The notes under the pieces were generated by a model that worked only from the letters and a program-made list of their open reading frames with translations, did not search any database and had not been told where the DNA came from. Source: Dehalococcoidales bacterium (GTDB lineage Bacteria; Chloroflexota; Dehalococcoidia; Dehalococcoidales; BS750m-G39). From it: a stretch of DNA of 34,573 bases. The stretch's first letter is position 1. Every line of letters begins with the position of its first letter. The stretch covers positions 1-34,573 of the forward strand of contig JAGMCH010000092.1 of NCBI GenBank assembly GCA_023129255.1. The letters run 5' to 3'. The position numbers and the translations under genes are program-made. This document shows positions 1 to 34,573 of this stretch, piece by piece.

Positions 1-236
1 TCTTGAGCCTGCTTTTTGGTGCCAACAAAAAGGATGTTGCCACCTTCAGAGACTACTTGCCGAATAAAGTCGCAGGCCTTGTCTAACATAGCCGCCGTTT
101 GTTCCAGGTCAATGATATGAATGCCATTGCGCTTGGTGAAGATGTATTTCTTCATCGCCGGGTGCCAGCGACTGGTCTGATGTCCAAAGTGAGCCCCAGC
201 TTCTAAAAGCTCCTTAATGGTGGCTGTATCTGGCAA
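1..236 (-). CDS. rpsB: 30S ribosomal protein S2, N-terminal part (cut by window edge)
   Basis: The reverse strand encodes the first 78 residues of ribosomal protein S2, a small-subunit protein that joins late in 30S assembly. Typical S2 signatures are visible near the N-terminus: [11 protein letters not shown], then [10 protein letters not shown], then [12 protein letters not shown], and later [14 protein letters not shown]. The start is a TTG at 234-236, preceded on the reverse strand by AAAGGAG at the right distance, so the rare start codon is well supported. The rest of the gene lies beyond base 1. It is divergent from the smpB-ssrA side of the window. Confidence 0.96.
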
Positions 237-281
237 GCTTGAACTCCTTTCTGATTATAGTTATCTTTTGTAGTTAGTTTA

Positions 282-309
282 ACAGTATAGCATACTGTCT
301 GGTCGGCAA
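282..309 (-). promoter_or_regulatory. Probable rpsB promoter inside a perfect palindrome
   Basis: Read on the minus strand, TATACT (284-289) is preceded by TGC, giving an extended -10 box. A weak TTGCCG lies at 304-309 with a short 14-base spacer. The -10 is embedded in a perfect inverted repeat, ACAGTAT-AGC-ATACTGT, at 282-298. Transcription would start near 277 and give a leader of about 40 bases. A TATAAT at 254-259 is too close to the ribosome binding site to be the main promoter. Confidence 0.5.
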
Positions 310-360
310 CAATATACTGCATTTCTATCTCCATGAGCCAGTTCAGGTATACTGTTGTCT

Positions 361-703
361 TTCTTCCCACCCTCCCGCCCTATAGAGGCTTCGCCTCTCT
401 AGAACTCTCCTTTTGGGGGGTGCTCTCCACCCCGCCCCCGTTTTTTAACTCATCTCTTTTCCCCCACCCGCCCGCCCTATGGGGGCTTTGCCCCCAATCT
501 CCCGTTTTTGTTGGGGGGTTGAAGAGGGACGAAGTCCCTCTTATACAACTAATTCCCTCCTCGTGAAAGGGACTAACTTAGCGGGGTGTTTAAGAGGGGC
601 ATCAGCCCCTCTTTTAGAATAATCTTCCCCTTCCCCTTATCGAAGGGGAAGGGGATAAAGGGGATAGGGTTACCATATAAAAATTAAAGGGGATGAGGTT
701 AAT
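361..703. repeat. Intergenic C/G-rich hairpin repeat, copy A
   Basis: This is a gene-free stretch of modular perfect hairpins. Stems pair at 384-389/393-398, 481-486/490-495, 522-530/534-542, 592-600/605-613 and 627-638/643-654, with loops of 3-4 bases. Two of the hairpins follow the same C-rich lead (CCCACCC, then C-rich, then CTAT). The same modules in the same order recur at 6793-7135, and shorter versions recur at 23551-23718 and 24311-24467. I do not recognise the family. No credible protein is encoded. Confidence 0.8.
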
Positions 704-725
704 AAACAATCTCAAGCACTCTCTA

Positions 726-754
726 TTGATAAAAATTTGAAAAAGCTTTATTAT
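726..754 (+). promoter_or_regulatory. Sigma70-type promoter for the small gene at 779
   Basis: TTGATA (726-731), a spacer of 17 bases and TATTAT (749-754) each match the consensus at five of six positions. The start site would be near 761, giving a leader of less than 20 bases that contains GGAAGGA. Confidence 0.65.
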
Positions 755-778
755 TAGGTTGGAAGGATATGGGAACCA

Positions 779-1132
779 ATGATGCAGATTAGGAAAACAT
801 ATAGCGAGGTGCAGCCTGAGCTGCTTTATGACGAGGTCAGGGACTTTGTTCTCAAGCAGGGAGCGACTGTGGGTGAGGCAAAACTGGAAACATACTCTAT
901 GCCCGCCGACTCCTCATCATTTATCTCCCGCGGCATATTAACCTTCAACATTCAGGGTGAGCGAGGCAAGGCGGGAAAAGAATGTCTGAGAGTACACATC
1001 GTAGGCTCAGCCAGAGGTGAAACCAAACTGATACTTGATGTCAACGAGGAGCTTTTCCCCAAAGAAAAGGTCTCTGCTCTACAAAAAGACCTGGACTTTA
1101 TTTTTGGCTCATACGAGGTTAAGCATCGCTAA
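779..1132 (+). CDS. Conserved-looking hypothetical protein, 117 aa
   Basis: I do not recognise this family. The product is a small soluble protein of 117 residues with alternating hydrophobic strands and no signal peptide or membrane segment. The N-terminal third looks helical (EVQPELLYDEVRDFVLKQG); the middle looks strand-rich (GILTFNIQGE, LRVHIVGSA, TKLILDVNE); and a final helix follows. This alpha-beta layout suggests a ligand- or membrane-interacting fold, but no catalytic motif is visible. Two ATG codons (779 and 782) are adjacent, and either could be used; GGAAGGA lies about 12-15 bases upstream. It sits directly before smpB, 22 bases away, behind its own strong promoter. Confidence 0.7.
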   Translation: MMQIRKTYSEVQPELLYDEVRDFVLKQGATVGEAKLETYSMPADSSSFISRGILTFNIQGERGKAGKECLRVHIVGSARGETKLILDVNEELFPKEKVSALQKDLDFIFGSYEVKHR

Positions 1133-1139
1133 AGAGTTG

Positions 1140-1148
1140 TGATATAAT
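1140..1148 (+). promoter_or_regulatory. Extended -10 promoter placing smpB as a leaderless transcript
   Basis: TGA followed by a consensus TATAAT (1143-1148) lies so that transcription would begin at about 1154-1156. That coincides with the GTG start codon of smpB at 1155. No Shine-Dalgarno sequence is present before that codon. Confidence 0.5.
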
Positions 1149-1154
1149 TTATTT

Positions 1155-1619
1155 GTGGCGATAAAGACAGTAGCTACCAACCGGAAGGCATATCACAATT
1201 ACCATATAGGCGAAAGCGTAGAAGCCGGCATTGCTCTTACTGGCACCGAGATAAAGTCAGTCCGAGCCGGCAGGGTGAGTTTGGGCGATGCCTATGTTAG
1301 ACCTGAGGCTGGGGAATTATGGCTAATGAATGCCCATATAGCTCGCTACGAAGCCGGTAGCTATTTGAGTCATGAACCAAGGCGACCCCGAAAGCTTCTG
1401 CTGCATCGTAAGCAGATTGATAGTCTTACCAGCCGGGTATTGGAGAAGGGCTTTACTTTGCTTCCACTCAGGTTATATATTAAAGATAGCCTGGCCAAGG
1501 TTGAGGTGGCATTAGCCAGAGGTAAGAAGCTGTATGATAAGCGGGAAGCCATAGCTCGCCATGAGACAGAAAGAGAGATTGAGCGAGCTATAAAAAGGGA
1601 GAGGCTGGGAGGAAGATAG
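1155..1619 (+). CDS. smpB: SsrA-binding protein SmpB
   Basis: SmpB binds tmRNA and brings it to ribosomes stalled on broken messages (trans-translation). The 154-residue length is normal for the family. Family signatures are clear: NRKAYHNYHIGESVEAGIAL near the N-terminus, then GTEIKSVRAGRVSLGDAYV, the MNAHIARYE segment, RPRKLLLHRKQI, and the basic tail KLYDKREAIARHETEREIERA that follows the mRNA path. Translation starts at GTG 1155; there is no ribosome binding site, and a TATAAT ends seven bases upstream, so the message may be leaderless. Its RNA partner ssrA begins 28 bases after the stop codon, so the two-component system is encoded as one locus. Confidence 0.97.
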   Translation: MAIKTVATNRKAYHNYHIGESVEAGIALTGTEIKSVRAGRVSLGDAYVRPEAGELWLMNAHIARYEAGSYLSHEPRRPRKLLLHRKQIDSLTSRVLEKGFTLLPLRLYIKDSLAKVEVALARGKKLYDKREAIARHETEREIERAIKRERLGGR

Positions 1620-1647
1620 CTTGCTTGGGCTTTTAACAATTGAATAA

Positions 1648-2003
1648 GGGGACGCGTGGGTTCGACAGGGGAAGTATGTTGCAGGATTGCAGGCTGAGGT
1701 GCCGCTAACCTCATAAAACAAGTGGCAAAAAAATAACTGGCGAACCTGAATTCGCTATTGCAGCCTAATTAAATAGGTTGCACGCTCAACTCGACCTCGC
1801 CCCAATGGGTTGGGATTGGGTGTCGAAAAGTTGGGGTGCCACCATCCAGATGTCGATAAGGGTGGTGAAAGAGTTATCGACTGGCTTGGCTAAACTCGGT
1901 CAGCAGAGGCTAGCCGGGCGAGATTAAACAGCTGACTAAGCCTGTAGTATATTCTGGGCAGCTTCTCTTGGACGGGGAGTTCGACTCTCCCCCGTCTCCA
2001 CCA
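1648..2003 (+). ncRNA. ssrA: Transfer-messenger RNA (tmRNA)
   Basis: This is a one-piece tmRNA of about 356 nt. The 5' end GGGGACG (1648-1654) pairs with CGTCTCC (1993-1999), with one G-T pair. The T-arm-like GGAGTTCGACTCTCC precedes the acceptor strand, and CCA (2001-2003) is encoded. The tag reading frame most likely resumes at GGC 1724 and runs to TAA 1766-1768, encoding GKKITGEPEFAIAA. The GCA frame one base later hits a stop after three codons, so the glycine resume codon is favoured. Pseudoknot-like GC stems fill 1790-1930. smpB lies immediately upstream and a terminator immediately downstream. Confidence 0.95.
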
Positions 2004-2004
2004 G
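1989..2004 (+). repeat. Putative attachment core, proximal copy (3' end of ssrA)
   Basis: CCCCCGTCTCCACCAG, covering the acceptor strand and CCA of tmRNA, is repeated exactly at 2849-2864. The 3' ends of tmRNA genes are classic integration targets for tyrosine-recombinase elements. The 860-bp offset brackets one gene and its terminator. Confidence 0.6.
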
Positions 2005-2016
2005 AAATTTTCAAAG

Positions 2017-2045
2017 GCGCTAGCTTTAACGAGCTGGCGCTTTTT
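2017..2045 (+). terminator. Rho-independent terminator of ssrA
   Basis: GCGCTAGCT (2017-2025) pairs with AGCTGGCGC (2032-2040) through one G-T pair around a six-base loop. Five T residues (2041-2045) follow. It lies 13 bases after the tmRNA CCA end. Confidence 0.88.
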
Positions 2046-2063
2046 GTTTAATGAATTGGGGTA

Positions 2064-2092
2064 TTGACAGATGGCATAAATTATGCTATGGC
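2064..2092 (+). promoter_or_regulatory. Promoter for the LRR protein gene
   Basis: A perfect TTGACA (2064-2069) is followed by 17 bases and TATGGC (2087-2092), preceded by TGC as an extended -10. Transcription would start near 2099, about 33 bases before the ATG. Confidence 0.6.
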
Positions 2093-2131
2093 TAAGGTAA
2101 GTAAAGTGTATCCAACGTTGAGTAAGCTATT

Positions 2132-2830
2132 ATGTTAAAAAGAGCTTTATTATTACTACTCGTCATGGCAATGATGACCGGAGTCTTCACCTGTATTTCT
2201 TGTACAGACACAAGAAATGATAATGAGATTACTTTTCCCGACCCCAATCTGGAGATGGCGGTAAGGGAGGCTATTGGCAAACTTGAAGGACCAATCTGCC
2301 TTGAAGACTTGCAGGAGCTTACTTTGCTTTCTGCTACAGATATGGGTATTTACGACTTAAGCGGCTTAGAACACTGCACGAACCTTTCCCTGCTCTATCT
2401 TGGTAACAATGAGATAACCGATGTTTCACCGCTGTCCAACCTGAATAAATTAACCACACTACATATAGTGAACAACCAGGTCAGTGACATTACTCCCCTT
2501 ACTTCGTTATCCAATCTTACTGCACTTGATCTCAGCTGGAACAAGATAACGGATATATCATCATTATCGTCAGCGTCTCTACCCAACCTCTCCAGTCTGG
2601 GGCTCAACGGTAGCCCGGAGTCTAACCAGATAAGCGATATCTCATCACTTGCTACGCTAACCAACCTCCGCACAGTTATGCTGTGGAACAACCAGATTAG
2701 CGATGTGTCTCCGCTTTTAGAATTACCTGAACTGGAAACTGTCTTTATTCTCCAGGGGAATCCTTTGGATAACGATTCCTTGAACATATATATTCCAGAG
2801 CTTGAAGCAAGAGCAGTGCAGGTTATCTAG
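2132..2830 (+). CDS. Exported leucine-rich-repeat protein (internalin-like)
   Basis: This is a 232-residue secreted or surface-anchored protein. Residues 4-20 form a hydrophobic signal segment after a Lys-Arg start. Cys24 (in CISC) could be a lipidation site, although the lipobox is not canonical. Residues 34-75 resemble the cap that precedes internalin-type repeats. About six repeats follow with the pattern LxxLxLxxNxIxDISPLxxL, for example LYLGNNEITDVSPL and LDLSWNKITDISSL. Such repeats form a curved protein-binding surface; the ligand cannot be read from sequence. The gene stands alone between two copies of the tmRNA 3' end and so is probably cargo of an integrated element. No integrase gene is next to it. 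The start has a weak ribosome binding site. Confidence 0.88.
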   Translation: MLKRALLLLLVMAMMTGVFTCISCTDTRNDNEITFPDPNLEMAVREAIGKLEGPICLEDLQELTLLSATDMGIYDLSGLEHCTNLSLLYLGNNEITDVSPLSNLNKLTTLHIVNNQVSDITPLTSLSNLTALDLSWNKITDISSLSSASLPNLSSLGLNGSPESNQISDISSLATLTNLRTVMLWNNQISDVSPLLELPELETVFILQGNPLDNDSLNIYIPELEARAVQVI

Positions 2831-2848
2831 TAGTAGGGTGGGGGCTGC

Positions 2849-2864
2849 CCCCCGTCTCCACCAG
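2849..2864 (+). repeat. Putative attachment core, distal copy
   Basis: This is an exact 16-base copy of the tmRNA 3' end found at 1989-2004, including the CCA, but no tmRNA body precedes it here. The sequence after it also resembles the sequence after ssrA, in diverged form, including a second terminator. Confidence 0.6.
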
Positions 2865-2873
2865 CAACTTAAC

Positions 2874-2904
2874 AGCGTTGGCTTTATGGAGCTGGCGCTT
2901 TTTT
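2874..2904 (+). terminator. Terminator after the LRR gene, homologous to the ssrA terminator
   Basis: AGCGTTGGCT (2874-2883) pairs with AGCTGGCGCT (2890-2899) over ten positions with three G-T pairs, followed by six T residues (2899-2904). The shared descending arm GAGCTGGCGCTTTTT marks it as a diverged copy of the terminator at 2017-2045. Confidence 0.85.
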
Positions 2905-2976
2905 ATATCTGTAGCGCCCTGACCCAAAGACGGCCACTACCATATAAACAATTTTAGGTAATTATTCTGCCTGAAT

Positions 2977-3732
2977 TTAGGCATTTTCGGCTCTCTGTCT
3001 TAATTCCTCTAAGTTGGCTCGCTCCCGTTCCAGAAACTTTTCCCTACCCTCGGTGTATGAGGGAAGAACCCATTTCATTTCCTTGAGGTTCTGCGTTATA
3101 GTCGGTATCCAGTGATAGGGGATAGATATCAGTATCCATCCCTCTTCAAATACCTCTTTGGCTCTCATACCAAAGGCCAGCCCGGTAGGCGTGTAATTCA
3201 CTTTGCCGCTTCGATACGGATAAATGTAAAGCCAGGCGCATCCCAGTACACCCGTTGTCTTGGACTCCCGTATCACGCCGGTGGAATAGCACATCGCCCT
3301 GAGCACGATTTCCGCCTGGCTGGTATTGGCCGTAAGAATTAAGAGGTCAGGCTCAAAGGTCAGTTTGTCTAATGTGGAGAAGGCGACATAGTTAACAATA
3401 CCCCTCGGCAATCTGGGGAGGTGTTGATAGAGGCTGCTGTTAGCCCGCGGCTCCTGAAAGATTTCAAGTTTAATTCCTATCTCTCCGGCTTCAGCGAATG
3501 TGGGGAAATCCTCCATTCCCAATACTGCTGTTCCCAGGCAAGTCTCGTTTTCCTTAGCGAAGTAAAACGGAGTCCCCCTCTGCTGGGCTTCTTTGAGCAT
3601 CTCACAGAAAGACAGGTTCTTGTCTAGCTGCTCAATCCCTTCTGGTCTGGTCTCCAGGAACTTGACAGCTACCGGCGGCTTCTCAAACTTAAATTTTTTA
3701 TAGATGGATAGGTCGGTTTGGAGCGGTCTCAT
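2977..3732 (-). CDS. DUF169 family protein (paralogue 1)
   Basis: This is a 251-residue soluble protein of the DUF169 family, whose biochemical role is not established. It shares the family layout with the two paralogues at 30130 and 30943: an N-terminal KFKFEKPPVAVKF, Cys43 in LSFCEMLKEAQ, Cys65, the PDLLILTANTSQAEIVLRAM segment near residue 129, and Cys165 in CAWLYIYP. The three cysteine positions are kept in all paralogues, which suggests metal, cofactor or thiol chemistry. A strong AAAGGAGG precedes the ATG. It is the last gene of an operon behind an ABC exporter (19 bases after the permease gene), a different context from its paralogues. It could be a sensor or accessory protein of the exporter, but nothing visible proves this. 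Confidence 0.85.
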   Translation of the reverse strand: MRPLQTDLSIYKKFKFEKPPVAVKFLETRPEGIEQLDKNLSFCEMLKEAQQRGTPFYFAKENETCLGTAVLGMEDFPTFAEAGEIGIKLEIFQEPRANSSLYQHLPRLPRGIVNYVAFSTLDKLTFEPDLLILTANTSQAEIVLRAMCYSTGVIRESKTTGVLGCAWLYIYPYRSGKVNYTPTGLAFGMRAKEVFEEGWILISIPYHWIPTITQNLKEMKWVLPSYTEGREKFLERERANLEELRQRAENA

Positions 3733-3751
3733 TTTTAGTCCTCCTTTTATT

Positions 3752-4540
3752 TTATTCCTGAGTACCGAATGACCACATTGCTAGAATAACCATCACCAGC
3801 CCAAAGGCGGCCACCACTATCAAATCGTCGCCGATGGACATGGTGTGTCCGAAAATGGTAATGCCCAGGGAAGTGGTAGACTGGGCTCCGAGCACCAGTT
3901 GGCGTATAGAATCAATTCCATAGGTCGCCGGGTTGATCCTGACCAGGATGCCCATCCAGGCGGGCACATTATTGACCGGGAAGAAGACACCGGAGAGGAA
4001 TATCATTGGAAACATCAGTAGCTGCATTACTGCCTGATGGGCTTCCATGGACTTTATCCGGGAGGCAAGGAAGATTCCCATGGCAGACAGGGCGCAAGCG
4101 ACCAAAAACATCACCGGTAATAGCTTGGGCAGTATTCCCGGGGAGAGTGTCAGCCCAAAAAGGGGGGCAAAGAGGAGTATCAATATCCCTTGAATCAGGG
4201 CAATAGTGGCTCCGCCCAGTGTTTTGCCGGCGGCTACCGCCACCCGGCTGACGGGTGCCACCAGCACCTCTTTGAGAAAGCCAAATTCACGGTCCCAGAC
4301 CACGGAAACCCCCGACATGAAAGAGGTCATCAGCACCGTCATGCCAATGATGCCGGGAAACATGAACTTGGAGAAATCAATCCCCGGGGCGAGCATGCCC
4401 ATACTGCCGCTCAGCCCATAGCCGAAGACGACTAAAAATAATAGAGGGAAGGCCAGGAAGCTCGCCATTCGTATCTTATCTCGCCATACTCTCAACAAAT
4501 CGCGATACCAGATAGTGTAGATACCCCGCAAGTTATTCAT
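3752..4540 (-). CDS. ABC-2 type transporter permease
   Basis: This is a 262-residue integral membrane protein of the ABC-2 (DrrB/NodJ-like) exporter family. A short cytoplasmic N-terminus with RDLLRVWRDKIRM leads into about six membrane segments, including FLAFPLLFLVVFGYGLSG, VALIQGILILLFAPLFGLTL-like and LLPVMFLVACALSAMGIFLA stretches. The motif PMIFLSGVFFPVNNVPAWM near residue 180 is typical of the family. It should form the membrane channel of an exporter powered by the ATPase encoded 23 bases upstream. The substrate (drug, lipid or polysaccharide) cannot be predicted. The C-terminus is short and ends right after the last membrane segment. Confidence 0.93.
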   Translation of the reverse strand: MNNLRGIYTIWYRDLLRVWRDKIRMASFLAFPLLFLVVFGYGLSGSMGMLAPGIDFSKFMFPGIIGMTVLMTSFMSGVSVVWDREFGFLKEVLVAPVSRVAVAAGKTLGGATIALIQGILILLFAPLFGLTLSPGILPKLLPVMFLVACALSAMGIFLASRIKSMEAHQAVMQLLMFPMIFLSGVFFPVNNVPAWMGILVRINPATYGIDSIRQLVLGAQSTTSLGITIFGHTMSIGDDLIVVAAFGLVMVILAMWSFGTQE

Positions 4541-4563
4541 AGCTCTCCTTACGTCACCGTGCT

Positions 4564-5553
4564 TTAGCGCCTTCTCTGGTGGCGGCCAAACTGCCGCACC
4601 ATCTCTTTAAACTCGCTCTTGACCGCCTCGTCCCTGAGCCCGCGTCCGGTCAGCTTGAGGAAGACGTCATCCAGAGTGGGTCGGCGCAGGCTAATGCTGA
4701 TAATTTCGGTGTCAAGCCCCTTTATCAAAGTCGGAATAAACCTATCTCCATTGGCAATCTCAAAGGTTAGCTGCTCACCATCGCCTCTGGCCTGGATATT
4801 ATATCGCTTCTGGAGTTCGGCTTGAGCCTTCTGGTCATCCACTGTGCTCAGGGTAATCATATCCCCACCTACCATACTCTTTAGCTCCTTGGGGTTATCC
4901 AGGGCGATGAGCTTGCCGTAATCCATGACGGCAATATGGTTGGCATACTCGGCTTCATCCATGTAGTGGGTGGTGAGGAAGACGGTGGTTCCCTCTGTCT
5001 TCCGTAGGCTGAGTATGAAGTCCCAGAGGCGGCGGCGGGTCTGGGGGTCAAGCCCAAGGGTGGGCTCGTCCAGGAAGAGCACCTTGGGGTGGTGGAGGAG
5101 ACCGCGGGCAAGCTCAAGGCGACGTTTCATGCCACCAGAAAAGGTTTTGACTATATCGCGGCGTCTTTCCCATAGCTCGACCATCCCCAGCATCTGCTCA
5201 ATCCTTTCCTTTCTCAGCGAGCCGGGGATGTTGTACACCCGGGAGTGGAACTCCAGGTTCTCCAGGGCAGTCAGCCGTTCATCAAGGCTGGGGTCTTGAA
5301 ATACCAGCCCGATGCATTGACGCACCTGGCTCTGCTGGTGGTTAACGTCAAAGCCATTGATTAGTGCCTTGCCTGAGGTCGGCTTGGACAGGGTGCACAG
5401 AATATTGATTACCGTCGTCTTTCCCGCTCCATTGGGACCAAGAAGACCAAAGACCTCCCCCTCGTCGACAGCAAAGCTGACGTCATTTACTGCTACCAGG
5501 TCGGCGTAGTTCTTTACCAGGTGTTCTACCTCAATAATATGGCTTTTTGGCAT
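4564..5553 (-). CDS. ABC transporter ATP-binding protein (DrrA-like)
   Basis: This is a 329-residue ATPase subunit of an ABC-2 exporter. Walker A is GPNGAGKT at residues 39-46, and the Q-loop lies in LVFQDPSLDERLT. The signature motif is FSGGMKRRLELARG, Walker B is VLFLDEPTLGLDP, and the H-loop is TTHYMDEAE. The C-terminal hundred residues carry the extra regulatory domain seen in DrrA-type ATPases, ending RRPTLDDVFLKLTGRGLRDE. The ATG is preceded by AAGGAGAG. It is first in a three-gene operon with the permease and a DUF169 protein, behind a recognisable promoter at 5620-5648. The transported compound is unknown. Confidence 0.95.
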   Translation of the reverse strand: MPKSHIIEVEHLVKNYADLVAVNDVSFAVDEGEVFGLLGPNGAGKTTVINILCTLSKPTSGKALINGFDVNHQQSQVRQCIGLVFQDPSLDERLTALENLEFHSRVYNIPGSLRKERIEQMLGMVELWERRRDIVKTFSGGMKRRLELARGLLHHPKVLFLDEPTLGLDPQTRRRLWDFILSLRKTEGTTVFLTTHYMDEAEYANHIAVMDYGKLIALDNPKELKSMVGGDMITLSTVDDQKAQAELQKRYNIQARGDGEQLTFEIANGDRFIPTLIKGLDTEIISISLRRPTLDDVFLKLTGRGLRDEAVKSEFKEMVRQFGRHQRRR

Positions 5554-5619
5554 CCCTTCTCTCCTTTAGCCCTTGGGGCTCCATTGGCTATTATATACCT
5601 GACAGGCAATTATCACTAC

Positions 5620-5648
5620 ATTATAGTCGGATTTTAATAAAATCTAAA
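5620..5648 (-). promoter_or_regulatory. Promoter of the ABC exporter operon
   Basis: On the minus strand, TTTAGA (5643-5648) is followed by 17 bases and a consensus TATAAT (5620-5625). The start would fall near 5613, giving a leader of about 60 bases before the ATPase gene. Confidence 0.6.
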
Positions 5649-5740
5649 CACCAATTTTATGGATAATTAATTGCCATAGCTTAAGATTAAGGCGTGAATA
5701 TAGATAAGTCAGGCGAAGCAACCAAAGACGGAGAACAGTA

Positions 5741-5938
5741 ATGATTAAAAGTGTTATTAGATGCCCAGATGATATGGTTATAGCATTTGATGAGGATGAG
5801 GAGCAAATCCCTCAGTATCAGGGGCGATACGAAGAGGTAAAGAGCTGCGTCTTAGAAGATGCCCCGCCCGAGGCAGTATTTGGTCACTGGTTTGATTTTG
5901 AGATGGATATAACAACGGTCTCCAGAGAGGAGTGGTAG
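5741..5938 (+). CDS. Small acidic hypothetical protein, 65 aa
   Basis: This is a 65-residue, strongly acidic protein rich in Glu and Asp with one long acidic cluster (AFDEDEEQIPQ). It has no signal peptide, membrane segment or recognised motif. The ATG follows GGAGAACAGTA, a good ribosome binding site at normal spacing, which supports real translation. The wording MIKSVIRCPDDMVIAFDEDGEQ is typical of short conserved proteins in anaerobic bacteria, but I cannot name a function. It is divergent from the ABC exporter operon and precedes an orphan response regulator by about 140 bases; a separate promoter lies between them. Confidence 0.65.
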   Translation: MIKSVIRCPDDMVIAFDEDEEQIPQYQGRYEEVKSCVLEDAPPEAVFGHWFDFEMDITTVSREEW

Positions 5939-6020
5939 GCAAATCTGTCTCTCTCCAGGCTTACCTCGGCGCTAACATTTGCCCTCTGCCTGCCTTCTTT
6001 TTAAGTGGTGCAGTTTTGAT

Positions 6021-6060
6021 GCCTTATGGCATTTTTGTGCCATTTGTGATACAATTGGCA
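6021..6060 (+). promoter_or_regulatory. Promoter of the response regulator gene with nested inverted repeats
   Basis: An extended -10, TGA then TACAAT (6047-6055), lies about 27 bases before the ATG at 6082. Around it are ATGCC-TTAT-GGCAT at about 6020-6033 and TGCCA ... TTGGCA at 6038-6060. Several GCC/GGC half-sites flank the -35 and -10, as expected for a dimeric regulator. No good -35 box is visible. Confidence 0.4.
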
Positions 6061-6081
6061 TGTAAGGCGAACCTAGTAGAG

Positions 6082-6792
6082 ATGACAGAAGGGAAGAAAA
6101 TCCTCGTCGTTGATGATGACCCTTCCTTTGTTAAGCTGGTTGAGCGGGTTCTTACTCAAAAGGGATATGAAGTGCTCAACGCCAGTAACGGGGAGGAAGG
6201 GCTGCGGCTTTTATTCACCCACAGACCAGATATGGTACTCCTGGATGTGGTGATGCCCAGAATGGATGGCTGGCAGACGTGTAACCGCATCCGGGATATC
6301 TCTGATATCCCCATTATTATGCTCACTGCTCATGAGAAGGCTGAGGAAGACGTAGTGCGTGGGCTTGACTGTGGGGCTGATGAATATCTGGCTAAGCCGG
6401 TTGGGGGTAGGGAACTGGTGGCGAGGATGCGGGCAGTAATGCGACGTGCCGAGTTGCCCTCTTCCCAGGCGGGGAGGGGGATTACCTTTAGTGATGACTT
6501 CCTGACGGTGGATATTACCGAGCGGAAGGTCTCGGTCAATGGAGAGCAGGTGAGGCTGACCCCAATAGAGTTTCGCCTGCTTGCCCTCCTGATGCAGAAT
6601 GCCGGTCATATTCTCACCCACAAACAACTGCTGGAAAAGGTGTGGGGCTGGGAATACATCGATGACCTGGATTATGTGCGCATCTATATCTGGCATCTGC
6701 GTCAGAAGATAGAGCCAGACCCAACTCAACCCAAGTATATTATTACTGAGCCGGGGGTTGGCTACTACTTCCGCAAAGCCAGCTCTCTATGA
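6082..6792 (+). CDS. OmpR/PhoB-family response regulator (orphan)
   Basis: This is a 236-residue two-domain transcription factor. The receiver domain (residues 5-118) has the acidic pocket D11-D13, phosphoacceptor Asp55 in LLDVVMP, Thr82 and Lys105 in AKPVG, so phosphorylation chemistry is intact. The C-terminal winged helix (residues about 135-232) shows the OmpR-class pattern: LTPIEFRLLALLMQNAGHILTH, LEKVWGW, VRIYIWHLRQKIEPDP, and GVGYYF. The frame is open further upstream to 5932, but the ATG at 6082 gives the standard N-terminus and follows a promoter, so it is preferred. No histidine kinase gene is nearby, so the signal and the partner are unknown. Confidence 0.93.
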   Translation: MTEGKKILVVDDDPSFVKLVERVLTQKGYEVLNASNGEEGLRLLFTHRPDMVLLDVVMPRMDGWQTCNRIRDISDIPIIMLTAHEKAEEDVVRGLDCGADEYLAKPVGGRELVARMRAVMRRAELPSSQAGRGITFSDDFLTVDITERKVSVNGEQVRLTPIEFRLLALLMQNAGHILTHKQLLEKVWGWEYIDDLDYVRIYIWHLRQKIEPDPTQPKYIITEPGVGYYFRKASSL

Positions 6793-7135
6793 CATTGCCC
6801 CCACCCCTTCCTGTTTTTAGCTTATCTCTTTTTCCCACCCGCCCTATGGGGGCTGTGTCCCCAATCTCCCGCTTTTGTTGAGGGGCTTTACTCTCCACCC
6901 CTCCCCCCATTTTTTAATTTATCTCTTTTTTCCCACCCTCCCACCCTATGAGGTTCTGCCTCTCTTTGACTCTCCCCCAAAAGGGGAGTTTTAAGAGGGG
7001 CGTCAGCTCCAAATACATTATAAGGAGACTTAGAGGGGCGTCAGCCCCTCTTTTAAAATAATTTTCCCCTTCCTCTTATCGAAGGGGAAGGGGATAAAGG
7101 AGATAGGGTTACCACATAAAAAAATAAAGGGGGTG
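6793..7135. repeat. Intergenic C/G-rich hairpin repeat, copy B
   Basis: This is a second long copy of the element at 361-703, on the same strand. Hairpins pair at 6848-6853/6857-6862 (one G-T pair), 6950-6954/6958-6962, 7032-7039/7044-7051 and 7066-7077/7082-7093 (one G-T pair). The tail GGGATAAAGGAGATAGGGTTACC also matches copy A. The stretch carries no credible gene. Confidence 0.78.
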
Positions 7136-7194
7136 GGTTGCTAAATAAGTCTCTAGGCGAGTGAGATAACAAGTATAAAACTTGTGATTATTCA

Positions 7195-10098
7195 GTGACG
7201 ATAGTAGAATACATCCAGCATACTGGTAAGGAGAATCTCTTGTTCAGGGTTGAGGTCTCAGTAAAGTCTGGTTTTCCAGAACCACGGGGAGAGGCACTGC
7301 AAAAGGATATCCGCGACCTTGGCATCGCCACTGCTGAGCAGGTCAGGGTCAGCGATATATATCTGCTGGAAGGGAAACTGAGCCACAAAGAGGTAAACAT
7401 AATCTGCCGGGAGCTGCTGGCTGACCCCGTAGTTGAAGAATATTCAATTGGAGAGGCGCCCCTTGTTGCCATAGAGGATGAGCATGTCCATGACATTGAA
7501 GTGGCTTATAATCTCGGTTTGATGGACCCTGTGGAGGAGAGTGTCAGGAAAGGCATACTTGACCTTGGCATAACTACAGTTGAGGCGGTAAAGACAGCCA
7601 AAAGATATTATCTACGGGGCGAGCTTTCAGCAGGCGACATTGAACTTATCCGCGATAAGCTACTGGTTAATAGCGCAGTTCAGCATGTGGTCACCAGCCA
7701 GGAAAAGGTATCGCTACCCTCGGCAATATATAGTTTCTCCTTGGAAGAGGTTGATTTACTAGCTCTGGATGATGATGGGCTAACCAGGCTAGGCGAGGAG
7801 AAACTTGGGTTAAATCTGAATGAGTTAAAGCGTATTCAAAGCTACTTCTCCAAGTTGGGTCGCAACCCCATCGATGTTGAGCTGGAAACTCTGGCACAAA
7901 CCTGGTCGGAGCACTGCAAACACAAGACATTTAAGTCCAGAATAAGGCTGGGGGAAGAGGTCATCGATAACCTGCTCAAGAGCACCATTATGAGGGTGAC
8001 CGAGGAGCTAAACAAGCCTTGGTGTCTTTCTACCTTCAAGGACAACTCGGGGGTGATAGATTTTGACGGTCGTTACGCATTATGTTTCAAGGTTGAGACT
8101 CATAACCACCCTTCGGCTATTGACCCATATGGAGGGGCGTCAACAGGAATAGGCGGATGTATTCGTGACCCCCTGGGTACTGGCCTGGGGTCAAGACCGA
8201 TTGCTGCTACTGGTGTATTTTGCTTTGCCCCGCCCGACTTCCCCCACGACAAGCTTCCCCCTGGTATTCTCCATCCCCGTCGCATTCTTAAAGGGGTGCG
8301 GGCTGGAGCGGCTGACTATGGTAATCGTCTAGGAGTTCCCATCATCAACGGCGCCCTCCTCTTTGATGAGCGCTATTTAGCTAACCCGGTGGTCACCTGT
8401 GGAACCATAGGACTCATGCCCAAGAGCGCCGCTCAGATGGGGAGACAGCAGCCGGGTGACCTGGTGGTCGTGGTGGGGTGTAGGACGGGGCGAGACGGTA
8501 TCGGTGGCGTCACCTTTGCCTCCGCAGGGCTAACTGGAGAGGCTGAGGCTGTTTCTCCTAGCTCGGTGCAGGGCAACCCAATCGCGGAGAAGAAGCTCAT
8601 AGATGTTCTGCTCAAGGCGAGGGATAGGGGTCTCTATCGGCGAATCACCGACTGCGGTGGAGGCGGGCTGTCGTCGGCGGTGGGGGAAATGGCTGCCGAA
8701 ACCGGAGTCCGGGTAGACCTGGAAAAAGTCCCCCTGAAGTATTCAGGTCTTTCCTATACCGAGATATGGCTTTCTGAGTCGCAGGAGAGGATGCTGCTGG
8801 CTGTCCCCGCAGCTTCGGCTGAGAAGCTGATTTCCCTGTTCGCCAGCGAGGATGTTGAGGCTACCGTCATCGGTGAATTTACCAATGATAAGCGGCTTAA
8901 GCTTTTCTATCAGGGTAATCTGGTGGGTGACCTTGATATGGAGTTTCTGCATAATGGGCTGCCTCAGCTAGAAAGAGAGGCGGTGTGGCAGCCGGCTCAA
9001 TATGCTGAGCCTGACTTTGCCCCTCCGCCTGATCTGGGCGATGACCTGAAAAGAATCCTGAGTTCGTGGAACGTTTGCAGCAAGGAGTGGGTGATACGCC
9101 AGTATGACCATGAGGTTCAGGGGGGCAGCATACTGAAGCCTCTGGTGGGAGTAAATAATGATGGCCCCGGTGATGCCGCCATCATCAGACCAGTGCTTGA
9201 TTCCGATATGGGGGTTATTATCGCCAACGGCATCAATCCCAAGTATGGGGACATTGACCCTTATTGGATGGCGGCTTCGGCGGTAGATGAGGCACTGAGG
9301 CAGGTTATTGCCGTCGGCGGCAGTCTTCGCCGCGTGGCGTTACTGGACAATTTCAGCTGGGGTAATCCGGAGAAGCCTGACCGGCTCGGTGGTCTGGTGC
9401 GGGCGGCACAGGGATGCTACGATACTGCCCTGGCTTACGAGGCTCCTTTTATCTCGGGCAAGGATAGCCTGTACAATGAGTATGAGACCGAAGAGGAGAC
9501 TATATGCATTCCCCCCACCCTCCTCATCTCAGCCATGGCGGTGATGGAGAATGTAGCCCGGGCGGTATCTATGGATTGCAAGCAGGAGGGTGACCGGCTT
9601 TATATCGTGGGGACGACATACAATGAACTGGGCGGGTCGCACTACTACAGTATTCACGGCTTTGTCGGCGACAGGGTGCCCCGAGTCAATCCCCAGAGGG
9701 GGAAGAAGCTGATGGATACCCTCAGTGCCGCCATGGAGAAGGGCTTGGTAAAAGCCTGCCACGACTTGAGCGAGGGGGGCATCGGGGTGGCTGCCGCTGA
9801 GATGGCGTTTGCCGGGGGGCTGGGAGTAACACTTCATCTGGGTAAAGCCCCCTTGGGTGAACCTATCGCTAGGAATGACAGCATACTCTTTTCCGAATCC
9901 AATACCCGCTTCCTGGTAGAGGTGGCGCCGGAGGATAGCCAGCGCTTTGAGGCGGCAATGAAAGGAGTAACATTTGCTGCTATCGGAGAGGTGACCAAAG
10001 GCGATAGGTTTGAGGTTTATGGCATTAAGGGAGAAAGGGTGGTTTCCATTGCTCTGGCTGAGCTAAAGGAGGCGTGGCAGAAACCGCTTCGCTGGTAG
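7195..10098 (+). CDS. purL: Phosphoribosylformylglycinamidine synthase, PurS-PurS-PurL fusion
   Basis: This enzyme converts FGAR to FGAM in purine synthesis, using ammonia from PurQ and ATP. The 967-residue protein is longer than the usual small PurL (about 740). The extra N-terminus contains two PurS-like units, about residues 14-85 and 93-168, with matching cores (ALQKDIRDLGIATAEQVRVS and SVRKGILDLGITTVEAVKTA). PurS is normally a separate small subunit that lets PurQ dock to PurL. The catalytic part starts near residue 180 and shows LAQTWSEHCKHK, VETHNHPSAIDPYGGA, DCGGGGLSSAVGEMA and DLSEGGIGVAAAEMAFAGG. The start is GTG 7195 without a clear Shine-Dalgarno sequence. purQ follows seven bases after the stop. 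Confidence 0.95.
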   Translation: MTIVEYIQHTGKENLLFRVEVSVKSGFPEPRGEALQKDIRDLGIATAEQVRVSDIYLLEGKLSHKEVNIICRELLADPVVEEYSIGEAPLVAIEDEHVHDIEVAYNLGLMDPVEESVRKGILDLGITTVEAVKTAKRYYLRGELSAGDIELIRDKLLVNSAVQHVVTSQEKVSLPSAIYSFSLEEVDLLALDDDGLTRLGEEKLGLNLNELKRIQSYFSKLGRNPIDVELETLAQTWSEHCKHKTFKSRIRLGEEVIDNLLKSTIMRVTEELNKPWCLSTFKDNSGVIDFDGRYALCFKVETHNHPSAIDPYGGASTGIGGCIRDPLGTGLGSRPIAATGVFCFAPPDFPHDKLPPGILHPRRILKGVRAGAADYGNRLGVPIINGALLFDERYLANPVVTCGTIGLMPKSAAQMGRQQPGDLVVVVGCRTGRDGIGGVTFASAGLTGEAEAVSPSSVQGNPIAEKKLIDVLLKARDRGLYRRITDCGGGGLSSAVGEMAAETGVRVDLEKVPLKYSGLSYTEIWLSESQERMLLAVPAASAEKLISLFASEDVEATVIGEFTNDKRLKLFYQGNLVGDLDMEFLHNGLPQLEREAVWQPAQYAEPDFAPPPDLGDDLKRILSSWNVCSKEWVIRQYDHEVQGGSILKPLVGVNNDGPGDAAIIRPVLDSDMGVIIANGINPKYGDIDPYWMAASAVDEALRQVIAVGGSLRRVALLDNFSWGNPEKPDRLGGLVRAAQGCYDTALAYEAPFISGKDSLYNEYETEEETICIPPTLLISAMAVMENVARAVSMDCKQEGDRLYIVGTTYNELGGSHYYSIHGFVGDRVPRVNPQRGKKLMDTLSAAMEKGLVKACHDLSEGGIGVAAAEMAFAGGLGVTLHLGKAPLGEPIARNDSILFSESNTRFLVEVAPEDSQRFEAAMKGVTFAAIGEVTKGDRFEVYGIKGERVVSIALAELKEAWQKPLRW

Positions 10099-10105
10099 AG
10101 ATAGT

Positions 10106-10876
10106 ATGGCTAAAGTAAGGACATTGATATTGCGGGCGCCGGGGACAAACTGTGATGAGGAGACTGCCTTCTCCTTTGAGCAAGCTGGCTCGCTGGTAGA
10201 TTCGGCGCATGTAAACGAACTCGTCCGTGGGGAGAAGCTCCTTTCCCAGTACCAGATACTGGTCATACCTGGCGGGTTTACCTACGGCGATGATATTTCG
10301 GCGGGCAAAATCCTGGCCAATGAACTAAGGCTGAAGCTTGGCGAGGATATCCAGAGGTTCGTTGATGGAGGGGGGCTTATTTTAGGGATTTGTAATGGTT
10401 TTCAGGTGTTGGTAAAAGCCGGAATCCTGCCTCCGGTGGAGAATGGGAAGTCCCAGCGGCTGACCCTGGCTGGCAACGATTCCAATAGTTTTGAGTGTCG
10501 CTGGGTCTATCTCAGCGTCGACCAGAAAAGCCCGTGCATATTCACCAGGGGAATAAGCACCTTGTACCTGCCGGTGGCACATGGCGAGGGCAAGGTGATG
10601 GCTGAGCCTGAGACATTGAGTGAGTTAAATGTGGTGGTGCGCTACGCTGATGAGGGGGGGAATGTCCAAGCCGGCTATCCTCACAATCCCAATGGCTCGG
10701 CGGATAATATCGCCGGCATCTGTGACGGCTCGGGGCGTATCTTTGCCTTAATGCCCCACCCCGAGCGCTTTATTCGCTGGACTCAGCATCCCCGGTGGGC
10801 AAGGGAGGCACCGAGGCAGCACGGGGACGGCTTTGGTATTTTCTTGAACGCTGTGGATTGGGTCAAGAGTAGCTGA
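10106..10876 (+). CDS. purQ: Phosphoribosylformylglycinamidine synthase, glutaminase subunit
   Basis: PurQ is a class I glutamine amidotransferase that frees ammonia from glutamine for PurL. At 256 residues it is in the longer size class of the family. The substrate-pocket motif PGGFTYGDDISAGKILANEL is followed by the nucleophile cysteine in LGICNGFQVL. The His-Glu pair of the triad lies in MPHPERF near the C-terminus. The gene is seven bases downstream of purL and is probably translated from the same message; no ribosome binding site is obvious. With PurS fused twice to PurL upstream, the complete FGAM synthase is encoded by these two genes. Confidence 0.96.
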   Translation: MAKVRTLILRAPGTNCDEETAFSFEQAGSLVDSAHVNELVRGEKLLSQYQILVIPGGFTYGDDISAGKILANELRLKLGEDIQRFVDGGGLILGICNGFQVLVKAGILPPVENGKSQRLTLAGNDSNSFECRWVYLSVDQKSPCIFTRGISTLYLPVAHGEGKVMAEPETLSELNVVVRYADEGGNVQAGYPHNPNGSADNIAGICDGSGRIFALMPHPERFIRWTQHPRWAREAPRQHGDGFGIFLNAVDWVKSS

Positions 10877-10886
10877 AAAGGCGCTT

Positions 10887-11546
10887 ATGAGCTATATTTC
10901 GTCCTGGAGTGGGGGCAAGGACAGTTGCTTTGCCTGTTATCTGGCGCTGGGGCAGGGGTATAAGATATCTCACCTGGTAAATTTTATCTCCCAGGAATTC
11001 AAACGGGTAAGTTTTCACGGGACGGAAAGCCGGTTAATTCAGCTACAGAGCCAGGCCATCGGCATTCCTCTTTTACAGAAAGAGACTACCCCGAACGGAT
11101 ACGAGCAGGAGTTCAAAGAGGCGGTGCGAAGCCTGCTCCCCAATGGCATAAAGGGGATGGTCTTCGGCGACATCTATCTTCAAGAACATAAGGACTGGGT
11201 GGAGAGGGTTTGTGGCGACCTGGGAATTGAGGCAGTTGAGCCGCTCTGGAATAAAAGCACGGAAAAGATTTTCACCGATTTTATTGATGCCGACTTTGAA
11301 GCCATCATAGTCAGTGCCAGAGCTGAGCTAATTGATGCCGACTGGATTGGGCAGCGGGCAGACAGAAGTTTTATGGAGTATCTGAAAGCTAAAAACATTG
11401 ACCTTTGTGGGGAAAACGGCGAATACCATACCTTGGTGGTCAATGGCCCCTTGTTTAACCGGAGGGTAGAGATAACGGAGAGCAAAACTATTAATCGGGA
11501 TAACTATTGGTTCCTGGATACCGTTAAATATCAGCTTGCCCGGTAA
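10887..11546 (+). CDS. Dph6/DUF71-type ATP pyrophosphatase
   Basis: This is a 219-residue ATP-PPase of the diphthine-ammonia ligase family. The PP-loop SGGKDSCFACYLAL is at residues 8-21; MVFGDIYLQEHKDWVERVC and the family hallmark GENGEYHTLVVNGPLF are also present. Archaeal and eukaryotic members amidate diphthine on elongation factor 2. Bacteria lack diphthamide, and bacterial DUF71 proteins have been linked by genome context to other amidation steps such as corrinoid metabolism. Its substrate here is therefore unknown. It follows purQ by ten bases and probably shares the purLQ transcript, so the neighbours do not settle the function. Confidence 0.85.
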   Translation: MSYISSWSGGKDSCFACYLALGQGYKISHLVNFISQEFKRVSFHGTESRLIQLQSQAIGIPLLQKETTPNGYEQEFKEAVRSLLPNGIKGMVFGDIYLQEHKDWVERVCGDLGIEAVEPLWNKSTEKIFTDFIDADFEAIIVSARAELIDADWIGQRADRSFMEYLKAKNIDLCGENGEYHTLVVNGPLFNRRVEITESKTINRDNYWFLDTVKYQLAR

Positions 11547-11572
11547 CGCCGACCAATTGCCCAAAGCAGAAT

Positions 11573-11605
11573 TTGACAGAAACGTTATATCACCTGTAAT
11601 ATAGC
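11573..11605 (+). promoter_or_regulatory. Promoter overlapped by a ModE-box-like operator
   Basis: TTGACA (11573-11578), 18 bases and TAATAT (11597-11602) form a promoter for the ModE-like gene. An inverted repeat with half-sites CGTTATAT (11583-11590) and ATATAGC (11599-11605), spaced by eight bases, covers the spacer and the -10 box. The half-sites resemble known ModE boxes (CGYTATAT...ATATARCG). The position suits autorepression. Confidence 0.6.
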
Positions 11606-11632
11606 ATAGACTGCTCACGAGACAGAGGATAA

Positions 11633-12013
11633 TTGACCGAGATACCAAGGTTTAGACCGAGAAAGCCTTCGCAGTTCTCCCGCCACCCGGAGCCGGGTTA
11701 TAGGGTAAGAGGTAGGGTGTGGTTGGAGAAGGACGGTGAGTTGTATATGGGGGGAGGGAGAGCGATGCTGCTGGAACGAATTGATAAGTTTGGCTCAATA
11801 GCCGCCGCAGCTCGGTCAATGAAGTTAGGTTACCGCAATGCCTGGCTCTGGATAGAAGCCACCAATCGCCTGGCGTTGGCGCCCTTGGTGGAGAAAACTG
11901 CTGGTGGGGCTGGGGGAGGACATGCCCGATTAACTGAGGAGGGGCGAAGAGCTATCAGTCAGTATAAGGAGTTGTGGGCTAAATTTGAGGAATTTCTGAG
12001 GGAAGTTGGGTAA
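11633..12013 (+). CDS. ModE-type molybdate/tungstate-responsive regulator, DNA-binding domain only
   Basis: This is a 126-residue protein with the winged-helix domain of ModE. The LysR-like segment AMLLERIDKFGSIAAAARSMKLGYRNAWLWIEATNR (about residues 43-78) is diagnostic, followed by the Gly-rich GGAGGGHARLTEEGRRAI wing. E. coli ModE also has C-terminal molybdate-binding (TOBE) domains; those are absent here, so metal sensing would have to be direct by other means or through a partner. The start is TTG 11633 with AGAGGAT five to ten bases upstream. ModE-box-like palindromes lie in its own promoter and directly after its stop, in front of the next operon. It probably controls both itself and the membrane protein gene. 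Confidence 0.88.
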   Translation: MTEIPRFRPRKPSQFSRHPEPGYRVRGRVWLEKDGELYMGGGRAMLLERIDKFGSIAAAARSMKLGYRNAWLWIEATNRLALAPLVEKTAGGAGGGHARLTEEGRRAISQYKELWAKFEEFLREVG

Positions 12014-12026
12014 ATTTTTTGTAAGG

Positions 12027-12049
12027 CGCTATATCATATAAGATATGGC
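12027..12049 (+). promoter_or_regulatory. Second ModE-box-like operator
   Basis: CGCTATAT (12027-12034) and ATATGGC (12043-12049) form an inverted repeat with the same eight-base spacer as the site at 11583-11605. The outer bases GTAAGG and CCTTAC extend the symmetry. It lies 14 bases after the regulator gene and about 90 bases before the membrane protein gene. Confidence 0.55.
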
Positions 12050-12085
12050 CCTTACTGAATTAAGCAGAAGGAGGAGAAGGCAAAA

Positions 12086-12100
12086 ATGAGAGCAAGCTGA
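12086..12100 (+). other. Very short leader reading frame (MRAS)
   Basis: GAAGGAGGAGAAGG, a strong Shine-Dalgarno sequence, is followed at normal spacing by ATG AGA GCA AGC TGA. The downstream gene at 12140 has its own strong site. The frame may be a regulatory leader or the leftover of a displaced gene start. Confidence 0.3.
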
Positions 12101-12139
12101 ATTAAACCATTGGTTACTTTATTTAAGAGAGGAGAAGGA

Positions 12140-12841
12140 ATGACAACAAACACAGAAACCAAGCTCATAGGTGGACAAAGTATAGTTCATATTCTACTTG
12201 GCATCTTGGTCTTTGGTTCTATTTGGGGATTTCTTGAGGCTACTCTGGGCGGATTTTTGCACATGATTATATTCCCTAACAAAGGCGCTATTATGGGTGG
12301 CATCGGCGTGGCTATCATGGCTTCGGCATTGGCCATCTACAAAAAACCGAGCATGCTACCGGGTATAGGTATCGTTGCTGCCTTGTTTAAGCTCCTTGAC
12401 ATTTGGCTTTTCGCTCTACCTATTGCCAGCATCCATATAATAAACCCAGCTATGGCTATTATTTTTGAGTCGCTTGCTTTTAGTCTGCTGGCAGTATTTG
12501 TGATGAAGAAAATGGCAAAGAATGCCCTTGTTGGCGTTGGAGCAGGAGCCTTGGCTGGTCTTGTGAGCGCCACTGCCTGGGTTTATTTTGCTATATACGT
12601 AATGAATGCTCCTGCCTATGCCCGCGTGGTGTTTACAGCTGGGGGATTCATCGCAAATCAGGGGGTAGCTCAAGCTGCCTTCTTTGGCATATTTGTACCT
12701 CTAGGCTATTTGGCAGGTGTGAAGCTGGCGGCTAAAACTTTCCCAGCGTTAACAAGAAGGTCTCTCTACTATGCCACATCAGCAGCTATCATCTGTTTTT
12801 GTTGGGGGATAAGTGCTATAGCCAAAATGGCCGGGCTTTAA
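12140..12841 (+). CDS. Polytopic membrane protein, possible transporter component
   Basis: I cannot assign this 233-residue protein to a family with certainty. It has about six or seven membrane segments starting at residue 15 (IVHILLGILVFGSIWGFLEA), with further spans near GAIMGGIGVAIMASALAI, INPAMAIIFESLAFSLLAVF, ALVGVGAGALAGLVSATAWV and AAFFGIFVPLGYLAGV. Size and topology resemble substrate-binding S components of ECF transporters, but no A or T component is in the window. The ATG at 12140 follows GAGAGGAGAAGG and is preferred over an upstream TTG. A ModE-box-like site lies upstream and an NTPase gene follows eight bases after the stop. A role in molybdate or tungstate handling is an inference from those neighbours. 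Confidence 0.7.
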   Translation: MTTNTETKLIGGQSIVHILLGILVFGSIWGFLEATLGGFLHMIIFPNKGAIMGGIGVAIMASALAIYKKPSMLPGIGIVAALFKLLDIWLFALPIASIHIINPAMAIIFESLAFSLLAVFVMKKMAKNALVGVGAGALAGLVSATAWVYFAIYVMNAPAYARVVFTAGGFIANQGVAQAAFFGIFVPLGYLAGVKLAAKTFPALTRRSLYYATSAAIICFCWGISAIAKMAGL

Positions 12842-12849
12842 TTAGAGCA

Positions 12850-13419
12850 ATGAACGTTATTGTTACCGGTAGGGTAGGCATTGGTAAAACCACGATTTGT
12901 GAAAAGGTTGTAGAGATAGCCAGAACCCTGGGATATAGCTGTGGTGGTATTCTTACGCCTAAGGTGCCTGATAAAGGCATTATTGTTGTAGATGTTCAAA
13001 CTGGGGAAAGAAAGGTACTAGCTAGTATCAAGAAGATATATCAAGGTCCTCATACTGGGCGATATTTCTTTAACCCTGAGGGTATTAGCTTCGGGATTAA
13101 GGCGATAGACAGGGGGATTTCTTCAGACATTCTTTTTGTAGATGAGGTTGGGCATCTCGAGCTCAAAGGAGAGGGCTTTACCAAAATCCTGGAACTAATC
13201 AGAGCTGGGAAAGTCAGAAACTCCGTTTTGGTTATCCGCAAAGAACTCCTTTCAGCCTTCTCAGCCCAGTTAGGCTCTAACTGGTTAATCATTGAGACAA
13301 ACATCTACAATCGCAACCAACTACCCAAGAAGATAGGCACATTACTAACTAGCAACTCACCTGCCTATTCTTCGAAGAGCGGGGTTAGTAGTAAAGTTTC
13401 TAGCCTACACCAGCATTAA
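12850..13419 (+). CDS. THEP1-family nucleoside-triphosphatase
   Basis: This is a 189-residue P-loop NTPase of the THEP1 (DUF265) type. The Walker A motif GRVGIGKTT begins at residue 7, after MNVIVT. The family features CGGILTPKV and the Walker B stretch ILFVDEVGHLELKGEGF follow. Family members hydrolyse several NTPs in vitro; their physiological role is unsettled. The frame is open to 12799, inside the previous gene, but ATG 12850 places the P-loop at the usual N-terminal position and is chosen. The gene follows the membrane protein by eight bases, which suggests a functional pair under the ModE-like site. The last 25 residues are Ser-rich and look like an unstructured tail. Confidence 0.85.
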   Translation: MNVIVTGRVGIGKTTICEKVVEIARTLGYSCGGILTPKVPDKGIIVVDVQTGERKVLASIKKIYQGPHTGRYFFNPEGISFGIKAIDRGISSDILFVDEVGHLELKGEGFTKILELIRAGKVRNSVLVIRKELLSAFSAQLGSNWLIIETNIYNRNQLPKKIGTLLTSNSPAYSSKSGVSSKVSSLHQH

Positions 13420-13429
13420 GGAGGGGAGC

Positions 13430-13909
13430 ATGCCGAAGAGACTTTATCGGAGTAGAAGCGATAGGATGCTCTGGGGGGTGTGCGGTGGTCTGGCCAAGTA
13501 TTTTGACATGGACCCTGCCGTCATCAGGATTATCGCCGTGCTATCGATATTTGTTAACGGGTTGGGCATCCTAGCCTACATTATTATGGCTATTGTTCTT
13601 CCTGTGGAGGGTTCAAAGGCTGCCGAACCCAAAGATACCATTAAGGAAAATGTGGAGGAGATGAAGAAAACCGCCGAGGAGGTGGGGCGTAAGGTTCGTT
13701 CCACTCTTGCTGAGGAGAGAGAGGCGGAAGATAAGTCTCGCCACCTTCGCCGCAACATCCTCGGCATCATCCTCATTGTTGTCGGTGTTATTTTCCTGTT
13801 GGGAAGCTTCAACCTCTTCTGGTGGTTTAGCTGGGGCAATCTCTGGCCGCTTATTATTGTTGCCATCGGCGTGATAATTATACTGAGCACCACGGGGAGA
13901 AGAAAATAG
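13430..13909 (+). CDS. PspC-domain membrane protein
   Basis: This is a 159-residue envelope protein. The N-terminal PspC domain (residues 1-62) reads KRLYRSRSDRMLWGVCGGLAKYF, then DPAVIRIIAVLSIFVNGLGI with a first membrane segment ending IVLPVE. A charged helical linker (residues 65-105, EENVEEMKKTAEEVGRKV type) leads to two hydrophobic segments, NILGIILIVVGVIFLLGSF and LWPLIIVAIGVIIIL. PspC proteins sense membrane stress in many bacteria, but no PspA gene is nearby. An AAGGAGGGG ribosome binding site lies right before the ATG. The next gene, also an envelope protein, begins two bases after the stop, so the two are surely co-expressed. Confidence 0.9.
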   Translation: MPKRLYRSRSDRMLWGVCGGLAKYFDMDPAVIRIIAVLSIFVNGLGILAYIIMAIVLPVEGSKAAEPKDTIKENVEEMKKTAEEVGRKVRSTLAEEREAEDKSRHLRRNILGIILIVVGVIFLLGSFNLFWWFSWGNLWPLIIVAIGVIIILSTTGRRK

Positions 13910-13911
13910 CT

Positions 13912-14844
13912 ATGTCGGAAAAAGAGCCACAGAGAGCGGTTGGTATCCCTATCTGGGGTATCTTCCTGTTATTTTTGGGGATAGTATTTCTCCTTCAAGC
14001 CCTTGATGTGCTTCCCTGGGGTCTGTGGGGGACGCTGTGGCGATTCTGGCCGGTACTAATCATTATTATTGGGCTTGGTATTCTCCTTCGCCGCTACAAT
14101 GTCTGGCTGGTTAGCCTGCTAATCCTAGCCATACTCGGCGCTTGCCTTGGTATCGCCATCTGGCAATATGGAGCATCTCCGCCGGGAGGAACAGTCACTG
14201 AAAGCTATTCGGAGCCCCTGGGAGAAATAGAGCGTGCTGAAGTTGAGGTGGACTTCACCGCCGGGAGTCTTACTGTGCTCAGCCTTCCCTCCAGTTCATC
14301 CAACCTGGTTGAGGCAAGCTCCGAGGTGAGAGATGGTATTGGCGGCATGAGGGTAGATTTTAATCGCCAGGGTAGTGAAGGCAGGCTCTATTTGACCACA
14401 GAGCGGGTTGATAGGGAATTCTGGGAGGAGGTTGGGGCTAGGTGGGAGGTTAAGTTTGCTAGAAATGTAATCTTAACCTTCAATATCAGGACAGCGGCGA
14501 GCAACCTATCTCTTGATTTCAGTGAGCTTAAGGTAACCGAGCTTCGGCTGGACATAGATGCCGGTAACTGTAAACTAACGCTGCCCTCCCTACCCCCTGT
14601 TTACTCTAGTTACATCACCCTTACCCACGTCTATATCAAGGCTGATGTAGCTAACATAGAGATTACCATTCCTGATGGGATAGCTGCCAGGGTTGAGGTG
14701 AATACTGACTTGTGCGCCTTGGATGTGGACGAGAGTCGCTTCTCCAAACAAGGCGACTATTATATTTCCAGTGACTTTGACACTAACCCGAACCGGGTAT
14801 ACCTTGAGATAAATTGTGATGTGGGGAGAGTGGAGGTTAACTAA
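13912..14844 (+). CDS. LiaF-like membrane protein with exported beta-rich domain
   Basis: This is a 310-residue protein. The first 85 residues hold three or four membrane segments in the pattern of the LiaI/LiaF transmembrane region (IWGIFLLFLGIVFLLQALD, LWRFWPVLIIIIGLGILLR, VSLLILAILGACLGIAIW). Residues 95-310 are a strand-rich outer domain with repeating sheets (ERAEVEVDFTAGSLTVLSL, ELRLDIDAGNCKLTLPSL, ARVEVNTDLCALDVD), as in LiaF C-terminal and DUF4097-like domains. Such proteins take part in cell-envelope stress responses. It pairs with the PspC-like gene two bases upstream. No kinase-regulator pair of the Lia type is adjacent. Confidence 0.82.
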   Translation: MSEKEPQRAVGIPIWGIFLLFLGIVFLLQALDVLPWGLWGTLWRFWPVLIIIIGLGILLRRYNVWLVSLLILAILGACLGIAIWQYGASPPGGTVTESYSEPLGEIERAEVEVDFTAGSLTVLSLPSSSSNLVEASSEVRDGIGGMRVDFNRQGSEGRLYLTTERVDREFWEEVGARWEVKFARNVILTFNIRTAASNLSLDFSELKVTELRLDIDAGNCKLTLPSLPPVYSSYITLTHVYIKADVANIEITIPDGIAARVEVNTDLCALDVDESRFSKQGDYYISSDFDTNPNRVYLEINCDVGRVEVN

Positions 14845-14848
14845 ACAT

Positions 14849-14877
14849 TTGCAATATTCGCTATATCTAGCTATACT
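14849..14877 (+). promoter_or_regulatory. Promoter of the hydrogenase operon
   Basis: TTGCAA (14849-14854), 17 bases and TATACT (14872-14877) precede the hydrogenase small-subunit gene by about 25 bases. The spacer contains the direct repeat GCTATA at 14860-14865 and 14870-14875, ten bases apart, and a single ModE-like half-site CGCTATAT at 14859-14866. Confidence 0.55.
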
Positions 14878-14901
14878 TTCTAAGCAGGAAAGGGGTTAAG
14901 G

Positions 14902-15882
14902 ATGGCTAAACCAAAGGTCGCTTTTTACTGGTGTGCTTCCTGTGGTGGCTGTGAAGAGACAGTGATTGACCTCAATGAAGATATACTAAAAGTAGCCGAT
15001 GCTGTGGATATCGTCTTCTGGCCGGTGGCGCTGGATTTTAAGCGTAAGGATATTGAAGCCTTAAAAGATGGCGAAATAGCGGTGAGCTTCATAAACGGGT
15101 CAGTAAGGCTGGAGGAGCAAGAGGAAATGGTCAAGCTACTGAGGCAAAAATCCGGGCTTGTGGTTGCCTTTGGCGCCTGTGCTCATTTAGGCGGCATTCC
15201 GGGATTGGGGAACTTCTGGAACCGGGATGCCATCTTTAACCGGGTGTATAAAGAAATCCCCACTGTGGAAAATCCAGAGGGGACTGTCCCGCAGGAGAAG
15301 ACGAAGGTTGACGGGGGCGAGCTTACACTGCCCGAGTTCTATGATACGGTGAAGACCTTAGACCAGACCACCGACGTGGATTATTATCTCCCCGGCTGTC
15401 CACCGCCCCCCGATTTAATAATGAAGGCGGTAGATGCCATTCTCAAGGGGGAGCTGCCGGAGAAAGGGGCGGTGCTAGCTCCCAATAAAGCTCTATGCGA
15501 TACCTGCCCCAGGGCAGAGTCCAAGCCAGACAAGCTATCAATTGACGAGGTAAAAAGACCGTGGCAAATCAAGCTTGACCCTGAGAAATGCTTTCTGGAC
15601 CAGGGGGTAATTTGTCTTGGTCCGGCTACTCGCACCGGCTGTGGAGAAACCTGCATTCGGGCTAACCAGCCATGCCGGGGATGCTTTGGTCCGGTAGACG
15701 GTGTCGTCGACCAGGGAGCTAAAGCCCTGTCAATGGTCGCCTCTATACTGGGGCTGGAGGGGGAAGAGAACATGACCGAGGAAGAGGTCAAAAAGCTAAT
15801 TGATGGCATTGCCGACCCGGCAGGGACAGTCTACCGATTTAGCCTGGCTTCCTCTTTGCTTAGAAGAAGGAGAATGGAATAG
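14902..15882 (+). CDS. [NiFe] hydrogenase small subunit, MvhG/group 3-like
   Basis: This is the electron-transfer subunit of a cytoplasmic group 3 [NiFe] hydrogenase; it carries Fe-S clusters from the Ni-Fe site outwards. At 326 residues it has no Tat signal, unlike membrane-bound uptake enzymes. The proximal cluster region starts at WCASCGGCEETV (Cys11, Cys14, Cys17), with AFGACAHLGGIPGLGN and YYLPGCPPPPDLI adding ligands. Two more Cys groups follow: LCDTCPR near residue 200, then CFLDQGVICLGPATRTGCGETCIRANQPCRGCFGP, as in MvhG/VhuG proteins. The large subunit follows nine bases after the stop codon. AAGGGGTTAAGG precedes the ATG. Confidence 0.93.
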   Translation: MAKPKVAFYWCASCGGCEETVIDLNEDILKVADAVDIVFWPVALDFKRKDIEALKDGEIAVSFINGSVRLEEQEEMVKLLRQKSGLVVAFGACAHLGGIPGLGNFWNRDAIFNRVYKEIPTVENPEGTVPQEKTKVDGGELTLPEFYDTVKTLDQTTDVDYYLPGCPPPPDLIMKAVDAILKGELPEKGAVLAPNKALCDTCPRAESKPDKLSIDEVKRPWQIKLDPEKCFLDQGVICLGPATRTGCGETCIRANQPCRGCFGPVDGVVDQGAKALSMVASILGLEGEENMTEEEVKKLIDGIADPAGTVYRFSLASSLLRRRRME

Positions 15883-15891
15883 GAGGATGGA

Positions 15892-17352
15892 GTGAAAAAG
15901 ATAACCATAGACCCCATAACCAGGCTTGAGGGGCATGGCAAGATAGAGATATTCCTCAATGATGAGGGGAATTGTGACCGGGCTTGCCTCCAGATTCCCG
16001 AGCTCAGGGGGTTTGAGAAGTTCTCTGAGGGGAGAGCCGCCGAGGAGATGCCCAGAATAACCACCATGATATGCGGCGTTTGTCCTACGGCTCACCACAT
16101 GGCGGCGACCAAAGCCCTGGATGACCTTTGGAAGGTTGAGCCAACCACGGCGGCGAAGAAGATAAGGGAACTGATGTACAACGCCTTCCAGGCTGAAGAT
16201 CATATACTGCACTTCTTCTTCCTTGGCGGCCCCGACTTTGTTGTTGGTCCCCAGGCACCGGCCGGGGAGAGGAATATCTTGGGAGTTATCGCCAAGGCTG
16301 GAATGGAAACCGGGGGAAAGGTTATAGAGATGAGGAAAAGGATGAGGAATGTGCTGAGGATAATCGGCGGTAAGCCGGTTATGCCTACCTGCGGCTTGCC
16401 TGGAGGAGTATCAAAACAGATTAGCGAGGACGAAAGAAAGACAATTATCGAGGCTGGGGAATATGGAGTTGATTTCTGCAAGTTTGCCCTCAGCCTTTTT
16501 GATGATATCGTGCTCAAAAATAAGGAATACGTTGACCTTATCACTGGAGATGTCTACTCGCACCGGACATACTATATGGGTCTGGTGGATGAGAATAACA
16601 AGGTTAACTTTTACGATGGTCAAATAAGGGTGGTCGACCCCAATGGCAAAGAGTTTGCCAAGTTTAAGGTTCAGAATTATCTGGACCACATCAGGGAGCA
16701 TGTTGAGCCCTGGACCTATGTGAAGTTCTCCTATCTCAAGAACGTAGGCTGGAAGGGATTTGTTGATGGGGAGGAGAGCGGGGTTTTCCGGGTGGCGCCG
16801 CTGGCTCGGCTGAATGCCTCCGATGGCATGGCAACGCCACTGGCCCAGGAAGCCTATGACAAGATGTACGAAACATTGGGCGGGAAGCCGGTTCACAGCA
16901 CCCTGGTTTTCCACTGGGCGCGACTGGTGGAGGCGCTTTACGCCTCAGAAAGAGTGCTGGAGCTTGCCAAAGACCCTGAAATTACCTCAGATGACATCGT
17001 GAACCTACCCACTGAAACGCCCAAGGAGGGGATAGGAGTGGTAGAGGCGCCCCGAGGAACCCTTATCCATCACTACCAGACTGACGACCAGGGAATCCTC
17101 ACCGGGGTCAATCTGATTGTGGCTACCCAGAATAACTCGGCGGCAATTAACATGTCGGTGGAGAAGGCAGCCAAGGCACTGATAAAGAAGGGTGAGGTCC
17201 CGGACGGGATTCTCAATATGATTGAGATGGCATTCAGGGCTTATGACCCGTGTCATGCCTGCGCTACCCATTCCCTCCCCGGGATGATGCCGCTTGAGGT
17301 GAGTGTATATGACTCCGGGGGTAGCCTGGTAAAGAAACTGGTAAGAGATTAG
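15892..17352 (+). CDS. [NiFe] hydrogenase large subunit, MvhA/group 3-like
   Basis: This catalytic subunit splits or makes H2 at a Ni-Fe(CN)2CO site. Of its 486 residues, DPITRLEGHGKIEIFL opens the protein. The first cysteine pair is Cys61 and Cys64 in MICGVCPTAHH, and the second is Cys454 and Cys457 in DPCHACATH. The residue before ICGVC is usually Arg in [NiFe] hydrogenases and is Met here. After His460 there are 26 further residues, the expected C-terminal peptide removed once nickel is in place; the matching protease gene lies at 20379. The start codon is GTG, with AGGAGGAT just upstream. The protein should pair with the small subunit encoded directly before it. Confidence 0.94.
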   Translation: MKKITIDPITRLEGHGKIEIFLNDEGNCDRACLQIPELRGFEKFSEGRAAEEMPRITTMICGVCPTAHHMAATKALDDLWKVEPTTAAKKIRELMYNAFQAEDHILHFFFLGGPDFVVGPQAPAGERNILGVIAKAGMETGGKVIEMRKRMRNVLRIIGGKPVMPTCGLPGGVSKQISEDERKTIIEAGEYGVDFCKFALSLFDDIVLKNKEYVDLITGDVYSHRTYYMGLVDENNKVNFYDGQIRVVDPNGKEFAKFKVQNYLDHIREHVEPWTYVKFSYLKNVGWKGFVDGEESGVFRVAPLARLNASDGMATPLAQEAYDKMYETLGGKPVHSTLVFHWARLVEALYASERVLELAKDPEITSDDIVNLPTETPKEGIGVVEAPRGTLIHHYQTDDQGILTGVNLIVATQNNSAAINMSVEKAAKALIKKGEVPDGILNMIEMAFRAYDPCHACATHSLPGMMPLEVSVYDSGGSLVKKLVRD

Positions 17353-17411
17353 CCAGGCGTCAGGGTAGGCAATTTGGTTATGGGGCAGAATTTTGCCGGG
17401 AAGATGAGAAG

Positions 17412-19634
17412 ATGAAACCGATATTGGTAGTAGATGACGAAGCTATTATGAGGGAATCGCTTCGGGATTGGTTAACTGATGGCGGCTATCAGGTAGAGAC
17501 CGCTGAGGATGGAGAAGCAGCGCTAAAAGCCATTGCTCGGCAGGACTTTGGTGTTGCCATTCTCGACCTGATGTTGCCGGGGAAGAACGGGATTGAGGTA
17601 TTGCGGGAGGCTAAAGAAAATAGGCCATATCTCAAGGGAATAATTATCACGGCTTATGCCTCGGTGCCGACGGCGGTGGAGGCGATGAAAGAGGGGGCGG
17701 TTGATTATCTGCCCAAACCGGTCAAGCTTAACGAACTGGAAGCATTGATTCGTGACGCTCTCGGCCCGGTTCAGATAGAAGTTAAGCCTAAGGCTGCCGT
17801 AGCGCCGGCTAAAGTTGAACTACCGGTGGTGGAGGAAGAAGAGCTGGCACGGGTTGAGGAAGTGATTGATGAGGCTACCGGGAAGGTATATTTACCGCCT
17901 TGTCAGATAGCCTGTCCTATCGGGGAGGACATCCAGCGCACCAATGCCATGATTGCTCTGCTCCCTCTGGATGTCGAGGAAGCTCATAGCCAGATAATTA
18001 AAATAGGCGACGAAATTTATAAAAAGAACCCCTTATTCCCGGTATGCAGCTATATTTGCGGGCTCTGTGAGAAAGAGTGTAATTATAAAGACCATACCGG
18101 GGCAGTAAGAAGGAAAATGCTCAAAAGGTTTATCTCTGAATATTATCTTCCCTATCTGGAAAGTAAGCCCGTGCTTCCCTATCCCACCAGAGAAAAGGTG
18201 GCCGTCATCGGTGGGGGGCCAGGGGGGTTGATGTGTGCTTACATGCTGGGGAAAATGGGCTATAAAGTAACTATCCTGGAGAGTAGTTCCTGGTTGGGGG
18301 GTGCGCTGAGATACATCCCTCAATATCGTCTCCCTGGCGATGTTATCAATAGCACTTTAAACAGTCTGGTGAGGATTGCCCATATTGAGGTCAGATTCGG
18401 AATAGAGATGGGTAAAAATGGCAACACGCTGGGCAATCTCGACGGTGAGGGTTATCAGGCGGCATTTATTGCCACCGGAACCCATGCCCCTAGACCCCTC
18501 ACTTTGGAGAGGGAGACGGTGGTGGGAGCCGACCTGGACGGGGTTATCTCCGGGTTGTATCTCCTCTATGACATGAACCAGGGGAAGATTCCCGCCCAGC
18601 TCTATCGCCAGCTCTTCCGGCATAAGAAGGTGATAGTGGTTGGTGGCGGCAATGTTGCCTTTGACGTCGCTCGAAGTGCCCAGCGGCTAGGGGGAGATGT
18701 TACCCTTGTCTGTCTGGAGAGTGCGGATAAATCTTCCAAGGACGGGATTCCGGCTGATGTTGAAGAAGTTGAAGGTGCTATAGAAGAAGGCATAATGATA
18801 AATTACTGCCGGGGGGTGGAGGAGATTATCGGAGAGAAGGTAAGATTCAAGGCAATAAAGTGTCCTCGCTGCACCTCGGTCTTTGATGAGAAGGGATTTA
18901 ATCCCAAGTTTGACCGGGGCGATGTTATCTATCTCGAGGGGGATGTGCTGCTGATTACCATCGGACAGGGTGCTGAGCGGACATTCTTTCGGCAGGAGGG
19001 CTTGCTGGATGGGGACGGCAGACTTGATGTTGACCAACTTACCCTGATGAGCAATCGCCGAGAGGGGGTTTTCATCGGAGGCGATGTGAGACGGGTGGGC
19101 TTCGCTGCCGAAGCGATGAGAGATGGGATAGTAGCCGCTGAGTCTATAGACCGCTACCTGAGAGGCAGTGATCTGAAAGCGGGGAGGAAGAAGGAGTATG
19201 AGGATGCCGCCTTCCCCAAACGCCTAGAATACAAGCCTCAGCCTGAGGTCTTATGGTCGGCGGTGGAAGATAGGCTAAATTTTGAACCTTTTGAGAAGGG
19301 ATACAGCCTGGAAGAAGCGGTAGCCGAAGCCAGAAGGTGTCTGTGCTGTGGTCCGTGCCAAAGCTGCAAGGCTTGTGTGCTGCTGGGACTCCAGTCTGAG
19401 ATACCGCAGATTGCAGTTAACCAGGATTTATGTAGTGGGTGTGGCGTTTGTGTCGCGGTATGTCCTTATGATGCCCTCCAGCTGGTGAAATATGATAGCG
19501 GGCGGGTAGTAACTATAGATAACCTTAAGTGTAAAAGATGCGGCTTGTGCGCTAGTGCTTGCCCTGCCGGGGCGGTAACTATTGAAGATAACCTGGCGGA
19601 AACTATAGCTAGCGCTTACATATTTTTATCATAA
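17412..19634 (+). CDS. Receiver domain-GltD-like flavoprotein-ferredoxin fusion
   Basis: This is an unusual 740-residue protein. Residues 1-118 are a complete response-regulator receiver: Asp8-Asp9, phosphoacceptor Asp52 in AILDLMLPG, Thr80 and Lys102. A Pro/Ala/Val-rich linker follows. Residues about 160-245 are a domain seen in glutamate synthase small subunits and dihydropyrimidine dehydrogenase, with cysteine groups ([26 protein letters not shown]) for Fe-S clusters. Next is an FAD/NAD(P) oxidoreductase with dinucleotide motifs [20 protein letters not shown] and [20 protein letters not shown] and the FAD-closing [18 protein letters not shown]. The C-terminus has a Cys-rich [13 protein letters not shown] region and two 4Fe-4S motifs ([24 protein letters not shown]). 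Gene order suggests it takes electrons from, or gives them to, the hydrogenase. The receiver implies control by phosphorylation. No kinase is encoded nearby. Confidence 0.9.
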
Positions 19635-19645
19635 GGAGGTGGGTT

Positions 19646-19864
19646 GTGAAGGAGAAGGTGGAAGAAGTCTTAGCCAAAATAAGGCCTGCTTTACAGGCAG
19701 ACGGTGGAGATGTTGAGCTGGTGGGGGTGGACGACGGGGTGGTTAAGGTAGCTCTGAAAGGTGCTTGTGCCGGCTGTCCGGTGGCGACGATAACCTTGAA
19801 GCAGGGGATTGAACGAATGCTCAAGGCGCAGATACCTGAGGTCAAGGAAGTGGTTGCTGTTTAG
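19646..19864 (+). CDS. NifU C-terminal (Nfu) domain Fe-S carrier
   Basis: This is a 72-residue stand-alone Nfu domain. The pattern is typical: [25 protein letters not shown], a strand VVKVALKG, and then the cluster-binding pair in [20 protein letters not shown]. Nfu proteins hand assembled 4Fe-4S clusters to target enzymes. The start is a GTG preceded by AAGGAGGT. It lies 11 bases after the Fe-S-rich fusion protein and within the hydrogenase gene block, so its clients probably include that protein and the hydrogenase subunits. The length is as expected for the short form of the family. Confidence 0.93.
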
Positions 19865-19888
19865 AGGTAGCCTCTGGAAGGCGGGATA

Positions 19889-20116
19889 ATGCCGATATAC
19901 GAGTATATTTGTTCCAATTGCAAGCTTAAATTTGAATTGCTCAGAGCAATGAGCCAGTCAGGCGAGAGTGCTCCCTGTCCAAGTTGTGGCAGTAGTGCTC
20001 AGCGAGCGCTTTCATTATTCTCCAGAAGTTCTGAAGGGTCATCTGCTTCTGAGGCAGGAAGCGCATGTGGTACTTGCACCTCCAATACCTGTAGTACTTG
20101 TTCTTTATCGGGATAA
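19889..20116 (+). CDS. FmdB-family zinc-ribbon protein
   Basis: This is a 75-residue protein with the N-terminal FmdB pattern MPIYEYICSNCKLKFELL followed by CPSCGSSAQRAL, giving a four-cysteine zinc ribbon (Cys8, Cys11 and a second CxxC near residue 34). The tail is Ser-rich and ends with extra cysteines in CGTCTSNTCSTC, which could bind another metal. FmdB was named from a formamidase gene cluster, where a regulatory role was proposed; its general function is not settled. GGAAGGCGGGATA gives a reasonable ribosome binding site. Placement inside the hydrogenase block suggests an accessory role, but similar genes also occur in unrelated places. Confidence 0.85.
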   Translation: MPIYEYICSNCKLKFELLRAMSQSGESAPCPSCGSSAQRALSLFSRSSEGSSASEAGSACGTCTSNTCSTCSLSG

Positions 20117-20126
20117 GGGAGGGCAA

Positions 20127-20366
20127 ATGAGAAAGCGGAGAATACGCCTTTCCTGTCATTCTTGCGGTAGGGTAGCGGAATATCCTCCTGGAGCGCCACC
20201 CTGCGAGGCGCTCCAAGGCTGGCTGACTGTTTCTTGCTGGGAAGGTTTGGGCTCCGTTGAGCATTATAACTTCTGCTCCTTCAGTTGTCTTGAGTCTTGG
20301 GCAGATGCCCGAGTTCCTAGAGTCCCTGAGGTATTTTTGGAATCCTTTAGAGAAGGTAAAACCTAA
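20127..20366 (+). CDS. Small cysteine-rich protein, probable zinc binder, 79 aa
   Basis: This 79-residue basic protein starts MRKRRIRLSCHSCGR and has a second cysteine group, CSFSCLESW, near residue 55, plus single cysteines in between. The spacing suggests a zinc knuckle or ribbon. I do not recognise the family. The frame stays open upstream into the FmdB-like gene, but ATG 20127 follows AAGGGAGGG and is clearly the translation start. It lies ten bases after the FmdB-like gene and 12 bases before the hydrogenase protease gene. The context makes it a candidate accessory or assembly factor of the hydrogenase; this is an inference from position only. Confidence 0.72.
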   Translation: MRKRRIRLSCHSCGRVAEYPPGAPPCEALQGWLTVSCWEGLGSVEHYNFCSFSCLESWADARVPRVPEVFLESFREGKT

Positions 20367-20378
20367 GAAAAGATAAAT

Positions 20379-20828
20379 ATGAAGACGCTTATCCTGGGAG
20401 TTGGCAACTCTATTCTCACTGACGATGGGGTCGGAATCAAGATTGCCCACAAGCTCAAGGAGGGAAACCCTGAATTAGAAGTGACCGAGACAAGCGAAGC
20501 CGGAATTGCACTCCTTGACCTTATGGCGGGCTATGATAAGCTCATCATCATCGATTCTATAAGAACCGAAAAAGGGAAACCAGGAGAGCTCTACAAGCTT
20601 GGGCTGGAAGCTCTAAAGCCCGCCGCCAATCTGTCTTCATCTCATGGCATAGATATCGCCACTGCCTACGAGATTGGGCAAAGGCTAGGATATAGGATGC
20701 CCAAGTATATTAGCATATACGCTGTGGAGATAAAGGATAATACCACCTTTGGGGAGAGGTGCACCGAAGAGGTGGAGGCAAGGATACCATTCATTGCTGA
20801 GCAAATAATAGGGGAGGAGAAGCTGTGA
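20379..20828 (+). CDS. Hydrogenase maturation protease (HycI/HybD type)
   Basis: This protease removes the C-terminal peptide of the [NiFe] large subunit after nickel insertion. It has 149 residues. The fold signature LGVGNSILTDDGVG opens the protein. By comparison with HybD, the three nickel-sensing residues are Asp16, Asp59 in LIIIDSI and His89 in SSSHGID. The expected substrate is the large subunit encoded at 15892-17352, which keeps 26 residues after its final metal-binding His. The next gene overlaps its stop codon by four bases, so translation of the two is coupled. Confidence 0.93.
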   Translation: MKTLILGVGNSILTDDGVGIKIAHKLKEGNPELEVTETSEAGIALLDLMAGYDKLIIIDSIRTEKGKPGELYKLGLEALKPAANLSSSHGIDIATAYEIGQRLGYRMPKYISIYAVEIKDNTTFGERCTEEVEARIPFIAEQIIGEEKL

Positions 20829-21226
20829 CCGATTTTGAGCCTAAGATTATAGTCTTCTGCTGTAACTGGTGTTCGTATGCCGGGGCAGACCTGGCTGGCA
20901 CCTCAAGATTAAAGATTAAGCCCAATTTCAGGGTAATCCGAACCATGTGTTCAGGAAGGGTGGAACCCTCTTTTATTTTTCATGCCCTTGCTAAAGGAGC
21001 CGATGGGGTGATGATAGCTGGATGCCATCCCGGGGATTGCCACTATAACAGTGGTAATTATAAGGTAAGGCGCAGGATAATGTTACTCAAAAAAACGCTC
21101 CCCCAACTTGGGATAGAACCTGAGAGATTAAGGCTAGAATGGATTTCTGCAGCTGAGGGAACAAAATTCCGCAGCACAGTGAACGAGTTTATTGGCGAGG
21201 TCACAGAACTTGGCCCCCTTCATTAA
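20825..21226 (+). CDS. MvhD-like hydrogenase iron-sulfur subunit
   Basis: This is a 133-residue protein of the MvhD (FrhD/VhuD) family. In methanogens, MvhD carries a 2Fe-2S cluster and links the MvhAG hydrogenase to HdrA. The cysteines sit in IIVFCCNWCSYAGAD near the N-terminus, IRTMCSGRVEP, and IAGCHPGDCHY; YKVRRRIMLLKKTLPQLGI is also typical. The GTG start overlaps the end of the protease gene by four bases. It lies five genes away from the large-subunit gene rather than beside it. With no HdrA encoded in the window, its partner may be the flavoprotein fusion at 17412-19634. Confidence 0.93.
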   Translation: MTDFEPKIIVFCCNWCSYAGADLAGTSRLKIKPNFRVIRTMCSGRVEPSFIFHALAKGADGVMIAGCHPGDCHYNSGNYKVRRRIMLLKKTLPQLGIEPERLRLEWISAAEGTKFRSTVNEFIGEVTELGPLH

Positions 21227-21250
21227 TTAGTTCTCCCTTTAAGGCAGATA

Positions 21251-23542
21251 ATGCTGACCAAAGTAGAGAGATTAGCGAGGATAAGTGTGCGTGGGGTGGT
21301 GCAGGGAGTTGGCTTTAGACCCTTTATCTACCGGTTAGCTCAGGAGCACAACTTAAAGGGTTGGGTGCGCAATACCTCGGGCAATGTGGAGATTGAGGTG
21401 GAGGGAGACGAGGAAACCGTGGACAGCTTCCTGAGCGACCTTAAGACAGAAGCCCCTCCCATGGCTCGCATTGAAAATGTCGAGGTCACCTTCTATCCCA
21501 CCAAGGGTTATACCGAGTTCCAGATTGGGGAAAGTCTGAGTCGGGAGGGGCAATACCAGTTAGTGTCGCCGGATGTTGCCACCTGTGAGGACTGTAAGGC
21601 GGAGATTTTCTCAAGCGATGACCGCCGCTTCGGCTATCCCTTTACCAACTGCACCAATTGTGGTCCTCGATTTACTATCATTGAGGACATTCCTTATGAC
21701 CGCCCTAAGACTACCATGCGTGAGTTTGAGATGTGCCCCCAGTGTCAGCGGGAATACCATGACCCCCTAGACCGGCGCTTTCATGCCCAGCCCAATGCCT
21801 GCCCCCAATGCGGACCCAGCTTGGAGCTGGTTGATGGCGATGGCGAGCCTGTTGAGGGCGGTAACGTCATTGAGGCGGCAAGCGACCTGCTAAAAGCGGG
21901 GGGAATCTTGGCAGTCAAGGGTCTGGGCGGATTTCAGCTGGCTTGTGACGCCACCAGCGAAGAGGCGATAAATACCTTGAGAGCCAGGAAAAGGCGCTCG
22001 TCTAAACCTCTGGCGGTGATGATAGCCACCCTGGAAGATATTGAAAAACACTGCCTGGTATCCCCCGAGGAGAGAAAGCTCCTTGAGTCTCCCCAGTGCC
22101 CCATTGTGCTCCTCAGATGGAAGCACGGCTCTAATATCTCCCCAGCGGTAGCCCCAAATCTAAACTACCTGGGGGTCATGCTGCCCTATACCCCGTTGCA
22201 TCACCTGCTGCTAAAAGAGACCGGTCTGCCCTTGGTGATGACCAGCGGTAACCTCAGCGAGGAGCCTATTGCCAAGGATAACGATGAAGCCTTGACCAGA
22301 CTCAAGGGAATTGCCGATTATTTCCTGCTTCACAATCGGGGCATCTACGCCCGTTATGATGATAGCGTCTGTATGGTGGAGGGCGTGCCTCAGGTTATAA
22401 GGCGGGCGCGGGGCTATGCCCCATATCCCATTTTCCTTCCCTTCAAATCAAAACAGATTCTCGCCTGCGGGGCTGAGCTTAAGAATACCTTTTGCCTTAC
22501 CAAAGATGAGCATGCTTTCTTGAGCCAGCATATCGGCGATATGGAGAACGAGGAGACCCTGGAGCACTTTGAAAATACCATCGGGCTTTATAAAAAGCTA
22601 TTTCGCGTTGAGCCTGAGATTATAGCCTATGACATGCACCCGGAGTATCTTGCCACCAAATACGCTCTTGAGGCGGGGGCGAAGGAAAGTTTAAAACTTG
22701 TGCCGGTGCAGCACCATCATGCTCATATTGTAAGCTGTCTGGCGGAGAATAAGGTTGAGGGACCCGTCATCGGGGTCGCCTTTGATGGCACCGGATACGG
22801 CACCGATGGCACCATCTGGGGAGGGGAATTTCTGCTGGCTGACTGGAAAAATTTCAAACGGGTGGGGCATCTGGAATATGTGCCTCTGCCCGGGGGCGAA
22901 GTGGCGATAAAGAAGCCCTATCGGATGGCGTTAAGCTATCTTTATTCCTTGCTGGGCGAAGATTTCTCCCTGGAAGGTCTGCCCCTTAGTCGGCTTGAGT
23001 CCGCTGAGCTTGCCATAATAAAACAGCAGCTAAAGCGGGGGATAAATTCTCCGTTGACCTCCAGTGCTGGGCGACTTTTTGATGCTGTTTCTGCCTTAGC
23101 CGGGGTGAGGGGAGAGATAGACTACGAGGCTCAGGCAGCCATCGAGCTTGAGATGCTGGCTCCAGACGAGGTGGATGAATCAGCATCCTATCCCCTCTCC
23201 ATTGATGAGGAGGGGGGAATAGGGGTGGTGAAGTTAAAGGAGTTGTTCTCGGCGGTAGTCCAGGATGTCAGAAATCAAATTCCGCTGCCGGTAATATCGC
23301 TCAAGTTTCATAACACAGTGGCTCAAATAATCACCGAGATGTGTAAACTGATTGCCAGAGAGAGCGGTATAAATCAGGTGGCGCTGAGCGGGGGCGTGTT
23401 TCAGAACCGGCTACTATTAAAGCTGGCCACCGCTGCTTTGCAGAGAGAAGGTTTCAGTGTGCTCACTCATCACCTGGTGCCCGGCAACGACGGTGGCATT
23501 TCCCTGGGACAGGCGGTGATTGCCAATTTTGTCAGTATTTGA
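21251..23542 (+). CDS. hypF: Carbamoyltransferase HypF
   Basis: HypF makes the cyanide ligands of the Ni-Fe site from carbamoyl phosphate, passing the group to HypE. The 763-residue protein shows all domains. An acylphosphatase-like part (residues about 8-95) contains VRGVVQGVGFRPFIYRLA. Zinc fingers are at about 105-190 (CEDCKAEIF, CTNCGPRFTIIEDIPYDRP, CPQCQREY, CPQCGPSLEL). A YrdC-like domain is at about 205-390 (KGLGGFQLACDA, SGNLSEEPIA). A Kae1-like domain has the metal-binding HHHAHIVSC, followed by GVAFDGTGYGTDGTIWGGE and LSGGVFQNRLLL. Length and motifs are complete. It opens the hyp series, which is broken after it by the flavin-reductase cassette. Confidence 0.97.
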   Translation: MLTKVERLARISVRGVVQGVGFRPFIYRLAQEHNLKGWVRNTSGNVEIEVEGDEETVDSFLSDLKTEAPPMARIENVEVTFYPTKGYTEFQIGESLSREGQYQLVSPDVATCEDCKAEIFSSDDRRFGYPFTNCTNCGPRFTIIEDIPYDRPKTTMREFEMCPQCQREYHDPLDRRFHAQPNACPQCGPSLELVDGDGEPVEGGNVIEAASDLLKAGGILAVKGLGGFQLACDATSEEAINTLRARKRRSSKPLAVMIATLEDIEKHCLVSPEERKLLESPQCPIVLLRWKHGSNISPAVAPNLNYLGVMLPYTPLHHLLLKETGLPLVMTSGNLSEEPIAKDNDEALTRLKGIADYFLLHNRGIYARYDDSVCMVEGVPQVIRRARGYAPYPIFLPFKSKQILACGAELKNTFCLTKDEHAFLSQHIGDMENEETLEHFENTIGLYKKLFRVEPEIIAYDMHPEYLATKYALEAGAKESLKLVPVQHHHAHIVSCLAENKVEGPVIGVAFDGTGYGTDGTIWGGEFLLADWKNFKRVGHLEYVPLPGGEVAIKKPYRMALSYLYSLLGEDFSLEGLPLSRLESAELAIIKQQLKRGINSPLTSSAGRLFDAVSALAGVRGEIDYEAQAAIELEMLAPDEVDESASYPLSIDEEGGIGVVKLKELFSAVVQDVRNQIPLPVISLKFHNTVAQIITEMCKLIARESGINQVALSGGVFQNRLLLKLATAALQREGFSVLTHHLVPGNDGGISLGQAVIANFVSI

Positions 23543-23550
23543 GAGAGTTA

Positions 23551-23718
23551 AAGGGAGTTTAGCCCAGTTTTTAGAGAGAGTCTTCTTTCCCACCCTCCCA
23601 CCCAAGAGAGGTGAAACCTCTCTTCACTCTCCTTTCTGGGGGTGGGAAAGAAAGGAAGTTTAAGAGGGGCGAAGCCCATTTTGGGCGGGTGGGTATGGGA
23701 GGAAAAGGTTAAGTTAAA
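23551..23718. repeat. Hairpin repeat, copy C (left of flavin reductase gene)
   Basis: This is a short copy of the C/G-rich intergenic family and a direct repeat of 24311-24467. Shared pieces run in order: AGTTTTTAGAG, TCTTCTTTCCCACCCTCCCA, the hairpin AGAGAGGT-GAA-ACCTCTCT (23605-23623), CTCTCCTTTCTGGGGG, GGTGGGAAAGAAA and a GTTAA tail. It begins eight bases after the hypF stop. Confidence 0.8.
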
Positions 23719-23732
23719 CAGGGGGAGAAAAA

Positions 23733-24308
23733 ATGAAAAAGACAAAGATGGGGCCTCATCCGATGCTCTGGCCCCACCCCACGGTTCTGGTCGGGGCTGA
23801 TGTTGATGGTAAACCTGACTTCGCTGCTGTCGCCTGGACTGGTGTCGTCGCCGGCACCCCACCGGCCGTTTCCATCGCCCTGCAGCACCACCGCTACTCC
23901 CTTAAGGGCATCCGCCAGAACCTGACCTTCTCGGTCAACATTCCTTCCCGCGAACTGGTCAGGGAAACCGATTATTGTGGCATTATCTCCGGCGCTAAAA
24001 CGGACAAGGTAAGAGACTGCAAGTTCAAGGTCTTCTACGGCAAGACGGCTGGCGCCCCGCTTATCGAGCAGTGCCCCATTAATATTGAATGTGAAGTTCT
24101 GCACATTCTGAATATGGGGAGCCATGCCTTAGTCATCGGCAAGGTGGTTGAGACCCATGTCTCCGAGGACTGCCTGACCGACGGCCAGCCGGATATGAAT
24201 AAAGTCAGGCCATTTGTCTTTGTCCCTGGCAAATACTATGCTATCGGCGAGGCCTTCGCCGATGCCTTTAGCGTTGGTAAGGAGATTAAAAAGATTAAGG
24301 AGAACTAG
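23733..24308 (+). CDS. Flavin reductase-like (FMN split-barrel) protein
   Basis: This is a 191-residue protein of the flavin reductase-like domain family, which binds FMN in a split barrel and moves electrons between NAD(P)H or ferredoxin-type donors and flavin. Typical stretches are PTVLVGADVDGKPDFAAVAW, PPAVSIALQHHRYSLKGIRQ and TFSVNIPSRELVRETDYCG, with CEVLHILNMGSHALVIGKVV later. GGGGGAG precedes the ATG. It is not part of the standard hyp set: it sits between hypF and hypC, tightly bracketed by two direct copies of an intergenic repeat. It may be a later insertion that is now co-transcribed. Whether it serves the hydrogenase is unknown. Confidence 0.9.
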   Translation: MKKTKMGPHPMLWPHPTVLVGADVDGKPDFAAVAWTGVVAGTPPAVSIALQHHRYSLKGIRQNLTFSVNIPSRELVRETDYCGIISGAKTDKVRDCKFKVFYGKTAGAPLIEQCPINIECEVLHILNMGSHALVIGKVVETHVSEDCLTDGQPDMNKVRPFVFVPGKYYAIGEAFADAFSVGKEIKKIKEN

Positions 24309-24310
24309 GG

Positions 24311-24467
24311 AAGGGATTAGCCTAGTTTTTAGAGGGAGTCTTCTTTCCCACCCTCCCACCCGATAGAGGTTACACCTCTCTTTACTCTCCTTTCTGGGGG
24401 GTGGGGGAAGAGAGTTTTAGAGGCGCAGCCTATGGGGTTGGGTTGGGTGGGAAAGAAAAAGTTAAAA
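24311..24467. repeat. Hairpin repeat, copy D (right of flavin reductase gene)
   Basis: This is the partner of copy C in the same orientation, beginning two bases after the flavin reductase stop. Its hairpin is AGAGGT-TAC-ACCTCT (24365-24379); the C-rich lead and the CTCTCCTTTCTGGGGG segment match copy C closely. Confidence 0.8.
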
Positions 24468-24491
24468 TGGGGGGTAATCTAGGAGTTAGAT

Positions 24492-24722
24492 ATGTGTCTG
24501 GCTATACCAGCATTGATTAAATACATTGAGAATAAAGAGGCAGAGATTGAGATTGGAGGCATAACTCGCCGCATCAGCCTCTGGCTCACCCCTGAAGCTA
24601 GGGTAGGCGACTATGTACTGGTTCACACCGGCTATGCCATAAATGTCCTTGACCAAGAAGAGGCTGAAGAAACCTTAACGCTTTTGCGACAGATAGCGGA
24701 GCTGGCTGAGGAGGAAGGTTGA
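24492..24722 (+). CDS. hypC: Hydrogenase assembly chaperone HypC
   Basis: HypC carries the Fe(CN)2CO precursor with HypD and delivers it to the large subunit. It has 76 residues, the normal length. The protein starts MCLAIPALI, with the essential Cys2 exposed after removal of Met. The beta-barrel segments AEIEIGGITRRISLWLTPEA and GDYVLVHTGYAINVLDQEEA are typical. AGGAG lies six bases before the ATG. The stop codon overlaps the TTG start of hypD by four bases. It is the first gene after the flavin-reductase cassette. Confidence 0.97.
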   Translation: MCLAIPALIKYIENKEAEIEIGGITRRISLWLTPEARVGDYVLVHTGYAINVLDQEEAEETLTLLRQIAELAEEEG

Positions 24723-25813
24723 GGTTTATCTCTGAATTTCGGCGCTCTGAACTGGCTGAGGGCTTAATCTCCCAGATTCATCGCAAGTCCAGAACCCCCG
24801 CCCGTTTTATGGAGTTCTGCGGCGGTCATACCGTGACCATCTTCAGGTACGGCATCCGCCAGGTTTTGCCCCAGACCATTGATATGGTGTCGGGACCGGG
24901 GTGCCCTATCTGTGTTACCGCCAACGCTGACCTGGACAAGGCGATTGCCCTTTCCCGAATCCCAGATATAATCATCACTACCTTCGGCGATATGCTCAAA
25001 GTCCCCGGGAGCCGTTCCAGCTTGCAGCAGGTCAAAGCAGACGGTGCCGAGGTGCATACCGTATATTCCACCATGGATGCCCTCAAAATAGCCGAGGACA
25101 ACCCCGATAAGTCGGTGGTCTTTCTGGGAATCGGGTTTGAGACCACCGCCCCCACCATCGCCGCCTCCATCCTTCAGGCAGTGGAGAAGGGGATAGGGAA
25201 TTATTATGTCCTTTCTTTACATAAACTATGTCCGCCAGTAATTCGAGCGCTGCTTGATTCCGGTGAGGTCAAGCTTGACGGGCTTATCTGCCCCGGGCAT
25301 GTGAGCGCCATTATTGGCTCCCACCCCTGGGAGTTTATCGCCCGCGACTATGGCATCCCCTGCGTCGTCTCCGGCTTTGAGCCATTAGATATCCTGCAAT
25401 GCGTCGATATGCTAATAGCTCAAGTTGAAAATGGTGAATCACGGGTTGAAATCGCCTACCGGCGTGGGGTGCGCCCTGAGGGCAACCAGCAAGCGATGAG
25501 ACTCATGGAACAGGTATTTGAGCCTTCTCCTGCTCAGTGGCGGGGGATGGGGGAGATTCCCGATAGTGGCTTGAAGCTAAGGGAAAAGTATCAGCGCTTT
25601 GATGCTGAACTTGCCTTTGATATTGAACCCGGGCCTACCTCTGAGCCGGTGGGCTGTATCTGTGGCGACATCCTGCGCGGGGTTAGGACCCCGGCTGATT
25701 GCCGGCTCTTCGGCAAAGCCTGCATCCCGGAAAATCCAATAGGGCCGTGCATGGTCTCTTCCGAGGGCAGTTGCTCTGCCTATTACCTTTATGGAGGGAG
25801 TTTTGAAGGATAA
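24719..25813 (+). CDS. hypD: Hydrogenase formation protein HypD
   Basis: HypD is a 4Fe-4S protein on which, with HypC, the iron of the active site receives its CO and CN ligands. It has 364 residues. The conserved cysteine motifs are ARFMEFCGGHTVTIFRYGI near residue 30, SGPGCPICVTANADLD near residue 60, and PVGCICGDILRGVRTPADC near the C-terminus with further Cys residues that hold the cluster. The GFETTAPTIA and ICPGHVSAIIG stretches are also diagnostic. The start is TTG 24719, inside the end of hypC, with a GGAGGAAGG sequence just upstream. The end overlaps hypE. Confidence 0.96.
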   Translation: MRFISEFRRSELAEGLISQIHRKSRTPARFMEFCGGHTVTIFRYGIRQVLPQTIDMVSGPGCPICVTANADLDKAIALSRIPDIIITTFGDMLKVPGSRSSLQQVKADGAEVHTVYSTMDALKIAEDNPDKSVVFLGIGFETTAPTIAASILQAVEKGIGNYYVLSLHKLCPPVIRALLDSGEVKLDGLICPGHVSAIIGSHPWEFIARDYGIPCVVSGFEPLDILQCVDMLIAQVENGESRVEIAYRRGVRPEGNQQAMRLMEQVFEPSPAQWRGMGEIPDSGLKLREKYQRFDAELAFDIEPGPTSEPVGCICGDILRGVRTPADCRLFGKACIPENPIGPCMVSSEGSCSAYYLYGGSFEG

Positions 25814-26807
25814 AATCCTGCTCGCCCACGGTAGTGGCGGCAAGCTAGCCCACGAGCTGGTGGAGAAGAGTTTTGTTAAAGCCTTAGCCAATCCCCTTTT
25901 AGCCAAGCTCGATGACTCAGCCGTTTTTGACTTCAGCGGGAGGCTGGCTTTCACCACCGATAGCTATGTGGTCAGTCCCATCTTTTTCCCCGGCGGGGAC
26001 ATTGGCAAGCTGGCGGTCTGCGGCACTGTGAACGACCTGGCTATGTCCGGTGCTAAGCCACTCTATTTGAGCCTTTCCTTCATCATTGAGGAGGGGCTTC
26101 CCCAGAGTGAACTGGAACAAATCGTGGACTCGGTTCAGAAAGCAGCCGGGGAGGCGGGGGTGGAAATCATCACCGGAGACACCAAGGTGGTACATAGGGG
26201 CAGCGCCGATAAGCTGTTTATCAACACCGCCGGCGTGGGCATAATACCGGAGGGAATTGATATTTCTGGCGACAGGGCGAGACCGGGAGATAAGGTTATC
26301 TTAAGCGGGACTATCGGCGACCATGGAATTGCCGTAATAAGTCAGCGGGAGGGGATGAGCTTTTCCACAAAACTTGAGAGCGATTGTGCCCCACTTGGCG
26401 ACTTGGTAGCTGAAATGGTAAACGCCAGCCCCAATATCCATTGCCTGCGAGACCCAACCCGGGGAGGACTGGCTACCAGCCTAAACGAGCTAGCCAAGCA
26501 GTCAGGGGTGAGCATCAGGATTGAAGAGGAAAAGATTTCAGTGAGGGAGGAAGTCCTGGCTGCCTGCGAGATGCTTGGCTTTGACCCCCTTCATGTCGCC
26601 AACGAGGGCAAGCTGGTGGCTATAGTCCCGGACGGGGATGCCGATAAGGTTCTTAAAGCCATGCGAAAGAATAAATACGGCAAAAGTGCCGCCATTATTG
26701 GGGAGGTGAGAGCAGAAAAACCCGGACGGGTGGTAATGAAAACCGTTCTGGGAGCCTCCCGAATAGTTGATATGCTGGTTGGAGATTTACTACCCAGGAT
26801 TTGTTAG
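25803..26807 (+). CDS. hypE: Carbamoyl-dehydrating protein HypE
   Basis: HypE takes a carbamoyl group from HypF on its C-terminal cysteine and dehydrates it with ATP to a thiocyanate, the cyanide source. Signatures include KDKILLAHGSGGKLAHELVE, the ATP-binding DDSAVFDFSGRLAFTTDSYVV and GTVNDLAMSGAKPLYLS, GDTKVVHRG and LRDPTRGGLATSLNE. The protein ends PRIC, as required for chemistry on the final Cys. An in-frame ATG lies at 25791 but has no ribosome binding site; TTG 25803 follows GGAGGGAG at good spacing and gives the usual N-terminus, so it is preferred. The gene overlaps hypD by 11 bases. Confidence 0.96.
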   Translation: MKDKILLAHGSGGKLAHELVEKSFVKALANPLLAKLDDSAVFDFSGRLAFTTDSYVVSPIFFPGGDIGKLAVCGTVNDLAMSGAKPLYLSLSFIIEEGLPQSELEQIVDSVQKAAGEAGVEIITGDTKVVHRGSADKLFINTAGVGIIPEGIDISGDRARPGDKVILSGTIGDHGIAVISQREGMSFSTKLESDCAPLGDLVAEMVNASPNIHCLRDPTRGGLATSLNELAKQSGVSIRIEEEKISVREEVLAACEMLGFDPLHVANEGKLVAIVPDGDADKVLKAMRKNKYGKSAAIIGEVRAEKPGRVVMKTVLGASRIVDMLVGDLLPRIC

Positions 26808-26808
26808 A

Positions 26809-27150
26809 ATGCACGAACTGGCTATAACTCAAAGTATGCTCGACCTTGTTCTGGAACAGGCAGAGAAGGCTGAGGCTAAGAGCGTGGGCAAAATCAACCT
26901 GGTTATCGGGGGAATGACCGGGGTGGTTGGTGATTGCGTGCAGTTCTACTTTGGTTTCCTCAGCAAGGGGACATCGGCGGAGGGGGCGGCTCTTTCCTTC
27001 AAAGTAATTCCGACCACGGCTAAGTGCCGGGACTGCGATAAGCATTTTGAACTCAAGGAGTTTGATTGGACTTGCCCCTACTGTCAGAGTAATAATATGG
27101 AAATCGTCGCTGGCAAGGAACTCTTTGTCGAAAGCATTGAGGTGGAATAA
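26809..27150 (+). CDS. hypA: Hydrogenase nickel chaperone HypA
   Basis: HypA binds nickel and, with HypB, inserts it into the large subunit. The 113-residue protein begins MHELAITQSMLDLVLEQ, with the nickel ligand His2. Two CxxC pairs hold a structural zinc: Cys73/Cys76 and Cys89/Cys92 (CRDCDKHFEL and CPYCQSNN). The frame is open upstream into hypE, but the ATG at 26809, one base after the hypE stop, is required to place His2 correctly. hypB starts immediately after the stop codon with no gap. Confidence 0.96.
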   Translation: MHELAITQSMLDLVLEQAEKAEAKSVGKINLVIGGMTGVVGDCVQFYFGFLSKGTSAEGAALSFKVIPTTAKCRDCDKHFELKEFDWTCPYCQSNNMEIVAGKELFVESIEVE

Positions 27151-27807
27151 ATGGAAATAAAGGTGGTTAAAGACATTCTAGGCGCCAATGAGCAGATAGC
27201 GCAGAAAAACCGGCAGTTGTTTGATAGCAACCATGTGCTTGCGGTGAACCTGATGTCCTCGCCGGGCGCGGGCAAGACCAGCCTTATTTTGGAAACGATA
27301 AAGAGGCTAAAAGGGAAAACCAGAGTCGGCGTCGTTGAGGGTGATATTAGCTCAAGCCTGGATGCTGAAGCCATAGGTAAGGAAGGCGTGCCTGTGGTCC
27401 AGATAAATACCGGCGGGGAATGTCACCTTGATGCCAATATGACCTCTACTGCCCTGGGTAGCGTGCCGCTAAAGGATGTTGACCTGCTTCTTATCGAAAA
27501 TGTGGGCAATCTGGTCTGTCCTGCCGAGTTTGCCCTCGGCGAACATAAGAAGATTTTAATATCAAGCACTCCCGAAGGCGACGATAAGCCGTTTAAGTAT
27601 CCCTTGATGTTCCACGAGGCGGACGTGGTGCTGATAAATAAGATTGACCTTCTACCCTATCTGAAGTTTAATACCGATGCCTTTTCCCGGGCAATCAAGG
27701 GGATAAACCAAAAGGTGGAGATTTTCCCAATCTCTTGCACTACCGGCGAGGGGATTGAGAAATGGGTCTCCTGGCTTCTGACCCAGATGAGCCGGAGACA
27801 GAGCTAA
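27151..27807 (+). CDS. hypB: Hydrogenase nickel incorporation GTPase HypB
   Basis: HypB is the GTPase that drives nickel delivery by HypA. The 218-residue protein shows the P-loop MSSPGAGKTSLI at about residues 35-46, and the metal-binding dimer interface motif GGECHLDANM. Walker B-like VDLLLIENVGNLVCPAEF and the guanine-specific NKIDLLPYL follow. The N-terminus lacks both the CxxCGC high-affinity nickel site and a His-rich stretch found in some family members, so it is the short form. The last codons overlap, on the other strand, a remnant of a DUF169 gene. It ends the hydrogenase gene block. Confidence 0.96.
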   Translation: MEIKVVKDILGANEQIAQKNRQLFDSNHVLAVNLMSSPGAGKTSLILETIKRLKGKTRVGVVEGDISSSLDAEAIGKEGVPVVQINTGGECHLDANMTSTALGSVPLKDVDLLLIENVGNLVCPAEFALGEHKKILISSTPEGDDKPFKYPLMFHEADVVLINKIDLLPYLKFNTDAFSRAIKGINQKVEIFPISCTTGEGIEKWVSWLLTQMSRRQS

Positions 27808-27880
27808 AAGCGCAGACTTTCAGTATTGCCTGTGCCTGATTCACATCAACCGTAATAACCAGCGCATCCGGATATCTGAG
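27800..27880 (-). pseudogene. Remnant of a DUF169 gene
   Basis: Read on the minus strand, this frame gives LRYPDALVITVDVNQAQAIL then KVCAFSS. It aligns without gaps to the DUF169 core of the gene at 2977 (FEPDLLILTANTSQAEIVL then RAMCYST) and to both paralogues near 30-31 kb. A stop (27893-27895) lies just upstream in frame, and downstream similarity is lost inside hypB. Only about 27 residues remain. Confidence 0.65.
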
Positions 27881-27934
27881 TTCTCCTCTTCGTTACCACC
27901 AAGATAGAATCGCAGGAAAGGGAGGAGCCAGCTA

Positions 27935-27963
27935 TTGAAAGAGGCGGCTTGAGGGTATAGAAT
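27935..27963 (+). promoter_or_regulatory. Promoter of the enolase-superfamily gene cluster
   Basis: TTGAAA (27935-27940), 17 bases and TAGAAT (27958-27963) each match the consensus at five of six positions. The start would lie near 27970, giving a leader of about 45 bases with AAGGAGGA before the TTG start codon. Confidence 0.6.
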
Positions 27964-28015
27964 GGTGGCAAAGTGGAGGCTTTACGCGAAGGGGAATTCC
28001 ACAAGGAGGAGCAAA

Positions 28016-29188
28016 TTGCGTATCAGCAAAATAGAATGTATACCTCTCTCCTTACACTTTGCCAAACCAGTGGTAATGTCCGGAGGTGCTGAGGCGTGTT
28101 CTGATGTCATCCTGGTAAAGATGCACACTGATGAGGGTATTATGGGCATAGCCGAGTCCGGTGGCACATCCCCATGGTACATGGGTGAGAGCCAGGATTC
28201 TATTATGCACAATATTAACAGTGTCTTCGGGCCCAATATCCTCCTTGGTGAGGACCCCTTTAACATAGAGAAAATCGTGGCCAGGATGGATAGTGCTGCC
28301 AAGCGTAACACACAGGCAAAGGCAGTCATTGATTACGCCCTGCACGACATCATGGGCAAGGCACTGGGAGTTCCCGTCTATAAATTGCTGGGCGGTCTCT
28401 CCAACGAGAAGATACCGCTGGGCTTCGTGATGTCCTCGGGAACAAACGAAGAGGTGGCAGCCGAAGGCAGGATGCTGGTGAAAGCCGGCTTTCATTGTTT
28501 GAAGCTGAAAGTCGGTGCCCGGACAGATGAGGAGGACCTGGAGATGGTCGGGGCGCTTAGAGAAGCGGTAGGCAGTGGTGTCAAGATAATGATAGATGCT
28601 AATGGTGGCTGGCACTACAACCAGGCGCTAAACATTCTGAAGAAAGTGGCTAAATATGACATATTCATAGCCGAGCAACCCGTACCGTGGTGGGATATTG
28701 ATGGACTGGCACGCCTCCGCAAGAAGGTAGATATGCCGGTATTCGCCGACGAATCGGCGGCTGAGCTTAGTGACCTGATTCAGCTTATCCAAAAGGACGC
28801 CGTGGAAGGCTTTTTCCTCAAGATAGCCAAGGCAGGTGGAATACTGAAGTCCCAGAAGTGGATATCCATCGCCCAGGCGGCTGGCTTGCCCGTAATGTGC
28901 GGGTGTATGATTGACTCTGGAATTGGAGCGGCAGCTTCAGCCCACCTCATTGCCGCCACTGAGTGGATGAGCCGAATTGAACATGAGGCAATCGGGCCCC
29001 TTAACCTTTATAATCGGCCTGACACGGTTAACCCACCGATAAAGAATGACCTGGCGGTAAATGTCCCCAGATATGAGAACGGCTATCTCTATCCACCCGA
29101 TGGCCCGGGACTCGGGGTTGACCTCAATGAAGCCGCCGTACAGCAGCTGGCAACTCCGGGGAAGAGTCCAACGGTAATAAGTAGGTAG
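28016..29188 (+). CDS. Enolase-superfamily enzyme, mandelate racemase/muconate-lactonizing type
   Basis: Enzymes of this group remove a proton next to a carboxylate and then racemise, dehydrate or lactonise. The product has 390 residues. The catalytic Lys motif is LKLKVG (Lys163, Lys165). Metal ligands are Asp194 in MIDANGG, Glu220 in IAEQPVP and Asp245 in VFADES; Lys269/Lys272 in FLKIAKAGG lie on the other face, as in the MLE subgroup. The exact substrate (a sugar acid, dipeptide or muconate-like acid) cannot be read from sequence. TTG 28016 follows AAGGAGGA and is chosen over an upstream in-frame ATG at 27962, which lies within the promoter region. It leads a cluster with two SDR enzymes and an AOR. 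Confidence 0.88.
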   Translation: MRISKIECIPLSLHFAKPVVMSGGAEACSDVILVKMHTDEGIMGIAESGGTSPWYMGESQDSIMHNINSVFGPNILLGEDPFNIEKIVARMDSAAKRNTQAKAVIDYALHDIMGKALGVPVYKLLGGLSNEKIPLGFVMSSGTNEEVAAEGRMLVKAGFHCLKLKVGARTDEEDLEMVGALREAVGSGVKIMIDANGGWHYNQALNILKKVAKYDIFIAEQPVPWWDIDGLARLRKKVDMPVFADESAAELSDLIQLIQKDAVEGFFLKIAKAGGILKSQKWISIAQAAGLPVMCGCMIDSGIGAAASAHLIAATEWMSRIEHEAIGPLNLYNRPDTVNPPIKNDLAVNVPRYENGYLYPPDGPGLGVDLNEAAVQQLATPGKSPTVISR

Positions 29189-29269
29189 GTTAAAAATACA
29201 AATGGAAATTCAGCTCTATGAAGTTCATAAATCCCTGGCCGATTCAATCTAATGATAAGGAGATGAGTC

Positions 29270-30046
29270 ATGTTGCTGGCAAATAGAGTGGCTATTATCA
29301 CCGGGGGTGCTAGAGGAATCGGAAAGGGTATTGCTCTCAGGTTTGCCAGGGAAGGTTGCACCAGCGTCATCGCTGATTTACTGGTGGCGGAAGCCAACAA
29401 AACCGTAGCCGACATATCAAAGGAGGGGGGAAAGGGGCTGGCTATACAATGTGATGTCAGCGATAGTAAGCAGGTCAAGCACCTGGCAGATACAGTAATT
29501 GAGAAATATGGGAAAGTGGATATCCTGGTCAATAATGCTTCTTTCGGACCTCCCAGCCGCTCTTTCGCTGATATACCCGAAGACGAATGGGATAAAGTTA
29601 TAGCCGTAAGCCTGACGGGGGTTTTTCTCTGCTGCCAGGCGGTCATACCCCATATGAAGGCGAAGGGTTACGGCCGTATTATCAACATCTCGTCAGGCGT
29701 CGCTGTCTCTCCCGCCTTTCCCATGGCTCACTATGTTTCGGCTAAGGCTGGAGTCCTGGGGATGACGAGAGACCTAGCTCTTGAATTAGCCCCGCTAAAA
29801 ATCTGTGTTAACGCTATCCTGCCGGGACCGACTCGGACCGAGCTGTGGGACTCGGTTATTCCCCCCGATGCCGATAAAGACGCCTTTTTCACTGAGATGG
29901 GCGAAAAGATTGTCCCCATGAAGCGCGTCGGTACTCCGGAAGACATCGCCTCAGTGGCTTTATTTCTGGCCTCGGACCTATCGGCATTTGTTACCGGGGA
30001 ACGGATCAGCGTGGGCGGTGGGCTTCCCCTGAGATACCAGCGCTAA
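29270..30046 (+). CDS. SDR-family NAD(P)-dependent oxidoreductase
   Basis: This is a 258-residue classical short-chain dehydrogenase. The cofactor motif TGGARGIG is at residues 11-18, NNA at 88-90, and the catalytic Ser142, Tyr155 and Lys159 in SSGVAVSPAFPMAHYVSAK. The C-terminal LPGPTRTELWDS, RVGTPEDIASVALFLASD and VTGERISVGGG complete the fold. It should oxidise or reduce an alcohol/ketone pair. It lies 81 bases after the enolase-superfamily gene on the same strand, preceded by AAGGAGATG, and probably acts on the same carbon compound. A second, different SDR gene lies at 31783. Confidence 0.94.
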   Translation: MLLANRVAIITGGARGIGKGIALRFAREGCTSVIADLLVAEANKTVADISKEGGKGLAIQCDVSDSKQVKHLADTVIEKYGKVDILVNNASFGPPSRSFADIPEDEWDKVIAVSLTGVFLCCQAVIPHMKAKGYGRIINISSGVAVSPAFPMAHYVSAKAGVLGMTRDLALELAPLKICVNAILPGPTRTELWDSVIPPDADKDAFFTEMGEKIVPMKRVGTPEDIASVALFLASDLSAFVTGERISVGGGLPLRYQR

Positions 30047-30106
30047 TTTATGGTAAAAAGGAGAAAAGCCATAAACCGCAAGAGGATAAATAAAGGAAAC
30101 GACAAA

Positions 30107-30133
30107 ATGGCTGAAAGAGGGGGGTTAAAATGA
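30107..30133 (+). other. Eight-codon upstream reading frame coupled to DUF169 gene
   Basis: ATG at 30107 reads MAERGGLK and stops with a TGA that overlaps the DUF169 start codon (ATGA at 30130-30133). AAAGGAAAC lies before it. This is an arrangement that could couple translation of the downstream gene. Confidence 0.25.
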
Positions 30134-30882
30134 CTCCAAAGTTGCGTGATTACTCAATATTTGACAAATTCAATTTTGAAAGGAAGCCCGTCGGCGTTAA
30201 GTTCCTGCCAATCAAACCCGAGGGAATCGAGAGAATAAATAAAAGGCTTTCTTTTTGCGAGATGTTCAAAGAGGCGCAAACAAGCCATCCTTTCTTTGTG
30301 CAAAAAGAAGACCTACACTGTATAGAGCCGTTACTGCTGGGGATGGAGGACCCTGACCCGATGCTGGTCAGCGGGCTGGTTGGGGAAACGGACGGGCTCT
30401 TTGAGGAAGCACGTGCCAACCGGAAAATCTACCAGTACCTTCCTAAAATGCTGAAAGGCTCCGTTAACTACGTCGTCTTCTCACCTATAGACCAGCTTAC
30501 ATTTGACCCGGATGTATTGGTTATCACAGCCAATGTGACTCAAGCCTACCACATATTGCGAGCACTGAACTATTCATCCGGAGACATGTGGTCGGCTAAG
30601 GGAACATCGGTGGCGGCGTGCTCATGGATATACATTTATCCCGTCTTAAGCGGCGAATTAAATTTTACCATCACCGGTCTTAGCCTGGGGATGCGTACCT
30701 TAAAGGTATTCCCGGAAGGCCTGATACTCATCTCGATACCCTGGACCAAGCTACCCATGACAATGGAAAACTTGCAGAACATGAGCTGGACTCTTATCTC
30801 GGATGAGGTAACTGGAGAAGACCATAAAAAACGTGTTGACCAATTGTTTGAAGAACTAAGGCAGAAAATACGAAATAGTTAA
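30130..30882 (+). CDS. DUF169 family protein (paralogue 2)
   Basis: This is a 250-residue soluble protein of unknown function. It opens with LRDYSIFDKFNFERKPVGVKF and has Cys43 (LSFCEMFKEAQ), Cys64 (LHCIEP) and Cys164 (ACSWIYIYP), the same three positions as in the paralogues at 2977 and 30943. The segment FDPDVLVITANVTQAYHILRAL is the best-conserved core. Nearly identical N-termini with the next gene (about 20 residues) point to a fairly recent duplication. GGGGGG precedes the ATG. It lies between two SDR genes, in a cluster that ends with a tungsten-type oxidoreductase; a role with that enzyme or its cofactor is possible but not shown. Confidence 0.86.
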   Translation: MTPKLRDYSIFDKFNFERKPVGVKFLPIKPEGIERINKRLSFCEMFKEAQTSHPFFVQKEDLHCIEPLLLGMEDPDPMLVSGLVGETDGLFEEARANRKIYQYLPKMLKGSVNYVVFSPIDQLTFDPDVLVITANVTQAYHILRALNYSSGDMWSAKGTSVAACSWIYIYPVLSGELNFTITGLSLGMRTLKVFPEGLILISIPWTKLPMTMENLQNMSWTLISDEVTGEDHKKRVDQLFEELRQKIRNS

Positions 30883-30942
30883 GACACAAAGGCAAATCAA
30901 CGGGTAACGCCAGCCATAGTACTGCCTGGCAAGGAGGCTAAT

Positions 30943-31707
30943 ATGAGCTTAACACTACGAGACTACTCAATATTCGACAAATTCAATTTTGAAAGGAAGC
31001 CTGTAGGCGTCAAGTACTCACTCAGTAAACCGGCAGGAATCGAGCAACTAGATAAGAGTTTAGGGCTTTGCGAGATGTTCAAAGAGGCGCAAACCAGCAA
31101 ACCCTTCTACGCCACAAAAGAAAACGTACAGTGTGGAGAACATGTAGTTGGCATGTTAGATTTTCCACCCATGATGTACAGCGGGCAATTGGGCCCAATG
31201 TTTGCCATGTTTAAAACCCTGGGTGCCAACCGCAGAATCTATGATTACGTTCCAATACTGCCGAAGGATTCTGTCAAATACATCACTCACTCTTCTGTAG
31301 ACCAGCTCTCATCTGACCCGGACCTATTGATTATTACGGCCAACACAACTCAGGCGGAAATTATACTGAGAGCCAGCAGCTATTCGGACGGGAAAATGTG
31401 GTCCTTTAAAGGAACGACATGTTTATCCTGCGCCTGGATATACGCTCATCCCTACCTCAACGGTGAATTGAATTGCACCGTCAGCGGTCTCGGTTTCAGC
31501 ATGAAAGCCAGACAGGTGCTGCCTGAAGGTCTGATTATTATAACCGTACCCTTCGACTTAATCTCCGGTTTGATAGAGAATTTGAAGGATATGGAGTGGG
31601 AGCCTTACTGGTTCAATCTAGGCAGAGACGGTTTTGTCGATGAGGTCAAGAAAAGAAGTGAAGAATTGGCGAAGGAATTAGAACAACCATATTCTTATAG
31701 ATTATAG
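30943..31707 (+). CDS. DUF169 family protein (paralogue 3)
   Basis: This is a 254-residue protein, the tandem neighbour of the previous DUF169 gene, 60 bases downstream. The opening LRDYSIFDKFNFERKPVGVKY matches that gene residue for residue over most of its length, while the middle has diverged. The three shared cysteines are Cys43 (LGLCEMFKEAQ), Cys64 (VQCGEH) and Cys163 (SCAWIYAHP); an extra Cys160 is adjacent. The core DPDLLIITANTTQAEIILRA is close to that of the gene at 2977. AAGGAGG lies nine bases before the ATG. No signal peptide or membrane segment is present. Confidence 0.86.
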   Translation: MSLTLRDYSIFDKFNFERKPVGVKYSLSKPAGIEQLDKSLGLCEMFKEAQTSKPFYATKENVQCGEHVVGMLDFPPMMYSGQLGPMFAMFKTLGANRRIYDYVPILPKDSVKYITHSSVDQLSSDPDLLIITANTTQAEIILRASSYSDGKMWSFKGTTCLSCAWIYAHPYLNGELNCTVSGLGFSMKARQVLPEGLIIITVPFDLISGLIENLKDMEWEPYWFNLGRDGFVDEVKKRSEELAKELEQPYSYRL

Positions 31708-31782
31708 AGAATATTAGGATTTATGGTAAAGGGTGCCACCAGACTCATCTTGAGTATTCAGGGTTAGGAGGCCCCAGAGAAA

Positions 31783-32541
31783 ATGGAACTAGGTTTGAAA
31801 GGTAAGGTAGCACTGGTAACCGGAGCCGGCAGCCAGATAGGGTTCGGCAAGACTATCTGCTTGACTCTGGCTGGAGAAGGGTGCGACGTTATCGTCAATG
31901 ACATCAACCTTGATGACGCCCAAAAAACAGCGGCCGGGGTTAAGGCCCTGGGGCGCCGGTCCATCGCTATTAAAGCTGATGTCACCCAAAAAGCCGAAGT
32001 AGAGGCAATGGTCAAGAAGGCGCTGGCGGAATTCGGCAAGATAGATATACTGGTAAATAATGCCGGCGCCATGACCCCGGAAAAGCCCTTCCTGGAACAG
32101 GACGAGTCGGACTGGGATAGGGATATAACCCTTAATCTCAAGGGCACGATGCTCTGCGCCCAGGCGGTGCTGCCCGGCATGCTTGAGCAGGGGTACGGCA
32201 AGATTGTCAATATATCGTCAGGCATCGTGAGAATAGTCCATCCTGTAGTTTCTGCTTACAGTATGGCCAAGGGCGGTGTTGAAATATTTACCCGGCAACT
32301 GGCCAAGATAGTGATAGGGCAGGGGATAAACGTAAACAGCGTGGCCTCCGGCTGGTCGCTGACCAATTTCGACAAGCGCGACAAAGAGCTTCTGAAGGCG
32401 CGCTTCCTGCCGGAAACCCCAATCGGGAGAGGCACCGAGCCTCAGGACATAGCCAATGCGGTAGCCTTCTTGGTATCGGATGTTGCCTCCGATATTGTGG
32501 GTCAGGTTGTTACTGTTGATGGCGGCTCGACTATGTCCTGA
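31783..32541 (+). CDS. SDR-family NAD(P)-dependent oxidoreductase
   Basis: This is a 252-residue classical short-chain dehydrogenase. The dinucleotide motif is TGAGSQIGFG (residues 13-22), with Gln where many members have Gly. NNAG is at 92-95; the catalytic residues are Ser146, Tyr159 and Lys163 in SSGIVRIVHPVVSAYSMAK. The C-terminus has IGRGTEPQDIANAVAFLVSD and VVTVDGGS, as in FabG-like enzymes. It is distinct from the SDR at 29270 and so probably acts on another step of the same route. TAGGAGG lies about 12 bases before the ATG. The AOR gene starts 70 bases downstream, behind its own possible -10 box. Confidence 0.94.
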   Translation: MELGLKGKVALVTGAGSQIGFGKTICLTLAGEGCDVIVNDINLDDAQKTAAGVKALGRRSIAIKADVTQKAEVEAMVKKALAEFGKIDILVNNAGAMTPEKPFLEQDESDWDRDITLNLKGTMLCAQAVLPGMLEQGYGKIVNISSGIVRIVHPVVSAYSMAKGGVEIFTRQLAKIVIGQGINVNSVASGWSLTNFDKRDKELLKARFLPETPIGRGTEPQDIANAVAFLVSDVASDIVGQVVTVDGGSTMS

Positions 32542-32577
32542 GTGGGCGGTAGTTCGTTACGGCACATTCTGGTTTTC

Positions 32578-32586
32578 TGTTATACT
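32578..32586 (+). promoter_or_regulatory. Extended -10 promoter before the AOR gene
   Basis: TG, one base, then TATACT (32581-32586) forms an extended -10 about 25 bases before the ATG at 32611. No good -35 box is visible. A GGGAGGGAAGG ribosome binding site follows. Confidence 0.4.
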
Positions 32587-32610
32587 TGAAGTAAAAATGG
32601 GAGGGAAGGT

Positions 32611-34458
32611 ATGGCACGAGGTTTTATGGGCAAGATGCTGTGGGTGGACCTTTCTAAAAGTAGGTTAAAGGACGAGGTGCTCGACGGAAAGCTTGGCCGC
32701 CAGTTCATTGGAGGCTATGGCCTGGGTGCTAGAATTCTCTTCAGCCGCCAGAAGGCTGGTGTCGACCCGCTGGGTCCGAATAGCATTCTTGGTATTACCA
32801 CTGGCATACTTACCGGTACCCCTGCCATTTCGTCCCCAAGGTACGTAGTGGTGGGGAAATCGCCGCTCACCGGGGGCTGGGGTGATGCCAATTCCGGCGG
32901 TAGTTTTGGTCCTTACCTGAAGTTTGCCGGCTACGACGCCGTGTTCTTCACCGGCATATCGGAAAAGCCGGTCTACCTCTTTATTGATAATGGCCAGGCT
33001 GAGCTGAGAGATGCCGCCTATCTATGGGGCAAGGATACTTTCCAGACCGAAGACATACTCAAATCTGAATTAGGCAGGGATGTGGAGATAGCCTGCATCG
33101 GCCCTGCCGGAGAGAAGGTCGCCCGCATCGCCGCCATAATGACCAGCAAGGGCAGAGCGGCTGCTCGTTCGGGGCTGGGCGCCGTGATGGGCTCAAAGAG
33201 GCTTAAGGCGATAGCGGTGAAAGGCAACATGAAGATTCCTCTCGCCGATGAAACGGGAGCCAGCAACTTAAGAAAAAAATACCTGCGTGAACTTACCGGG
33301 CATGTTGATATGATGAGGGACTTCGGCACGCCCGGCATCCTTATTCAGTGCGCCGAAAGTGGTGATACGCCGACCAAAAACTGGTCAGGCACGGCGATTT
33401 TTGACTTCCTGGATTATGAAGACATCGCCGCCGGACCTGTAGTTGAGCGCCAGGCGAAGCGGTATGCCTGTTATCGCTGCCCCATCGGGTGCGGTGGGCA
33501 TATGAAGGAGGGGACTGGAGACTATAAATATGAAGCCGGTGCCCACAAACCTGAGTATGAAACGCTCGGCATGTTTGGCGTCAATTGCCTTAACAATAAC
33601 CTTGAATCGATAATCAAGGCAAACGATATCTGCAATCGCTATGGGGTCGACACCATCTCGGCCGGGGCTATCATGGCTTTCACTATTGAATGCTACGAGA
33701 GAGGACTTATCACCAAGGCAGACACCGATGGCATTGAGATGACCTGGGGCAACCACAAATCCATCGTGGCCATGACCGAAAAAATGGTCAGGAGGGAAGG
33801 CTTTGGTGATGTGTTAGCCGATGGGGTAAAGATAGCCGCCAGGAGAATCGGCAAGGGCGCCAGCCGATACGCCATGCATATTCAGGGGCAAGAGCTCCCG
33901 GCACATGACCCCAAGTTCGGCTATCACTGGGCAACTACCTACCGGCTGGATGCCACTCCAGCCCGCCATACCCAGGGGCCGGGAATGCCGGTCCCGGGAT
34001 TGGGCCTGCCCAAACACAAACGAAGGGCCTTTGCCGGGCGGGCCGAAGCCCACAAGCTGGGCAGCGACTTCAGCCATGTGGTAAGCTGCACCGGTACCTG
34101 CATCTTCGGCTTCTGGGCTCTGCCCAATGTTGATTCCTTCCTTGAGTTTATGAGAGCGGTTTCCGGTTGGGACTTCACTATTGACGAGCTGTTTAAGACC
34201 GGGGAGAGGATTGCTAACATTAGACAGGCTTTCAATATTCGCGAAGGGTTGAACCCGCTAAAGTTCAAAGTCCCGGGCAGGGTATACGGCAATCCGCCAC
34301 CGAAGAGAGGTCCTCTGGCCGGGATAACCGTTGATGAGGAAACCCTGGATACAGAGTACCTTGCTGCCATGGACTGGGACCTCAAGACAGCCAAGCCGAG
34401 TAAAAAGAAATTGCTGGAACTGGGACTGGATGACGTGGCTAAAGAACTCTGGCCATAA
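32611..34458 (+). CDS. Aldehyde:ferredoxin oxidoreductase family protein
   Basis: This is a 615-residue enzyme of the AOR family, which oxidises aldehydes to acids (or the reverse) with ferredoxin, using a tungsten or molybdenum bis-pterin and a 4Fe-4S cluster. The N-terminal domain reads GKMLWVDLSKSRLKDEVL, FIGGYGLGARILF and SPRYVVVGKSPLTGGWGDANSGG, the pterin-binding start. Cluster cysteines sit in CYRCPIGCGG near residue 290 and CTGTCIFGF near 490. EYETLGMFGVNCLNNNLESI and GADTISAG-like (GVDTISAGAIMAF) stretches match the middle domain. The enzyme is cytoplasmic. It is the likely redox step of the SDR/enolase cluster; its metal need may connect to the ModE-like locus at 11.6 kb. Confidence 0.94.
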   Translation: MARGFMGKMLWVDLSKSRLKDEVLDGKLGRQFIGGYGLGARILFSRQKAGVDPLGPNSILGITTGILTGTPAISSPRYVVVGKSPLTGGWGDANSGGSFGPYLKFAGYDAVFFTGISEKPVYLFIDNGQAELRDAAYLWGKDTFQTEDILKSELGRDVEIACIGPAGEKVARIAAIMTSKGRAAARSGLGAVMGSKRLKAIAVKGNMKIPLADETGASNLRKKYLRELTGHVDMMRDFGTPGILIQCAESGDTPTKNWSGTAIFDFLDYEDIAAGPVVERQAKRYACYRCPIGCGGHMKEGTGDYKYEAGAHKPEYETLGMFGVNCLNNNLESIIKANDICNRYGVDTISAGAIMAFTIECYERGLITKADTDGIEMTWGNHKSIVAMTEKMVRREGFGDVLADGVKIAARRIGKGASRYAMHIQGQELPAHDPKFGYHWATTYRLDATPARHTQGPGMPVPGLGLPKHKRRAFAGRAEAHKLGSDFSHVVSCTGTCIFGFWALPNVDSFLEFMRAVSGWDFTIDELFKTGERIANIRQAFNIREGLNPLKFKVPGRVYGNPPPKRGPLAGITVDEETLDTEYLAAMDWDLKTAKPSKKKLLELGLDDVAKELWP

Positions 34459-34472
34459 AAGAGGGAACCATA

Positions 34473-34573
34473 ATGACTTACCAAGCAAAGGACTATAGCC
34501 ATCTTATCGGGATGGAGGGCTTTAGCCAAACCTTACTCCAAAATCACTTTACTCTGTACCAGGGCTACGTGAC
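34473..34573 (+). CDS. Superoxide dismutase-like protein, N-terminus (cut by window edge)
   Basis: The first 33 residues of a protein beginning MTYQAKDYSHLIGMEGFSQT are visible, continuing LLQNHFTLYQGYV. This resembles the start of iron/manganese superoxide dismutases of Chloroflexota, in which the His of NHFTLYQGYV is the first metal ligand; the match is from memory of the family and only the N-terminus is seen. GAGGGAACC precedes the ATG. It starts 14 bases after the AOR stop codon, so it may be co-transcribed and protect the oxygen-sensitive enzymes of the cluster. Confidence 0.7.
   Translation, partial: MTYQAKDYSHLIGMEGFSQTLLQNHFTLYQGYV

Follow-up and report, generated by a model that had tools for sequence, protein, structure and literature searches.

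Introduction

Two-component control of hydrogenases is familiar as control of gene expression. The locus described here raises a different question: what does a response-regulator receiver do when it is carried by a redox enzyme whose gene lies inside a [NiFe] hydrogenase operon? The window, that is, the whole stretch of DNA that was analysed, is an entire contig (C97) of 34,573 bases from a Dehalococcoidales genome of 1.31 Mb in 104 contigs that is 91% complete. Most of the close relatives of this genome that bear a name are MAGs of Dehalococcoidia. According to the original prediction, the protein takes the place of HdrA as flavin partner of the neighbouring hydrogenase, with its activity or complex formation set by phosphorylation.

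Receiver, flavoprotein and ferredoxin parts in one chain

The fusion protein of 740 residues is encoded by an unbroken, ATG-started open reading frame. Together with the Pfam matches, this confirms the predicted single chain of receiver, Fe-S, FAD/NAD(P) and ferredoxin parts (Table 1). The receiver is complete, as had been noticed, with Asp8, Asp9, Asp52, Thr80 and Lys102 all in place and the same in all four full-length fusions. Having a receiver and an enzyme in the same chain, the protein is, as judged from its sequence, a candidate response regulator with an enzymatic output.

Table 1. Coordinates of the features of the window and of the second receiver fusion in other genomes.
Feature	Position	Strand	Basis or remark
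mvhG/vhuG-like hydrogenase small subunit	14902..15882	+	PF01058; NF045875 213.6 bits, below 450 cutoff
mvhA/vhuA-like [NiFe] hydrogenase large subunit with C-terminal extension	15892..17352	+	PF00374; NF041785 400.8 bits, below 800 cutoff
Fusion of receiver, GltD/NfnL-like flavoprotein and ferredoxin, 740 aa	17412..19634	+	ATG-started, open, unbroken ORF; Pfam; homologous fusions elsewhere
Receiver domain, residues 4-113	17421..17750	+	Pfam PF00072 Response_reg, E 1.5e-28; within RR370 clade
Variable linker, residues ~114-152	17751..17867	+	First part (LGPVQ.E) common to RR370
N-terminal GltD-type Fe-S region, residues 153-261	17868..18194	+	Aligned to NfnA, StnC, GltD; Cys164, 168, 212, 216, 219, 223 conserved
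FAD/NAD(P) oxidoreductase domain, residues 262-572	18195..19127	+	PF07992 Pyr_redox_2, E 4e-27; Foldseek matches
Cys group Cys643/646/649/652/655	19338..19376	+	Present in 27/27 orthologues
2x[4Fe-4S] ferredoxin domain, residues 668-723	19413..19580	+	PF00037 (Fer4)
Small Cys-rich ORF, listed start uncertain	19968..20366	+	No Pfam match; homologues in L055, L056, L184, L187
HycI-type hydrogenase maturation protease	20379..20828	+	PF01750, TIGR00072
MvhD/FlpD linker subunit	20825..21226	+	PF02662, E 1.8e-56
HypF	21251..23542	+	Window annotation
HypD, HypE, HypA, HypB/CobW-like maturation genes	24719..27807	+	HypE named from AIRS domains and context
Receiver-HydB/HydG genes, other genomes	L219:6227-8545; L102:2797-5139; L221:9741-12083; also L217, L218, L222-L228

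The enzyme part is GltD/NfnL-like, its Pyr_redox_2 FAD/NAD(P) module having an NfnL-like fold. Foldseek matches of this module were NfnABC, StnC and NfnL (entries 9bov, 8oh5, 9n5u and 5jca). Its relatives in fold and sequence are NfnL, NfnA, StnC and GltD, and not HdrA. The Fe-S region in front of it scores 23.0 bits against Fer4_20, for which the cutoff is 25.8, and nonetheless aligns with NfnA, StnC and GltD. Two 4Fe-4S motifs had been described; both are present (CxxCxxCxxxC at 674 and 707), but the actual content is richer, with the groups Cys164-223 and Cys643-655 besides. Nearly all cysteines of the three groups are kept in 27 orthologues. The second Rossmann motif of the flavoprotein is GGGNVA. 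The arginine pair of the NADP(H) loop of NfnL is missing, and another stretch of 16 residues replaces the YRR....MPA-type loop. The FAD core of HdrA (NF040770 positions ~140-560) is absent from the fusion, which matches this model weakly with its ferredoxin part (33.5 bits) and a stretch of 43 positions (16.5 bits). In an AlphaFold model of the fusion the FAD core was good and the receiver poor (pLDDT <60).

The surrounding operon

The flanking hydrogenase and MvhD-like linker genes are as originally described. The hydrogenase is a group-3c-like [NiFe] enzyme. CGVC and CHAC motifs are found in the VhuA-like large subunit, and the best NCBIfam matches are VhuA and VhuG, at the scores given in Table 1, together with FlpD, far above its cutoff. 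It is the only [NiFe] hydrogenase detected in the source genome, in which one further weak match fell below the family cutoff. The small Cys-rich ORF sits between the fusion gene and hycI in the fusion clade and is also present in L187. In many relatives, mvhD is followed by genes for a Fer4-MvhD fusion and a DUF5981 protein (methylene-THF reductase C-terminal-like), as at L055:12445-14255 and other sister loci; these genes do not follow mvhD in the window. Elsewhere in the window (7195-10098) is the gene for a PurL of 967 aa that carries a fused N-terminal PurS domain.

HdrA, HdrB and HdrC had been reported as missing. No hdrABC genes are indeed found among the annotated genes of the window, but the source genome carries three hdrA loci outside it (on contigs C87, C40, with a GltD insert, and C103) as well as several CCG (HdrB-type) genes.

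Recurrence of the fusion and selection on its receiver

The same domain order was found in three other MAGs, at 86% (G005), 84% (G004) and 74% (G059) identity (loci L055, L056 and L057), and a further copy (L184/L078, G345) breaks off at the end of its contig, within the last helix of the receiver. We therefore reject an assembly join of two genes, which is barely conceivable even for a window that is a single contig of a fragmented MAG, because the identical junction is shared by three independent MAGs and the fourth, cut copy. Altogether, 5 of 393 genomes of the class carry the fusion, whereas in about 25 the orthologue begins only behind the position of the receiver. Not all relatives are thus without the receiver, although most orthologues are. 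A tree of the enzyme part placed the five fusions in one clade (100/97) amid the receiver-less orthologues; of the receiver trees, one also gave a single clade (96/71) and another left the point unresolved. Since the receiver is missing from most orthologues, phospho-control would be an add-on of one clade.

The receiver has a dN/dS of 0.08-0.14, similar to the 0.10-0.14 of the FAD module, whereas values in the linker are 0.24-0.55. The receiver and enzyme parts are under equally strong purifying selection. Moreover, the catalytic receiver residues are unchanged among the four full-length fusions over a dS of 0.3 to >1. The constancy of these residues, and a dN/dS like that of the FAD module, show that the receiver has been retained because it serves a function.

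Origin of the receiver

The fused receiver, start of the linker included, is ~70-80% identical to that of a response regulator of ~370 aa, here called RR370, which consists of a receiver, a TPR-like part and a Cys-rich tail. In the receiver tree the fusions fall inside the RR370 clade (99/85), and in the kinase-facing alpha-1 helix the fused receiver equals the RR370 of the source genome at 14 of 14 positions. On these sequence relationships, the receiver of the fusion is derived from an RR370-type response regulator. Because RR370 persists in the source genome (contig C93), G005 and G059, the receiver was copied. The tail of the RR370 on contig C93 (L063:1302-2411) repeats WMKMG...C...C..C-type motifs.

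Further enzymes with receivers of this lineage

Receiver matches in frames of ~775 aa led to a second architecture, in which a receiver is joined to Fer4_22, FAD_binding_6, NAD_binding_1 and DHODB Fe-S domains. The enzyme is here a diaphorase of the HydB/HydG type that belongs to a group-3b [NiFe] hydrogenase. These genes are followed by those for the small and large subunits, and occur in 12 genomes among those examined, some of them complete and in a single contig. At L102, a gene for a kinase with an [FeFe]-hydrogenase domain lies just upstream. A co-directional run of genes at L221:1-14106 unites hdrA-mvhD-mvhG-mvhA-hycI (group 3c-like), a sigma-54-like gene, those of an [FeFe]-domain kinase, of NtrC and of a receiver, and, for group 3b, receiver-HydB/HydG with the small and large subunits. 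In G035 (L220:7316-9712), the receiver is carried by an acetyl-CoA synthetase, and a kinase related to that of the RR370 system is encoded divergently upstream.

The receivers of HydB/HydG, acetyl-CoA synthetase, RR370 and the window form one group in the receiver tree (98/98). Those of HydB/HydG form a separate branch (99/96), and this fusion was therefore probably a separate event. As read by eye, the acidic pair is altered in several HydB/HydG receivers, with VDSD or IESD for VDDE, so that they may not all be phosphorylated.

The altered pairs bear on the possibility that the receiver is a docking or dimerization module that works independently of phosphate, tethering the flavoprotein to a partner and carrying no signal. 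Phosphorylation is perhaps not essential in those HydB/HydG proteins, and the lack of a receiver in most orthologues points the same way. In the four GltD fusions, however, every catalytic residue has been retained across the divergence given above, and no change is seen in the alpha-1 helix that faces the kinase. A purely structural role thus seems unlikely to us, though it retains some plausibility.

Partners of the enzyme part

In most loci, the orthologue is found with mvhD and/or mvhG-mvhA, both across the Dehalococcoidia and in MAGs that bear the label of Syntrophobacterales or of other phyla. At L081 the orthologue has a C-terminal FlpD/MvhD domain (PF02662) in the same chain (its AlphaFold model was of moderate quality), and those of L080, L083, L092 and L093 have C-terminal extensions matching that of L081. 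Exceptions are some loci with only hypF nearby and G059, where the fusion comes after hdrC-hdrB-hdrA, beside hdrC-hdrB-hdrA-GltD, and mvhGA is on another contig; the fusion is thus not always beside mvhGA/mvhD without hdrABC. Furthermore, seven genomes (G003, G006, G007, G008, G010, G050 and G057) have an mvhA 80-90% identical to that of the window, with hycI after it, and no copy of the fusion or orthologue gene in their mvhA loci. Two of these, G007 and G008, share genera with G004 and G005, in which the gene is present. Because such sister genomes carry the 80-90% identical hydrogenase operon without the gene, the protein is apparently dispensable or optional.

The proposed substitution for HdrA survives only in part. 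A role as flavin partner agrees with mvhD/mvhGA as the usual neighbour and with the occasional fusion to MvhD, but the genome keeps its three hdrA loci, the fusion of G059 adjoins hdrC-hdrB-hdrA and the sisters have the hydrogenase without this gene. An alternative partner therefore fits better than a replacement of HdrA. At L099:2230-7522, an orthologue is interrupted after ~109 aa; next to it comes hdrC-hdrB-hdrA-mvhD, with the same mvhGA alongside. This arrangement may be a natural replacement or a misassembly, and no conclusion here is based on it.

The arrangement in G059 and the sister hydrogenases without the protein would also agree with a function in HdrABC-type complexes or with another acceptor, the place beside mvhGA then reflecting shared regulation only. 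Adjacency to mvhD/mvhGA over so wide a range of lineages argues against this, as does the natural fusion of MvhD to an orthologue, and we consider such a function fairly improbable.

The candidate kinase and its signal

In its clusters, the gene for RR370 is accompanied by those for a sensor kinase, an NtrC-type regulator, a sigma-54-like protein and, as a rule, one more protein with a receiver. The cluster of G044 comes immediately after hdrC-hdrB-hdrA-mvhD-mvhG-mvhA-hycI. The kinase exists in two forms, one of 648 aa with an [FeFe]-hydrogenase domain, PF02906 (L072, L073 and L096), and one of ~411 aa without it (L074, from G005, and L095). In view of the [FeFe] domain, H2 is a candidate signal, but not a necessary one, since G005, a carrier of the fusion, has the 411-aa form.

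The RR370 cluster of the source genome runs off the end of contig C93. The original prediction called for a search for a histidine kinase gene elsewhere in this genome: HATPase loci are present, but none matches the RR370-system kinase at more than 42%, and a search of the 91% complete assembly for PF02906 gave no protein. Nor does a kinase gene lie beside the fusion gene in the window, which, like the orthologues without a receiver, counts against gating by the receiver.

A PilS-like kinase on contig C11, 54% identical to that of L089, was considered and rejected: it adjoins a 1041-aa NuoF-GltD fusion and two single-domain receivers (L070:895-7939), and not the hydrogenase. PilS-like kinases and separate CheY-like single-domain receivers also adjoin the receiver-less orthologues of L089, L090, L091 and L194. 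On contig C72 (L064:5761-10358), a 709-aa GltD-MvhD fusion has a GAF/PAS kinase and a regulator of the LuxR type as neighbours.

The resemblance of the fused receiver to that of RR370, and their co-occurrence in the source genome, G005 and G059, mean that the two could compete for one kinase. The enzyme might then be the input, the redox state of the flavoprotein altering a receiver that drains phosphate from the RR370-system kinase, or competes for this kinase, and thereby adjusts transcription. However, L102 and L221 encode receiver-HydB/HydG together with hydrogenase subunits, an arrangement that control of the enzyme fits at least equally well, and we give the reverse flow of information little credence.

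Discussion

We are inclined to regard the protein as an optional flavin partner of an MvhDGA-type [NiFe] hydrogenase, gated by its receiver and set by phosphorylation. The GltD/NfnL-like FAD module and its Fe-S chain would exchange electrons with the hydrogenase via MvhD, with NAD(H) or ferredoxin as the presumed substrate on the other side of the flavoprotein. In one Dehalococcoidia clade, an RR370-type receiver and linker were copied onto the N-terminus of the flavoprotein. Asp52 would be phosphorylated, most likely by the RR370-system kinase in its [FeFe]-hydrogenase-domain or membrane variant, and the phosphate would then set, in either direction, how active the flavoprotein is or how it docks on MvhD. 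In this way the cell could choose a use for the electrons of the hydrogenase, which might for instance go to this partner or to those of the HdrA type that the genome encodes.

More tentatively, and with considerable doubt, a two-component circuit may act on soluble [NiFe] hydrogenases at the enzyme itself. The kinase, which in several genomes has an [FeFe] domain and is possibly H2-sensing, would phosphorylate receivers in the flavoprotein or diaphorase partners of group 3c and group 3b enzymes. The partitioning of electrons would then respond to H2 or to the redox state rapidly, with no need for transcription. A receiver under purifying selection on a hydrogenase electron partner, with its lineage on two hydrogenase types and an acetyl-CoA synthetase, would represent direct phospho-control of H2-based energy metabolism. 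These findings suggest that some uncultured Dehalococcoidia regulate their hydrogen metabolism at the enzyme itself, and not by gene switching alone. Some of the genomes of the order that carry the group 3b receiver fusion are complete and in a single contig, so a cultivable organism may exist for testing.

The original prediction also held that no system like this one had been described. In our literature search, which had most subscription journals outside its reach, we found no receiver on a hydrogenase electron partner, and the accessible portion of a Dehalogenimonas genome paper treats three hydrogenase types and mentions no receiver fusion (PMC13390414). Receivers with metabolic enzymes as outputs are known, however, such as the receiver-thioredoxin reductase of Mycobacterium and Heimdallarchaeota (PMC5847659). 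The likeness lies in a receiver on a metabolic enzyme, thioredoxin reductase being a distant FAD-dependent relative, whereas here the enzyme is a multi-Fe-S flavoprotein of the GltD/NfnL type encoded inside a [NiFe] hydrogenase operon.

The best sequence and fold matches, NfnL, NfnA of NfnABC, StnC, GltD and the N-terminal half of dihydropyrimidine dehydrogenase, share the Fe-S region and FAD/NAD(P) module. The fusion differs from them in its N-terminal receiver, a C-terminal Fe-S region of its own and an E-S sequence with an insertion in place of the arginine pair of the NADP(H) loop. Putative sensory [FeFe] hydrogenases have reportedly been noted earlier. Sensor kinases with an [FeFe]-hydrogenase domain adjoin both RR370, the parent of the receiver, and receiver-HydB/HydG; in the RR370 clusters the regulator is a separate protein, whereas in the window the receiver sits on the enzyme. 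Finally, type III HdrA with a GltD insert and its association with mvhADG have been described (PMC12054007), and the source genome has one such HdrA on contig C40. As in the window, the GltD module of the described type III HdrA is encoded with mvhADG; in contrast to type III HdrA, the fusion is without the HdrA FAD core, is encoded by a separate gene and has a receiver.
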